Shown piece by piece: positions 1-45,624 of a DNA stretch of 45,624 nucleotides; the stretch's first letter is position 1; every line of letters begins with the position of its first letter. The notes under the pieces were generated by a model. It had not been told where the DNA came from. It did not search any database and worked only from the letters and a program-made list of their open reading frames with translations. The translations under genes and the position numbers were made by a program. Source of the DNA: Verrucomicrobiota bacterium (GTDB taxonomy: Bacteria; Verrucomicrobiota; Verrucomicrobiia; Limisphaerales; SXTU01); assembly GCA_016871445.1 (NCBI GenBank), contig VHDH01000018.1, forward strand, positions 1-45,624, in the 5' to 3' direction.

Positions 1-873
1 CGTAACACGGCTGACCTCAGCTTTTCCGCCGAGCCCACAACCAAAATTACCGCCACACGTCTCACCGTGCGCGGCACTGCCAACGTCAACGGTGAGCCGA
101 TCACACGCACTGCCACGCTGCCTTCACGGCGCGGTGAGTTAGCGGTGGATTCGGTGCTGCTTGCGGTCGCGCTGCCCACGCCCTTCAAGTTCACCAGCGA
201 ATTCCTCATGAACATCGTGCCGCGCGGCTCGACGTATCGGCGGCCCTATCAGCTGGAACGCGGTGGCTTCACCGGGCCACTCATCGCGAAATTGGCCGAC
301 CGCCAGGGCCGGCATTTGCAAGGCGTGACCGCGCCGCCCGTGGAGATTTCCCCTGGCGAGGATCACTTCGAATTCGAAGTCAATTTTCCGCCGGGCATGG
401 AACTGGGCCGCACAAGCCGCACTCAGGTCATGCTCCTAGGCAAGCTGCGCGACCACGATGGCTCCGACCATATTGTCAGCTACACGCAGAACGAGCAGAA
501 CGACCAAGTCATTGTGATTACACAGGCAGGCATGCTGGAGCTGGAACTCGACGCCACATCCGTGCGCGTCCAGCTGGGCGGCACAGTGAAAGTGCCGTTC
601 CGCCTGCGTCGCGACAAATCCCTCATCACCGAAGCAGTGCGCGTGGAATTGCACCCGCCGCCACACTTTAAGGGACTGCGCGCCGCGCCGGTCAACCTGC
701 CCGCCGGCAGTGACCGGGGCGTCTTGGAGATCCGTTTTGACGCAACCCTTAGCGCATTCAACTTACCCTGTCCCATCCGTGCCACGACGCTCGATGCCAA
801 GGCCCCACACACCGCCGAGGCGTTCATTGAGTTCGTGAAGCCAGCCGTTACCAGCAGCACCGCGCGCGAATGA
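1..873 (+). CDS. C-terminal part of a large secreted protein (partial)
   Basis: The reading frame is open from the first base of the window, so this is the 3' end of a longer gene, with no true start visible; the GTG at 67 is only an internal codon. The 290 visible residues contain no catalytic motif that I recognise. They are rich in beta-strand-like alternation and resemble the C-terminal halves of secreted planctomycete/verrucomicrobial proteins with pre-peptidase C-terminal (PPC-like) domains that often sit beside PSD1 and DUF1501 genes. That family assignment is a weak recollection, not a motif match. The stop codon overlaps the ATG of the truncated aldo/keto reductase (ATGA at 870-873), which suggests the two genes were once translationally coupled. 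Confidence 0.6.
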   Translation, partial: RNTADLSFSAEPTTKITATRLTVRGTANVNGEPITRTATLPSRRGELAVDSVLLAVALPTPFKFTSEFLMNIVPRGSTYRRPYQLERGGFTGPLIAKLADRQGRHLQGVTAPPVEISPGEDHFEFEVNFPPGMELGRTSRTQVMLLGKLRDHDGSDHIVSYTQNEQNDQVIVITQAGMLELELDATSVRVQLGGTVKVPFRLRRDKSLITEAVRVELHPPPHFKGLRAAPVNLPAGSDRGVLEIRFDATLSAFNLPCPIRATTLDAKAPHTAEAFIEFVKPAVTSSTARE

Positions 874-980
874 GTGCTGAGCCACCGGTTCCCCAGCGCC
901 CGCTGGGCCGCACTGGGCTCACCATTCCCGCGCTGGCTTTCGGAGCTGGCCCGGTTTCCGCGCTGATGACCGATGCGTGA
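870..980 (+). pseudogene. N-terminal remnant of an aldo/keto reductase
   Basis: An ATG at 870 overlaps the preceding stop and opens a 36-codon frame ending in TGA at 978-980. The peptide contains RPLGRTGLTIPALAFGAGPV, which matches the N-terminal beta-strand and first glycine-rich segment of aldo/keto reductases. A complete family member has about 300 residues, so nearly 90 percent is missing. The stop comes straight after the conserved N-terminus and reverse-strand sequence of the next gene follows. I read this as the stump of a deleted gene. A functional short peptide is possible but I see no reason to expect one. Confidence 0.7.
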
Positions 981-1024
981 GCGTCAAAAGGGCGCGATTT
1001 ACAGAGCTTGTAGGCCGCACTCCA

Positions 1025-1792
1025 TCATTCCGGCACCAAAGCTGCATTCACCGCCGCCATCAGTGCGTTCACGCGGGTCGCGAGTGGAAAGTCTGACGGC
1101 GCTTCGAGCGTGTAGCTGAGGCGAGTCTTGTGTTGCAGGAGCCAGAACGCCTCCGGCCACTGTGGGCGCGAGTCTGGGTCGTGGCTGGGATGGATAATGC
1201 CGCCAAGCGCCGGCCGGCCTTCAATCACTTCCGCGAGATCAATCGGACACCGTTGCGCTACCGCTTTGATCATGCATGGGGCCAACGAGGGCCAACCATC
1301 AGGATTCAGCTCATAGAGATAAAATCCGTTCGCTTCCCAATCCTCATGCAGGCAAAAAACGAGGTCGAAGGGCGGCTGTTGCGCAAGCCAGGCGACGTGG
1401 GCGCGCGTCTCAGCCGTCTCAAAGTGCTTGTAGTCGCGGTTCAGATCCTTGCCGTACTGGTTCTCGCGGCGGTTCTGCGTAAAGCCCGTCGGGTTTAGAC
1501 AGGGGCATACAAAGAGGTTCGCTTCGGCGGGCCAAAGGTTTTCCTCCAAGAGCCGCGAGATGGCGAGTGGCCCCGCTGGTTCGTCCCCGTGGATGCCCGT
1601 GGAGAGATAAACGTTTCGCCGGGCGCCAGCCGCATCTCGACGGAAGGTCAGCAGTTCACGGCCAGCTTCAAAGGGTAACGCCGCTACCTGCCAGCCGTGC
1701 CGCTGGGCGGCGCACGTGGCGGCGCGTGTGACTTGGTGGATGTCTATCCGCTCGCCGTGGTAGCCGCCGTGGTTTTTTCCAAGCCGTTGCAT
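1025..1792 (-). CDS. M14-family metallopeptidase / succinylglutamate desuccinylase-like zinc hydrolase
   Basis: With the ATG at 1792 the product has 255 residues and no export signal, so it is probably cytoplasmic. The M14 zinc-site pattern is complete: HGDE (H68, E71), a downstream ligand in FCLHED (H149), the substrate-binding pair N118-R119 in DLNRDY, and the catalytic glutamate in YTLEAPS (E230). The short length and the early HxxE fit the carboxypeptidase/aspartoacylase superfamily, enzymes that remove C-terminal residues or N-acyl groups. The exact substrate cannot be told. An in-frame extension reaches 1951, but its sequence is arginine-rich and unlike the family, so I chose 1792; I see no clear Shine-Dalgarno sequence. 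The gene is intact between two gene remnants on the other strand. Confidence 0.85.
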   Translation of the reverse strand: MQRLGKNHGGYHGERIDIHQVTRAATCAAQRHGWQVAALPFEAGRELLTFRRDAAGARRNVYLSTGIHGDEPAGPLAISRLLEENLWPAEANLFVCPCLNPTGFTQNRRENQYGKDLNRDYKHFETAETRAHVAWLAQQPPFDLVFCLHEDWEANGFYLYELNPDGWPSLAPCMIKAVAQRCPIDLAEVIEGRPALGGIIHPSHDPDSRPQWPEAFWLLQHKTRLSYTLEAPSDFPLATRVNALMAAVNAALVPE

Positions 1793-1924
1793 CGCGCGCC
1801 GGAACGGTAGCGGGCCATGTCGGTGGAGGGAAGATCGGGTGACGCAACTCGCCTGGCACGGTCCTCGGACGAGACCGTCCGCGCGGAGCTTTGTAATCTC
1901 TGCTGCCCCAAGTAAGATTCCCCC

Positions 1925-2040
1925 ATGCATCAGCCTGCCTCCCGCCGCCAATTCCTCGCCGCCGGTTCCGCCGCCTCGCTGGCCGCGCCGGCGATGCTCC
2001 GCGCCGCCACGCGCAGCGACAAACTCCGGATCGCCACCTC
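1925..2040 (+). pseudogene. Tat-leader remnant of an exported oxidoreductase-like protein
   Basis: The ATG at 1925 starts a typical twin-arginine leader (SRRQFLAAGSAASLAAPAM) followed by an Ala-rich cleavage region and SDKLRIA, the usual entry into the Rossmann fold of exported Gfo/Idh/MocA dehydrogenases in PVC bacteria. After about 37 residues the resemblance stops. From about 2035 the sequence encodes, in another frame, the tail of a HAD phosphatase. The whole oxidoreductase body is missing. This is a 5' stump created by the rearrangement that brought in the HAD fragment. Confidence 0.65.
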
Positions 2041-2280
2041 TGCGAAGAACTCCACGTCACGCCCGAACATGTGCTGGCGGTGGGCGACAGCGAGAATGAC
2101 ATCTGTGCGCTGCGTGGCGCGGGCAACTCCGTGGCCTTCCAGCCCAAAACCCGCGCCGTGCGCGACGCCGCCAAGCACACACTCGAGTCCGACCTGCGCA
2201 GCATCCTGAAACTATTAGGCGAACCGGTCCCCGCGCTGCCCGAAATCCGGCCCCACGACGCCACCGGCAAACCCGGCTAA
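2029..2280 (+). pseudogene. C-terminal fragment of a HAD-family phosphatase
   Basis: In the frame ending at the TAA of 2278-2280 the translation reads ELHVTPEHVLAVGDSENDIC and continues with ALRGAGNSVAFQPKT. GDSEND is HAD motif IV (Mg-binding aspartates) and the following GxxVAF segment is typical of SerB-like or sucrose-phosphatase-like HAD enzymes. Motifs I to III, including the nucleophilic aspartate, are absent because the frame joins the unrelated Tat leader at about 2035-2045. There is no proper start codon; the first ATG (2071) lies inside motif IV. The stop codon falls exactly where a repeated sequence starts (2277), so both ends of this fragment are rearrangement joints. Confidence 0.75.
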
Positions 2281-2318
2281 GTCGTCCGGGTAATCTCCAC
2301 CGTTTTGGAGCCGCGCCC
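2277..2318 (-). repeat. Copy of the 3' end of the Fn3-type gene, upstream of the pseudopilin
   Basis: This stretch matches 3327-3368 at roughly 36 of 42 positions in the same orientation. Read on the reverse strand it encodes RGSKTVEITRTT-stop, against RGSNTVKITRTT-stop in the Fn3 gene. It is therefore a relic of a paralogous gene end. The two copies lie as direct repeats on either side of the pseudopilin gene. Confidence 0.75.
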
Positions 2319-2331
2319 GGTGGGAAACGCG

Positions 2332-2356
2332 CGGACATTGCTTGAGCCAATGTCCG
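2332..2356. repeat. Perfect 9-bp hairpin in the pseudopilin leader
   Basis: CGGACATTG (2332-2340) pairs with CAATGTCCG (2348-2356) around a 7-nt loop. It ends 20 bases before the ATG at 2377. It could act in the mRNA leader or be a small palindromic repeat; there is no T-tract to suggest a terminator. Confidence 0.6.
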
Positions 2357-2376
2357 GGTTGATGGAAGCTCGCCTC

Positions 2377-3285
2377 ATGCAACGCCAATTCTCCAAGGCC
2401 TTCACGCTCCTCGAGTTGCTCGTCGTCGTAGCCATCATCGCCGTGCTCGCCGGCCTCATCCTCCCCGCCCTCGCGCGGGGCAAGAAGCTCGCCCGCGCCG
2501 CGCAATGCGCCTCCAACGAGCGCCAGATCGCCCTCGCCTGCCAGCTCTACGCCGACACCCATGACGGTGTGTCCGTCCCCGGCCGCATGGCGCGCTTCGG
2601 CGTGAACAGCGACCCCCGCAACCTTTACGAAGTGGGCAACGGCCAGCACTTCCGCCCCCGGTGGTTTGTCACCCTTGGCTCCGCCAGCAAAGTCTGCGCG
2701 TTCAACACGCCCTCCACCGACCCCGCCGAGGACAACCTCAAACTCGTGGATAACAAACTCTTCCTCTGCCCCAGCGCCCCCGAACGCGTCAACAACCGCG
2801 ACCTCGGCTATGGCTACAACTTCACGTTTCTCGGCAATAGCCGCCTCCGCGCCTCGGGCAGTTTCATCCAATTCCCCGTCCGCGTGGACACCCTCGCCGC
2901 CAGCCGCACCGTCCTCGTGGCCGACTCACTGGGCACAGCCGCGGGCAAACCCGCCGCCGCCCGCACTCCGTATGACCCAGATGGCAGCGTGGACCGCTCC
3001 CGGCTCGGTTACCACGCCTGGGCCCTTGACCCGCCGCGCCTCATTCCCGGCGTCTCCGACTTCTGCGACGACGCCAACCGCGTCCCGCAGCACCGTGGCG
3101 GCGTGGATGCCCGCCATGACATCTACGCGAACACCGTCTTCCTCGATGGGCACGTCGAGAAGCTCAAGCCGGAAAAACTTGGCTACGTCGTGAACCCGGA
3201 CGGCAGCTTCGGCGTCTCTGCGCCCGCCTCCAACGCGCAATTCTCCGGCACCGGGCAAGACAGCGATCCGCCGCCCATTCTCTAA
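2377..3285 (+). CDS. Pseudopilin-like protein with prepilin cleavage site and H-X9-DG motif
   Basis: The product has 302 residues. The N-terminus QFSKA-FTLLELLVVVAIIA is a type IV prepilin/type II secretion pseudopilin signal: short basic leader, cleavage after Ala8 (Gly is more usual), Phe at +1, Glu at +5 and one hydrophobic helix. The globular part follows the PVC pattern, with CASNERQIALACQLYADTH after the helix and, near the end, H247 followed by nine residues and DG (257-258) within the surface-pilin H-X9-DG signature. Such proteins occur in dozens of paralogues in Verrucomicrobia and Planctomycetes; the role of the secreted domain is not known. I chose ATG 2377 because only eight residues then precede the cleavage site. 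Starts at 2305 and 2362 would add an atypical leader. Confidence 0.85.
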   Translation: MQRQFSKAFTLLELLVVVAIIAVLAGLILPALARGKKLARAAQCASNERQIALACQLYADTHDGVSVPGRMARFGVNSDPRNLYEVGNGQHFRPRWFVTLGSASKVCAFNTPSTDPAEDNLKLVDNKLFLCPSAPERVNNRDLGYGYNFTFLGNSRLRASGSFIQFPVRVDTLAASRTVLVADSLGTAAGKPAAARTPYDPDGSVDRSRLGYHAWALDPPRLIPGVSDFCDDANRVPQHRGGVDARHDIYANTVFLDGHVEKLKPEKLGYVVNPDGSFGVSAPASNAQFSGTGQDSDPPPIL

Positions 3286-3326
3286 GAGCAGCCAGACCGG
3301 CCTGCCACACCCACGCGCCCACGCAA

Positions 3327-3368
3327 CTAAGTCGTCCGGGTAATCTTCACCGTGTTCGACCCCCGCTC
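3327..3368 (-). repeat. 3' end of the Fn3-type gene, duplicated at 2277-2318
   Basis: This is the second member of the direct-repeat pair around the pseudopilin. It is the genuine gene end (RGSNTVKITRTT-stop). The offset between copies is 1050 bp. Confidence 0.75.
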
Positions 3369-4297
3369 ATTTCCCGTCGTCGTCATCACATAGACCTTGA
3401 ACACGCTCACGGCCCCCACTGCGCCCAACCCCTGCGCCGTGAAGAACTCCCGCGGGGCTGCCGGGGCAATCGTGCCCAGCACAATCTCAATCGCACTGTC
3501 ATACGTCGTGCCCGGACTCCAGCGCACCTCGTATTCCGCCAAGTCCGGCGCCGTCGAGGCATCCCAAGTGATTTTGCCCTGCGTCGTAGGCGCGTTCCAA
3601 ATGCCGTTGGCCAGCACCGCATCGGGCGTCGAGCTGGGCTCGGGCGTCAGCCTGGGCAGCGACGCCACCAACGGGCTGTTCGCCGCGAAATACGTGGGCA
3701 ACACCTGCCGATACGATTTGAGCAGGGGATAAATCACGTCCTGAATCGCGTTTCGCTCCGCGAGCTTCAGCGTCACCAGCACCTCCTCCGTGCTCGCCGT
3801 GCTGAACTGCGCCTTCAGCGCCGTCAACGCCGTGCCGAAATCCGCAAGCGCATACCCGCCCAGCAGCAACAACGGCGGCGTGAACCCCGGAATGCCCGCC
3901 GCCGCGTTAATCTTCGTCCACAACGTGTTGATGTCATCCAGCGGCGGCACGAAATTGCCCTGCCCATCCGTCGGCGTGGGCAACTCCGGCAACGCCTTGG
4001 CATACGGCGTCGTGCCGAGCAACGCCCGCACCTTGTCGTTGACTGACCGCCGCGCAGATGCAGGTCATCCTTCTTGGTCACCAAGTCGGCGCGCGCGATT
4101 TCCCGGTTGTTGATTTGGCCTTCGACTTCGCTTTGCTTGGTCTGGAGCGCATCCCGCTGCGTGAGCAGGTTCGCGCGCGTCGTGCCGCCCGGCAGCACCA
4201 GCGGCCCGCCCGCGCCGAGCGCGGTGTTGGCCGCGTCCCAGTGGGCGAGGAACTCGTTGGTGGTGGGGATGAATGAGGATGGACCATTGATGGGCAT
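3327..4297 (-). pseudogene. Fn3-type verrucomicrobial protein, frameshifted
   Basis: Two overlapping reverse frames belong to one gene. The upstream part starts at ATG 4297 (MPINGPSSFIPTTNEFLAHW; an in-frame ATG at 4414 is also possible), is predicted helical and charged, and runs to KKDDLHLR. The downstream part resumes in another frame with VNDKVRALLG and continues for about 235 residues. The switch lies at about 4040-4058 and needs only a one-base indel in a GC-rich run. The last 90 or so residues look like a fibronectin type III sandwich (APDLAEYEVRWSPG, then VFKVYVMTTTGNERGSNTV). Without the indel the protein would have about 320 residues. I know no function. It faces the pseudopilin gene tail to tail. 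A sequencing error cannot be excluded. Confidence 0.65.
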
Positions 4298-4722
4298 AAG
4301 CCTGAACGATTTGAGGGTTGATGTTGAACTGCTCCCCCCGAGAGCGACGGTCCGTCCAAACGGAACGTCGTTCCAAAGATTCTCGGGGATTGCTGACAAC
4401 GTGCGCGCGGACATGCGTTTGTCAAATCGGCGGAAGAAATTCTCTCGCTAGCCGAATTTGCCGTGCGCCCACCCGCCTGAATGGCTACTCACGAACTTGT
4501 CCGAAAGGAGCATCCCTACCCCGCCGCCCACCCGCGCGGATGCCGAATCCACCTACGCTGACACCTCACCCCTCGACGCTTGGACCAAACCTAGCCACGC
4601 CGACAGCGAGCCATGTCCCGCTGACCTTAGCCCCAGCCACGCTTGCACCAATTTCAGTGACGCTGATGGCGCACATAGCTGCGCTGACGCCAATCACAAT
4701 GCTAAGGTGGCGCATTTTGGCC

Positions 4723-4741
4723 GGTTGGCGAAACGCCAACC
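4723..4741. repeat. 8-bp hairpin with AAA loop
   Basis: GGTTGGCG (4723-4730) and CGCCAACC (4734-4741) form a perfect stem around AAA. It is the first of three hairpins in this gap. A short CCACCCAAAAGTGG stem follows directly, then a TTTTA, so a terminator on the plus strand is conceivable. Confidence 0.6.
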
Positions 4742-4768
4742 CCACCCAAAAGTGGTTTTAGCGCTCAG

Positions 4769-4802
4769 CCCAAGGTTGCCGAGTCAGCGAGGCTACCTTG
4801 GG
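4769..4802. repeat. 12-bp inverted repeat, REP-like
   Basis: CCCAAGGTTGCC (4769-4780) pairs with GGCTACCTTGGG (4791-4802) with one mismatch around a 10-nt loop. With the hairpin at 4822-4838 it forms a compact unit that looks like a genome-wide intergenic repeat rather than gene-specific regulation. Copy number cannot be seen from this window. Confidence 0.6.
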
Positions 4803-4821
4803 TGCGGGTGGAGATGGTGCA

Positions 4822-4838
4822 CAACCCTGAAGGGGTTG
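4822..4838. repeat. Short CAACCC/GGGTTG hairpin
   Basis: CAACCC (4822-4827) and GGGTTG (4833-4838) form a 6-bp stem around TGAAG. It lies 20 bp from the larger inverted repeat at 4769-4802 and about 60 bp past the stop codon of the antiporter gene, so it may double as its terminator, though no T-run is present. Confidence 0.5.
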
Positions 4839-4899
4839 CATCCCGCCGCCTGTTGGGGCCTGCGGTCAGGTTGTGTTGAAGAAACGCGGGGCGCCGCAA

Positions 4900-6159
4900 T
4901 CAGTGCAGCAGCCAGAAGAACACGATGGCGACCCCGGTGGGCATTAAGGCACCGAAGAAGAGGCCGAGCGGGCTGATGCCTTCGCCCGCGAACACTTTCG
5001 CGTCTTGCAAGATGCCCGCTCCGGCCGGGTTAGGCGCGTTGGCGATGACGGTGAGTCCGCCGCCGGTGACGGAGCCGGCCACGAGCGCGTATTTGAGTTC
5101 GTCGGAGATGCCTTCCACCAACGAGCCGAGGTAGGTGAGCGCGGCGTTGTCCGTCACGGCCGTGAGCGCGGTGGCTCCGTAGTAGAGCGCGCTGCCGTTG
5201 AGGCTCTGGATGAGCGGTTTCAACCAGTAGGCTTGGAGCGAGCCCAGCGTGACCAGTCCGGCGAGAAAGAAGCCGACGAGCAGGCCTTCGCGGAGTTTGA
5301 GTTCGTCCTGATACTCTTTCGTCGCCGTCACCACGCCGAGGAAGAGCACGAAGACGCCGAAGAAAACATCTGGGTGATGTGCGAACGCGACGACGAGGCC
5401 GAGGAAGAAGAGGTGCGTGCCGGTGAGCCAGGCGGGCACGCGCTCGCTGGTGTCTGCGCCGCTGTCCACCGCGGCGAGTTCCCGGCGGAACCAAAACGCC
5501 ATGAGCGCCGTGGAGAGCACGCAACTCGCCGCCGCACGCCAGCCGAAGTGCGTGAACATGTAGGCGGTGTCCCAGTGCCATTTGCTGGCGACCATGAGGA
5601 CGGGCGGCGCAGCGAAGTGGGTGAGGGTGCCGCCGATGGAGACGTTGACGAAGAGCAGGCCGAGCGTGGCGTAGGCCAGCCGGGAGGAGATGCCGCGGTC
5701 GAAGTAACGGCGCTTAAGCACGAGCGCGAGCAGGGTCATGGCGGCGGGTTCCGTGATGAAGGAACCGAGCAGCGGGCCGAGGGCGAGGGCGGCGACGTAG
5801 AACGCTGTGCCGGTGGAGAGCGGCAGCAGGCGCGCGGCGAGGCGGATGAGGGTTTCGGCGAGTTGGACCACGGGCCGCGTAGCCGCCACCACCATGACTA
5901 CGAATACGAATTTGGGTTCTGTGAAGTTCAGCCCCTCGACGTAAGCGACGGCATCTTTCACCGAGCCTTTCAGCACGGCGATGCCGAGGAAGAGCGCCGC
6001 TCCCCAAAGACCGAAGACGACTTCCGTTTCGGCAAGGAAGTGCAGGATGTTTTCCGGCACGGAGCCGGGAGGATATTTGCTCGCCCAGTGTGCGAAGCGC
6101 TTCACGGCGAAGGTGTGCAGCACCGCGAGCGCGAAAAAGACTGTAGCCAACGTTTCCAT
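4900..6159 (-). CDS. Putative Na+/H+ antiporter-type membrane protein
   Basis: The 419-residue product is almost wholly hydrophobic, with about ten to twelve predicted membrane segments and very short loops. The order of segments, with TEPAAMTLLAL near residue 157, NVSIGGTLTHFAAPPVLM near 192 and the late glycine-rich GGGLTVIANAPNPAG near 375, matches the putative Na+/H+ antiporter family of the ion transporter superfamily (Pfam Na_H_antiport_3, as I recall it). Such proteins are thought to exchange sodium for protons across the inner membrane; biochemical proof for this family is thin. The two paired re-entrant motifs (TEP and NAPNPAG) fit an inverted-repeat transporter. It is divergent from the MscS gene, so 6160-6375 carries both promoters. 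Confidence 0.8.
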   Translation of the reverse strand: METLATVFFALAVLHTFAVKRFAHWASKYPPGSVPENILHFLAETEVVFGLWGAALFLGIAVLKGSVKDAVAYVEGLNFTEPKFVFVVMVVAATRPVVQLAETLIRLAARLLPLSTGTAFYVAALALGPLLGSFITEPAAMTLLALVLKRRYFDRGISSRLAYATLGLLFVNVSIGGTLTHFAAPPVLMVASKWHWDTAYMFTHFGWRAAASCVLSTALMAFWFRRELAAVDSGADTSERVPAWLTGTHLFFLGLVVAFAHHPDVFFGVFVLFLGVVTATKEYQDELKLREGLLVGFFLAGLVTLGSLQAYWLKPLIQSLNGSALYYGATALTAVTDNAALTYLGSLVEGISDELKYALVAGSVTGGGLTVIANAPNPAGAGILQDAKVFAGEGISPLGLFFGALMPTGVAIVFFWLLH

Positions 6160-6375
6160 TGCGTGAGTGATTCTTACCGTGGCGTGCGCAGTGAAGTCGA
6201 GGTTTTCACTGGGAATACACCGCCGCGCGCGGCAACCAAAGCGAGTTTGCTCGGGGCGACGACATAAGTTTAAGCTCTTCGCACGATGTTACGCCATCAT
6301 ACCTGTGGCTTGAATCACACATGCCAGCCTCCGCAAGATGCGGCCTGAGCAGAAAAACTTACGCGAAGCTTTCTC
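6160..6375. promoter_or_regulatory. Shared divergent promoter region
   Basis: The antiporter gene leaves to the left and the MscS gene to the right, so both promoters must lie in these 216 bases. The stretch is AT-richer than its surroundings around 6266-6300. An imperfect inverted repeat AGTGAA/TTCACT lies at 6190-6210. I cannot assign a sigma-factor box with confidence. Confidence 0.4.
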
Positions 6376-7620
6376 ATGACGAACCGCTACTTTTATTTCA
6401 GGTTGACCGCGCTCTTGGCCGTGCCGTGGGCGGCGGAGGCAGCCGCACCCCCGACGGCCGCACCAGTGCCGCCCCCAGAACCGTGGTTAACGTTCGGGCT
6501 CGACCGGTTTCCGGCGTTACAAGTGGCCCCGTTGGCGGGCATTCCGTTGTGGCAGTTTCTCGCGTCGCTGATTTATGTCTTTCTGGCTTTTTACCTTTCG
6601 AAGGGGCTGGACACTTTCATTAACGGGCGGCTCAAAAAGTGGGCAAGCAAGACGGAGACCACGGTGGACGACCTCATCATCGAATTGCTGCGCGGGCCGG
6701 TGCGGGTCACGTCGTTTGTCATCCTGCTGCATCTGGGGATGCAAATCTACTCTTGGCCAGAGGGCGTAGCGGCGGTTTTTTCGAAGGGCCTCAAGGTCAT
6801 CGTGGCTTTATCCATCACTTACGTGCTGCTGAAGCTGGTGGACGTATGGATGGGCTGGTGGCACGAGCGAGCCGCAGGGGACAACGAGCAGTTCGGCAAA
6901 CAACTGCTGCCGCTGATCGGCAAGAGCCTCAAGGTCTTCGTGGCGATTGTGGCTACGCTGGTCACATCGCAGAACCTGGGCTTCAACGTCACTGGCCTCA
7001 TTGCTTCCCTGTCCATCGGCGGCCTGGCGGTGGGTTTAGCCGCGCAGGACACCCTTGCCAACCTCTTCGGCGCGGTGGCCATTTTAGTGGACAAGCCATT
7101 CAAAGTCGGCGACCGCATCCAACTCGACGCCATTGACGGCACGGTGGAGACCATCGGCTTCCGTAGCACGCGGGTGCGGAACCAGGACGGCTTTCTGGTG
7201 GTCATTCCCAACAAAACCATGGGCAACGCTGCCATCACCAACGTGGCGGAGCGCCCGAACATCAAGACCATGATGAACATCGGCGTCACCTACGACACTC
7301 CGGCCGAAAAGGTCCAGCGGGCCATGCAGATCATCGAGGAGATTTACAAGCCGCACCCGAAAACCAGCGACCTCATCATCAGCTTCAACAAGTTTGAAAG
7401 CTCTTCACTGAACATCTTGGTGGTTCACTGGTGGAACTCCAAGGACTTCAAGGAATACCTGCAGGGCTTTCAGCAGCTGAACCTCGAGCTCAAGCGCCGC
7501 TTTGACGCCGAGGGCATTAGCTTCGCCTTCCCCACGCAGACGGTCTATCTCCGGCAGGAATCCGAGTGGCGCATGGCCGCACTCGACGGCACCGCCACCG
7601 CCCACCCCAAAACCTGTTGA
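6376..7620 (+). CDS. MscS-family mechanosensitive ion channel
   Basis: The 414-residue product starts with a likely signal sequence or first membrane helix (TALLAVPWAAEAAAP), followed by membrane helices at about 55-75, 100-120, 130-155 and 178-197. The diagnostic MscS pore helix and upper beta domain follow: LSIGGLAVGLAAQDTLANLF (about 215-235), then KPFKVGDRI and VETIGFRSTRVRNQDG. FLVVIPN completes the signature. Such channels open on hypo-osmotic shock in the inner membrane and release solutes. The C-terminal 130 residues form the usual alpha/beta vestibule domain. I kept ATG 6376 because it puts the hydrophobic leader at the N-terminus. It stands alone; 7621-7792 separates it from the next gene. 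Confidence 0.9.
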   Translation: MTNRYFYFRLTALLAVPWAAEAAAPPTAAPVPPPEPWLTFGLDRFPALQVAPLAGIPLWQFLASLIYVFLAFYLSKGLDTFINGRLKKWASKTETTVDDLIIELLRGPVRVTSFVILLHLGMQIYSWPEGVAAVFSKGLKVIVALSITYVLLKLVDVWMGWWHERAAGDNEQFGKQLLPLIGKSLKVFVAIVATLVTSQNLGFNVTGLIASLSIGGLAVGLAAQDTLANLFGAVAILVDKPFKVGDRIQLDAIDGTVETIGFRSTRVRNQDGFLVVIPNKTMGNAAITNVAERPNIKTMMNIGVTYDTPAEKVQRAMQIIEEIYKPHPKTSDLIISFNKFESSSLNILVVHWWNSKDFKEYLQGFQQLNLELKRRFDAEGISFAFPTQTVYLRQESEWRMAALDGTATAHPKTC

Positions 7621-7792
7621 CCCGCACCCAGCTCACCTGATTAGCGCTGGGCGCGGAATCACAACTACGGTATGTTAAAGGTGACCCGCCGGTTGAAACG
7701 CAAGTAAGGCGAAACCCATTTGCAACTACCGTTTTGGGGTTGAACTCAACCTGCCGCCGACGCAGCCTCGGCCAGTCATTTCCGGCGCCGCT

Positions 7793-10468
7793 GTGCATCA
7801 AACCAAGGAAGAGCATCGCCTCTACGAAACGCCGCGCGAGCAAGACGCGCCGTGGCGCAAGTGGGGGCCGTATGTCTCAGAGCGTTCGTGGGCTGGGGTG
7901 CGTGAAGATTACAGCGCAGACGGTAATGCCTGGGCCTACTTCCCGCACGAGCACGCGCGCTCACGGGCCTACCGCTGGGGGGAGGACGGGCTGGCGGGGA
8001 TTTGTGATCGCTATCAGGTGATGTGTTTCGCACTGGCGTTGTGGAACGAGCGTGACCCGATTCTTAAGGAGCGTCTCTTCGGACTGACGCCCTACGAGGG
8101 TAATCACGGTGAGGATGTGAAGGAGTATTACTTCTACCTCGACTCCACGCCGACGCATTCCTACCTCAAATGGAACTACAAGTACCCGCAGTGCGCCTTC
8201 CCCTACCAGCGCCTCATCGAGGAAAACCAGCGGCGCGGGCCAAGGGATCCCGAGTTTGAGCTGCTTGACACCGGCGCGTTCCACGAAGATCGCTACTTCG
8301 ACGTGTTCGTGGAATACGCCAAGGCGGGCCCGGAGGACATCTGCATCCGCATTGAAGCCATCAACCGCGGTCCCGACCCCGCGCCCATCCGGCTCCTGCC
8401 GCACTTATGGTTTCGCAATCGCTGGGCGTGGAGCAACGACACCTATCCCAAACCGCGCATTCGCATCGGTAAAACTTCCCGCACGCATCTCACGCTCGTC
8501 GCGGATGATTCTCGCTGTCCTAGCATCGAGCGGCTGCCGTTCGACTACCGGCTCGGCACGTATCAGCTTTACGCACAACTTGGTGGCCGTCCTCTCTTCA
8601 CGGACAACGAGACGAACGCAGAACTTCTTTTCGGCCCCGGGGCGTCAAATCGCAGCTCCCACGTGAAGGACGCCTTTCATCGCCACCTCATCAATGGCGA
8701 GTCGTGCATCAACCCACAACAGGTCGGCACGAAGGCATGTCTTGATTACCGTTTCGAGGTGCCGCCCGGCGAATCCGCCGTCGTGCGTTTACGGCTGATG
8801 AATCGTGCGCTGGCGCGGCCGCTCGCCGGAGTTGAAACCACGCTGCAGAATCGCCGTGACGAGGCCGACGAATTTTACCAGTCCATTGCGCCCAAGACCG
8901 CCACCGCCGACGAGAAACGCATCCAACGCCAAGCGCTCGCCGGCCTCTTGTGGAGCAAGCAAATTTATCGCTTTGACGTGAGCAAATGGCTGACGGGCGA
9001 CAACCCCGCCGCCCCGCCGCCAGAGTCACGCGCAAAGATTCGTAACCGTCACTGGCAGCACCTGAACTCCAAGCGCATCATCTCGATGCCGGACAAATGG
9101 GAGTATCCCTGGTTTGCCGCGTGGGACCTGGCGTTCCAGGCCGTGCCCTTCGCGCTCGTAGACGCGGAATTTGCCAAGCAGCAACTCTGGCTCCTGCTGT
9201 TCGAGCAGTTCCAGCACCCAAACGGGCAGATTCCGGCCTACGAGTGGGAGTTCAGCGACATGAACCCGCCCGTCCACGCGTGGGCCGTGTGGCGGGTCTA
9301 CAACATGGATCGCGTCCGCCGTGGCAAGGCGGACCGCGATTTCCTCGAACGCTGCTTCCACAAGCTACTGATGAACTTCGCGTGGTGGGTCAACAAGGTA
9401 GACCGCGAAGGCAACAACGTCTTCGAGGGCGGCTTCCTCGGTCTGGACAACATCACCGTGTTGGACCGCAGCGAGAAACTACCCGATGGCACAACACTCC
9501 AGCAGTCTGACGGCACCGGCTGGATGGGCATGTTCTGCCTGAACATGATGCGCATCGCGCTCGAGCTGGCGAAGGAGAACAAAACCTACGAGGCCACTGC
9601 CACCAAGTTCTTCGAGCACTACGTCTATATTGGCTCCGCGATGAAGCACATGGGCGGTGGCGGCTTGGAAATGTGGGATGCGCAGGACGGGTTTTTCTAC
9701 GACGTGCTCCGGCATCCTGACGGGCGGTACGACAAGTTCCGCGTGCGCTCGCTCGTCGGGCTGATCCCCATGTTCGCCATCGAGCGGCTGGAGGAAAAGT
9801 GGCTGGAACCGTTCAAGGAGTTCCGCGCGAACATGAACTGGTTTCTCGAGCACCGCGCCGACCTCGTGCAACGGTGCGTCACCACTTTGGAAGAAAACGG
9901 CCAGAAGGTCCACGTCCTCGCCGTGATGAACCCGGAGCAAATTCACCAGCTGTTGCGCGTGATTTGGAACCCCGGCGAGTTTCGCTCACCCTACGGCCTG
10001 CGCAGCCTCTCCAAACACCACCAGCAACACCCCTACGTTCTGGACCACCGGAACATCGGCTACGAGCCGGGGGAATCCATTGCTAAGCTCAAGGGCGGCA
10101 ACTCAAACTGGCGCGGGCCGATCTGGTTCCCGACGACGTTCATGATGATCGAGACCTTGCGCAAGCTACGCAAAGCTTACGGCGGTCAGTTCACTATTCC
10201 CAACTGCTCGGAGAACGAGACACCCATCAACCTTGATGAACTCGCCGGTGGCTTTGCCGAACGGCTCATTCGTATTTTTGCGCGTGATGCCCAAGGCCGC
10301 CGGGCCGTTTTTGGCACGAACGAGAAGTTCCAAACTGACCCGCACTGGCGCGACAACGTGCTCTTCTACGAGTACTTTCATGCTGATACAGGCGCAGGCC
10401 TCGGAGCCTCGCATCAAACTGGCTGGACCGCGCTCATCGCGTCGGTGATCGACGAGTGGCGGAAGTGA
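7793..10468 (+). CDS. GH63/MGH1-like glycoside hydrolase (glucosidase)
   Basis: The 891-residue product lacks a signal peptide and should be cytoplasmic. The N-terminal third ([20 protein letters not shown], then [16 protein letters not shown]) is the conserved start of MGH1-like glucosidases related to GH63 and to processing alpha-glucosidase I. The C-terminal half is an (alpha/alpha)6 barrel: [16 protein letters not shown] contains the likely general acid D445, and [14 protein letters not shown] and SHQTGWTAL are the usual barrel-closing motifs. Activity is expected on glucosides such as alpha-1,2-, alpha-1,3- or mannosyl/glucosylglycerate-type substrates; the exact one cannot be told. The start is a GTG at 7793; no in-frame ATG lies close upstream, and homologues begin near this point. 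Its last 13 bases overlap fdhD. Confidence 0.85.
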
Positions 10469-11301
10469 GTTTCGCATCGCCTGTGTCTGATTCGCCTGAA
10501 ATCACCCGCGCGGAAATCACCCGCTGGCGCAGCGGGAGCGAGCCTTGCCGGGAAACCGACGCGCTCGCCCGTGAGGAGCCGCTGGAAATCCGCGTGCGCG
10601 GCCAAAGCGTGGCCGTGACGATGCGCACTCCCGGTCACGACGCAGAACTCGCGGCTGGTTTTCTGCTGACGGAAGGGCTGGTCACACGCCGCGCAGACAT
10701 CATCGAGATCGCACCCTGCCAACAAGGCGAAGCAGCACATCTCGGCAACACGCTGAACGTCTTCCTCGCGCCATCGGTAAGTGTGGATTTCGCCCAGCTC
10801 ACCCGCCACGTCTTCGCCTCGTCGTCCTGCGGACTGTGCGGCAAGGCGACCATCGAGTCCGTTCACCAGCATTTCCCGCCGGTAGAGTCCCCCGTCCGCG
10901 TGGCCCCGACGACGCTGCTGGAACTACCGCGGCAGTTGGCCATCCTCCAGGCCACCTTCGCCCAGACCGGTGGCCTGCACGCCGCCGCTCTATTCACGGC
11001 CGCAGGCGAACTCCTCGTGCTGCGCGAGGACGTGGGCCGGCACAACGCCGTGGACAAGGTGCTCGGCTGGGCCTTCCTCAATGGCCCGTTCCCGCTGGAT
11101 GCGCACATCCTGCTGGTCAGCGGCCGTGCGTCGTTCGAGATCATGCAGAAGGCGCTCGCCGCGCGCGTGCCGATCGTGGCCGCCGTCTCCGCGCCGTCCA
11201 GCCTCGCCGTCGAGTTCGCACGCCGCAGCGGACAAACACTGATCGGGTTCCTGCGTGGATCAGCCATGAATCTGTACGCGGGCGAAGCGCGCGTGAGATG
11301 A
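10456..11301 (+). CDS. fdhD: FdhD, sulfur carrier protein for formate dehydrogenase
   Basis: The 281-residue product matches FdhD throughout. [26 protein letters not shown], the CxxC loop SSCGLCG (C125, C128), [10 protein letters not shown] and [12 protein letters not shown] are all present. FdhD receives a sulfur atom from the desulfurase IscS on the CxxC cysteines and gives it to the molybdenum-bis-MGD cofactor of formate dehydrogenase in the cytoplasm. The start is a GTG inside the end of the glucosidase gene (13-bp overlap), so translation is probably coupled. No formate dehydrogenase or molybdenum-cofactor gene is in the window, so the client enzyme must be encoded elsewhere. The pairing with a glucosidase has no obvious metabolic sense. 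Confidence 0.95.
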
Positions 11302-11377
11302 CCCTTTTGGGCCATCCTAAATTCCCCGGGCTGCCCACGCGTCAGTTAAAGCAGTCCGCCCAAGTTGTCTTGCCCGC

Positions 11378-14300
11378 ATGAGCATCGCCGCCTGCCACTT
11401 TCACCACGCGCCCTGCCGGGACTTTGCCGTCGCACTGCTGCTGGCACTGGCCGTCGTAACGAATCACGCGCAGATCCCGCCGCCCACCGATGCGCCCAAG
11501 CCGCGCACGCCCGAGCAAAGTGCCGCTGCGTTCAAGCTGCCCGCGGGATTCCGCATGGAAGTCGTCGCCAGCGAGCCGCTGCTCGCGTCGCCCTCGGGCA
11601 TCGCGTGGGACGAACGCGGGCGGATGTTTGTGAGCGAACTCCACGGCTACAACCTCGCCGGCCAGCTCGACATCGAGGAACTCAACCAGACCGGCAAGCT
11701 CGACACCCAAGTGCGCCGCGTGCAGGCCGACGCGAAGCACAAGCACGCCGCCGAGAAGGGAACGTTCGGTGTCATCAAGCTCCTCACCGACACCAACGGC
11801 GACGGGCGCATGGACCAAGCCACCATCTTCGCCACCAACCTCCCGCCTGCCTACGGCCTCGTCCCCGCGCGCGGCGGGCTCATCGTCGCCTGCGCGCCGC
11901 ATATCCTCTTCTTCGCCGACCGCGATGGCGACGGGGTCGCCGAAGTGCGCGAGACGCTCTTCACCGGCTTCGGCACGGGCGAGCTCGAGCGCGGCATCAA
12001 CGCGCCGCAGTGGGGCGCGGACGGCTGGATTTACTTCGGGCGCGGCTGGCCGGGCGGTCCCATCACCGGGCCGAAACTCGCGAAGCCCGTGAACTTGCCC
12101 GGCTCCGACTTCCGCATCCGCGCGGACGGCAGCGCCATCGAACCGGTGCCGGGTAGCACGGGCACGTTTGGCTTTGTGCTGACCGAGGCCGGCGACCGCT
12201 TCACCGTCTCGACCCGCAACAGCTTTTTCAGTGCGCCCTTGCCGTGGCATTACCTCGCGCGCAACCCGGACGCCGCCGTCGGCGACCTGCGAATCTCGAC
12301 GGGCGACGCCCGCGCCTATTCCATTTCCAAGCCGCATCCGTGGCGGCAGAAACGCGCTGATGACCCGGCTTACTCGAAATATTACCGCGACCGCTACGGC
12401 GCGGCAGAAGCCGAGCCGACCGGTTGGTTCACCTCCGCGTGCGGGCCGTTGCTTTACCAAGACCACGCACTGCCTGGCTTGCATGGCCAGTATTTCCTTT
12501 GCGAACCCTCGGGCAACCTCATCCACCGCGCGCTCGTCGTGCCGGATGGTCCGGCGCTCACGCTTCGCCGCGCGCCGGGCGAGGAGCAGTCCGAGTTCGC
12601 CGCCACCACGGACCAGTGGAGCCACCCGATGCACTTGCTGCACGGGCCCGACGGCGCGATTTGGGTGGTGGATTTCTATCGCGAAATCATCGAGGACTAC
12701 TCCGCCATCCCGCGCCATCTCCAGCAGCAATACGGCCTCTACGCCGGCCACGACCGCGGCCGCATCTACCGCCTCACGCACGACCAGCAGGCGCCCGCGC
12801 CCGCCGCGGACATGAGCAAACTCGACGCGACCGCGCTCGCGTTGGAAACCGCCAGTCCGCTCCTCTGGCGCCGGCAAACCGCGCAGCGCTTGCTGGCCGA
12901 ACGCAACGACCACACCGCAGCGCAAGCGGTCAGAGCACGGCTGGGCGGCAGGAACGCGGCTTCCTCGCTCATCACCGCGTTGCGGACGCTCGACCAACTA
13001 AACGCTCTGAAGCCGGCTGATTTGCAGCCGTTTCTGGGTCGGCCCGAGGAAGCAGTTCGCATCCACGCGCTGCAACTGGCCGACCGCTGGCTCTCCCACG
13101 ACGGCGGGCGCTCGTTGCTTGACGCGGTGCTGGCCGCTGCCGCTGTCGAGACCAGTCCGCGCGTGCAAATCCAGTTCGCCCTCAGCCTCGGTGAGAGCCG
13201 CGACCCGCGCGCGTTCGCGATGCTCGCCCGCTACGCCCGCGAGCGCCTCAACGTGCGGTGGATGGACACGGCGATTCTCTCCTCCCTCCACCAGCGCGGC
13301 GGCGAGATGCTCACCGAACTTCTCCGTGAGCCCGGCGAAAGCGCCCCGCTCCTCAACCGCCTCGCCCAAGCCGTCGGTGCTCGCCGCGACGAAGCCGAAT
13401 TGGCCCGCACTTTGGGCGGGCTCGCCAGCGCACCCGAGTCCACGCAAGCCACCGTCCTCACGGGTCTCGCCAACGGCCGCAAGAACGCCCCGCGCAAACC
13501 GCTCACCGACAAATCCGCCCGCGCCGCGCTGGCCAAACTCGCCGCCAGCCCCGCCGCCACCGTCCGCAACGCCACCCGTGCGCTGGAGGACACCTTCGTT
13601 CCCACTGCAAGCGAGGGCGAAGTTTTCACCGGCCCCGCTGTCGCCACCATCACCGAAGTCAGCGAAGCGACGTTCCGCAAGTTCACCGCCGCGCTCCACG
13701 GCCCGCGCGATGCCAAGCGCGGCGAGGAGATTTTCAAGCTTGCCTGTGCCACCTGCCATCGCGTCGGCAAAGAAGGCCACGACTTCGGCCCGGACTTGCT
13801 CGGCGAACTCGGCGTGGCCGAAGAGACGCTCGTGCGCCACCTGCTGCTGCCGAACGAACGCATCCGCCCCGGCTACGAAACCACCGTGGTGGACACGCGC
13901 GGCAGCGGCTCCGTCGTTGGCCTGCTCAAGGACGATGGCGCGACGAGCCTGACACTCGCGCAGCCCAACGGCGCGGAGTTGGTGCTTTTGCGGAAGGATG
14001 TGACCGGCGTCCGGCGTGTGGCCGGCTCGCTGATGCCGAGCTTTGCCGAGACGCTCACGCCCGCCGACCTCGCCAGCCTGCTCACGTGGCTTCGCAGCAA
14101 CCTCGGCGCGGACGCGGGCCGCCGGCTCGTGCTCTTCGATGAAGAACCGGGCTTCGCCGCGCTGCTGCGGGAGGAATCCGGCACCGCCACCGTCGTGAGC
14201 TCTGGAGCTTCGTCTGGGAAACTTTGCCTGCACGTCACGCCGCCGCAGCGCGCGGCGAAGCAACTTCCTGGCTGGAACTTCCGCATCGTTGAAAAGCCCG

Positions 14301-14599
14301 CCGGCGCAAACGAATTCCGTTTCCTCCGCCTGAGTTGGAAGGCCAGCGGCGCCGGCGTGATGGTTGAACTCGCCCGCTCCGGCCAATGGCCGAAAGCCGA
14401 AGACCGCAACGGCCGCTACCACGCCGGCCAGAACACGACGAATTGGCAATCCCGCGAAACCAGCCCCACCGCCCCGCGCGAGTGGGACACCGTCACGCTC
14501 GACTTGTGGAAGGATTTGGGTTCGTTCACGCTCACCGGCCTCGCCCCGACGGCGATGGGCGGCGATGCGTGGTTCGACCGGATTGAACTGGTGCGTTGA
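11378..14599 (+). CDS. PVC-type CxxCH heme protein with beta-propeller and HEAT-like region
   Basis: The 1073-residue product begins with a Sec signal (about residues 15-32). Residues 45-460 form the membrane-bound-dehydrogenase propeller of PVC bacteria (PAGFRMEVVASEPLLASPSG, then WDERGRMFVSEL), with two calcium-loop motifs, DTNGDGRMD and DRDGDGVAE. The middle (about 480-760) is an alpha-helical HEAT-like region. A c-type heme site CATCH (C790, C793, H794) lies in an IFKLACATCHRVG context, followed by the PDL/LLPNERIRPGY block typical of this family. The final 150 residues look like a jelly-roll with WFDRIEL at the end. Such proteins are thought to be periplasmic quinoprotein-like sugar oxidoreductases, but the reaction is not proven. 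It opens the long co-directional cluster; the sialidase-like gene follows 25 bp later. Confidence 0.85.
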   Translation: MSIAACHFHHAPCRDFAVALLLALAVVTNHAQIPPPTDAPKPRTPEQSAAAFKLPAGFRMEVVASEPLLASPSGIAWDERGRMFVSELHGYNLAGQLDIEELNQTGKLDTQVRRVQADAKHKHAAEKGTFGVIKLLTDTNGDGRMDQATIFATNLPPAYGLVPARGGLIVACAPHILFFADRDGDGVAEVRETLFTGFGTGELERGINAPQWGADGWIYFGRGWPGGPITGPKLAKPVNLPGSDFRIRADGSAIEPVPGSTGTFGFVLTEAGDRFTVSTRNSFFSAPLPWHYLARNPDAAVGDLRISTGDARAYSISKPHPWRQKRADDPAYSKYYRDRYGAAEAEPTGWFTSACGPLLYQDHALPGLHGQYFLCEPSGNLIHRALVVPDGPALTLRRAPGEEQSEFAATTDQWSHPMHLLHGPDGAIWVVDFYREIIEDYSAIPRHLQQQYGLYAGHDRGRIYRLTHDQQAPAPAADMSKLDATALALETASPLLWRRQTAQRLLAERNDHTAAQAVRARLGGRNAASSLITALRTLDQLNALKPADLQPFLGRPEEAVRIHALQLADRWLSHDGGRSLLDAVLAAAAVETSPRVQIQFALSLGESRDPRAFAMLARYARERLNVRWMDTAILSSLHQRGGEMLTELLREPGESAPLLNRLAQAVGARRDEAELARTLGGLASAPESTQATVLTGLANGRKNAPRKPLTDKSARAALAKLAASPAATVRNATRALEDTFVPTASEGEVFTGPAVATITEVSEATFRKFTAALHGPRDAKRGEEIFKLACATCHRVGKEGHDFGPDLLGELGVAEETLVRHLLLPNERIRPGYETTVVDTRGSGSVVGLLKDDGATSLTLAQPNGAELVLLRKDVTGVRRVAGSLMPSFAETLTPADLASLLTWLRSNLGADAGRRLVLFDEEPGFAALLREESGTATVVSSGASSGKLCLHVTPPQRAAKQLPGWNFRIVEKPAGANEFRFLRLSWKASGAGVMVELARSGQWPKAEDRNGRYHAGQNTTNWQSRETSPTAPREWDTVTLDLWKDLGSFTLTGLAPTAMGGDAWFDRIELVR

Positions 14600-14624
14600 A
14601 ACCCTCCCGTTGGAAACTCACTCC

Positions 14625-15803
14625 ATGCAACCAAACTCCTCCCCGGCATCCCCGCCCACCCGCCGCCGTTTTCTGGGCAGCACGCTTGCCGCCACGGCGG
14701 GAGCGCCGTTCTTTCTCCAGTCCGCCCGCGCCGCCGCGCCCGAGTTCAAGCTGCTCGACACCAAGGTCATTTCGCACCAGCCGGAGCATTACCACGGGTG
14801 GCCCACGGTCGCGCGCCGGAGCAACGGCGAGCTGTGGCTGGTCTGGTCCGGCGGACGCGAGGCGCATGTGTGCCCGTTCGGGCAGGTGGTGGCGATGACC
14901 TCGCGCGACGGCGGTGCGACCTGGACCTGGCCGCGCGTGCTGCTCGACTGCGCCATTGATGACCGCGACGCCGGCGTGCTGGAGACCGCGAAAGGCTCGC
15001 TGCTGGTCTCGACCTTCAACTCGCTCGCCTACGTGCCCGGCCTGGCGCAGGCCGAGCAGGACGGCAAGTGGCCCGCCGCGAAGCTGGCCCGCTGGCAGGC
15101 CGCGCACCGTCGCCTCAGCCCCGAAGCGCAGCAGCAGGAGCTTGGGCAGTGGATGCTCCGCTCAACCGACGGCGGCGTGACGTGGTCGCCCCGCTATGCG
15201 TGCCTCGTCAACAGCCCGCACGGGCCAATTCAGCTCCGCGACGGCCGGGTGTTCTACGCCGGCAAGGAACTCTGGACCGGTGACAAGCGCGTCGGCGTGT
15301 GCGTGTCCGACGACGACGGGCAGAACTGGCGCTGGCTGGCGGGGATTCCCGTCCGCAAAGGTGATGTCGCCAAGGACTACCACGAACTGCACGCCGTCGA
15401 GTGCGCCAATGGCACGCTGCTGGTCCACATCCGCAATCACAACAAGCCGAACGCGGGCGAGACCTTGCAGACCGAGTCCACCGACGGCGGCAAGACGTGG
15501 AGCGAGCCGCATTCCATCGGCGTCTGGGGCCTGCCCTCGCACCTGCTGCGCCTGCGGGACGGCCGCCTCGTAATGAGCTATGGCCACCGCCGCGCCCCGC
15601 TCGGCAATCAGGCCCGCGTCAGCGCCGACCACGGCAAGACGTGGAGCGAGCCGATGCTCATCTCGGCCGATGGCACCTCCGGCGACCTTGGCTATCCGAG
15701 CACCGTGCAGCTCGACGACAGCTCCCTGCTGACCGTCTGGTATGAGAAGTTGAAGGACCGCACGCAAGCCGTCCTGCGCCAAGCCCGATGGACGCTGAGT
15801 TAG
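14625..15803 (+). CDS. Tat-exported sialidase-like BNR-repeat protein
   Basis: With ATG 14625 the 392-residue product starts with a twin-arginine leader (TRRRFLGSTLAATAG). Five Asp-box (SxDxGxTW) motifs are visible: SRDGGATWTWP, STDGGVTWSPR, SDDDGQNWRW, STDGGKTWSEP and SADHGKTWSEP. That is the six-bladed propeller of exo-sialidases and neuraminidase-like proteins. HGWPTVARRSNGELWLVWSG resembles the RIP-containing first blade. The activity is most likely release of a sialic-acid-like or other sugar acid outside the cytoplasm. PVC genomes hold many such proteins without proven sialidase activity, so the substrate stays open. An upstream in-frame extension to 14364 overlaps the previous gene and would bury the Tat leader, so I rejected it. 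The SGNH hydrolase gene follows 15 bp later. Confidence 0.8.
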   Translation: MQPNSSPASPPTRRRFLGSTLAATAGAPFFLQSARAAAPEFKLLDTKVISHQPEHYHGWPTVARRSNGELWLVWSGGREAHVCPFGQVVAMTSRDGGATWTWPRVLLDCAIDDRDAGVLETAKGSLLVSTFNSLAYVPGLAQAEQDGKWPAAKLARWQAAHRRLSPEAQQQELGQWMLRSTDGGVTWSPRYACLVNSPHGPIQLRDGRVFYAGKELWTGDKRVGVCVSDDDGQNWRWLAGIPVRKGDVAKDYHELHAVECANGTLLVHIRNHNKPNAGETLQTESTDGGKTWSEPHSIGVWGLPSHLLRLRDGRLVMSYGHRRAPLGNQARVSADHGKTWSEPMLISADGTSGDLGYPSTVQLDDSSLLTVWYEKLKDRTQAVLRQARWTLS

Positions 15804-15818
15804 TGACATATCATTTCC

Positions 15819-16502
15819 ATGAGTCGCATCGCCCTCATCCTCGCGCTGCTGGCGTTCTCAGTTCCGGCGGCCGAGCCGCTGCGCATCGTCACGCTCGGCG
15901 ACTCCATCACGAAAGGCGTGCGGCCCGGCGTGAAGGCGGAGGAAACCTTCGCCGCGCGGTTGGAGGCGGGCTTGCGCGCGGGCGGCGCGGGCGTGTCGGT
16001 CGTGAACGTCGGCATCGGCGGCGAGCGCACGGACATGGCGTTGAAGCGGCTGGCGAAGGACGTTCTCGCGCAAAAGCCGGCCGTCGTCACCATCATGTAT
16101 GGCACGAACGACAGCTACGTGGACCAGGGCAAGAGCGCCTCGCGCATCACGGTGGAGGAATATCGCGCGAACCTCGCGAAGCTAGTGGACGAGTTGCGCG
16201 CCGCCGGCATCGCGCCCGTGCTGATGACCGAGCCGCGTTGGGGCAAGACCGCGCGGTTGAACGGCGCGGGCGAACACTCGAACGTGCGGCTGGAGCAATA
16301 CGTCGCGGCCTGCCGCGCCGTGGCCAAGGAGAAGCAAGTTCCGCTCGTGGATCACTTTCAGCACTGGACCGACGCCGAGGAGAAAGGCGCGGACATCGGC
16401 AAGTGGACCACCGACCAGTGCCATCCCAATGCCGAAGGGCATCGCGTGCTCGCCGAGTTGATGCTGCCCGTTGTGCGCGCGGCCTTGAAGCCCGCTCCTT
16501 GA
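15819..16502 (+). CDS. SGNH/GDSL-family hydrolase
   Basis: The 227-residue product has a Sec signal (about 1-17) and all four SGNH blocks: GDSIT with Ser30 as nucleophile, GIGGERT (block II glycine), GTNDSY (block III asparagine) and DQCHPN (block V Asp-His). It should be an exported esterase. In clusters with sulfatases and sialidase-like proteins, such enzymes usually remove O-acetyl groups from polysaccharides, which is an inference here. The last 12 bases plus the following leader are repeated at 19291-19352. Confidence 0.88.
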   Translation: MSRIALILALLAFSVPAAEPLRIVTLGDSITKGVRPGVKAEETFAARLEAGLRAGGAGVSVVNVGIGGERTDMALKRLAKDVLAQKPAVVTIMYGTNDSYVDQGKSASRITVEEYRANLAKLVDELRAAGIAPVLMTEPRWGKTARLNGAGEHSNVRLEQYVAACRAVAKEKQVPLVDHFQHWTDAEEKGADIGKWTTDQCHPNAEGHRVLAELMLPVVRAALKPAP

Positions 16503-16552
16503 ACTCACGTTCGCCAACCGTTTCCATCATCGCGATTCTCCCCGCATGAAAC
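16491..16552 (+). repeat. Duplicated gene-end/leader segment, copy 1
   Basis: These 62 bases match 19291-19352 at 58 positions; the last 42 are identical. The segment covers the last four codons of the SGNH gene, the 43-bp leader and the start ATG of the LamG gene. It contains CCGTTTCCATCATCGCGATT just before the start codon and no purine-rich ribosome site. Confidence 0.9.
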
Positions 16553-19278
16553 GACCTGTCCTCTGTTTCGCTTTCCTGTGCGTTGTGGGTGCTCAACTGC
16601 TCACCGCCGCGACTTCTCTCACCGATTGGAAGCCGTTTCCTCCGGCAGCCCAATCGCCAATCTTCGCCGATGGCTCCGTCACGCTGACCAGCGACAAGTG
16701 GGCCGGCCTCGTCGCGCCGCAAGTGCTCGATGAGACGCACGTGGCCGCGACGGTGACGATTCACGAGGCGGCGAAGGGCACGCGCTTTTTCGGCCAGGGT
16801 TGGAGCGCGTGGCCCGACAAGACGTTCAGCGACGATGGTTTCGAGGCCGCGCTGCTGGTGCGCGCGGCGACGAACGCCGGCTTCCGTGCGCAACTCTCGC
16901 ATCGCTTCCAGTGTATCGCGCTCGTGAAGTGGCCGGAGGGCGGCTACGTGCAGGTCGTGCCGTGCGCGGTGAAGCTCAACCAACCAATCCAAGTTTCCGC
17001 GAGCGCGCAGGGTGCGCAGATCTCGGTCAGCGTGGATGGCGCGGAGAAAATCCGCTGGCACGACCGCTTCCTGCCGTTGGCCAGGGGCGCGGCGGGCATC
17101 GCGGCCAGCGGCGGCACAAAGGTTTCGTTCCGCGACGTGCTCGTGGAGCGCGCCCCGTCCATCACGCCGCCGCCGCCCGGGCCGCACCGCCCGGACTTTT
17201 CCGTGCGCCCGTTCCTCGGCGGGCGGCTGTTTGTCTTCGATGGGCACGAGCCGATTCTCCAGTTGCACTACGAGAAGGACCCGAGCGTCTTCGCGAAGCT
17301 GCGGCCCGGCTACAAGCCGCAGCTCACGTGGGATTCGCACTGGGGCTTGGAAAATCAAGGCGCGTTCAAGGAGGCGGACAGCAAGTGGACCGCGCCCGAG
17401 ACGAGCGGCGGCGGCGCGACCGTGAAGGCGACGTGGTCCGCGCGGCACGTGAAGGACCGGTTCACCACGAAGAGCACGCTCACGGTCGGCTACGACGCGA
17501 GGCGCGGCACTTACACCTACGACATCGAGAGCGCGCTGGAGATGCTGCCGGGCGAGCCGTTTCATTTTCGCTACGGCTTTGACTTCGAGCATCACACACC
17601 GCTCGACCCGTTCCGCTGGCAGTATCTCGTCGCGAAACGCGCGGGCGGCGCGGGCAGTTATCACCGGCCCGTTTATCCGATAGACCCCGGCCCGCAGTAT
17701 GACCTCGAGACGGCGGGCGGCGCGCGCGTTTGGTTCGGCCTGCACTTGGAGGAAATGCAAGTCGCGCCCGCGGTGGAATACGACATCAGCAGCGGCACGA
17801 GCAGCGGGCGCAAGCTCAACACCGCCGTGTGCGCGGCCTTCTACGACACCGGCGTGAGCTTCGCGCCCGAGACCGCAAAGCCCGGCACGCGCATCGAGGT
17901 AAAATACCGCTACACCGGCGTGCCCGCGCCCGAGGCGAAGGCGGTTTTTGACGCCTCCAAACTCTACGACTCGCCCACACTCGACCCGCGCCATCACTAC
18001 ATTTTTGCCGACGAGTGGCCGAAGCTGACCTTCTCGCAGCACGTGCCGATGAGCGAGACGTGGATTTACGGGCGCACGCCGTTCATGACCGGGCATAACG
18101 TGCGGCCAACTTACGAGCTGGAAAAAAACTGCGGCGCGGGCAGCGGCTTCGCGATGAAGCTCGGCCCCGCTTCCTTCGGCAAAGCCAACGTGGCCAAGGC
18201 CGCGCCGCTCGCGAAGGGCCGCTACCTCGTCACCGCGCTGGTCAAGGCGGCGAACGTCCACGGCCCCGGCGGGCGCATCGAACTGGCGGCGTTGCAGGCC
18301 AAGACGAACCAACGCCTCGCCGAAGCCCGCCACTTCACCGGCAACGGCACCTTCGACTGGCGCAAGCAGGGCTTTGTCTTCGACGTGCCCGAGGACGCGG
18401 GCGCGCTGGAACTGGCCTTCGGCAACGCGGGCACCGGCGATGTGCTCGTGACGGAAGTCGAGTTCCGCAAGCTCGGCGACGGCGAAGCACTCCCGAGCGG
18501 CGTGCTTGCGAAGGCGAACGACACGCCCGCGCCGACTCCCGCCGCGCCCGCGGGAGCCATCGCGGATTACCGGATGCTCGAAGGCAAAGGACTCGTCGTG
18601 TTGAACCACGGCACCGGTGGCGGCCTCGGGCACCTCGACCTCGCGAACCTGGACTGGGTCACGGATGCCGGACGCCCCGCGTTGCGCTTCGCGGACAACC
18701 CGACCGGACGGAAGGAATTCCGCCAAGACAGTTCGCTGAACCGCCACTATTTCAGCCACTCCGCCTACACCGGCAAGGACACCTTGCCGCTCGCGCTCAC
18801 CGGTCATCACGGCGGCGGCGGGAAAATTCCCGGCCTCACGCTCGCCGCGTGGGTGAAGCCCGCGCCCGTGATGGGCAGCGCGCACCACGGCGGACGCGGC
18901 GACATCATCGGCTACGGCGCGCGGCGCTTTATCCTCGGGCTCCACGGGCAGAAAGCCCCGTATCAACTCGCCGCGCGCATCAACGTGAACGACAGCATTA
19001 TCTCCAACGCCACGCTCGCCGCCGACAAGTGGCAGCATGTCGCCATGACCGCCGAGCCGGTGGATGGCCATTGGCGCGTGCGCCTTTACCTCGACGGGCA
19101 GCCCGTCGGCGAAGGCGTGACGAAGAAGTTCCCCGCCGACTCTATCATCGTCCCCTCGCTCATCCTCGGCGCAGAAATCTTCTACTTCCACGACGCCTAC
19201 TACCGCGGGTTGATGGGGAGGACGTTGGTGCTGCACCGCGCCGCATCGCCGAACCAAATTCTTGAAATCTCGAAGTAG
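16546..19278 (+). CDS. Exported protein with C-terminal LamG-like domain, unknown function
   Basis: The 910-residue product has a Sec signal (RPVLCFAFLCVVGAQLLTA). Residues 30-205 look like a concanavalin-type sandwich (FFGQGWSAWPDKTFSDDGFE, then ISVSVDGAEKIRWHDRFLPL). Residues 220-510 form a beta-rich middle of a type I cannot name, with WDSHWGLENQG and several conserved-looking aromatic clusters. Residues 540-650 resemble a carbohydrate-binding jelly roll. The last 150 residues are a LamG/concanavalin domain (LAAWVKPA, then KWQHVAMTAEPVDGHWRVRL and VRLYLDGQPV-type strands). No catalytic residues can be picked out. Three or more sugar-binding-type modules in an exported protein fit a polysaccharide-binding or lyase-like role. 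It lies between an SGNH hydrolase and a sulfatase and shares its leader with the latter. Confidence 0.65.
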   Translation: MKRPVLCFAFLCVVGAQLLTAATSLTDWKPFPPAAQSPIFADGSVTLTSDKWAGLVAPQVLDETHVAATVTIHEAAKGTRFFGQGWSAWPDKTFSDDGFEAALLVRAATNAGFRAQLSHRFQCIALVKWPEGGYVQVVPCAVKLNQPIQVSASAQGAQISVSVDGAEKIRWHDRFLPLARGAAGIAASGGTKVSFRDVLVERAPSITPPPPGPHRPDFSVRPFLGGRLFVFDGHEPILQLHYEKDPSVFAKLRPGYKPQLTWDSHWGLENQGAFKEADSKWTAPETSGGGATVKATWSARHVKDRFTTKSTLTVGYDARRGTYTYDIESALEMLPGEPFHFRYGFDFEHHTPLDPFRWQYLVAKRAGGAGSYHRPVYPIDPGPQYDLETAGGARVWFGLHLEEMQVAPAVEYDISSGTSSGRKLNTAVCAAFYDTGVSFAPETAKPGTRIEVKYRYTGVPAPEAKAVFDASKLYDSPTLDPRHHYIFADEWPKLTFSQHVPMSETWIYGRTPFMTGHNVRPTYELEKNCGAGSGFAMKLGPASFGKANVAKAAPLAKGRYLVTALVKAANVHGPGGRIELAALQAKTNQRLAEARHFTGNGTFDWRKQGFVFDVPEDAGALELAFGNAGTGDVLVTEVEFRKLGDGEALPSGVLAKANDTPAPTPAAPAGAIADYRMLEGKGLVVLNHGTGGGLGHLDLANLDWVTDAGRPALRFADNPTGRKEFRQDSSLNRHYFSHSAYTGKDTLPLALTGHHGGGGKIPGLTLAAWVKPAPVMGSAHHGGRGDIIGYGARRFILGLHGQKAPYQLAARINVNDSIISNATLAADKWQHVAMTAEPVDGHWRVRLYLDGQPVGEGVTKKFPADSIIVPSLILGAEIFYFHDAYYRGLMGRTLVLHRAASPNQILEISK

Positions 19279-19290
19279 TCCACCCCGCGG

Positions 19291-19352
19291 CCCGCACCTT
19301 GAGGTCACGCTCGCCAACCGTTTCCATCATCGCGATTCTCCCCGCATGAAAC
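19291..19352 (+). repeat. Duplicated gene-end/leader segment, copy 2
   Basis: This is the second copy of 16491-16552, exactly 2800 bp downstream, placed in front of the first sulfatase. Mismatches are at 19296, 19303, 19304 and 19310. The copy includes the start ATG at 19346 and the next four bases, so both genes start with Met-Lys and the same leader. Confidence 0.9.
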
Positions 19353-20881
19353 ACCTCTGCCTGCTCACCGCCTTCCTGCTCGCTCACGCGCTTTGGGTTC
19401 AGGCCGCGCCCGCCAAACCCAACGTCGTCATCATGCTCGTGGATGACATGGGCATCATGGACACGTCGGTGCCGTTCCTCACCGATGACGCCGGCAAGCC
19501 GAAGCGCTATCCCCTCAACGACTACTACCGCACGCCCAACATGGAGCGGCTCGCTGCGCGCGGTGTGCGGTTCAACAACTTCTACTGCATGAGCGTGTGC
19601 TCGCCCACGCGCATCTCGCTGATGACCGGGCAGAACGCGGCGCGGCATCGCACGACCAACTGGATCAACCCGGACAACAACAACGCCGGCCCCAATGGCC
19701 CGCCGGACTGGAACTGGCGCGGCCTAAAACGCGGCGACCTCACGCTGGCAAGCATCTTGCAGGCGGGCGGCTACCAGACAATTCACGTCGGCAAGGGGCA
19801 CTTCGGCCCGCGCAATTCCGACGGCGCGGATCCCACCAAGCTGGGCTTCGACGTCAACGTGGGCGGCGCGTCCATCGGCGCGCCCGCGAGTTACTACGGG
19901 AAGCAGCATTTCGGCGGCGTCCCCGGCAAGAACGGCAAGCGCGCCTCACACGCCGTCCTCGGGCTCGACAAGTATCACGGCCAGGAAATCTTCCTCACCG
20001 AGGCGCTCACGCTCGAAGCCAACGGCCATGTGGCGGACGCGGTGAAGGCCGGCAAACCGTTCTTCCTCTACTTCCCGCAATACGCCGTCCACGCGCCGTT
20101 CAACTCCGACCCGCGCTTCGCCGCGAACTACGCCAACTCCGGCAAGCCCGCCAATGCGCAGGCCTTCGCCACGCTCATCGAGGGCATGGACAAATCGCTC
20201 GGCGATGTGATGACGAACCTGGAGAAGCTCGGCGTGGCGGAGAACACACTCATCGTTTTCCTCGGCGACAACGGCTCCGATGCGCCGCTCGGCCATCAGC
20301 ACGCCGTCGCGTGCGCAGCGCCGTTACGCGGGAAGAAAGGCTCGCATTACGAAGGCGGCGTGCGCGTGCCGTTCCTCGCCGCGTGGGCGAAGCCGAATGC
20401 GGCAAACGCTTTTCAGCAGCGGTTGCCCATCGCGGCGGGCAGCATTCAAGACCAGCAGGCGGCCGTATATGACCTGTTCCCCACAATACTCGCGCTCACG
20501 GGCCAGACCGCGCCCCAGGGCCACGTGGTGGACGGTGCACGCCTCGACAGCTTGCTCACCGGCAAGCGCGATGCCGCCCGGCCCGAGCAGTTCCTCATGC
20601 ACTACCCGCACGCCCCGCACCGCACGGATTACTTTACGACCTTCCGCGACGGGGACTGGAAGGTGATTTACCATTACTTCCCGAGCGAAGTTTCCGAGGG
20701 CTCGCATTACCAGCTTTTCAATCTCAAGGCTGACCCCTTCGAGCAGAAGAACCTCGCCGCGACTGAGCCCGCGGTGCTCCAGCGTTTAATGCAGGGCCTT
20801 GTCAGCGGCCTCGAAAAGCAGCGCGCCGTCTATCCCGTGGACAAAGAAACAAAGCTCGCACAAAAACCAAAGGTGCCGTGA
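19346..20881 (+). CDS. Exported type I sulfatase, copy A
   Basis: The 511-residue product has a Sec signal ending near Ala21. The alkaline-phosphatase-superfamily start PNVVIMLVDDMG gives the calcium-binding aspartates. The sulfatase signature CSPTRISLMTGQ is at C85, the cysteine expected to become formylglycine, and HVGKGHFGP replaces the common GKWH motif. FLGDNGSDAPLG carries the second metal pair. It should hydrolyse sulfate esters outside the cytoplasm. The start at 19346 is fixed by the signal peptide and by the leader shared with the LamG gene. The upstream in-frame extension to 19262 is not plausible. No formylglycine-generating enzyme is in the window. Confidence 0.92.
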   Translation: MKHLCLLTAFLLAHALWVQAAPAKPNVVIMLVDDMGIMDTSVPFLTDDAGKPKRYPLNDYYRTPNMERLAARGVRFNNFYCMSVCSPTRISLMTGQNAARHRTTNWINPDNNNAGPNGPPDWNWRGLKRGDLTLASILQAGGYQTIHVGKGHFGPRNSDGADPTKLGFDVNVGGASIGAPASYYGKQHFGGVPGKNGKRASHAVLGLDKYHGQEIFLTEALTLEANGHVADAVKAGKPFFLYFPQYAVHAPFNSDPRFAANYANSGKPANAQAFATLIEGMDKSLGDVMTNLEKLGVAENTLIVFLGDNGSDAPLGHQHAVACAAPLRGKKGSHYEGGVRVPFLAAWAKPNAANAFQQRLPIAAGSIQDQQAAVYDLFPTILALTGQTAPQGHVVDGARLDSLLTGKRDAARPEQFLMHYPHAPHRTDYFTTFRDGDWKVIYHYFPSEVSEGSHYQLFNLKADPFEQKNLAATEPAVLQRLMQGLVSGLEKQRAVYPVDKETKLAQKPKVP

Positions 20882-20941
20882 AAGTAGGCGCTTACGCCTG
20901 ATAACTTGAACGCAGTCTATCGCCCATTCTCATCGCAGATT

Positions 20942-22489
20942 ATGCATTTGGCCACTCTCATCCTGCTCCTTCTCGCCACGCTCACGCCACTCGCTGCTGC
21001 CGACACGGCCAAGCCCAACCTCATCGTCATCTTCATTGATGACTTGGGCTACGCGGACATTGGGCCATTTGGCGCGACCAAGCAGCGCACCCCGCACCTT
21101 GACCGCATGGCCCGTGAGGGCATGAAACTTACCAGTTTTTACGCTGCGCCCGTTTGCTCCGTCTCTCGAGCTCAACTACTCACCGGTTGCTACGGGGCAC
21201 GCATTTCCGTGCCAGGTGTCTATTTTCCCGGTCAGGCGAACGGGCTGAACCCAGCGGAGTTCACCATCGCTGAGCGGCTCAAGGAACGGGGTTACACGAC
21301 CATGTGCATCGGCAAGTGGCACGTTGGCGACCAGCCAGAATTCCTCCCCACGCGCCAGGGCTTTGACCGCTACTTCGGCGTTCCCTACTCCAACGACATG
21401 CAGAAGAAATCCTCGCAAACGGGCGAGCGCGTCGTGCCTCTACTGCGCGATGACAAGGTCGCCGAATTGCTTGTGGACGAGCAGCAGAGGCAGATCGTCG
21501 AACGTTACACCGACGAGGCCGTCAATTTCATCAAGGCGAACCAGAGCAAGCCCTTTCTGCTCTACCTGCCGCACAACGCCGTGCACACGCCCATCTTTCC
21601 TGGCGCGGCCTTCGCCGGCAAATCTGCCAACGGCCGCTTCGGTGATTGGGTTGAAGAAGTGGACTGGAGCGTCGGCCGCGTGCTGGATACCTTGCGCGAA
21701 CTCAAGCTCGCGGAGCGCACGCTCGTCGTTTTCACCAGCGACAACGGTCCGTGGCTCGTCAAGGGCGCCGATGGCGGCAGCGCTCTGCCCTTGCGCGGCG
21801 GCAAAGGCAGCACTTGGGAGGGCGGCGTGCGCGTGCCCACCATCGCGTGGTGGCCCGGTAAAATCGCGCCCGGCAGCGTGTGCGATGCCGTTGCAGGAAC
21901 GATTGATTTGCTGCCCACTGCGGTAGCGATGGCGGGTGGCACGGTGCCCGCGCAACCGGTAATTGACGGGCGCGACCTCTCGCCTCTTCTTTTAGGCAAG
22001 ACGAAGGAATCGCCACGCGAAGCCCATTTTTACTTTGCGGGCTACAACCTCCAAGCCGTGCGGCAAGGTCCTTGGAAACTTGCCATCGCGCCGCAGCCCC
22101 AATCCATGGGCCAGCCCACCAACTCCGACGCCAGTGGCAAAGCGCCGCGTCTCTACAACCTCGCCACGGAAATCAGCGAACAGACAAACCTCGCCGACAA
22201 GCATCCCGACGTCGTCACCAAGCTCCAAGCCCTCGCCGATAAGATGACCGCAGAGATCGGGGGCAAGGAGCCCACCGCTCGCCGGCCAGCCGGCGTGGTT
22301 GAAAACCCGAAGACGCTCTACCCCACCGAAGCCGCCCCAAGTCCCAAGGAAAAAAAGAAACCAGCCAAAGCCACCGCCCCGGCGAAGTCTGCGAGTCTCA
22401 ACACCTTGAACCCGGGCGGCATCTCGGCCAAGACAACGGTCGCGTTGTTGCAAATTACGGGGTCAACAGCAATTTCGCAGGTCGCATAA
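20942..22489 (+). CDS. Exported type I sulfatase, copy B, with Lys/Ala-rich tail
   Basis: From ATG 20942 the product has 515 residues with a strong Sec signal (LILLLLATLTPLAAA). Sulfatase motifs are PNLIVIFIDDLGYADIG, the signature CSVSRAQLLTG (C72), MCIGKWHVGD and VFTSDNGPWL. The residue two after the cysteine is Val rather than Pro or Ala, a departure from the strict consensus that also occurs in copy D; Arg at +4 is retained. After the usual end near ENPKTLYPTEA there are about 55 extra residues: a KEKKKPAKATAPAK stretch and an uncharged tail. The tail has no known domain. A TTG at 20906 could extend the frame by 12 residues but would displace the signal. Confidence 0.9.
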   Translation: MHLATLILLLLATLTPLAAADTAKPNLIVIFIDDLGYADIGPFGATKQRTPHLDRMAREGMKLTSFYAAPVCSVSRAQLLTGCYGARISVPGVYFPGQANGLNPAEFTIAERLKERGYTTMCIGKWHVGDQPEFLPTRQGFDRYFGVPYSNDMQKKSSQTGERVVPLLRDDKVAELLVDEQQRQIVERYTDEAVNFIKANQSKPFLLYLPHNAVHTPIFPGAAFAGKSANGRFGDWVEEVDWSVGRVLDTLRELKLAERTLVVFTSDNGPWLVKGADGGSALPLRGGKGSTWEGGVRVPTIAWWPGKIAPGSVCDAVAGTIDLLPTAVAMAGGTVPAQPVIDGRDLSPLLLGKTKESPREAHFYFAGYNLQAVRQGPWKLAIAPQPQSMGQPTNSDASGKAPRLYNLATEISEQTNLADKHPDVVTKLQALADKMTAEIGGKEPTARRPAGVVENPKTLYPTEAAPSPKEKKKPAKATAPAKSASLNTLNPGGISAKTTVALLQITGSTAISQVA

Positions 22490-22511
22490 CATCGCTAAAT
22501 ATCCAAAAGCC

Positions 22512-23999
22512 ATGAGAGTTCCACCAATTCTGTTGTTCGGAATCCTGTGTGCCGCGCTGAATGCGTTCGCCGCTGCCCCCGCTCGCCCGAATATCCTGTG
22601 GTTTATCGTTGATGACATGTCGGCGCACTTCTCGTGCTACGGCGAGCGGCTCATCCAAACGCCGCACGTGGACCGGCTTGCGCGCGAAGGCACGCGCTTC
22701 AGCCGCGCCTTCATCACTGCGCCGGTTTGCTCGCCGTGCCGCTCGGCACTCATCACCGGGATGTATCAGACGACCATCGGTTCGCACCACCACCGCAGCG
22801 GGCGCGGGCTGGAGAAGATTCATCTGCCCGCTGGCGTGCGGCCGGTGCCGGCGCTGTTTCAGGAAGCCGGGTATTTCACCTGCATCGGCAGCGGACTGCC
22901 GGCCGATGCGGCACCGGGCAAAAAAGGCAAAGGCGGCGACGGCCTGGGGAAGACCGACTACAACTTCGAGTGGGACGCCAAAATCTACGCCGCGAGTGAT
23001 TGGTCCGAACGCAAGCCGGGCCAGCCCTTTTTCATGCAAGTGCAGCTGGCCGGCGGAAAGCTTCGGGGTGGCACCGATGCCAGCGCCCAGCAACTGCTTG
23101 CCCGTGCCACCAAAGAATTTGGCTCCGCGACCGACCCGGAGAAGGTCACGCTGCCGCCGTATTACCCGCGCGACCCCGTGCTGCTCCGAGATTGGGCTGC
23201 GTATCTCGATTCCGTCCGTTTCACCGACTTGCACGTCGGCAAGGTGCTCGCGCGCTTGGAGCAAGAGGGTCTTCTGGAGCAGACACTGGTGATTTTCATG
23301 ACCGACCACGGCATCAGTCACGCGCGCGGGAAGCAATTCCTTTACGACGAAGGCACGCACGTTCCGCTCGTTGTGCGCGGCCCAGGCATTGCGAGGGGCA
23401 AAGTGCGCGATGACCTTGTCGAGCACCTTGACCTCGCGGCTATCTCGCTCGCCGCTGCCGGGATTCCGCTGCCGCCGACGATGCAAGCTCGCGACGTGTT
23501 CGCAAAGAGTTACCAACCGCGCGACACCGTCTTCGCCGCGCGCGACCGATGTGATGAGACAGTGGAACGCCTTCGCAGCGTGCGGACTGACCGCTTTCTC
23601 TACATCCGCAACTTCCACCCGCAGCGCCCGCACTTGCAACCCAACGCCTATAAGGATGGCAAATCCATCGTGCAAACCCTCCGCGCGTTGCAGGCGCGCG
23701 GGCAGCTCGATGTGCTCACCACGCAACTGCTATTCAGCCCCACGCGCCCGCCCGAGGAGCTTTACGAGTGGACCACCGACCGTTGGCAGGTGAAGAACCT
23801 TGCCGCCGATCCCGCACACAAGACCACGCTCGAGACCCTCCGCACACGCCTTGACCGTTGGATGGCTGACACGAAAGACCGCGGCCCGGAGTCTGATCAG
23901 ATGTATGACAGCGACATGAAGGTCTATCTCGGTCGCGGCAACCCCGAGGTCGGGCGGAACATCACGCTGATGAAGCGATGGGCCGCCGAGGGGAAATAG
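22512..23999 (+). CDS. Exported type I sulfatase, copy C
   Basis: The 495-residue product has a Sec signal (about 1-21). PNILWFIVDDMSAHFSCYG and the signature CSPCRSALITGMY (C73) identify a sulfatase of the group that includes heparan N-sulfatase-like and other glycosaminoglycan-type enzymes. The second cysteine at +3 (CSPCR) is characteristic of that group. FMTDHGISHARGKQFLYDEG carries the late metal ligands. The GKWH motif is replaced by CIGSGLP, so the active-site basic residue may come from elsewhere. The gene follows copy B by 22 bp and is probably co-transcribed. Confidence 0.9.
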   Translation: MRVPPILLFGILCAALNAFAAAPARPNILWFIVDDMSAHFSCYGERLIQTPHVDRLAREGTRFSRAFITAPVCSPCRSALITGMYQTTIGSHHHRSGRGLEKIHLPAGVRPVPALFQEAGYFTCIGSGLPADAAPGKKGKGGDGLGKTDYNFEWDAKIYAASDWSERKPGQPFFMQVQLAGGKLRGGTDASAQQLLARATKEFGSATDPEKVTLPPYYPRDPVLLRDWAAYLDSVRFTDLHVGKVLARLEQEGLLEQTLVIFMTDHGISHARGKQFLYDEGTHVPLVVRGPGIARGKVRDDLVEHLDLAAISLAAAGIPLPPTMQARDVFAKSYQPRDTVFAARDRCDETVERLRSVRTDRFLYIRNFHPQRPHLQPNAYKDGKSIVQTLRALQARGQLDVLTTQLLFSPTRPPEELYEWTTDRWQVKNLAADPAHKTTLETLRTRLDRWMADTKDRGPESDQMYDSDMKVYLGRGNPEVGRNITLMKRWAAEGK

Positions 24000-24058
24000 C
24001 CAACCCGGCTGGGTCGTGCGCTTGCCATGGATTCATGGGCAGGTAGAATTTAGCTATC

Positions 24059-24436
24059 ATGAAATTTGCGGTCTGCCTTGCTGTGTTAATGCTGTCATTG
24101 CGGGCAGGTGCCTCGCCCCCCGAGTCCGCGCAAACCAATTGTGGGTCGGTGAAGCCTGTGGTCCGGGCCGTGGTGCTGAGTAATGCGTGGTCCCAGTTCA
24201 GGGACAAGACCGATCAACCCGTTTCGAACAGTCCAGCCTACCCTCTGAACAGTAAACACTTAAGACCGTCCGCTTCCCCTCACCCCATTGACGCCTTCAT
24301 AGCCGCTAAACTTGTTGAGAAAAATCTTTCCCCCTCCCCCAAGCCGACCCGGACGCTCATCCGCCGGTTGATCTTTGATGCAGCCCACTCACCCGCTGGA
24401 CTTGCCGAGACGCTTCACCCAACCTCCTGGACATGA
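24059..24436 (+). pseudogene. 5' remnant of a fourth PSD1 (DUF1549) gene
   Basis: The 125-codon frame begins with a signal peptide (MKFAVCLAVLMLSLRAGAS) and then carries the N-terminal landmarks of DUF1549 proteins: HPIDAFIAAKLVEKNL followed by TLIRRLIFD. Complete PSD1 proteins in this window continue with LHGLPP and some 800 more residues. Here resemblance stops right after IFD, near 24381, and unrelated codons lead to a TGA that overlaps the ATG of the next sulfatase (24433-24436). It is a truncated relic. It may still serve as a leader that couples translation of the sulfatase, which would explain its intact frame. Confidence 0.75.
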
Positions 24437-25788
24437 AGCTCACTCTGTCCGCCCTGCTGCTGGCCGTTGGCTTCGCGCTGCCCGCTGGCGCTGCGCCGAA
24501 GCCGCTCAACATCGTCCTGCTCTACGCGGATGACTGGCGGCATGACACGCTGGGCTGCGCGGGCAACCCCATCGTCAAGACGCCTCGGCTGGATGCGCTC
24601 GCAGCGTCGGGCGTCCGCTTCACGCAGAACCGCGTCACCACTTCGATTTGTGGCGTGAGCCGCGCGACGTTGCTGACCGGGCAATGGATGTCGCGGCACG
24701 GCAACCCGGCGTTCGCGATGTTCAAAACGCCGTGGGCGGAGACCTTCCCGGGGCGGTTGCGCGACGCCGGGTTTTACGTCGGCCACGTAGGCAAATGGCA
24801 TAACGGCGCGTTTCCGGCGGCGAACTACGACTTCGGCCGCAGCTATGCGGGGCGGCATTGGATGAAGCAGCCCGATGGGACGGAAATTCACGTCACCGCA
24901 AAGAATGAGGCGGACGCGCTTGCATTCCTCCGCACGCGGCCGGCGGACAAGCCGTTCTGCCTGACCGTTTCGTTCTTCGCCACGCACGCGGAGGACCAAA
25001 ACCCAAAGCAATACCTGCCGCAGCCCGAGAGCATGCAACTCTACCGCGACGCTGTCATTCCGGTGCCAAAGACCGCCACGGCGGAGCACTTCCGCCGCCT
25101 GCCGCCCTTCATCGGCAACGAGAAGAACGAAGGCCGCCGCCGCTGGCATTGGCGCTTTGACACTCCAGAGAGGTTTCAGGAATACATGAAGAATTATTAC
25201 CGCCTCGCGACTGAGGTGGACGCCGTCTGCGGCCGCGTGGTGGACGAACTGATGCAGCAGGGCGCGCTCGACAACACGCTCGTCATCTTCACGACGGACA
25301 ATGGCTACTTCCACGCGGAGCGCGGCCTCGCGGACAAGTGGTATCCCTACGAGGAAAGCATTCGCGTGCCCCTAATCGTGCGCGACCCCCGCATGGCCGC
25401 CGAGCGCCGGGGCACCACGCACGATGCGTTCACCCTGAACGCGGATCTCGCCCCGACGTTGCTCGCCGCCGCCGGCCTCGCGCCCTCGCCAGCCATGCAA
25501 GGCCGCGACCTCGCCCCGCTTTATCTCGCGAAGACCGCGCCCGCTTGGCGCAACGAGTTTTTCTACGAACACGCCCAACTCAAGAACGCCGACTTCATCC
25601 CTGCCTCCGAAGCGCTCGTCCGGCGCGACGTGAAGTATCTGTTCTGGCCGGACCATCAACACGAGGAACTCTTCGACCTGCGTGCGGACCCGCTGGAGGA
25701 GCGCAACCTCGCTGCCGACCCCGCTCAGAAGGAACGGCTCGCGGAACTGCGCCGCCGCTTTGCGGAACTCAAGGCCGCCGCCAAATAA
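24433..25788 (+). CDS. Exported type I sulfatase, copy D
   Basis: The 451-residue product has a Sec signal ([15 protein letters not shown]). Motifs are [17 protein letters not shown], the signature [12 protein letters not shown] (C73), [11 protein letters not shown] and [14 protein letters not shown]; the late [18 protein letters not shown] block is typical of choline-sulfatase/arylsulfatase-like enzymes acting on sugar sulfates. Val at +2 of the signature departs from Pro/Ala. The start overlaps the stop of the PSD1 remnant by four bases. PSD1-A follows 9 bp later, so the sulfatase and the PSD1/DUF1501 module are probably one transcript. Confidence 0.92.
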
Positions 25789-25797
25789 TTTCCGCCT

Positions 25798-28467
25798 ATG
25801 CAACCCGCGCTGCGCTCCTCGACGCTTCTAATCGCGGCCCAGCTCGTCGCGCAGTTGTGCGCGGTCACGTCGCTGGCGGCGGATGCGCGGCTCCAACATT
25901 GGTCCGTGCAACCGGTGCGGACGGAGTTCCCAAAGGATGCGTCCGTAGATGGGTTTCTTCGCGCCAAGCTCGCGGAGAAGCGGCTCGCGATGTCACCCGA
26001 GGCGGACCGGCGGACGTTGATTCGGCGGTTAAGCTTCGACCTGCACGGCTTGCCGCCTGCGCCCGAGCGCGTCGCGCGGTTCGTGCAGGACGCGGACCCA
26101 CGGGCTTACGAGAAACTGGTGGAGGAACTGCTTGCCTCGCCCCACTATGGCGAGCGTTGGGCGCGTCACTGGCTCGACATCGCGCACTACGCCGACACGC
26201 ACGGCTTCGAGCGTGACCAACTCCGCCCGAACGCCTGGCGTTACCGCGACTACGTCATCGCGTCGCTGAACGCCGACAAGCCCTACGACCAGTTCCTCCG
26301 CGAGCAAATCGCCGGCGATGTCCTCGCGCCGAACGACGCGGCGAGTGTCATCGCCACCGGCTTCCTCGCGGCGGGGCCTTGGGATTTCGTCGGGCAAGTC
26401 GAGACCAAGAGCGACGTGCTCCGCCGGGCCGCGCGCGCCGGCGATCTGGATGACATGGTCACGCAAGTGATCACCGCCACGATGGGCATCACCATCAATT
26501 GCGCCCGTTGCCACGACCACAAGCTCGATCCCATCACGCAGCAGGAATACTTCAGCCTATGGTCCGTCTTCGCGGGCGTGAAACGCGGCGAACGCAACGT
26601 GAGCGCCGAGGACACCCGCCGGTTCACTGATGAAAAGGCGCGGCTTGGGAAAGCTCTTGCCGCCACGCGCACGCGGATTGCCCGGCTGACCGGCGAAGGC
26701 TTCGAGCTCGCCACGCTTCTCCCCGCTGACTCCGGTATTCAGGTGCAAAACGGCAGCGTCACCAAGGATAAGCTCGGCTACCATCGCGACATCCAAGTCA
26801 ACCGGCTGCAAAAAGTCGAAGCGGTGCCCGGGGTGAAATGGGTCTTCATCCCCGATGGCAAGGGCGAGGTGAACGTTGACTTCAAGTTGCCCGTGTCCGG
26901 CGTGCCCGCCACGAGCGGCCACTTCTGGGACACCATCGCAAACCGCCCGCTGAACGCCCAGCGCAGCACGACGCTGGGCGGCACGGACTTCGCGGCGAAA
27001 GGCCACCGGCTGCTCGCGATGCACGCGAACAGCGGGATCACGTTTGACCTGCCAAAGCTACGCGAGTTGAGCGGACATCAAGCGCTCCGCCTCACCGGCA
27101 TCGTCGGCTTCGGTGCCACGCCCGAGGTCGCCAGTAGCCGCGCGGATTTCACGGTCTTCATCGACGCCACGCTGGCATTCCAAAAGCTCAAGCTCCGCAA
27201 GGACGAAATCGCCGCGCTGGATGTCCAGATCCCTGCCACCGCCAAGACGCTCACGCTCGTGGCGACCGATGGCGGCGACGGCATCGGTAGTGACCTGCTC
27301 TTCATCGGCGATCCCAAACTTGCGCCCCGCGCCGCTGAGTCACGCCTCACCGAGGCCGAGGCGGCGGAACTGCGCAACGCCCGCGCGGAATTGACGAAGC
27401 TCGAAGCGGAACTCAAGAGCTTGGCGGAGCCTGCGAAAGTCTATGCCGTCGTGAGCGACGCGCAGCCGCCCGTCATCAAAGTGCATCGCCGCGGCAACCC
27501 CGAAGACGAGACCATCGCGGCCGCGCCCGGCACGTTTAGCTGGGCCGCCCACGCGAAGGCCGCATTTGGTGAAGAATCCATGCCAGAGGGCGAGCGGCGT
27601 CGCGCGTTGGCCGAGTGGATTACTCACCCCGCGAACCCGCTCACCGCGCGCGTGCTCGTGAACCGCCTTTGGCATCACCACTTTGGCCAAGGCATCGTGG
27701 CCACGCCGAGCGACTTCGGGCTGGGCGGCGAACGTCCGAGCCATCCGGAGTTGCTCGACTGGCTCGCGAGCGAATTCCACCATAGCGGTTGGTCAGCAAA
27801 ACACATTCACCGGCTCATCGTCACCAGCGCAGTTTATCGGCAGAGTAGCTCGACTTTCCAAAGTCGAGTTCCCCGGACGCCAAAGCCACTCGACATTGGA
27901 ATGTCGAGCTACGTTGACGCCTCGAACCGCCTCCTGTGGCGGCAAAACCCGCGTCGCCTCGATGCCGAGTCCACTCGCGACGCCGTGCTTGCCGTCAGCG
28001 GACAACTCAATCTCGCCGCCGGCGGCCCCGGCTGGCGCGACTTCAAATACACGGAGGCCTACGCGCCAATTTACGACTACGTCACCGCCGACACGCCGGA
28101 GCTGACGCGGCGCAGCATCTACCGGTTCGTCGTCCGCACCACACCGCACCGCTTTCTTACCACGCTCGACTGCCCCGACCCCGCGAACTTCACCCCCGCC
28201 CGCACGCAGACCACCACGGCGTTGCAGGCGCTCACGCTCACCAACAGCGAGTTCATGCTGCGCCAAGCCCGCCACTTCGCCGCGCGCGTCGAGCGCGAGG
28301 CCGTTAGCAGCCTCAGCCCTCAAGTGACCCGCGCCTTCCAACTCGCCTTCGCCCGCACGCCCACCGAAGCCGAGGCGCAAGCTGCCATCACCCTCGTCCG
28401 CACCGATGGCCTCTTCGCCCTCTGCCGCACGCTGCTCAACGCAAATGAGTTTATGTATGTGGATTGA
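25798..28467 (+). CDS. PSD1-A: DUF1549/DUF1553 cytochrome-like exported protein
   Basis: The 889-residue product has a signal peptide (about 1-28). DUF1549 covers about residues 45-270, with TLIRRLSFDLHGLPP, SPHYGERWARHWLDIAHYAD and the heme c-type motif CARCHDHKLDP (C235, C238, H239). Residues 310-480 form an NPCBM/jelly-roll-like sugar-binding insert. DUF1553 follows (LVNRLWHHHFGQGIV, then HPELLDWLASEF and LDAESTRDAVLAVSG) and ends in NEFMYVD. These proteins pair with DUF1501 proteins throughout the PVC group; their reaction is unknown, though a periplasmic redox role in polysaccharide breakdown is often supposed. An insert of about 26 residues between YRQ and NRLLWR is encoded by a palindromic element (27845-27912). 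DUF1501-A starts 3 bp after the stop. Confidence 0.88.
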   Translation: MQPALRSSTLLIAAQLVAQLCAVTSLAADARLQHWSVQPVRTEFPKDASVDGFLRAKLAEKRLAMSPEADRRTLIRRLSFDLHGLPPAPERVARFVQDADPRAYEKLVEELLASPHYGERWARHWLDIAHYADTHGFERDQLRPNAWRYRDYVIASLNADKPYDQFLREQIAGDVLAPNDAASVIATGFLAAGPWDFVGQVETKSDVLRRAARAGDLDDMVTQVITATMGITINCARCHDHKLDPITQQEYFSLWSVFAGVKRGERNVSAEDTRRFTDEKARLGKALAATRTRIARLTGEGFELATLLPADSGIQVQNGSVTKDKLGYHRDIQVNRLQKVEAVPGVKWVFIPDGKGEVNVDFKLPVSGVPATSGHFWDTIANRPLNAQRSTTLGGTDFAAKGHRLLAMHANSGITFDLPKLRELSGHQALRLTGIVGFGATPEVASSRADFTVFIDATLAFQKLKLRKDEIAALDVQIPATAKTLTLVATDGGDGIGSDLLFIGDPKLAPRAAESRLTEAEAAELRNARAELTKLEAELKSLAEPAKVYAVVSDAQPPVIKVHRRGNPEDETIAAAPGTFSWAAHAKAAFGEESMPEGERRRALAEWITHPANPLTARVLVNRLWHHHFGQGIVATPSDFGLGGERPSHPELLDWLASEFHHSGWSAKHIHRLIVTSAVYRQSSSTFQSRVPRTPKPLDIGMSSYVDASNRLLWRQNPRRLDAESTRDAVLAVSGQLNLAAGGPGWRDFKYTEAYAPIYDYVTADTPELTRRSIYRFVVRTTPHRFLTTLDCPDPANFTPARTQTTTALQALTLTNSEFMLRQARHFAARVEREAVSSLSPQVTRAFQLAFARTPTEAEAQAAITLVRTDGLFALCRTLLNANEFMYVD
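27845..27912. repeat. 68-bp double-hairpin element inside PSD1-A
   Basis: Two perfect hairpins, each with a 9-bp stem and 2-nt spacer, lie in the coding sequence: CTCGACTTT/AAAGTCGAG at 27849-27868 and CTCGACATT/AATGTCGAG at 27889-27908. The outer ends GTAGCTCGAC and GTCGAGCTAC are also perfect inverted repeats of 10 bp. The element is translated in frame as part of the extra loop between YRQ and NRLLWR. Confidence 0.85.
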
Positions 28468-28470
28468 GCC

Positions 28471-29937
28471 ATGAATTCCGCCTTCCCCTGTCAATTCCGC
28501 CAAGCCCCTGCGTCACGCCGCGACTTCCTGTGGCAAGTCGGCGGCGGCTTGGGCGGCGTCGCGCTGACCGCACTTCTTGCAAAGGTTCATGCCGCTTCGC
28601 CTCAGAATCAAAACTCGCTTGCTGCCCGCCCTGCACCGTCCCCCGCCCGCGCACGCGCCGTCATCCAAATCTTCTGCCCCGGCGGCCTCAGCCACGTGGA
28701 CTCATGGGATTGGAAACCCGAGTTGGCGAAGCGCACCGGCCAGCCCTTCGACCCGACGGGCAAACTTCAGTTCTTCGCGTCGAAGCCCGGCAATTGCCAA
28801 GGCAGCTACTGGCCCTTCCGCCAGCACGGGCGTTGCGGCCGCTGGATGAGCGACCTCTTCCCGCGCCTTGCCGCGTGCGTGGATGACCTCGCATTCATCC
28901 ACTCCATGCAGAGCAAGTCCGCACTGCACGGCCCGGCGATGTTTATGGCCAATAGCGGCTTCATCCTGCCCGGCTTCCCGTGCATGGGCGCATGGGTCAC
29001 TTACGGCCTCGGCAGCGAGAGCGAGAACCTCCCGGCGTTCGTCGTGCTACCGGACCCGCGCGGCCTGCCGCCCGGTGGCGTCATCAATTGGGGTGCAGGC
29101 TTCCTTCCCGCCGTGCATCAGGGAACGCCACTCAACACCGACCCCGAGCAGCCGCCCATCGCCGACCTATTTCCACCGAAAGACTTCGCCGGCCTCACGC
29201 CGACGAGCGAGACGAGCGGACGCAACTTGCTTCAAACCCTGAACCGCCAGCACGCCGCCACGCGCGCCGGCAACACAGAACTCGACGCCCGCATCGCCGC
29301 CTACGAGCTGGCCGCGCGCCTCCAACTCAGCGCGCCCGAAGTCACCGACCTGCGCGGCGAGACCGACGCCACCAAGCGCCTCTACGACCTCGCCGACGAG
29401 GACACCGGGCCATTCGGCCGCCAATGCCTGCTCGCGCGTCGGCTCGTCGAGCGTGGCGTGCGCTTCGTGCAGATTTACTGCGGCGCGGAAAACACGACCG
29501 CCCGGAAAATCCGTCCGAACTGGGACAGCCACGAAGATCTCGTGCGCGACCACGGCTACTGGGGCCGCGTGCTCGACACCGGCGGGGCGGCGCTCCTCCA
29601 CGACCTCAAGGCGCGCGGCCTGCTCGATTCCACGCTCGTCATCTGCACCACGGAATTTGGCCGCCAGCCCGGCGCGCAAGGCAAAGGCCGTGACCACAAC
29701 CCGGGGGCATTCACCGCGTGGCTCGCTGGTGGCGGCATCCAGGGCGGCACCAGCTTCGGCACAACGGATGAACTGGGCTTCCAAGCCGCCGAACACCCCG
29801 CTTACAGCTACGACCTCCACGCCACCGCGCTCCACCAGCTCGGCGTGGACCACGAGCGCCTGACCTTCTACCACAACGGCGTCCAACGCCGGCTGACCGA
29901 CGTGCACGGGCATGTCATCCAGGAGATTTTGGCATAG
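28471..29937 (+). CDS. DUF1501-A: Tat-exported partner of PSD1-A
   Basis: The 488-residue product has a twin-arginine leader (SRRDFLWQVGGGLGGVALTA). It shows the DUF1501 landmarks: IQIFCPGGLSHVDSWDWKPE, SGFILPGFPCMGAWVTYGLG, LLARRLVERGVRFVQIYCG, NWDSHEDL, TTEFGRQPGAQGKGRDHNPG and a closing LTDVHGHVIQEIL. The fold is that of the alkaline-phosphatase/sulfatase superfamily, but the formylglycine signature is missing. It is expected to be folded in the cytoplasm, perhaps with a metal, and exported by Tat. Activity is unknown. Spacing of 3 bp from PSD1-A indicates one operon. The next 140 bases (29938-30077) hold no gene and probably the promoter of the following module. Confidence 0.88.
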   Translation: MNSAFPCQFRQAPASRRDFLWQVGGGLGGVALTALLAKVHAASPQNQNSLAARPAPSPARARAVIQIFCPGGLSHVDSWDWKPELAKRTGQPFDPTGKLQFFASKPGNCQGSYWPFRQHGRCGRWMSDLFPRLAACVDDLAFIHSMQSKSALHGPAMFMANSGFILPGFPCMGAWVTYGLGSESENLPAFVVLPDPRGLPPGGVINWGAGFLPAVHQGTPLNTDPEQPPIADLFPPKDFAGLTPTSETSGRNLLQTLNRQHAATRAGNTELDARIAAYELAARLQLSAPEVTDLRGETDATKRLYDLADEDTGPFGRQCLLARRLVERGVRFVQIYCGAENTTARKIRPNWDSHEDLVRDHGYWGRVLDTGGAALLHDLKARGLLDSTLVICTTEFGRQPGAQGKGRDHNPGAFTAWLAGGGIQGGTSFGTTDELGFQAAEHPAYSYDLHATALHQLGVDHERLTFYHNGVQRRLTDVHGHVIQEILA

Positions 29938-30077
29938 GGGCGTGCGTTCAAGAATCACGTTGAAGCATCGCAGCCGCCGCGTTGGCCGAGGCCATGAAAA
30001 TATCCGAGCAAGGATTCAGACGGCGTGAAGGTGCACGAGGTTTTAAAGTCAAACGTTGCCGGGCCATTTACTGACGC

Positions 30078-31589
30078 ATGAATAACTCGCCATTTCACCG
30101 GATGTCCGCGCGGTTGCCACGCTCGCGCCGCGAGTTCCTCTGGCAGAGCGGCGGTGGGCTCGGCGGCCTCGCGCTCGCGAGCCTGTTGGCTTCAGAACAA
30201 TCGGCAGCTGGCGGAGTCACCGCGCCCAATTCACATTCCGCATTTCGCACTCCGCATTTCCCCGCGCGGGCGAAGCGCGTCGTCCAGCTCTTCATGGCCG
30301 GCGCCGCGAGCCACCTTGACCTTTTCGACTTCAAGCCCGAGTTGGTGAAGCGCGACGGCCAGCCCAGCGACTTCGGCGAGCACGTCGAGGCATTTCAAGA
30401 CGGCCTCGGTCCGTGGAAGAAGCCGGTGTGGGAGTTCCGGCCCTACGGCCAGTCCGGCAAGATGTTGAGCGACGCCGTCGCGGACCTCGGACACGTCGCG
30501 GACGAACTGGCCTTCATCCACAACGTCGTGGGCAAAACGGGCGTCCACTCGCAGGCCACGCTCTTGCAGGCGACCGGTTTCAACCTGCCGGGCTTTCCCG
30601 GCATGGGTAGTTGGGTCAGCTACGGGCTCGGCACCGAGAACGAGAATCTCCCGACCTTCGTGGTGCTGCCGGACCATCGCGGTCTGGCCAGCAACGGCGT
30701 GAAGAACTGGGACGCTGCCTTCCTCCCGCAGCAACACAGTGGCACGGTGATTTATCCCGGCTCGGAAACGCCGATTGCGGATTTGTTCCCGCACAAGAAA
30801 GGTGAGTTCGTCACCCGCGACAGCGAGGCGGCGGCCCATGCGATGATGGCGAAGCTGAACCTTGCCCACGCCACCGCGCGCGCCGGCGACGACCGCCTTG
30901 AATCGCGCATTCGCAGCTACGAACTAGCCGCCCGCATGCAGCTCGCTGCGCCCGAAGCGCTCGACCTCTCGAAGGAGCCCGACTACTTACTGCGCTCCTA
31001 CGGCATTGATAATTCGCGCAAGGAGTGGCCCAAGGAAATCAACGCCGAGGAAGAGGCAGACATTTTCGGGCGCAAGTGTCTTGTCGCCCGCCGGCTGCTG
31101 GAGCGCGGCGTGCGCTTCGTGCAAATTTGGAGCGGCAACGACAACGGTTTCCCGCGCCGCAACTGGGATTCCCACGAGGACATCGAACGTGACCACGGCC
31201 CGCTCGCCCGCGGCATGGCGCGCGGCGCGTCGGCACTCATTCAAGATTTGAAACAGCGCGGTCTGCTGGACGACACCATCATTCTCTGGACCACTGAATT
31301 TGGCCGGATGCCCAGCACGCAGGGTGGCAAAGGTCGTGACCATAACCCCTTTGTGTTCACCAACTGGCTGTGCGGCGGCGGCATCAAACGCGGCGTCACC
31401 CACGGCGAAAGCGACCAGTGGGGCTATAAGCCACTGAACCGAAACGCACCGACGACTTGCTACGACATCCATGCGACCATGCTGCACCTGTTGGGCATCC
31501 ATCACGAGCATCTCACCTTCCGGCACAACGGCATTGACCGTCGTCTCACCGATGTCCACGGCGACATCATCAAGGAAATCCTCGCATGA
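30078..31589 (+). CDS. DUF1501-B: Tat-exported protein
   Basis: The 503-residue product has the leader SRREFLWQSGGGLGGLALAS. The domain runs from VVQLFMAGAASHLDLFDFKP to LTDVHGDIIKEILA with all family blocks: GFNLPGFPGMGSWVSYGLGT, LVARRLLERGVRFVQIWSG, NWDSHEDIERDHGPLARGM and TTEFGRMPSTQGGKGRDHNP. It is about 15 residues longer than DUF1501-A. Part of this comes from a linker after the leader, NSHSAFRTPHFPA, encoded by tandem heptamers (30227-30261). Unlike the A module, the DUF1501 gene comes first here and PSD1-B follows after 82 bp. No function is established. Confidence 0.88.
   Translation: MNNSPFHRMSARLPRSRREFLWQSGGGLGGLALASLLASEQSAAGGVTAPNSHSAFRTPHFPARAKRVVQLFMAGAASHLDLFDFKPELVKRDGQPSDFGEHVEAFQDGLGPWKKPVWEFRPYGQSGKMLSDAVADLGHVADELAFIHNVVGKTGVHSQATLLQATGFNLPGFPGMGSWVSYGLGTENENLPTFVVLPDHRGLASNGVKNWDAAFLPQQHSGTVIYPGSETPIADLFPHKKGEFVTRDSEAAAHAMMAKLNLAHATARAGDDRLESRIRSYELAARMQLAAPEALDLSKEPDYLLRSYGIDNSRKEWPKEINAEEEADIFGRKCLVARRLLERGVRFVQIWSGNDNGFPRRNWDSHEDIERDHGPLARGMARGASALIQDLKQRGLLDDTIILWTTEFGRMPSTQGGKGRDHNPFVFTNWLCGGGIKRGVTHGESDQWGYKPLNRNAPTTCYDIHATMLHLLGIHHEHLTFRHNGIDRRLTDVHGDIIKEILA
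30227..30261 (+). repeat. CATTCCG-type heptamer tract in DUF1501-B
   Basis: Five degenerate 7-nt units follow one another: CAATTCA, CATTCCG, CATTTCG, CACTCCG and CATTTCC. Together they encode the linker between the Tat leader and the domain. The same unit occurs at 36329-36356 in PSD1-C. Confidence 0.75.
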
Positions 31590-31671
31590 ATTCATCCAGC
31601 TCCCTCCGGCTCACCCGCGCAATTCCCGCTCGGCTGTGACTTGGTGAAATGAACTGCCCACGCGCGACTTT

Positions 31672-34458
31672 ATGAAACTTCTCGCCACTGTTTTGAGCCT
31701 CGCGGCCTTGGCCGTGCCTGCGGAAGCCGCGTCCGCGAAGCCCAGCTCCACCGACTGGTGGTCGCTGAAGCCGTTGGTGCGGCCGGCGGTTCCTCCAATC
31801 GGCAACCAGCAATCGGCCACTGGCAATCCGATTGATGCCTTCATCCTGGCCAAACTCCGCGAGCAGAAGCTCACGCCTGCACCCTCCGCTGACCGGGGCA
31901 CGCTGATCCGCCGGTTGACCTTTGATTTGCACGGCCTGCCGCCCTCGCCGGAGGAGGTGGACCAGTTTGAACAGGATGCCGCCCCGCAAGCTTATGAGCG
32001 ACTGGTGGAGCGACTGCTCGCCTCGCCGCGCTACGGCGAGCGCTGGGCGCGGCACTGGCTGGACGTGGTCCACTACGGCGAGTCGAACGGCTTTGGCATG
32101 GATCGACCCCGATTGCAGGCGTGGCCATATCGGGACTACGTCATCGCCGCCCTGAACGCCGACAAGCCCTATGCCCGCTTCGTTCACGAGCAACTCGCAG
32201 CGGATGCGATGTTCCCCGAGGATGCATCGCTCGTGCCCGCGCTCGGCTTTGCGGCGGCGGGACCGTTCAACCAGAGCGCGCTGGTCGAGCAAGTGGATGG
32301 CACGGACTGCAAGCGCATGGCACTGAACCTGGACCGCGACGACATGGTCGCGAGCACCGCCAGCACATTTCTCAGTCTCACGGTGCATTGTGCGCGCTGC
32401 CATGAGCACAAGTTCGACCCGATCTCCCAGCAAGATTACTACCGGCTTCAGGCGGTCTTCGCGGGCGTGGGCCGCGCTGAACGGACCTTCGATGCGGACC
32501 CGCAAGTGCGCGTCCGGCGAACCGGACTGCGGGGGCTCATCGCGGACTTGGAGAAAAATCCCGATGCCCATCCCCCGACCGCTGCCGAGCGCGGTTCGCT
32601 CGCCACCGCGCAAAGGGCCTGGGAGAAGTCGCTCGCCGCGCAGGCGGCGAACTGGACTCCGCTGTCCATCGAGCAAGTCACGTCCACGAACAGCACGACC
32701 ACATTCACCAAGCTGGACGACGGCTCGTGGCTGGCCACCGGCACTGCAGCGGACAAGGATGTTTACACAGTGCGAGCGCGGGTCACCTTGCCCGCGATCA
32801 CCGCCCTGCGGCTCGAAGTGCTGCCGGATGACCGCCTGCCTGCCCGTGGGCCTGGTCGGCAGGACAACGGTAATCTGCATCTCTCGGAAATCCGTGTGAG
32901 TTTGGCCGGGACAAATGTCACCGAAAAACCCAAGCCGATCGCCCTGCGCAACGCCTCGGCAGATTTCAACCAGGCGGGCTGGAGCATTGAACGCGCCTTG
33001 GACGGCAAGCCGGAGACGGCGTGGGGCATCCATCCGCAGGTCGGCAAACCGCATCACGCGGTCTTCGAGCTGGCTCAGCCGTCCGCCGTAACCAATGGCG
33101 TGACCTTGATCGTGCAACTGGATCAACTGCACGGCCAGCGACACCTCATCGGGCGCTTCCGTCTTTCGGCAACGGACAAGCCCCAGCCCGTGCGGGCACC
33201 CACCCTGCCAGTGGAACTGCTCGCCAAGCTGGCCCGTCCGGACGCCGAACGCACCGAGGCGGAGCGCAAGCAGCTCTTCGACCTTCATCGGCTGGTGTAT
33301 TTGCGGGAACAGCTCGCCCAGCTTCCCGCCGAGCAGCGAGTCTGGGCCATCGCCGCGGACTTCGCGCCACTGCGCAATTACAAGCCCACGAAGGAACCGC
33401 CGCCTATCGCGGTGTTGCACCGCGGCGACATCAAACAGCCGCTGGCCACAGTCGGTCCCGGCGCGCTCGCTGTGGTGGGCACGCTGCCGGCGGAATTCGC
33501 GCTGCCGAATGCGCAGGACGAAGCCGCCCGCCGGGCCGCGCTGGCCCGCTGGATCACGGCTCCGGAGAATATGCTGACCTGGCGCAGCATTGTGAACCGC
33601 GTCTGGCACTGGCACTTCGGTCGCGGCCTCGTGGATACCCCGAACGACTTTGGCCGCATGGGTTCGTTGCCCACGCACCCGGAATTGCTGGACTGGCTGG
33701 CCGTCGAGTTTCGCGACAGCGGCGGCTCACTGAAGCAGTTGCACAAGCTCATCGTGAGCAGTGCGACGTATCGGCAGAAATCCAGTATTCAGTCTTCAGT
33801 GTCCAGTGTTCAGACCGGAAGGAGCCCGGCTCCGGCTTCACTCACTGAACACTGGAAACTGAATACTGAATACTTTCAGCGTGCCGCAGCTACGGACGCG
33901 AGCAACGCCTACCTCTGGCGTATGAACCGTCCGCGGCTCGATGCTGAGGCCTTCCGCGACGCGCTGCTTGCAGCCAGCGGCAAGCTGGATCTCACCATGG
34001 GCGGACCCTCGGCCATGCAGTTCAAGTTCGATGACCCGAACAAGGAAGTTGCCCCCCGCGTGGATTACGCCGCCTTCGACCCTGACAACCCGGCCAGCTA
34101 CCGGCGCAGCGTCTATCGCTTCCTGTTTCGCAATTTGAACGACCCGCTGCTGGAAGCGTTGGACGCCGTGGACCCCTCGCTTTCCACGCCCATAAGGAAC
34201 TCGACCATCACGCCGCTCCAAGCGCTGTCACTTTGGAACAACCGGTTCGTCCTGCGCCAGTGCGAGCACCTCGCCGCGCGCGTCGAGCGGGAGGCAACCG
34301 GTCTCGAAGCCCAGATCACCCGCGCCTTCCGCCTGCTCTGCACTCGGGCTCCCTCGCGCGAGGAAATGGCACTGCTCACCGAGCACGCCCACCAGCATGG
34401 CCTGGCTCATGCCTGCCGGGTGATGGTGAATTTGAACGACTTCCTGTTTGTGAACTGA
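31672..34458 (+). CDS. PSD1-B: DUF1549/DUF1553 exported protein with discoidin-like insert
   Basis: The 928-residue product has a short Sec signal (TVLSLAALAVPAEAA). DUF1549 spans about 55-270 with TLIRRLTFDLHGLPP, SPRYGERWARHWLDVVHYG and the heme motif CARCHEHKFDP (C240, C243, H244). Residues 330-510 hold a F5/8-type (discoidin-like) insert: NLHLSEIRVSL, then WSIERALDGKPETAWGIHP. DUF1553 follows with IVNRVWHWHFGRGLVDTPND and ends NDFLFVN. Two stretches are encoded by repeats: the linker IGNQQSATG before NPIDAF (31796-31830) and about 40 residues between YRQ and LWRMNR (33784-33874). Its first 60 or so codons share 68 nearly identical bases with PSD1-C. DUF1501-C starts 6 bp after the stop. 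Confidence 0.88.
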   Translation: MKLLATVLSLAALAVPAEAASAKPSSTDWWSLKPLVRPAVPPIGNQQSATGNPIDAFILAKLREQKLTPAPSADRGTLIRRLTFDLHGLPPSPEEVDQFEQDAAPQAYERLVERLLASPRYGERWARHWLDVVHYGESNGFGMDRPRLQAWPYRDYVIAALNADKPYARFVHEQLAADAMFPEDASLVPALGFAAAGPFNQSALVEQVDGTDCKRMALNLDRDDMVASTASTFLSLTVHCARCHEHKFDPISQQDYYRLQAVFAGVGRAERTFDADPQVRVRRTGLRGLIADLEKNPDAHPPTAAERGSLATAQRAWEKSLAAQAANWTPLSIEQVTSTNSTTTFTKLDDGSWLATGTAADKDVYTVRARVTLPAITALRLEVLPDDRLPARGPGRQDNGNLHLSEIRVSLAGTNVTEKPKPIALRNASADFNQAGWSIERALDGKPETAWGIHPQVGKPHHAVFELAQPSAVTNGVTLIVQLDQLHGQRHLIGRFRLSATDKPQPVRAPTLPVELLAKLARPDAERTEAERKQLFDLHRLVYLREQLAQLPAEQRVWAIAADFAPLRNYKPTKEPPPIAVLHRGDIKQPLATVGPGALAVVGTLPAEFALPNAQDEAARRAALARWITAPENMLTWRSIVNRVWHWHFGRGLVDTPNDFGRMGSLPTHPELLDWLAVEFRDSGGSLKQLHKLIVSSATYRQKSSIQSSVSSVQTGRSPAPASLTEHWKLNTEYFQRAAATDASNAYLWRMNRPRLDAEAFRDALLAASGKLDLTMGGPSAMQFKFDDPNKEVAPRVDYAAFDPDNPASYRRSVYRFLFRNLNDPLLEALDAVDPSLSTPIRNSTITPLQALSLWNNRFVLRQCEHLAARVEREATGLEAQITRAFRLLCTRAPSREEMALLTEHAHQHGLAHACRVMVNLNDFLFVN
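31796..31830 (+). repeat. CAATCGG-type heptamer tract in PSD1-B
   Basis: Five units of 7 nt: CAATCGG, CAACCAG, CAATCGG, CCACTGG and CAATCCG. They encode a linker between the signal/WWSLKPL region and DUF1549. PSD1-C has a matching tract at 36110-36144 in the same place. Confidence 0.8.
33784..33874. repeat. 91-bp palindromic heptamer element inside PSD1-B
   Basis: The left arm 33784-33813 and right arm 33845-33874 are inverted repeats of 30 nt matching at 28 positions. Each arm is itself a run of four 7-nt units (CAGTATT, CAGTCTT, CAGTGTC, CAGTGTT on the left; CTGAACA, CTGGAAA, CTGAATA twice on the right). The 31-nt centre contains a small hairpin GGAGCC-C-GGCTCC (33821-33833). All of it is translated in frame. 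Confidence 0.9.
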
Positions 34459-34464
34459 CGCGTC

Positions 34465-35895
34465 ATGAACCCCGCCTCCCCTGCTCAAAGCCGGCGCGAG
34501 TTTGCCACTCAGTTGGCTGGCGGCTTTGGCTCCGTCGCTCTGGCGTCCCTGCTGCAAGAGCCGGGTCGGGCAGCCACCGCGCCCGCCGGGACGTCCCCCT
34601 TGGCCCATCACCGGCCGCGCGCGAAGCAAGTGATTCAGCTTTTCATGTTGGGTGGCGCGAGCCAATGCGACACGTTCGATTACAAGCCAGCCTTGCAGCA
34701 GCGAGGCGGCGAGAAGGTGAACTTCACCGTCACCGGTGGCACGCAGGCCAGCGCAGGACCGTTACTGAAAAGCCCGTGGGCCTGGCAGCAGCACGGCCAG
34801 TGCGGGCGCTGGGTGACAAATGCCCTGCCGCATCTCGCCGGCTGCGTGGATGACCTGGCCTTCCTCATGGCGATGAACGCGCCGACCAGCGAGCACAGCG
34901 CGGGGCAAACGATGCAGACGAGCGGCTTCGTGGTGCCGGGTTTTCCGACCGTCGGTGCGTGGGTCAGCTACGCACTAGGCCGCCTCACCGAGAACCTGCC
35001 GGTGTTTGTGGCGCTGCCCGACCCAGTAGGCCTGCCATGGACAGGCAAGGCCGCATGGACCAACGGCTTCCTCCCGGCAGTGCATCAGGGAACAATGCTC
35101 AATCCCGCCGCCGAGAATCCGGTGCCTGACCTCTTTCCCCCGAAGAAATCGAGCCTGGCCAGTGCTGGCAGCGAACACGATGGTCTGGCGCTCCTCGCCA
35201 AACTAAACCGCGCCCAGTTGCAGCCCGGAGACTCACGGCTGGAAGCGCGCATTGCCAGTTATGAGCTTGCCGCCCGCATGCAACTGGCCGTGCCTGAGGT
35301 GCTTGACCTGCAAGGCGAGACCGCGGCTACAAAAGCTCTCTACGGCTTCGGCGACGCAAAGACCGAGCCCTTGGGCCGCAACTGTCTCATCGCGCGCCGG
35401 TTGGTTGAACGCGGCGTGCGCTTCGTGCAGTTGTGGTGCGGCTCCGGCCTCGCGGGCGCTTCCGGCAACTGGGACAACCACGGCGACATCACGCCCGGCT
35501 CGGACTTCGAGCGCATGTGCGTCCGCTCCGACAAACCCATCGCGGGGCTGATCAAGGATCTCAAGGCGCGCGGGCTGCTGAATGACACCATCGTGCTGTG
35601 GACCACTGAGTTTGGCCGCACGCCCTACAGCCAGGGCAGCAAGGGCCGCGACCACAACGGCAACACCTTCGTGAGTTGGATGGCCGGCGGTGGCTTCAAG
35701 GGTGGGACCACTTATGGCGAAAGCGATGAGTTCTCCTTCAAGGCTGCTCGGGATACGACGATGTGCTACGACCAACACGCGACGCTGCTGCATCTGTTGG
35801 GCTACGATCACGAGCAACTTTTCTTCCGGCACGACGGCGCTGACCGACGGCTGACCGACGTGCATGGCAGGGTGATCTGGGATTTGCTCGCCTGA
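34465..35895 (+). CDS. DUF1501-C: Tat-exported protein
   Basis: The 476-residue product has a twin-arginine leader (QSRREFATQLAGGFGSVALA). DUF1501 blocks are VIQLFMLGGASQCDTFDYKP, SGFVVPGFPTVGAWVSYALG, LIARRLVERGVRFVQLWCG, NWDNHGDI (in place of the NWDSHED of A and B), TTEFGRTPYSQGSKGRDHNG and LTDVHGRVIWDLLA. The DSHED to DNHGD change lies in a block that is strongly conserved in the family and may affect metal binding. It is 6 bp after PSD1-B and 21 bp before PSD1-C, so all three are probably one transcript. Confidence 0.88.
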   Translation: MNPASPAQSRREFATQLAGGFGSVALASLLQEPGRAATAPAGTSPLAHHRPRAKQVIQLFMLGGASQCDTFDYKPALQQRGGEKVNFTVTGGTQASAGPLLKSPWAWQQHGQCGRWVTNALPHLAGCVDDLAFLMAMNAPTSEHSAGQTMQTSGFVVPGFPTVGAWVSYALGRLTENLPVFVALPDPVGLPWTGKAAWTNGFLPAVHQGTMLNPAAENPVPDLFPPKKSSLASAGSEHDGLALLAKLNRAQLQPGDSRLEARIASYELAARMQLAVPEVLDLQGETAATKALYGFGDAKTEPLGRNCLIARRLVERGVRFVQLWCGSGLAGASGNWDNHGDITPGSDFERMCVRSDKPIAGLIKDLKARGLLNDTIVLWTTEFGRTPYSQGSKGRDHNGNTFVSWMAGGGFKGGTTYGESDEFSFKAARDTTMCYDQHATLLHLLGYDHEQLFFRHDGADRRLTDVHGRVIWDLLA

Positions 35896-35916
35896 CTTTT
35901 TAACCAATACCTCTCG

Positions 35917-38766
<2,850 letters not shown>

Positions 38767-38772
38767 GCTACA

Positions 38773-38793
38773 CGTGGCGGCGGGATCGCCACG
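38773..38793. terminator. Candidate hairpin after the PSD1/DUF1501 cluster
   Basis: CGTGGCG (38773-38779) and CGCCACG (38787-38793) form a perfect 7-bp GC-rich stem with a 7-nt loop, starting 7 bases after the stop codon of PSD1-C. No T-run follows, so it is only a possible terminator or mRNA-end stabiliser. Confidence 0.4.
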
Positions 38794-38961
38794 CGCCCTG
38801 CGCGCCCCGTGCCGACCGGCCGGTTCCGACTTCGTAATTCAGGCTCAAGCGCAGGGTGAACCGTCTGCCCGCGCCAGGCGAGGGTCAGCCTCCCGGTTCC
38901 GGCACCAGTCCCGCGTGGAAGGCCTTGGCCGGGGCCGCTTTATGTCTAGTCTTGCAAGTTT

Positions 38962-40110
38962 ATGACAACGCCGTTGATGCTCGAATCCACCATGCAACAC
39001 CTGATGACTGCAACCGCCCGCCGACGCACCTTCACGCTGGTCGCGATTGGACTCGTGACCTCGATCTCCATCGCGAACGCCGAGCCTACGTTTCACGTTT
39101 ACGCTCCGAGCCCGAACAGCAAACAGCTTTGGGTCATCGCGGCCAAACCTTCGTCGGCAGGCCTTGAGCTCGCTGTCGAGTCAAAGGTGGATATGGGTTT
39201 TGCGGGCAGCACCATCGCGGTGCATCTAACCAAGCCGATTCTCTACGTCGGGGCTGGGGGCGGGGCGCGCGATGCCGTGCCGGCGGCGGTCATTTCACTG
39301 GCGGCATCCGGAGCAGTCACCGGCCAGCAGCCGTTCAAACTCAAGCATGGGACCGCTTATCTCAGCACGGATCGGTCCAGCCGTTTTCTGCTCAGCGCGG
39401 ACTATGGCAGCGGCGCGGTGGACATCTACGGCCTCGACGACAAGGGCGCCCCAACCAAGTGGGTCGCGGGCCGCGACGAAGGACGGAAGGAAGCCCACTG
39501 CATCCTGCCGTCGCCCGACAACAAACACCTCTACATCCCCTACGTGAAGGGAAACAACGCACTCCTCCAATACCGCTTCGACGCCAAGACCGGCAGCCTG
39601 GAGCCGATGGAACCCGCCAACGCGATGCCACCCGCTGGCACGGGGCCGCGGCACATGGCCTATCACCCCACGCTGCCCGTCGTTTACTTCAGCAACGAGC
39701 AGCACCTCGGCGTCTCCGTTTACGACCGCGACGGCCAAGGCCGGTTGAAGTTCCGGAAAGTCTGCGACGCCGTGACCGCCGACGAACCCAAGGAGGGCAT
39801 CTCCTCCTCAGACATCGTCATCACGCCGGACGGTCGCTTCCTCTTCGCGGGAATCCGCGGACATCAACGGGACTTCGATTGGATCACCCGCTACCGGATT
39901 GCCGAGAACGGCGACCTCTCCCTCATCGGCCGGACCCCCGCAGACAAGATCCCGTGGGGTTTCGCGCTCTCGCCGAAAGCGGAGTTCCTCTTGGTGACCG
40001 CGTGGACTGGAGCCACGATCACCGCCTACAAGATCGGCCAGGACGGCTCGCTCGCAAAAGCGGCCTCCGTCCCGTGCGACAAGAACATCTTCGACATCGT
40101 CGCCCGGTGA
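38962..40110 (+). CDS. Exported beta-propeller protein, lactonase-like
   Basis: The 382-residue frame starts at ATG 38962, with further ATGs at 38977, 38992 and 39004. The last gives the most compact signal peptide (RRRTFTLVAIGLVTSISIAN) and may be the true start. The rest is a seven-bladed propeller of the 6-phosphogluconolactonase (YkgB/Pgl-like) family: HLTKPILYVG, LLSADYGSGAVDIYGLDDKG, HCILPSPDNKHLYIPY, GPRHMAYHPTLPVVYFSNE, ITPDGRFLFAGIRG and WGFALSPKAEFLLVT. Cytoplasmic relatives open sugar lactones. This exported member could act on an oxidised-sugar lactone made in the envelope, which is an inference. It is convergent with the P450 gene. Confidence 0.8.
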   Translation: MTTPLMLESTMQHLMTATARRRTFTLVAIGLVTSISIANAEPTFHVYAPSPNSKQLWVIAAKPSSAGLELAVESKVDMGFAGSTIAVHLTKPILYVGAGGGARDAVPAAVISLAASGAVTGQQPFKLKHGTAYLSTDRSSRFLLSADYGSGAVDIYGLDDKGAPTKWVAGRDEGRKEAHCILPSPDNKHLYIPYVKGNNALLQYRFDAKTGSLEPMEPANAMPPAGTGPRHMAYHPTLPVVYFSNEQHLGVSVYDRDGQGRLKFRKVCDAVTADEPKEGISSSDIVITPDGRFLFAGIRGHQRDFDWITRYRIAENGDLSLIGRTPADKIPWGFALSPKAEFLLVTAWTGATITAYKIGQDGSLAKAASVPCDKNIFDIVAR

Positions 40111-40151
40111 CCGCGTCCGCCATCGTGGCCCAGAGCAAGTAGGCGGGGCGC

Positions 40152-40167
40152 GCGGCACTCATGCCGC
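40152..40167. terminator. Candidate hairpin between convergent genes
   Basis: GCGGCA (40152-40157) and TGCCGC (40162-40167) form a perfect 6-bp stem around CTCA. It lies 40 bp past the lactonase stop and 150 bp past the P450 stop on the other strand. A two-way terminator would suit the site, but no T-run is present on either strand. The rest of 40111-40315 shows no gene. Confidence 0.35.
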
Positions 40168-40315
40168 AGGAACGCGCGGGGTCTGGAATCCTTTCGAAGG
40201 CACTTTCTCTTCCCGGCCTGCTGCTGCACCCCTGCGGCCTAGCGTGCGCCCCCAGCCTTTTCTATTTCGAAGTTCGGGCTCAAGACGACTCCGCTCCGAT
40301 GGCGCTTCATGACTG

Positions 40316-41497
40316 CTACCGGGGTTCGAGCGCAGCCAGCCGCACGGTGAGCGCGTCGAAGCCGTGGGTGCGTTCGTAAGTGGCCTCGCGCTCCACGTGC
40401 GGAGTGGCCGCGAGGATCTCGATGCCGGCGACGCGATCGCACAACGCCTGCAAGAGCGTGCGGACAATTAGCCGCGCGTGCGGCGCACCCAGGCACAGGT
40501 GCGTGCCGAAGCCAAAGGCGAGGTGTGGGTTCGGCTTGCGGTCGAGGCGAATTTCCGTCGGCGCTTCGAAGACGGTTTCATCGAGGTTCGCCGAGGCCCA
40601 CGCCAGTGAAGCCCGGCCGCCGGGCGGCACCTTCACACCGTGAACATCCGTCTCCACCGGACACACGCGGCCGATGTGCGTGAGCGGCATGAAGACGCGA
40701 AAGAATTCCTCGCCGGCGTGGACGATGCGGCGCGGGTCGGCGCGGAGGTATACGAGCGCCTCGGGATTGCGGCCGAGATAGGCGAGCGCGTTCGCGATGC
40801 TGTAGATGATGGTGTCGCGACCGCCGGCAAAGGTGAGATTGCCGAACCCCATCATCTCTTCGCGCGTTAGCTTGCGGCCACGATATGTGGCCTTCACGAG
40901 CGCGGTGAAGAGGCTGTCATCGGGCGTGAGGGCGTCGCTGGCCCGCTGCCTTACCTGTGCCTCCGCGAAGTCGAACTGCTGATGCAGATACGACTCCAGC
41001 ACGTTGCCCTTCTTGAACTCGCCGCCGGTCACCTTGAACACATGGATGCCCCAGCCGATCCATACGTCCGCCTCGCGTTCGGGCACGTTGAGCAGATACG
41101 TGAGCGCGCGGGACTGCGCGGGCAGCGCGAACTCGCTGACGACTTCGAGCGATTCGCGGGCGAGCGCCGTGGTGAGCAGTTCATCAATGAGCGCCTCGAC
41201 TTTCGCGATGACCTCCGGCTGCTTGGCGCGTTGGAAGAACGGCTCGACCAGCGCGCGATACTCACCGTGCTCAGGCGGGTTCGTCTCGATGGGCAACTGC
41301 CGCATGGAGCGGACAGCTTCCTCGGACGGGATGGGCACGCGGAACGGCGCGTCGGAGCTGAACTTCTGCCAATCCTTGGCCGCCTCGCGCACATCGGCAT
41401 GGCGGAGAATCATCGGCAGCGATTCGCCCTGAAACGGGCAGCGCAGCACGCCGTCTTTGGCGCGCGCGTCGCGGAAAGGGTCAGTGATGTGTTCCAT
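40316..41497 (-). CDS. Cytochrome P450
   Basis: The 393-residue product has no membrane anchor, as usual for bacterial P450s. The I-helix oxygen-activation motif is AGGRDT (224-229; the common form is AGxDT/AGHET), the K-helix ExxR is EEFFR (E264, R267), and the heme-binding loop is FGFGTHLCLGA with C335 as the thiolate ligand. RLPIETNPPEHGEYR is the typical C-helix region. It should hydroxylate a small hydrophobic substrate with electrons from a ferredoxin and reductase; neither partner is in the window. The family (CYP number) cannot be told from sequence reading. It points the same way as the DUF1552 gene but is separated by 340 bp that hold a repeat element. Confidence 0.95.
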   Translation of the reverse strand: MEHITDPFRDARAKDGVLRCPFQGESLPMILRHADVREAAKDWQKFSSDAPFRVPIPSEEAVRSMRQLPIETNPPEHGEYRALVEPFFQRAKQPEVIAKVEALIDELLTTALARESLEVVSEFALPAQSRALTYLLNVPEREADVWIGWGIHVFKVTGGEFKKGNVLESYLHQQFDFAEAQVRQRASDALTPDDSLFTALVKATYRGRKLTREEMMGFGNLTFAGGRDTIIYSIANALAYLGRNPEALVYLRADPRRIVHAGEEFFRVFMPLTHIGRVCPVETDVHGVKVPPGGRASLAWASANLDETVFEAPTEIRLDRKPNPHLAFGFGTHLCLGAPHARLIVRTLLQALCDRVAGIEILAATPHVEREATYERTHGFDALTVRLAALEPR

Positions 41498-41837
41498 GAA
41501 GTCTGGGTCCGGGGCTGCTGGTTAAGATGACTCGCTGATCGAAAGTGCCGTTCTACCCGTGCGGCTGCTACGCTGCAACTGCCACGAACCCGTCCGCGAG
41601 GAGATAGACTGCCGCCCCGCGCTGCCAGCCTCAGCCGGAGCGATTCAGATGGATCCGGGTGGAACGGCCAACTTGGCCGTTCTCGGCGGCAACTTGCCGC
41701 CGAGTTTCGGCACAGCGAACGCTCGAATTGTTTGGAGCGCGCTGGGCGCAGTGAGAGCGGCTGGCGGGTCGCCCGCCGCAACGGGCCGGTGGCCCGTTCC
41801 ACTCAGCAGCACAGTGGATCGCTTCGGCTGCGGCCAC
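41498..41837. other. 340-bp intergenic region containing a hairpin-rich element
   Basis: This gap separates the DUF1552 gene from the P450 gene, both on the reverse strand. The P450 promoter should lie in 41498-41650, but I see no clear boxes. 41659-41802 is occupied by the hairpin-rich element. The open frames through it give low-complexity, arginine- and proline-rich peptides and are not genes. Confidence 0.65.
41659..41802. mobile_element. 144-bp non-coding element with terminal inverted repeats and four hairpins
   Basis: The ends GTGGAACGG (41659-41667) and CCGTTCCAC (41794-41802) are perfect 9-bp inverted repeats. Inside are four stems: GAACGGCCAA/TTGGCCGTTC (41662-41682), CTCGGCGGCAA/TTGCCGCCGAG (41682-41704), GGCGGG/CCCGCC (41763-41777) and AACGGGCC/GGCCCGTT (41780-41798). 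It codes for nothing plausible. The form is that of a non-autonomous palindromic element (REP/BIME-like or MITE-like). I see no target-site duplication. Confidence 0.65.
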
Positions 41838-43211
41838 CTACGCGTTGACCATCATCTCCTTGATCTGCTTGGTCGCGATGCCGATGGGGCGGTCGAGGGG
41901 CACGCCCATGCAGGCGAGCAACGTGGTGAGCAGGTCGCCTTGGTTGCCCTTCACGTCGGCGATGAAGCGGCCGGTCTTGAGTGAGCCGCCACTTTTGCCG
42001 GCGATGATGAAGGGCAGGTTTTCGCGCGTGTGCTTGTTGCCGTCCTCGAGGCCGGTGCCCCACATCATGATGCAGTTGTCGAGCAGCGTGCCGTCGCCTT
42101 CGCGCAGGGTGGCCATCTTCTTCACCATGTGGGCGAACTGCTCGATGTTGAAGGCGGTGATCGCGGCGACCTTGCGGACCATTTCCGCGTCTTGGTTGTG
42201 GTGCGTCTGGGAGTGGTGTTCGTTCTTGAAGCCCAGCTCGGGATAAGAAACGCCGTTGGGGGTGGAGCCGATGTAGGTGCTCACGCGCGTGGTGTCCGTC
42301 TGGAACGCGAGGACGTTCAAGTCGCACATCACCTGCATGTATTCGCTGCGCTTGTCGCCCTCGGGAATCTTGATCTCGATGGTCGGGGAGTCGGCGTCGT
42401 TCCGCTTCGTGGAGCTCACGCCGGCCTTGGCCAGGGCCGCTTCCTTCTGGCGATGCTCGATGGCGGCAATGCGCCGCTCCACGGAGCGCACGCTGTCGAG
42501 ATACTCGTCGAGCTTCTCCTGGTCGGTCTTGGGCAAGCGCCGGCGCAGATCACGCGCACCGCCGAGCACGAGGTCAAGCATCCGGCGGTCGAGGGGATTG
42601 GCCTGCGTGGGCTGGCCGGGCTGGTTGGTCTTGCCGAAGAGGCGGTTCAACACGACTCGCGGGTTGATCTCAGCGGGCAGCGGTTGGGTCGGCGAACTGA
42701 AACTGCAATGGGTGTAGTAGCCCTCGTTGAGCCCTTCCTGATTCTCCTTGTGCGTCTGCGGCATCGTGGCGAGTTCCAGCGACGGCAGCGAGGTGAAGCC
42801 ACCGACGTAGTTCGCCGCGATCTGGTCGGCGGAGATGCCGATGTTGATGCGGTTGCGCTGGCGGGCATCGGGCAGTTTGGCGGTGAGCCAAGTGGAGAGT
42901 TCCAGTGCGTGCGGGGCTCCGTTGAAGGGCGCGATGGCCACGCCGGAGATGCCTTTGACGAGCAGGCACTGGTCGAGCACGGGCCGCAGCGATTCCAGCG
43001 CGGGCGGCGGGCTGGTGAGAAAACTCCCGGGCGACTTGGGCCAGAACTGATCCATGATGACGCCGTGCGGCATATACATGAAGGCGAGGCGCACGGGCGG
43101 CTTGGCGGCCTTGGCTTCCGCCCAACCCATGGTTTCCAGCAGTGGCAGGGCGAGTGTGGCTCCGAGTCCTTGGAGGCAGGCGCGGCGCGAGAGGCGGAAT
43201 CTATTTTGCAT
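41838..43211 (-). CDS. DUF1552 protein with Tat-type leader
   Basis: The 457-residue product starts with a twin-arginine-like leader ([20 protein letters not shown]). DUF1552 blocks follow: [51 protein letters not shown], and the late HHSQTHH motif. Pfam names the family HXXSHH; here the Ser is replaced by Thr (HSQTHH), while the neighbouring paralogue has the standard HDASHH. The end [20 protein letters not shown] is also conserved. Function is unknown; the fold is probably related to DUF1501. Its start codon lies inside the end of the DUF1592 gene (11-bp overlap), so translation is coupled. Confidence 0.88.
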
Positions 43212-45120
43212 TGGCAGTGACGGTGGTTTGGACGCGGCGGTTAAGGAAGGGGTAACTCGTAACGACCTCCGAAATCAAGGTCTGCATCCGATAGCCGTCG
43301 CGGGCGAGGGTCTCGGCGAGTTGGTCCGCAATCAGTTGGTCATAGCCTTCCAGCTCGCGGCACAACGCGTAGGCCAGCAGCTTCTCGGTGAGATTGCGGG
43401 CAAGGTCGTCCTGCCGGCCCGCGATGATGGCCTTCAACTCCTTCGGTGTGGCGAAGCGCTTGCCGCCGGGCAACTCGCCGGCCGCGTCAATCGCCCCGCC
43501 CGAGTCATCGCGGTCGCGCCAGCGGCCGATGGCATCGAAGTTCTCCAAGCCGAAGCCAATCGGGTCGAGCAGCTTGTGGCAGTTGGCGCAGGCGGGATTG
43601 GTGCGGTGCAGCTCGGTGCGCTGGCGCAGGGTCATGCTCGCCACCTTTTGTTGGTCCTGCTTTTCCAGCGTCGGGACGTTCGCGGGGGCGGGCGGCACAT
43701 GCTGGCCGAGCACTTGTTCGAGCACCCAGACGCCGCGCTTCACGGCGCTGGTGCGTTCCGGCATCGAAGTCCCGGCGAGCACGCCGGGCATGCCGAGGAT
43801 GCCGCCGCGATTGGCGTCCGCGAGCTGCACGCGGCGCATCTCCGGCCCCTTGACCTGCTTCTCCAGACCGTAAAGCGGCGCGAGCGTGCCGTTGAGGAAG
43901 GTGTAATCACCGTTCACGAAATTCACCACGCTCCGGTTCTCGCGCACGATGCTCTCGAAGAACAGCCGCGCTTCCTCATACATCGCTGCGCGCAACGCGG
44001 GCGTCATCTGCGGAAACTTCGCCGTGTCGAAAGTCTTTTGCTGGAGCCCGCCCACGCCCAGCCACTGCGCGCCGAAGCCGTCGAACAATGCGCGTGAGCG
44101 TTTGTCTGCGAGCATCCGCTTCGCTTGTGCGCGGAGCACCGCCGGCTCGTGCAGCTTGCCGCTGGCCGCGAGCGACAGCAGTTCCGCATCCGGCATCGTG
44201 GCCCAGAGGAAATACGACAACCGCGACGCGAGCTGGTAATCATCCAGCGGCACGATGGGCTGGTCCGCCACCGCCTCCTGCGCAGGCGTGATGAAGAGAA
44301 ATTGCGGCGAGACCAGCACGGCCTTGAGCATCAGCCGCAGCGCCTCCGGGTAAGCGAGCTGGCTCTCGCGCCCGAGGTCGAAGACTTTGACCAGCACTTC
44401 AACTTCCTCCTCCGTCGGCGGCCGGCGAAACGCGCGGCCGGCGAAGGAGCGGGCGACTTTCCGCGCCGCCTCACGCGCATCGCTGCGCGGCGACGGTGGC
44501 TCGCCCAGCAACGTCTTCGCCAGCTTCGTGGGCTTGCCGCCGACGGGACCGAGCGCTTGGTCGAGCGCGGCTTGGGCGACTCCGAGAAACTGCTCCGTCT
44601 GCAACGGTGAGAGCGTGTTCATATACCCCGCGCCCGCCACATCCTCGGGCAACTCCGCCGCCACCGCCGGGTCCACGCCCAGCAGGTCACGCAAGGTGTT
44701 GGCATACTCGGCCTTGGTGAGGCGGCGAATCACGAACGCGCCGGGGTCCTGCACGCTGAGAAACTTGATGGTGCCAATCCAGTCCGCGAACCGCTTGCGC
44801 TCGGCCTCGGTCGGCTGCTTGTCCGCCTCGCGCGGCGGCATCTCGTGGTCGCGCACGCTGGTGAGCGCGAGTTGCCAGACTCGCCGGTAATCGGCGGCTT
44901 CCGGGCGGTTAATCATCCGCGAAAAGTCCACGCCCGCCTTCCGCTTCTTGTTCCCATGGCACTCGTAGCAGTTCGCCTGAAGGAACGGGACGATGTCCTT
45001 GAGGAACGTCTGCCGGACCTCCTTCCGCCGCGCCTCGGCCTCGGCGGCGTCGGTCATCGCCGCGCGGCCTGCCAGCGCGGTGGCGAGTGAGGTGAGGATA
45101 ATCCAGCAAAGGGTCTTCAT
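43201..45120 (-). CDS. DUF1592-type planctomycetal cytochrome-like exported protein
   Basis: From ATG 45120 the product has 639 residues with a Sec signal ([17 protein letters not shown]). The order of domains is the usual one for this PVC family: a cytochrome-like start with [19 protein letters not shown] (C51, C54, H55), DUF1587 ([20 protein letters not shown]), DUF1592 ([19 protein letters not shown]), DUF1588 ([20 protein letters not shown]), with a second heme-type site [19 protein letters not shown] (C511, C514, H515), and DUF1585 ([18 protein letters not shown]). Two c-type hemes are thus expected. An open frame extends to 45600 but is an arginine-rich shadow of the upstream DUF1552 gene. 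Start and stop both overlap neighbouring genes by a few bases. Confidence 0.9.
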
Positions 45121-45624
45121 GCTGATTTCAATTCCGACAACGCCCCGGTGCTCGCGCCGAATTTTTCCGCGGGTATGCCGGCTTGTTGCAGCATGCGGAC
45201 GAACAGGTTGGTGAGCGGCTGGTTTTGTTTGCGGTCGAACGCGACGTGGCCCGCGTGCTTGAAGCCGCCGCCCGCGAGGATGATTGGCAGGTTGTCGCCG
45301 GTGTGGGACGAGGCGTTGCCCAGATGGCTGGCGTGCAACACGATGGTCTGGTCCAACAAGGTCTGGCCGCCGCCGTTCGTGGCCTTCATCCGCGCGAGGA
45401 AGGCGGCGAAGAGTTTCAGCTCCGCCTCCTCGACCATGGCGAGCTGCTGGATTTTGGACTCGTCCTGTCCGTGATGGGAGGCGTCGTGGTGCGTCAGCGT
45501 GACGCCGTCCATCTGGAGGTTTTCCTGGTGCGACCAGAGGTTGAGCGAGATGGCGCGGGTCGAGTCCGTCTGCAAGGCGAGGTGCGCGAGGTCGAGCCAT
45601 TGGCGCTCGCGGTCCAGCATCCGG
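45117..45624 (-). CDS. Second DUF1552 protein, C-terminal part (partial)
   Basis: The frame is open to the right edge of the window, so the N-terminal part lies outside. The 168 visible residues carry the family motif HHDASHHG, the exact HXXSHH form, and the late TIVLHASHLGNASSHTGDNLP block. The ending QAGIPAEKFGASTGALSELK is the usual DUF1552 C-terminus. The stop overlaps the ATG of the DUF1592 gene (ATGA at 45120-45117 on the reverse strand), so this is the first visible gene of a tightly coupled three-gene operon. Confidence 0.88.
   Translation of the reverse strand, partial: RMLDRERQWLDLAHLALQTDSTRAISLNLWSHQENLQMDGVTLTHHDASHHGQDESKIQQLAMVEEAELKLFAAFLARMKATNGGGQTLLDQTIVLHASHLGNASSHTGDNLPIILAGGGFKHAGHVAFDRKQNQPLTNLFVRMLQQAGIPAEKFGASTGALSELKSA

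Follow-up and report, generated by a model that had tools for sequence, protein, structure and literature searches.

The hairpin cluster and its setting

The window, the whole 45,624-nucleotide stretch of DNA analyzed here, lies on a contig of a 3.49-Mb genome made up of 236 contigs. Between two of its minus-strand genes, a putative DUF1552 gene and a putative P450 gene (names taken from the original prediction and the protein sequences, without profiling), it carries the cluster of hairpins detailed in Table 1. The original prediction had placed this cluster at 41659-41802 and had read it as a noncoding, nonautonomous mobile element. The 9-bp inverted repeat claimed for its termini is perfect, GTGGAACGG (41659-41667) matching CCGTTCCAC (41794-41802) exactly, and the four strong stems are real, all of them being conserved in other copies. 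The weak stem predicted in the middle is not conserved in other copies. Folded as DNA, 41640-41820 reaches -60.5 kcal/mol (z -6.0); folded as RNA, it reaches -97.2 kcal/mol (z -4.6). None of 200 shuffles was as good in either case. The search for abutting hairpins with stems of at least 9 bp covered the genome's first 445,624 bases, and hairpins 1 and 2 are the sole such pair there. Gene calling placed no gene within the element interval, which is crossed by chance open reading frames (ORFs) only, consistent with the claimed lack of coding capacity.

Table 1. Positions in the window of the element, its component parts, and the neighboring genes
Feature	Position	Strand	Details
Putative P450 gene	start 41497	minus	One neighbor of the element
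Left target-site duplicate position	41631..41633		TCA; right side 41829-41831 = TGC
Whole element, outer TIR to outer TIR	41634..41828	+	195 bp; consensus drop outside arms and TIR match
Left outer TIR	41634..41651	+	GCCGGAGCGATTCAGATG; 17/18 positions fit relaxed degenerate consensus
Inner 9-bp inverted repeat, left	41659..41667	+	GTGGAACGG; consensus of copies TCNGGGTGGAACGG
Hairpin 1	41662..41682	+	GAACGGCCA-ACT-TGGCCGTTC; stem 9 bp, loop ACT
Hairpin 2	41683..41703	+	TCGGCGGCA-ACT-TGCCGCCGA; stem 9 bp (10 bp with flanking C and G), loop ACT
Weak middle stem	41713..41744	+	Predicted in window copy only; inside variable middle (about 41716-41755)
Hairpin 3	41757..41779	+	GCGGCTGGCG-GGT-CGCCCGCCGC; stem 10 bp, one T-C mismatch in window copy, loop GGT
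Hairpin 4	41780..41798	+	AACGGGCC-GGT-GGCCCGTT; stem 8 bp, loop GGT
Inner 9-bp inverted repeat, right	41794..41802	+	CCGTTCCAC
Right outer TIR, decayed	41811..41828	-	ACAGTGGATCGCTTCGGC on + strand; 13/18 positions fit same relaxed consensus
Putative DUF1552 gene	stop at 41838	minus	Other neighbor of the element

The element lies 9 bp past the DUF1552 stop codon. An effect on transcription of the P450 gene had been suggested from position only; neither a promoter-like nor a terminator-like site was found at the element, and the suggestion gained nothing. A search of Rfam with 41000-42400 returned no match at E<=1. Relatives in the named collection are Verrucomicrobia MAGs, including Limisphaerales and Pedosphaera. 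The gene order flanking the window element was not found among them, and the neighbors of the P450 gene differ in all relatives seen, so the search for a syntenic empty site via P450 was dropped; the DUF1552 and P450 genes are not adjacent there.

Copies, outer ends, and target sites

BLAST against the window's own genome recovered one full copy plus fragments at chance level, and a covariance model run over 1.22 Mb (roughly one-third of that genome) detected no further copies. Congeners carry dispersed copies. The core is present at full length (141-150 nt) in at least 30 copies in G007, where at least 36 matches were obtained at E<=1e-4 from the 40 candidates scored out of 79; the majority are full length, at 78 to 93% identity. 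Other congeners yielded seven matches (G006), four (G002), and two each (G009 and G010), and five gave none. G054, a genome of another family, has 20 matches at E<=0.01, and full-length copies were found in G002, G006, G010, and G054 besides G007. Matches are present in 37 of the 320 genomes of the order. In a phylum sample of 387 genomes, the sole matches were the window's own genome and a partial one of 42 nt. Plasmids and phages held no match to the element, and the exact terminal inverted repeat (TIR) described below occurs three times in viral contigs, never as a pair. Genes around the copies were called by a simple codon-usage method: no copy of the 52 lies inside a gene, all aligned copies being intergenic, and 39 of 47 sit between same-strand genes. 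They occur in both orientations relative to genes, often just past a stop codon. The cluster is a member of a repeat family scattered between genes within one order of Verrucomicrobia.

Alignment of the 52 copies with their flanks revealed an outer inverted repeat, GCCGGAACSATKCAGTTG, that bounds the element at a fixed distance. Flanks are alignable only to about 25-26 bp beyond the core, and in 28 G007 copies the mean per-position consensus is 56-62% in the outer arms and 38-42% just outside the element. Left and right arms within one copy are more alike than arms between copies (permutation p 0.001). Because conservation across copies extends to this outer repeat, 41659-41802 is too narrow: these are inner limits, and the true element spans about 41634-41828, each end lying some 25 bp beyond the earlier limit. 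The window's left TIR has three mismatches to the strict 18-mer GCCGGAACGATGCAGTTG. Allowing up to two mismatches, G007 has 79 occurrences of this arm, G015 45, G012 19, G037 12, G054 9, and the window's own genome 6; the reversed control pattern gave 0 in G007, G015, and G012 and 0 or 1 across the genomes counted. At a spacing of about 190 bp, many arms form pairs that enclose unrelated interiors, e.g., AGCCACGGATGGAACACGG and CTTGAACCACAAAG, and 43 of 68 TIR pairs measure 190-199 bp. Some puzzling repeats in Limisphaerales assemblies, such as CCACGGATGGAACACGG in G007, are interiors between these same ends. Insertion of the core into an older 52-bp palindrome was considered and set aside, since none of the arms listed paired at a distance of about 50 bp. 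In G015 (L333, L342, and L345), the TIR unit lies inside a larger, near-identical multicopy unit that contains 41-bp tandem repeats and is often found at contig ends.

Identical 3-mers flank the exact arm edge in 25 of the 68 TIR pairs, against 0-4 at other offsets; with permuted right flanks, the mean was 8.3 and the maximum 20 identical pairs in 20,000 trials. All but one of the 25 duplicated 3-mers (24/25) are TNA, almost always within YTNAR, the preceding base being C in 17 and T in 7 (24/25) and the following base G in 19 and A in 4 (23/25). The hairpin core is present in 13 of the 25 pairs with a duplication, in the same TNA context. The window copy, whose right arm is decayed, reads TCA on one side and TGC on the other; it has lost its duplication or never had one. 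The duplication looked for at this locus is thus missing there but present in better-preserved relatives. A copy flanked by TCA on both sides (L260) provides a comparison between genomes: the homologues of its flanking genes adjoin in the window's genome, with no element between them. This is presence versus absence of the element, not a precise empty site, because a different spacer occupies the locus that lacks it; a clean empty site was not encountered.

Conservation of hairpins and decay of ends

In the consensus of the 28 G007 copies, hairpins 3 and 4 are the most conserved (98%), hairpins 1 and 2 reach 95%, and the middle reaches 77%. Over 52 copies, pairing is kept in 96.6, 97.6, 96.9, and 98.6% of cells in hairpins 1 to 4, respectively. 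Fifteen of the 36 pairs across the four hairpins have changed on both sides, including 3 in hairpin 1, 3 in hairpin 2, and 7 of 10 in hairpin 3, and compensatory changes are present in all four. These pairing measures all exceed shuffled and slid controls, the shuffle control being inflated by relatedness. In some genomes, hairpin 3 is swapped as a block for CTGTCGGGCT-GGT-AGCCCGACAG. At matching loci in different species (two copy pairs), hairpins are 97-98% identical, flanks 80-84%, and arms 60-74%.

Many G007 copies have barely recognizable arms and nearly perfect hairpins. Copies were collected by core similarity, so part of this contrast is ascertainment; within single copies it is large nonetheless. 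Hairpins better conserved than ends are unusual for a miniature inverted-repeat transposable element (MITE), and decayed arms alongside near-perfect hairpins count against a plain MITE model. Because conservation is far higher in the hairpins than in the ends, the hairpins were probably kept by selection or by homogenization between copies, two processes that are not separable here. We tentatively suggest, with the balance of probability against it, that several interiors, hairpin-rich or palindromic and unrelated to one another, are carried by a single TIR/TNA-target system of one size (about 190 bp), and that old insertions retain their hairpins when the mobile ends are long decayed. If so, a MITE lineage would seed Limisphaerales intergenic regions with structured modules adopted by the host. 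Should the conservation reflect selection, the elements would be a source of novel intergenic structures in RNA or DNA.

Origin of the element and its possible mover

Taken together, the cluster is very probably the interior of an approximately 195-bp nonautonomous DNA transposon (a MITE) with the TIR GCCGGAACSATKCAGTTG, of 18 bp or more. Members would insert at intergenic YTNAR sites and duplicate the central TNA. The original reading as a nonautonomous mobile element is borne out by dispersed copies of uniform length with inverted ends, by duplications in relatives, and by the element-free orthologous locus. The absence of a family name stands as well: we know of no named family with this TIR, and the literature searched disclosed none with these ends. 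Apparently, this is an undescribed family belonging to a known kind, and its one odd feature is that the hairpins survive longer than the ends. Like the bacterial MITEs NEMIS, ERIC, and Nezha (PMC3733652), the element is short, noncoding, bounded by TIRs, dispersed between genes, and strongly folding. It is unlike them in that its TIR matches no nameable family, its interior consists of four separate conserved hairpins, one TIR is common to several unrelated interiors of near-equal length, and no autonomous partner is known.

Two alternatives start from what is peculiar to this copy and from its hairpins. A local feature unique to the locus, or an assembly or binning artifact, would fit the single full-length copy in the window's genome and a flanking gene order that was not found in relatives, but it is refuted by full-length copies, up to 93% identical, in other species of the genus, and we consider it exceedingly improbable. 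A single copy with a position conserved in relatives had been named as the outcome that would speak against mobility; the copy is indeed single in its own genome, but relatives carry theirs at many other loci, and the argument that a single copy cannot be mobile is overruled by the congeners. A structured regulatory RNA or host-selected module, that is, an old MITE whose hairpins now act in the transcript, e.g., in mRNA 3'-end protection or processing of the upstream gene (here DUF1552), is possible but rather unlikely; it is compatible with a MITE origin, and our estimate of it does not exclude the MITE reading. The conservation of the hairpins over the arms argues for it (95-98% versus 56-62% in G007, with the same contrast in the two cross-species copy pairs), as do the compensatory changes in all four hairpins and the frequent location just past a stop codon, which at this locus is that of DUF1552, 9 bp away. 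The lack of an Rfam match and of a terminator-like site, the restriction to some species, and the two orientations relative to genes argue against it. Moreover, homogenization between copies would likewise conserve hairpins, and a set found by core similarity is biased toward conserved cores.

The remaining alternative is a REP/BIME/REPIN-type element, in which inverted hairpin pairs with the unit GTGG...CCAC would be moved as single-stranded DNA by a REP-associated tyrosine transposase (RAYT). Such elements resemble ours in their inverted hairpin pairs, intergenic position often past a stop codon, and compensated stem changes (PMC3733652 and PMC3116915), and GTAG REPs occur in the verrucomicrobium Opitutus terrae (PMC3733652). 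The two inverted hairpin pairs with a GTGG tetranucleotide foot, their repetitive nature, a core better conserved than the outer arms, and good RAYT-like genes (70-91 bits) in G002, G003, G006, and G007 all fit this type. Nevertheless, the foot is GTGG in nearly all copies, not GTAG, and the RAYT genes are not flanked by the element: the RAYT loci L264-L277 lack the TIR pair, and in G007 a distance of 4.4 kb separates the nearest RAYT from a copy. Furthermore, G003 has RAYTs and no copies, whereas G010 has full-length copies and only weak Y1 matches. Y1 transposition is not expected to produce an outer TIR with target-site duplication, and neither the fixed-distance outer TIR nor the 3-bp TNA duplications would be accounted for. 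The TIR together with the 3-bp TNA duplication is a cut-and-paste MITE signature, not one of REP/RAYT. On the duplication, the TIR, and the RAYT flanks, we rejected this type as improbable.

As to how the MITE moves, the TIR and the TNA duplication point, with roughly even confidence, to an IS5/PIF-Harbinger-like DDE transposase that would act in trans by a cut-and-paste mechanism. Within IS5, the IS1031 subgroup likewise targets TNA. IS5-family and PHIS (PIF-Harbinger, NuwaII) elements share with ours the 3-bp TNA duplication in a CTNAG-like site, the reported target of the NuwaII group of PIF-like transposons being C|TNA|G (PMC4482050); they differ in that NuwaII is eukaryotic, and no transposase is linked to the element's TIR. 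Among transposases of the DDE_Tnp_1 (PF01609) and DDE_Tnp_4 (PF13359) types, no partner with this TIR was found: the TIR is not present at the DDE_Tnp_1 loci of four genomes, which are fragmented MAGs, and PF13359 transposases are absent from the eight genomes searched, hosts of the element included. The partner may be absent from the assemblies examined or have escaped recognition in them. A 1,375-bp arm pair in G007 (L352, 1055-2429) was dismissed as an autonomous copy; by eye, its minus-strand ORF (1101-2063) looks like an IS110-type transposase, and it lies within a MITE that shares this TIR. Overall, the analysis gives the ends, the target, and the range of an apparently undescribed MITE family in a large, mostly uncultured order.

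Other repeats were recorded in the window and in relatives. A GTAG-tagged, head-to-head REP-like dimer lies at 27845-27912 (GTAGCTCGACTTTCCAAAGTCGAG ... CTCGACATTGGAATGTCGAGCTAC), the sole head-to-head pair of its type in 1.22 Mb of its own genome; a very similar pair is found at L051 272-338. At 33784-33874, there is a 30-nt inverted repeat of the TTCAGTGTTCAG type with arms 93% complementary, and this motif has five further occurrences in the own-genome stretches examined. A heptamer repeat, CAATCGGCAATCGG / CAATCGGCAATCAG, runs in frame at 36110-36137 within a 949-amino-acid ORF (35917-38766). Finally, two-hairpin elements with GTAG or GGAG feet occur near P450 genes in other Verrucomicrobia (L056 5396-5493, L094 7627-7672 and 8934-9002, and L050 2919-2982).
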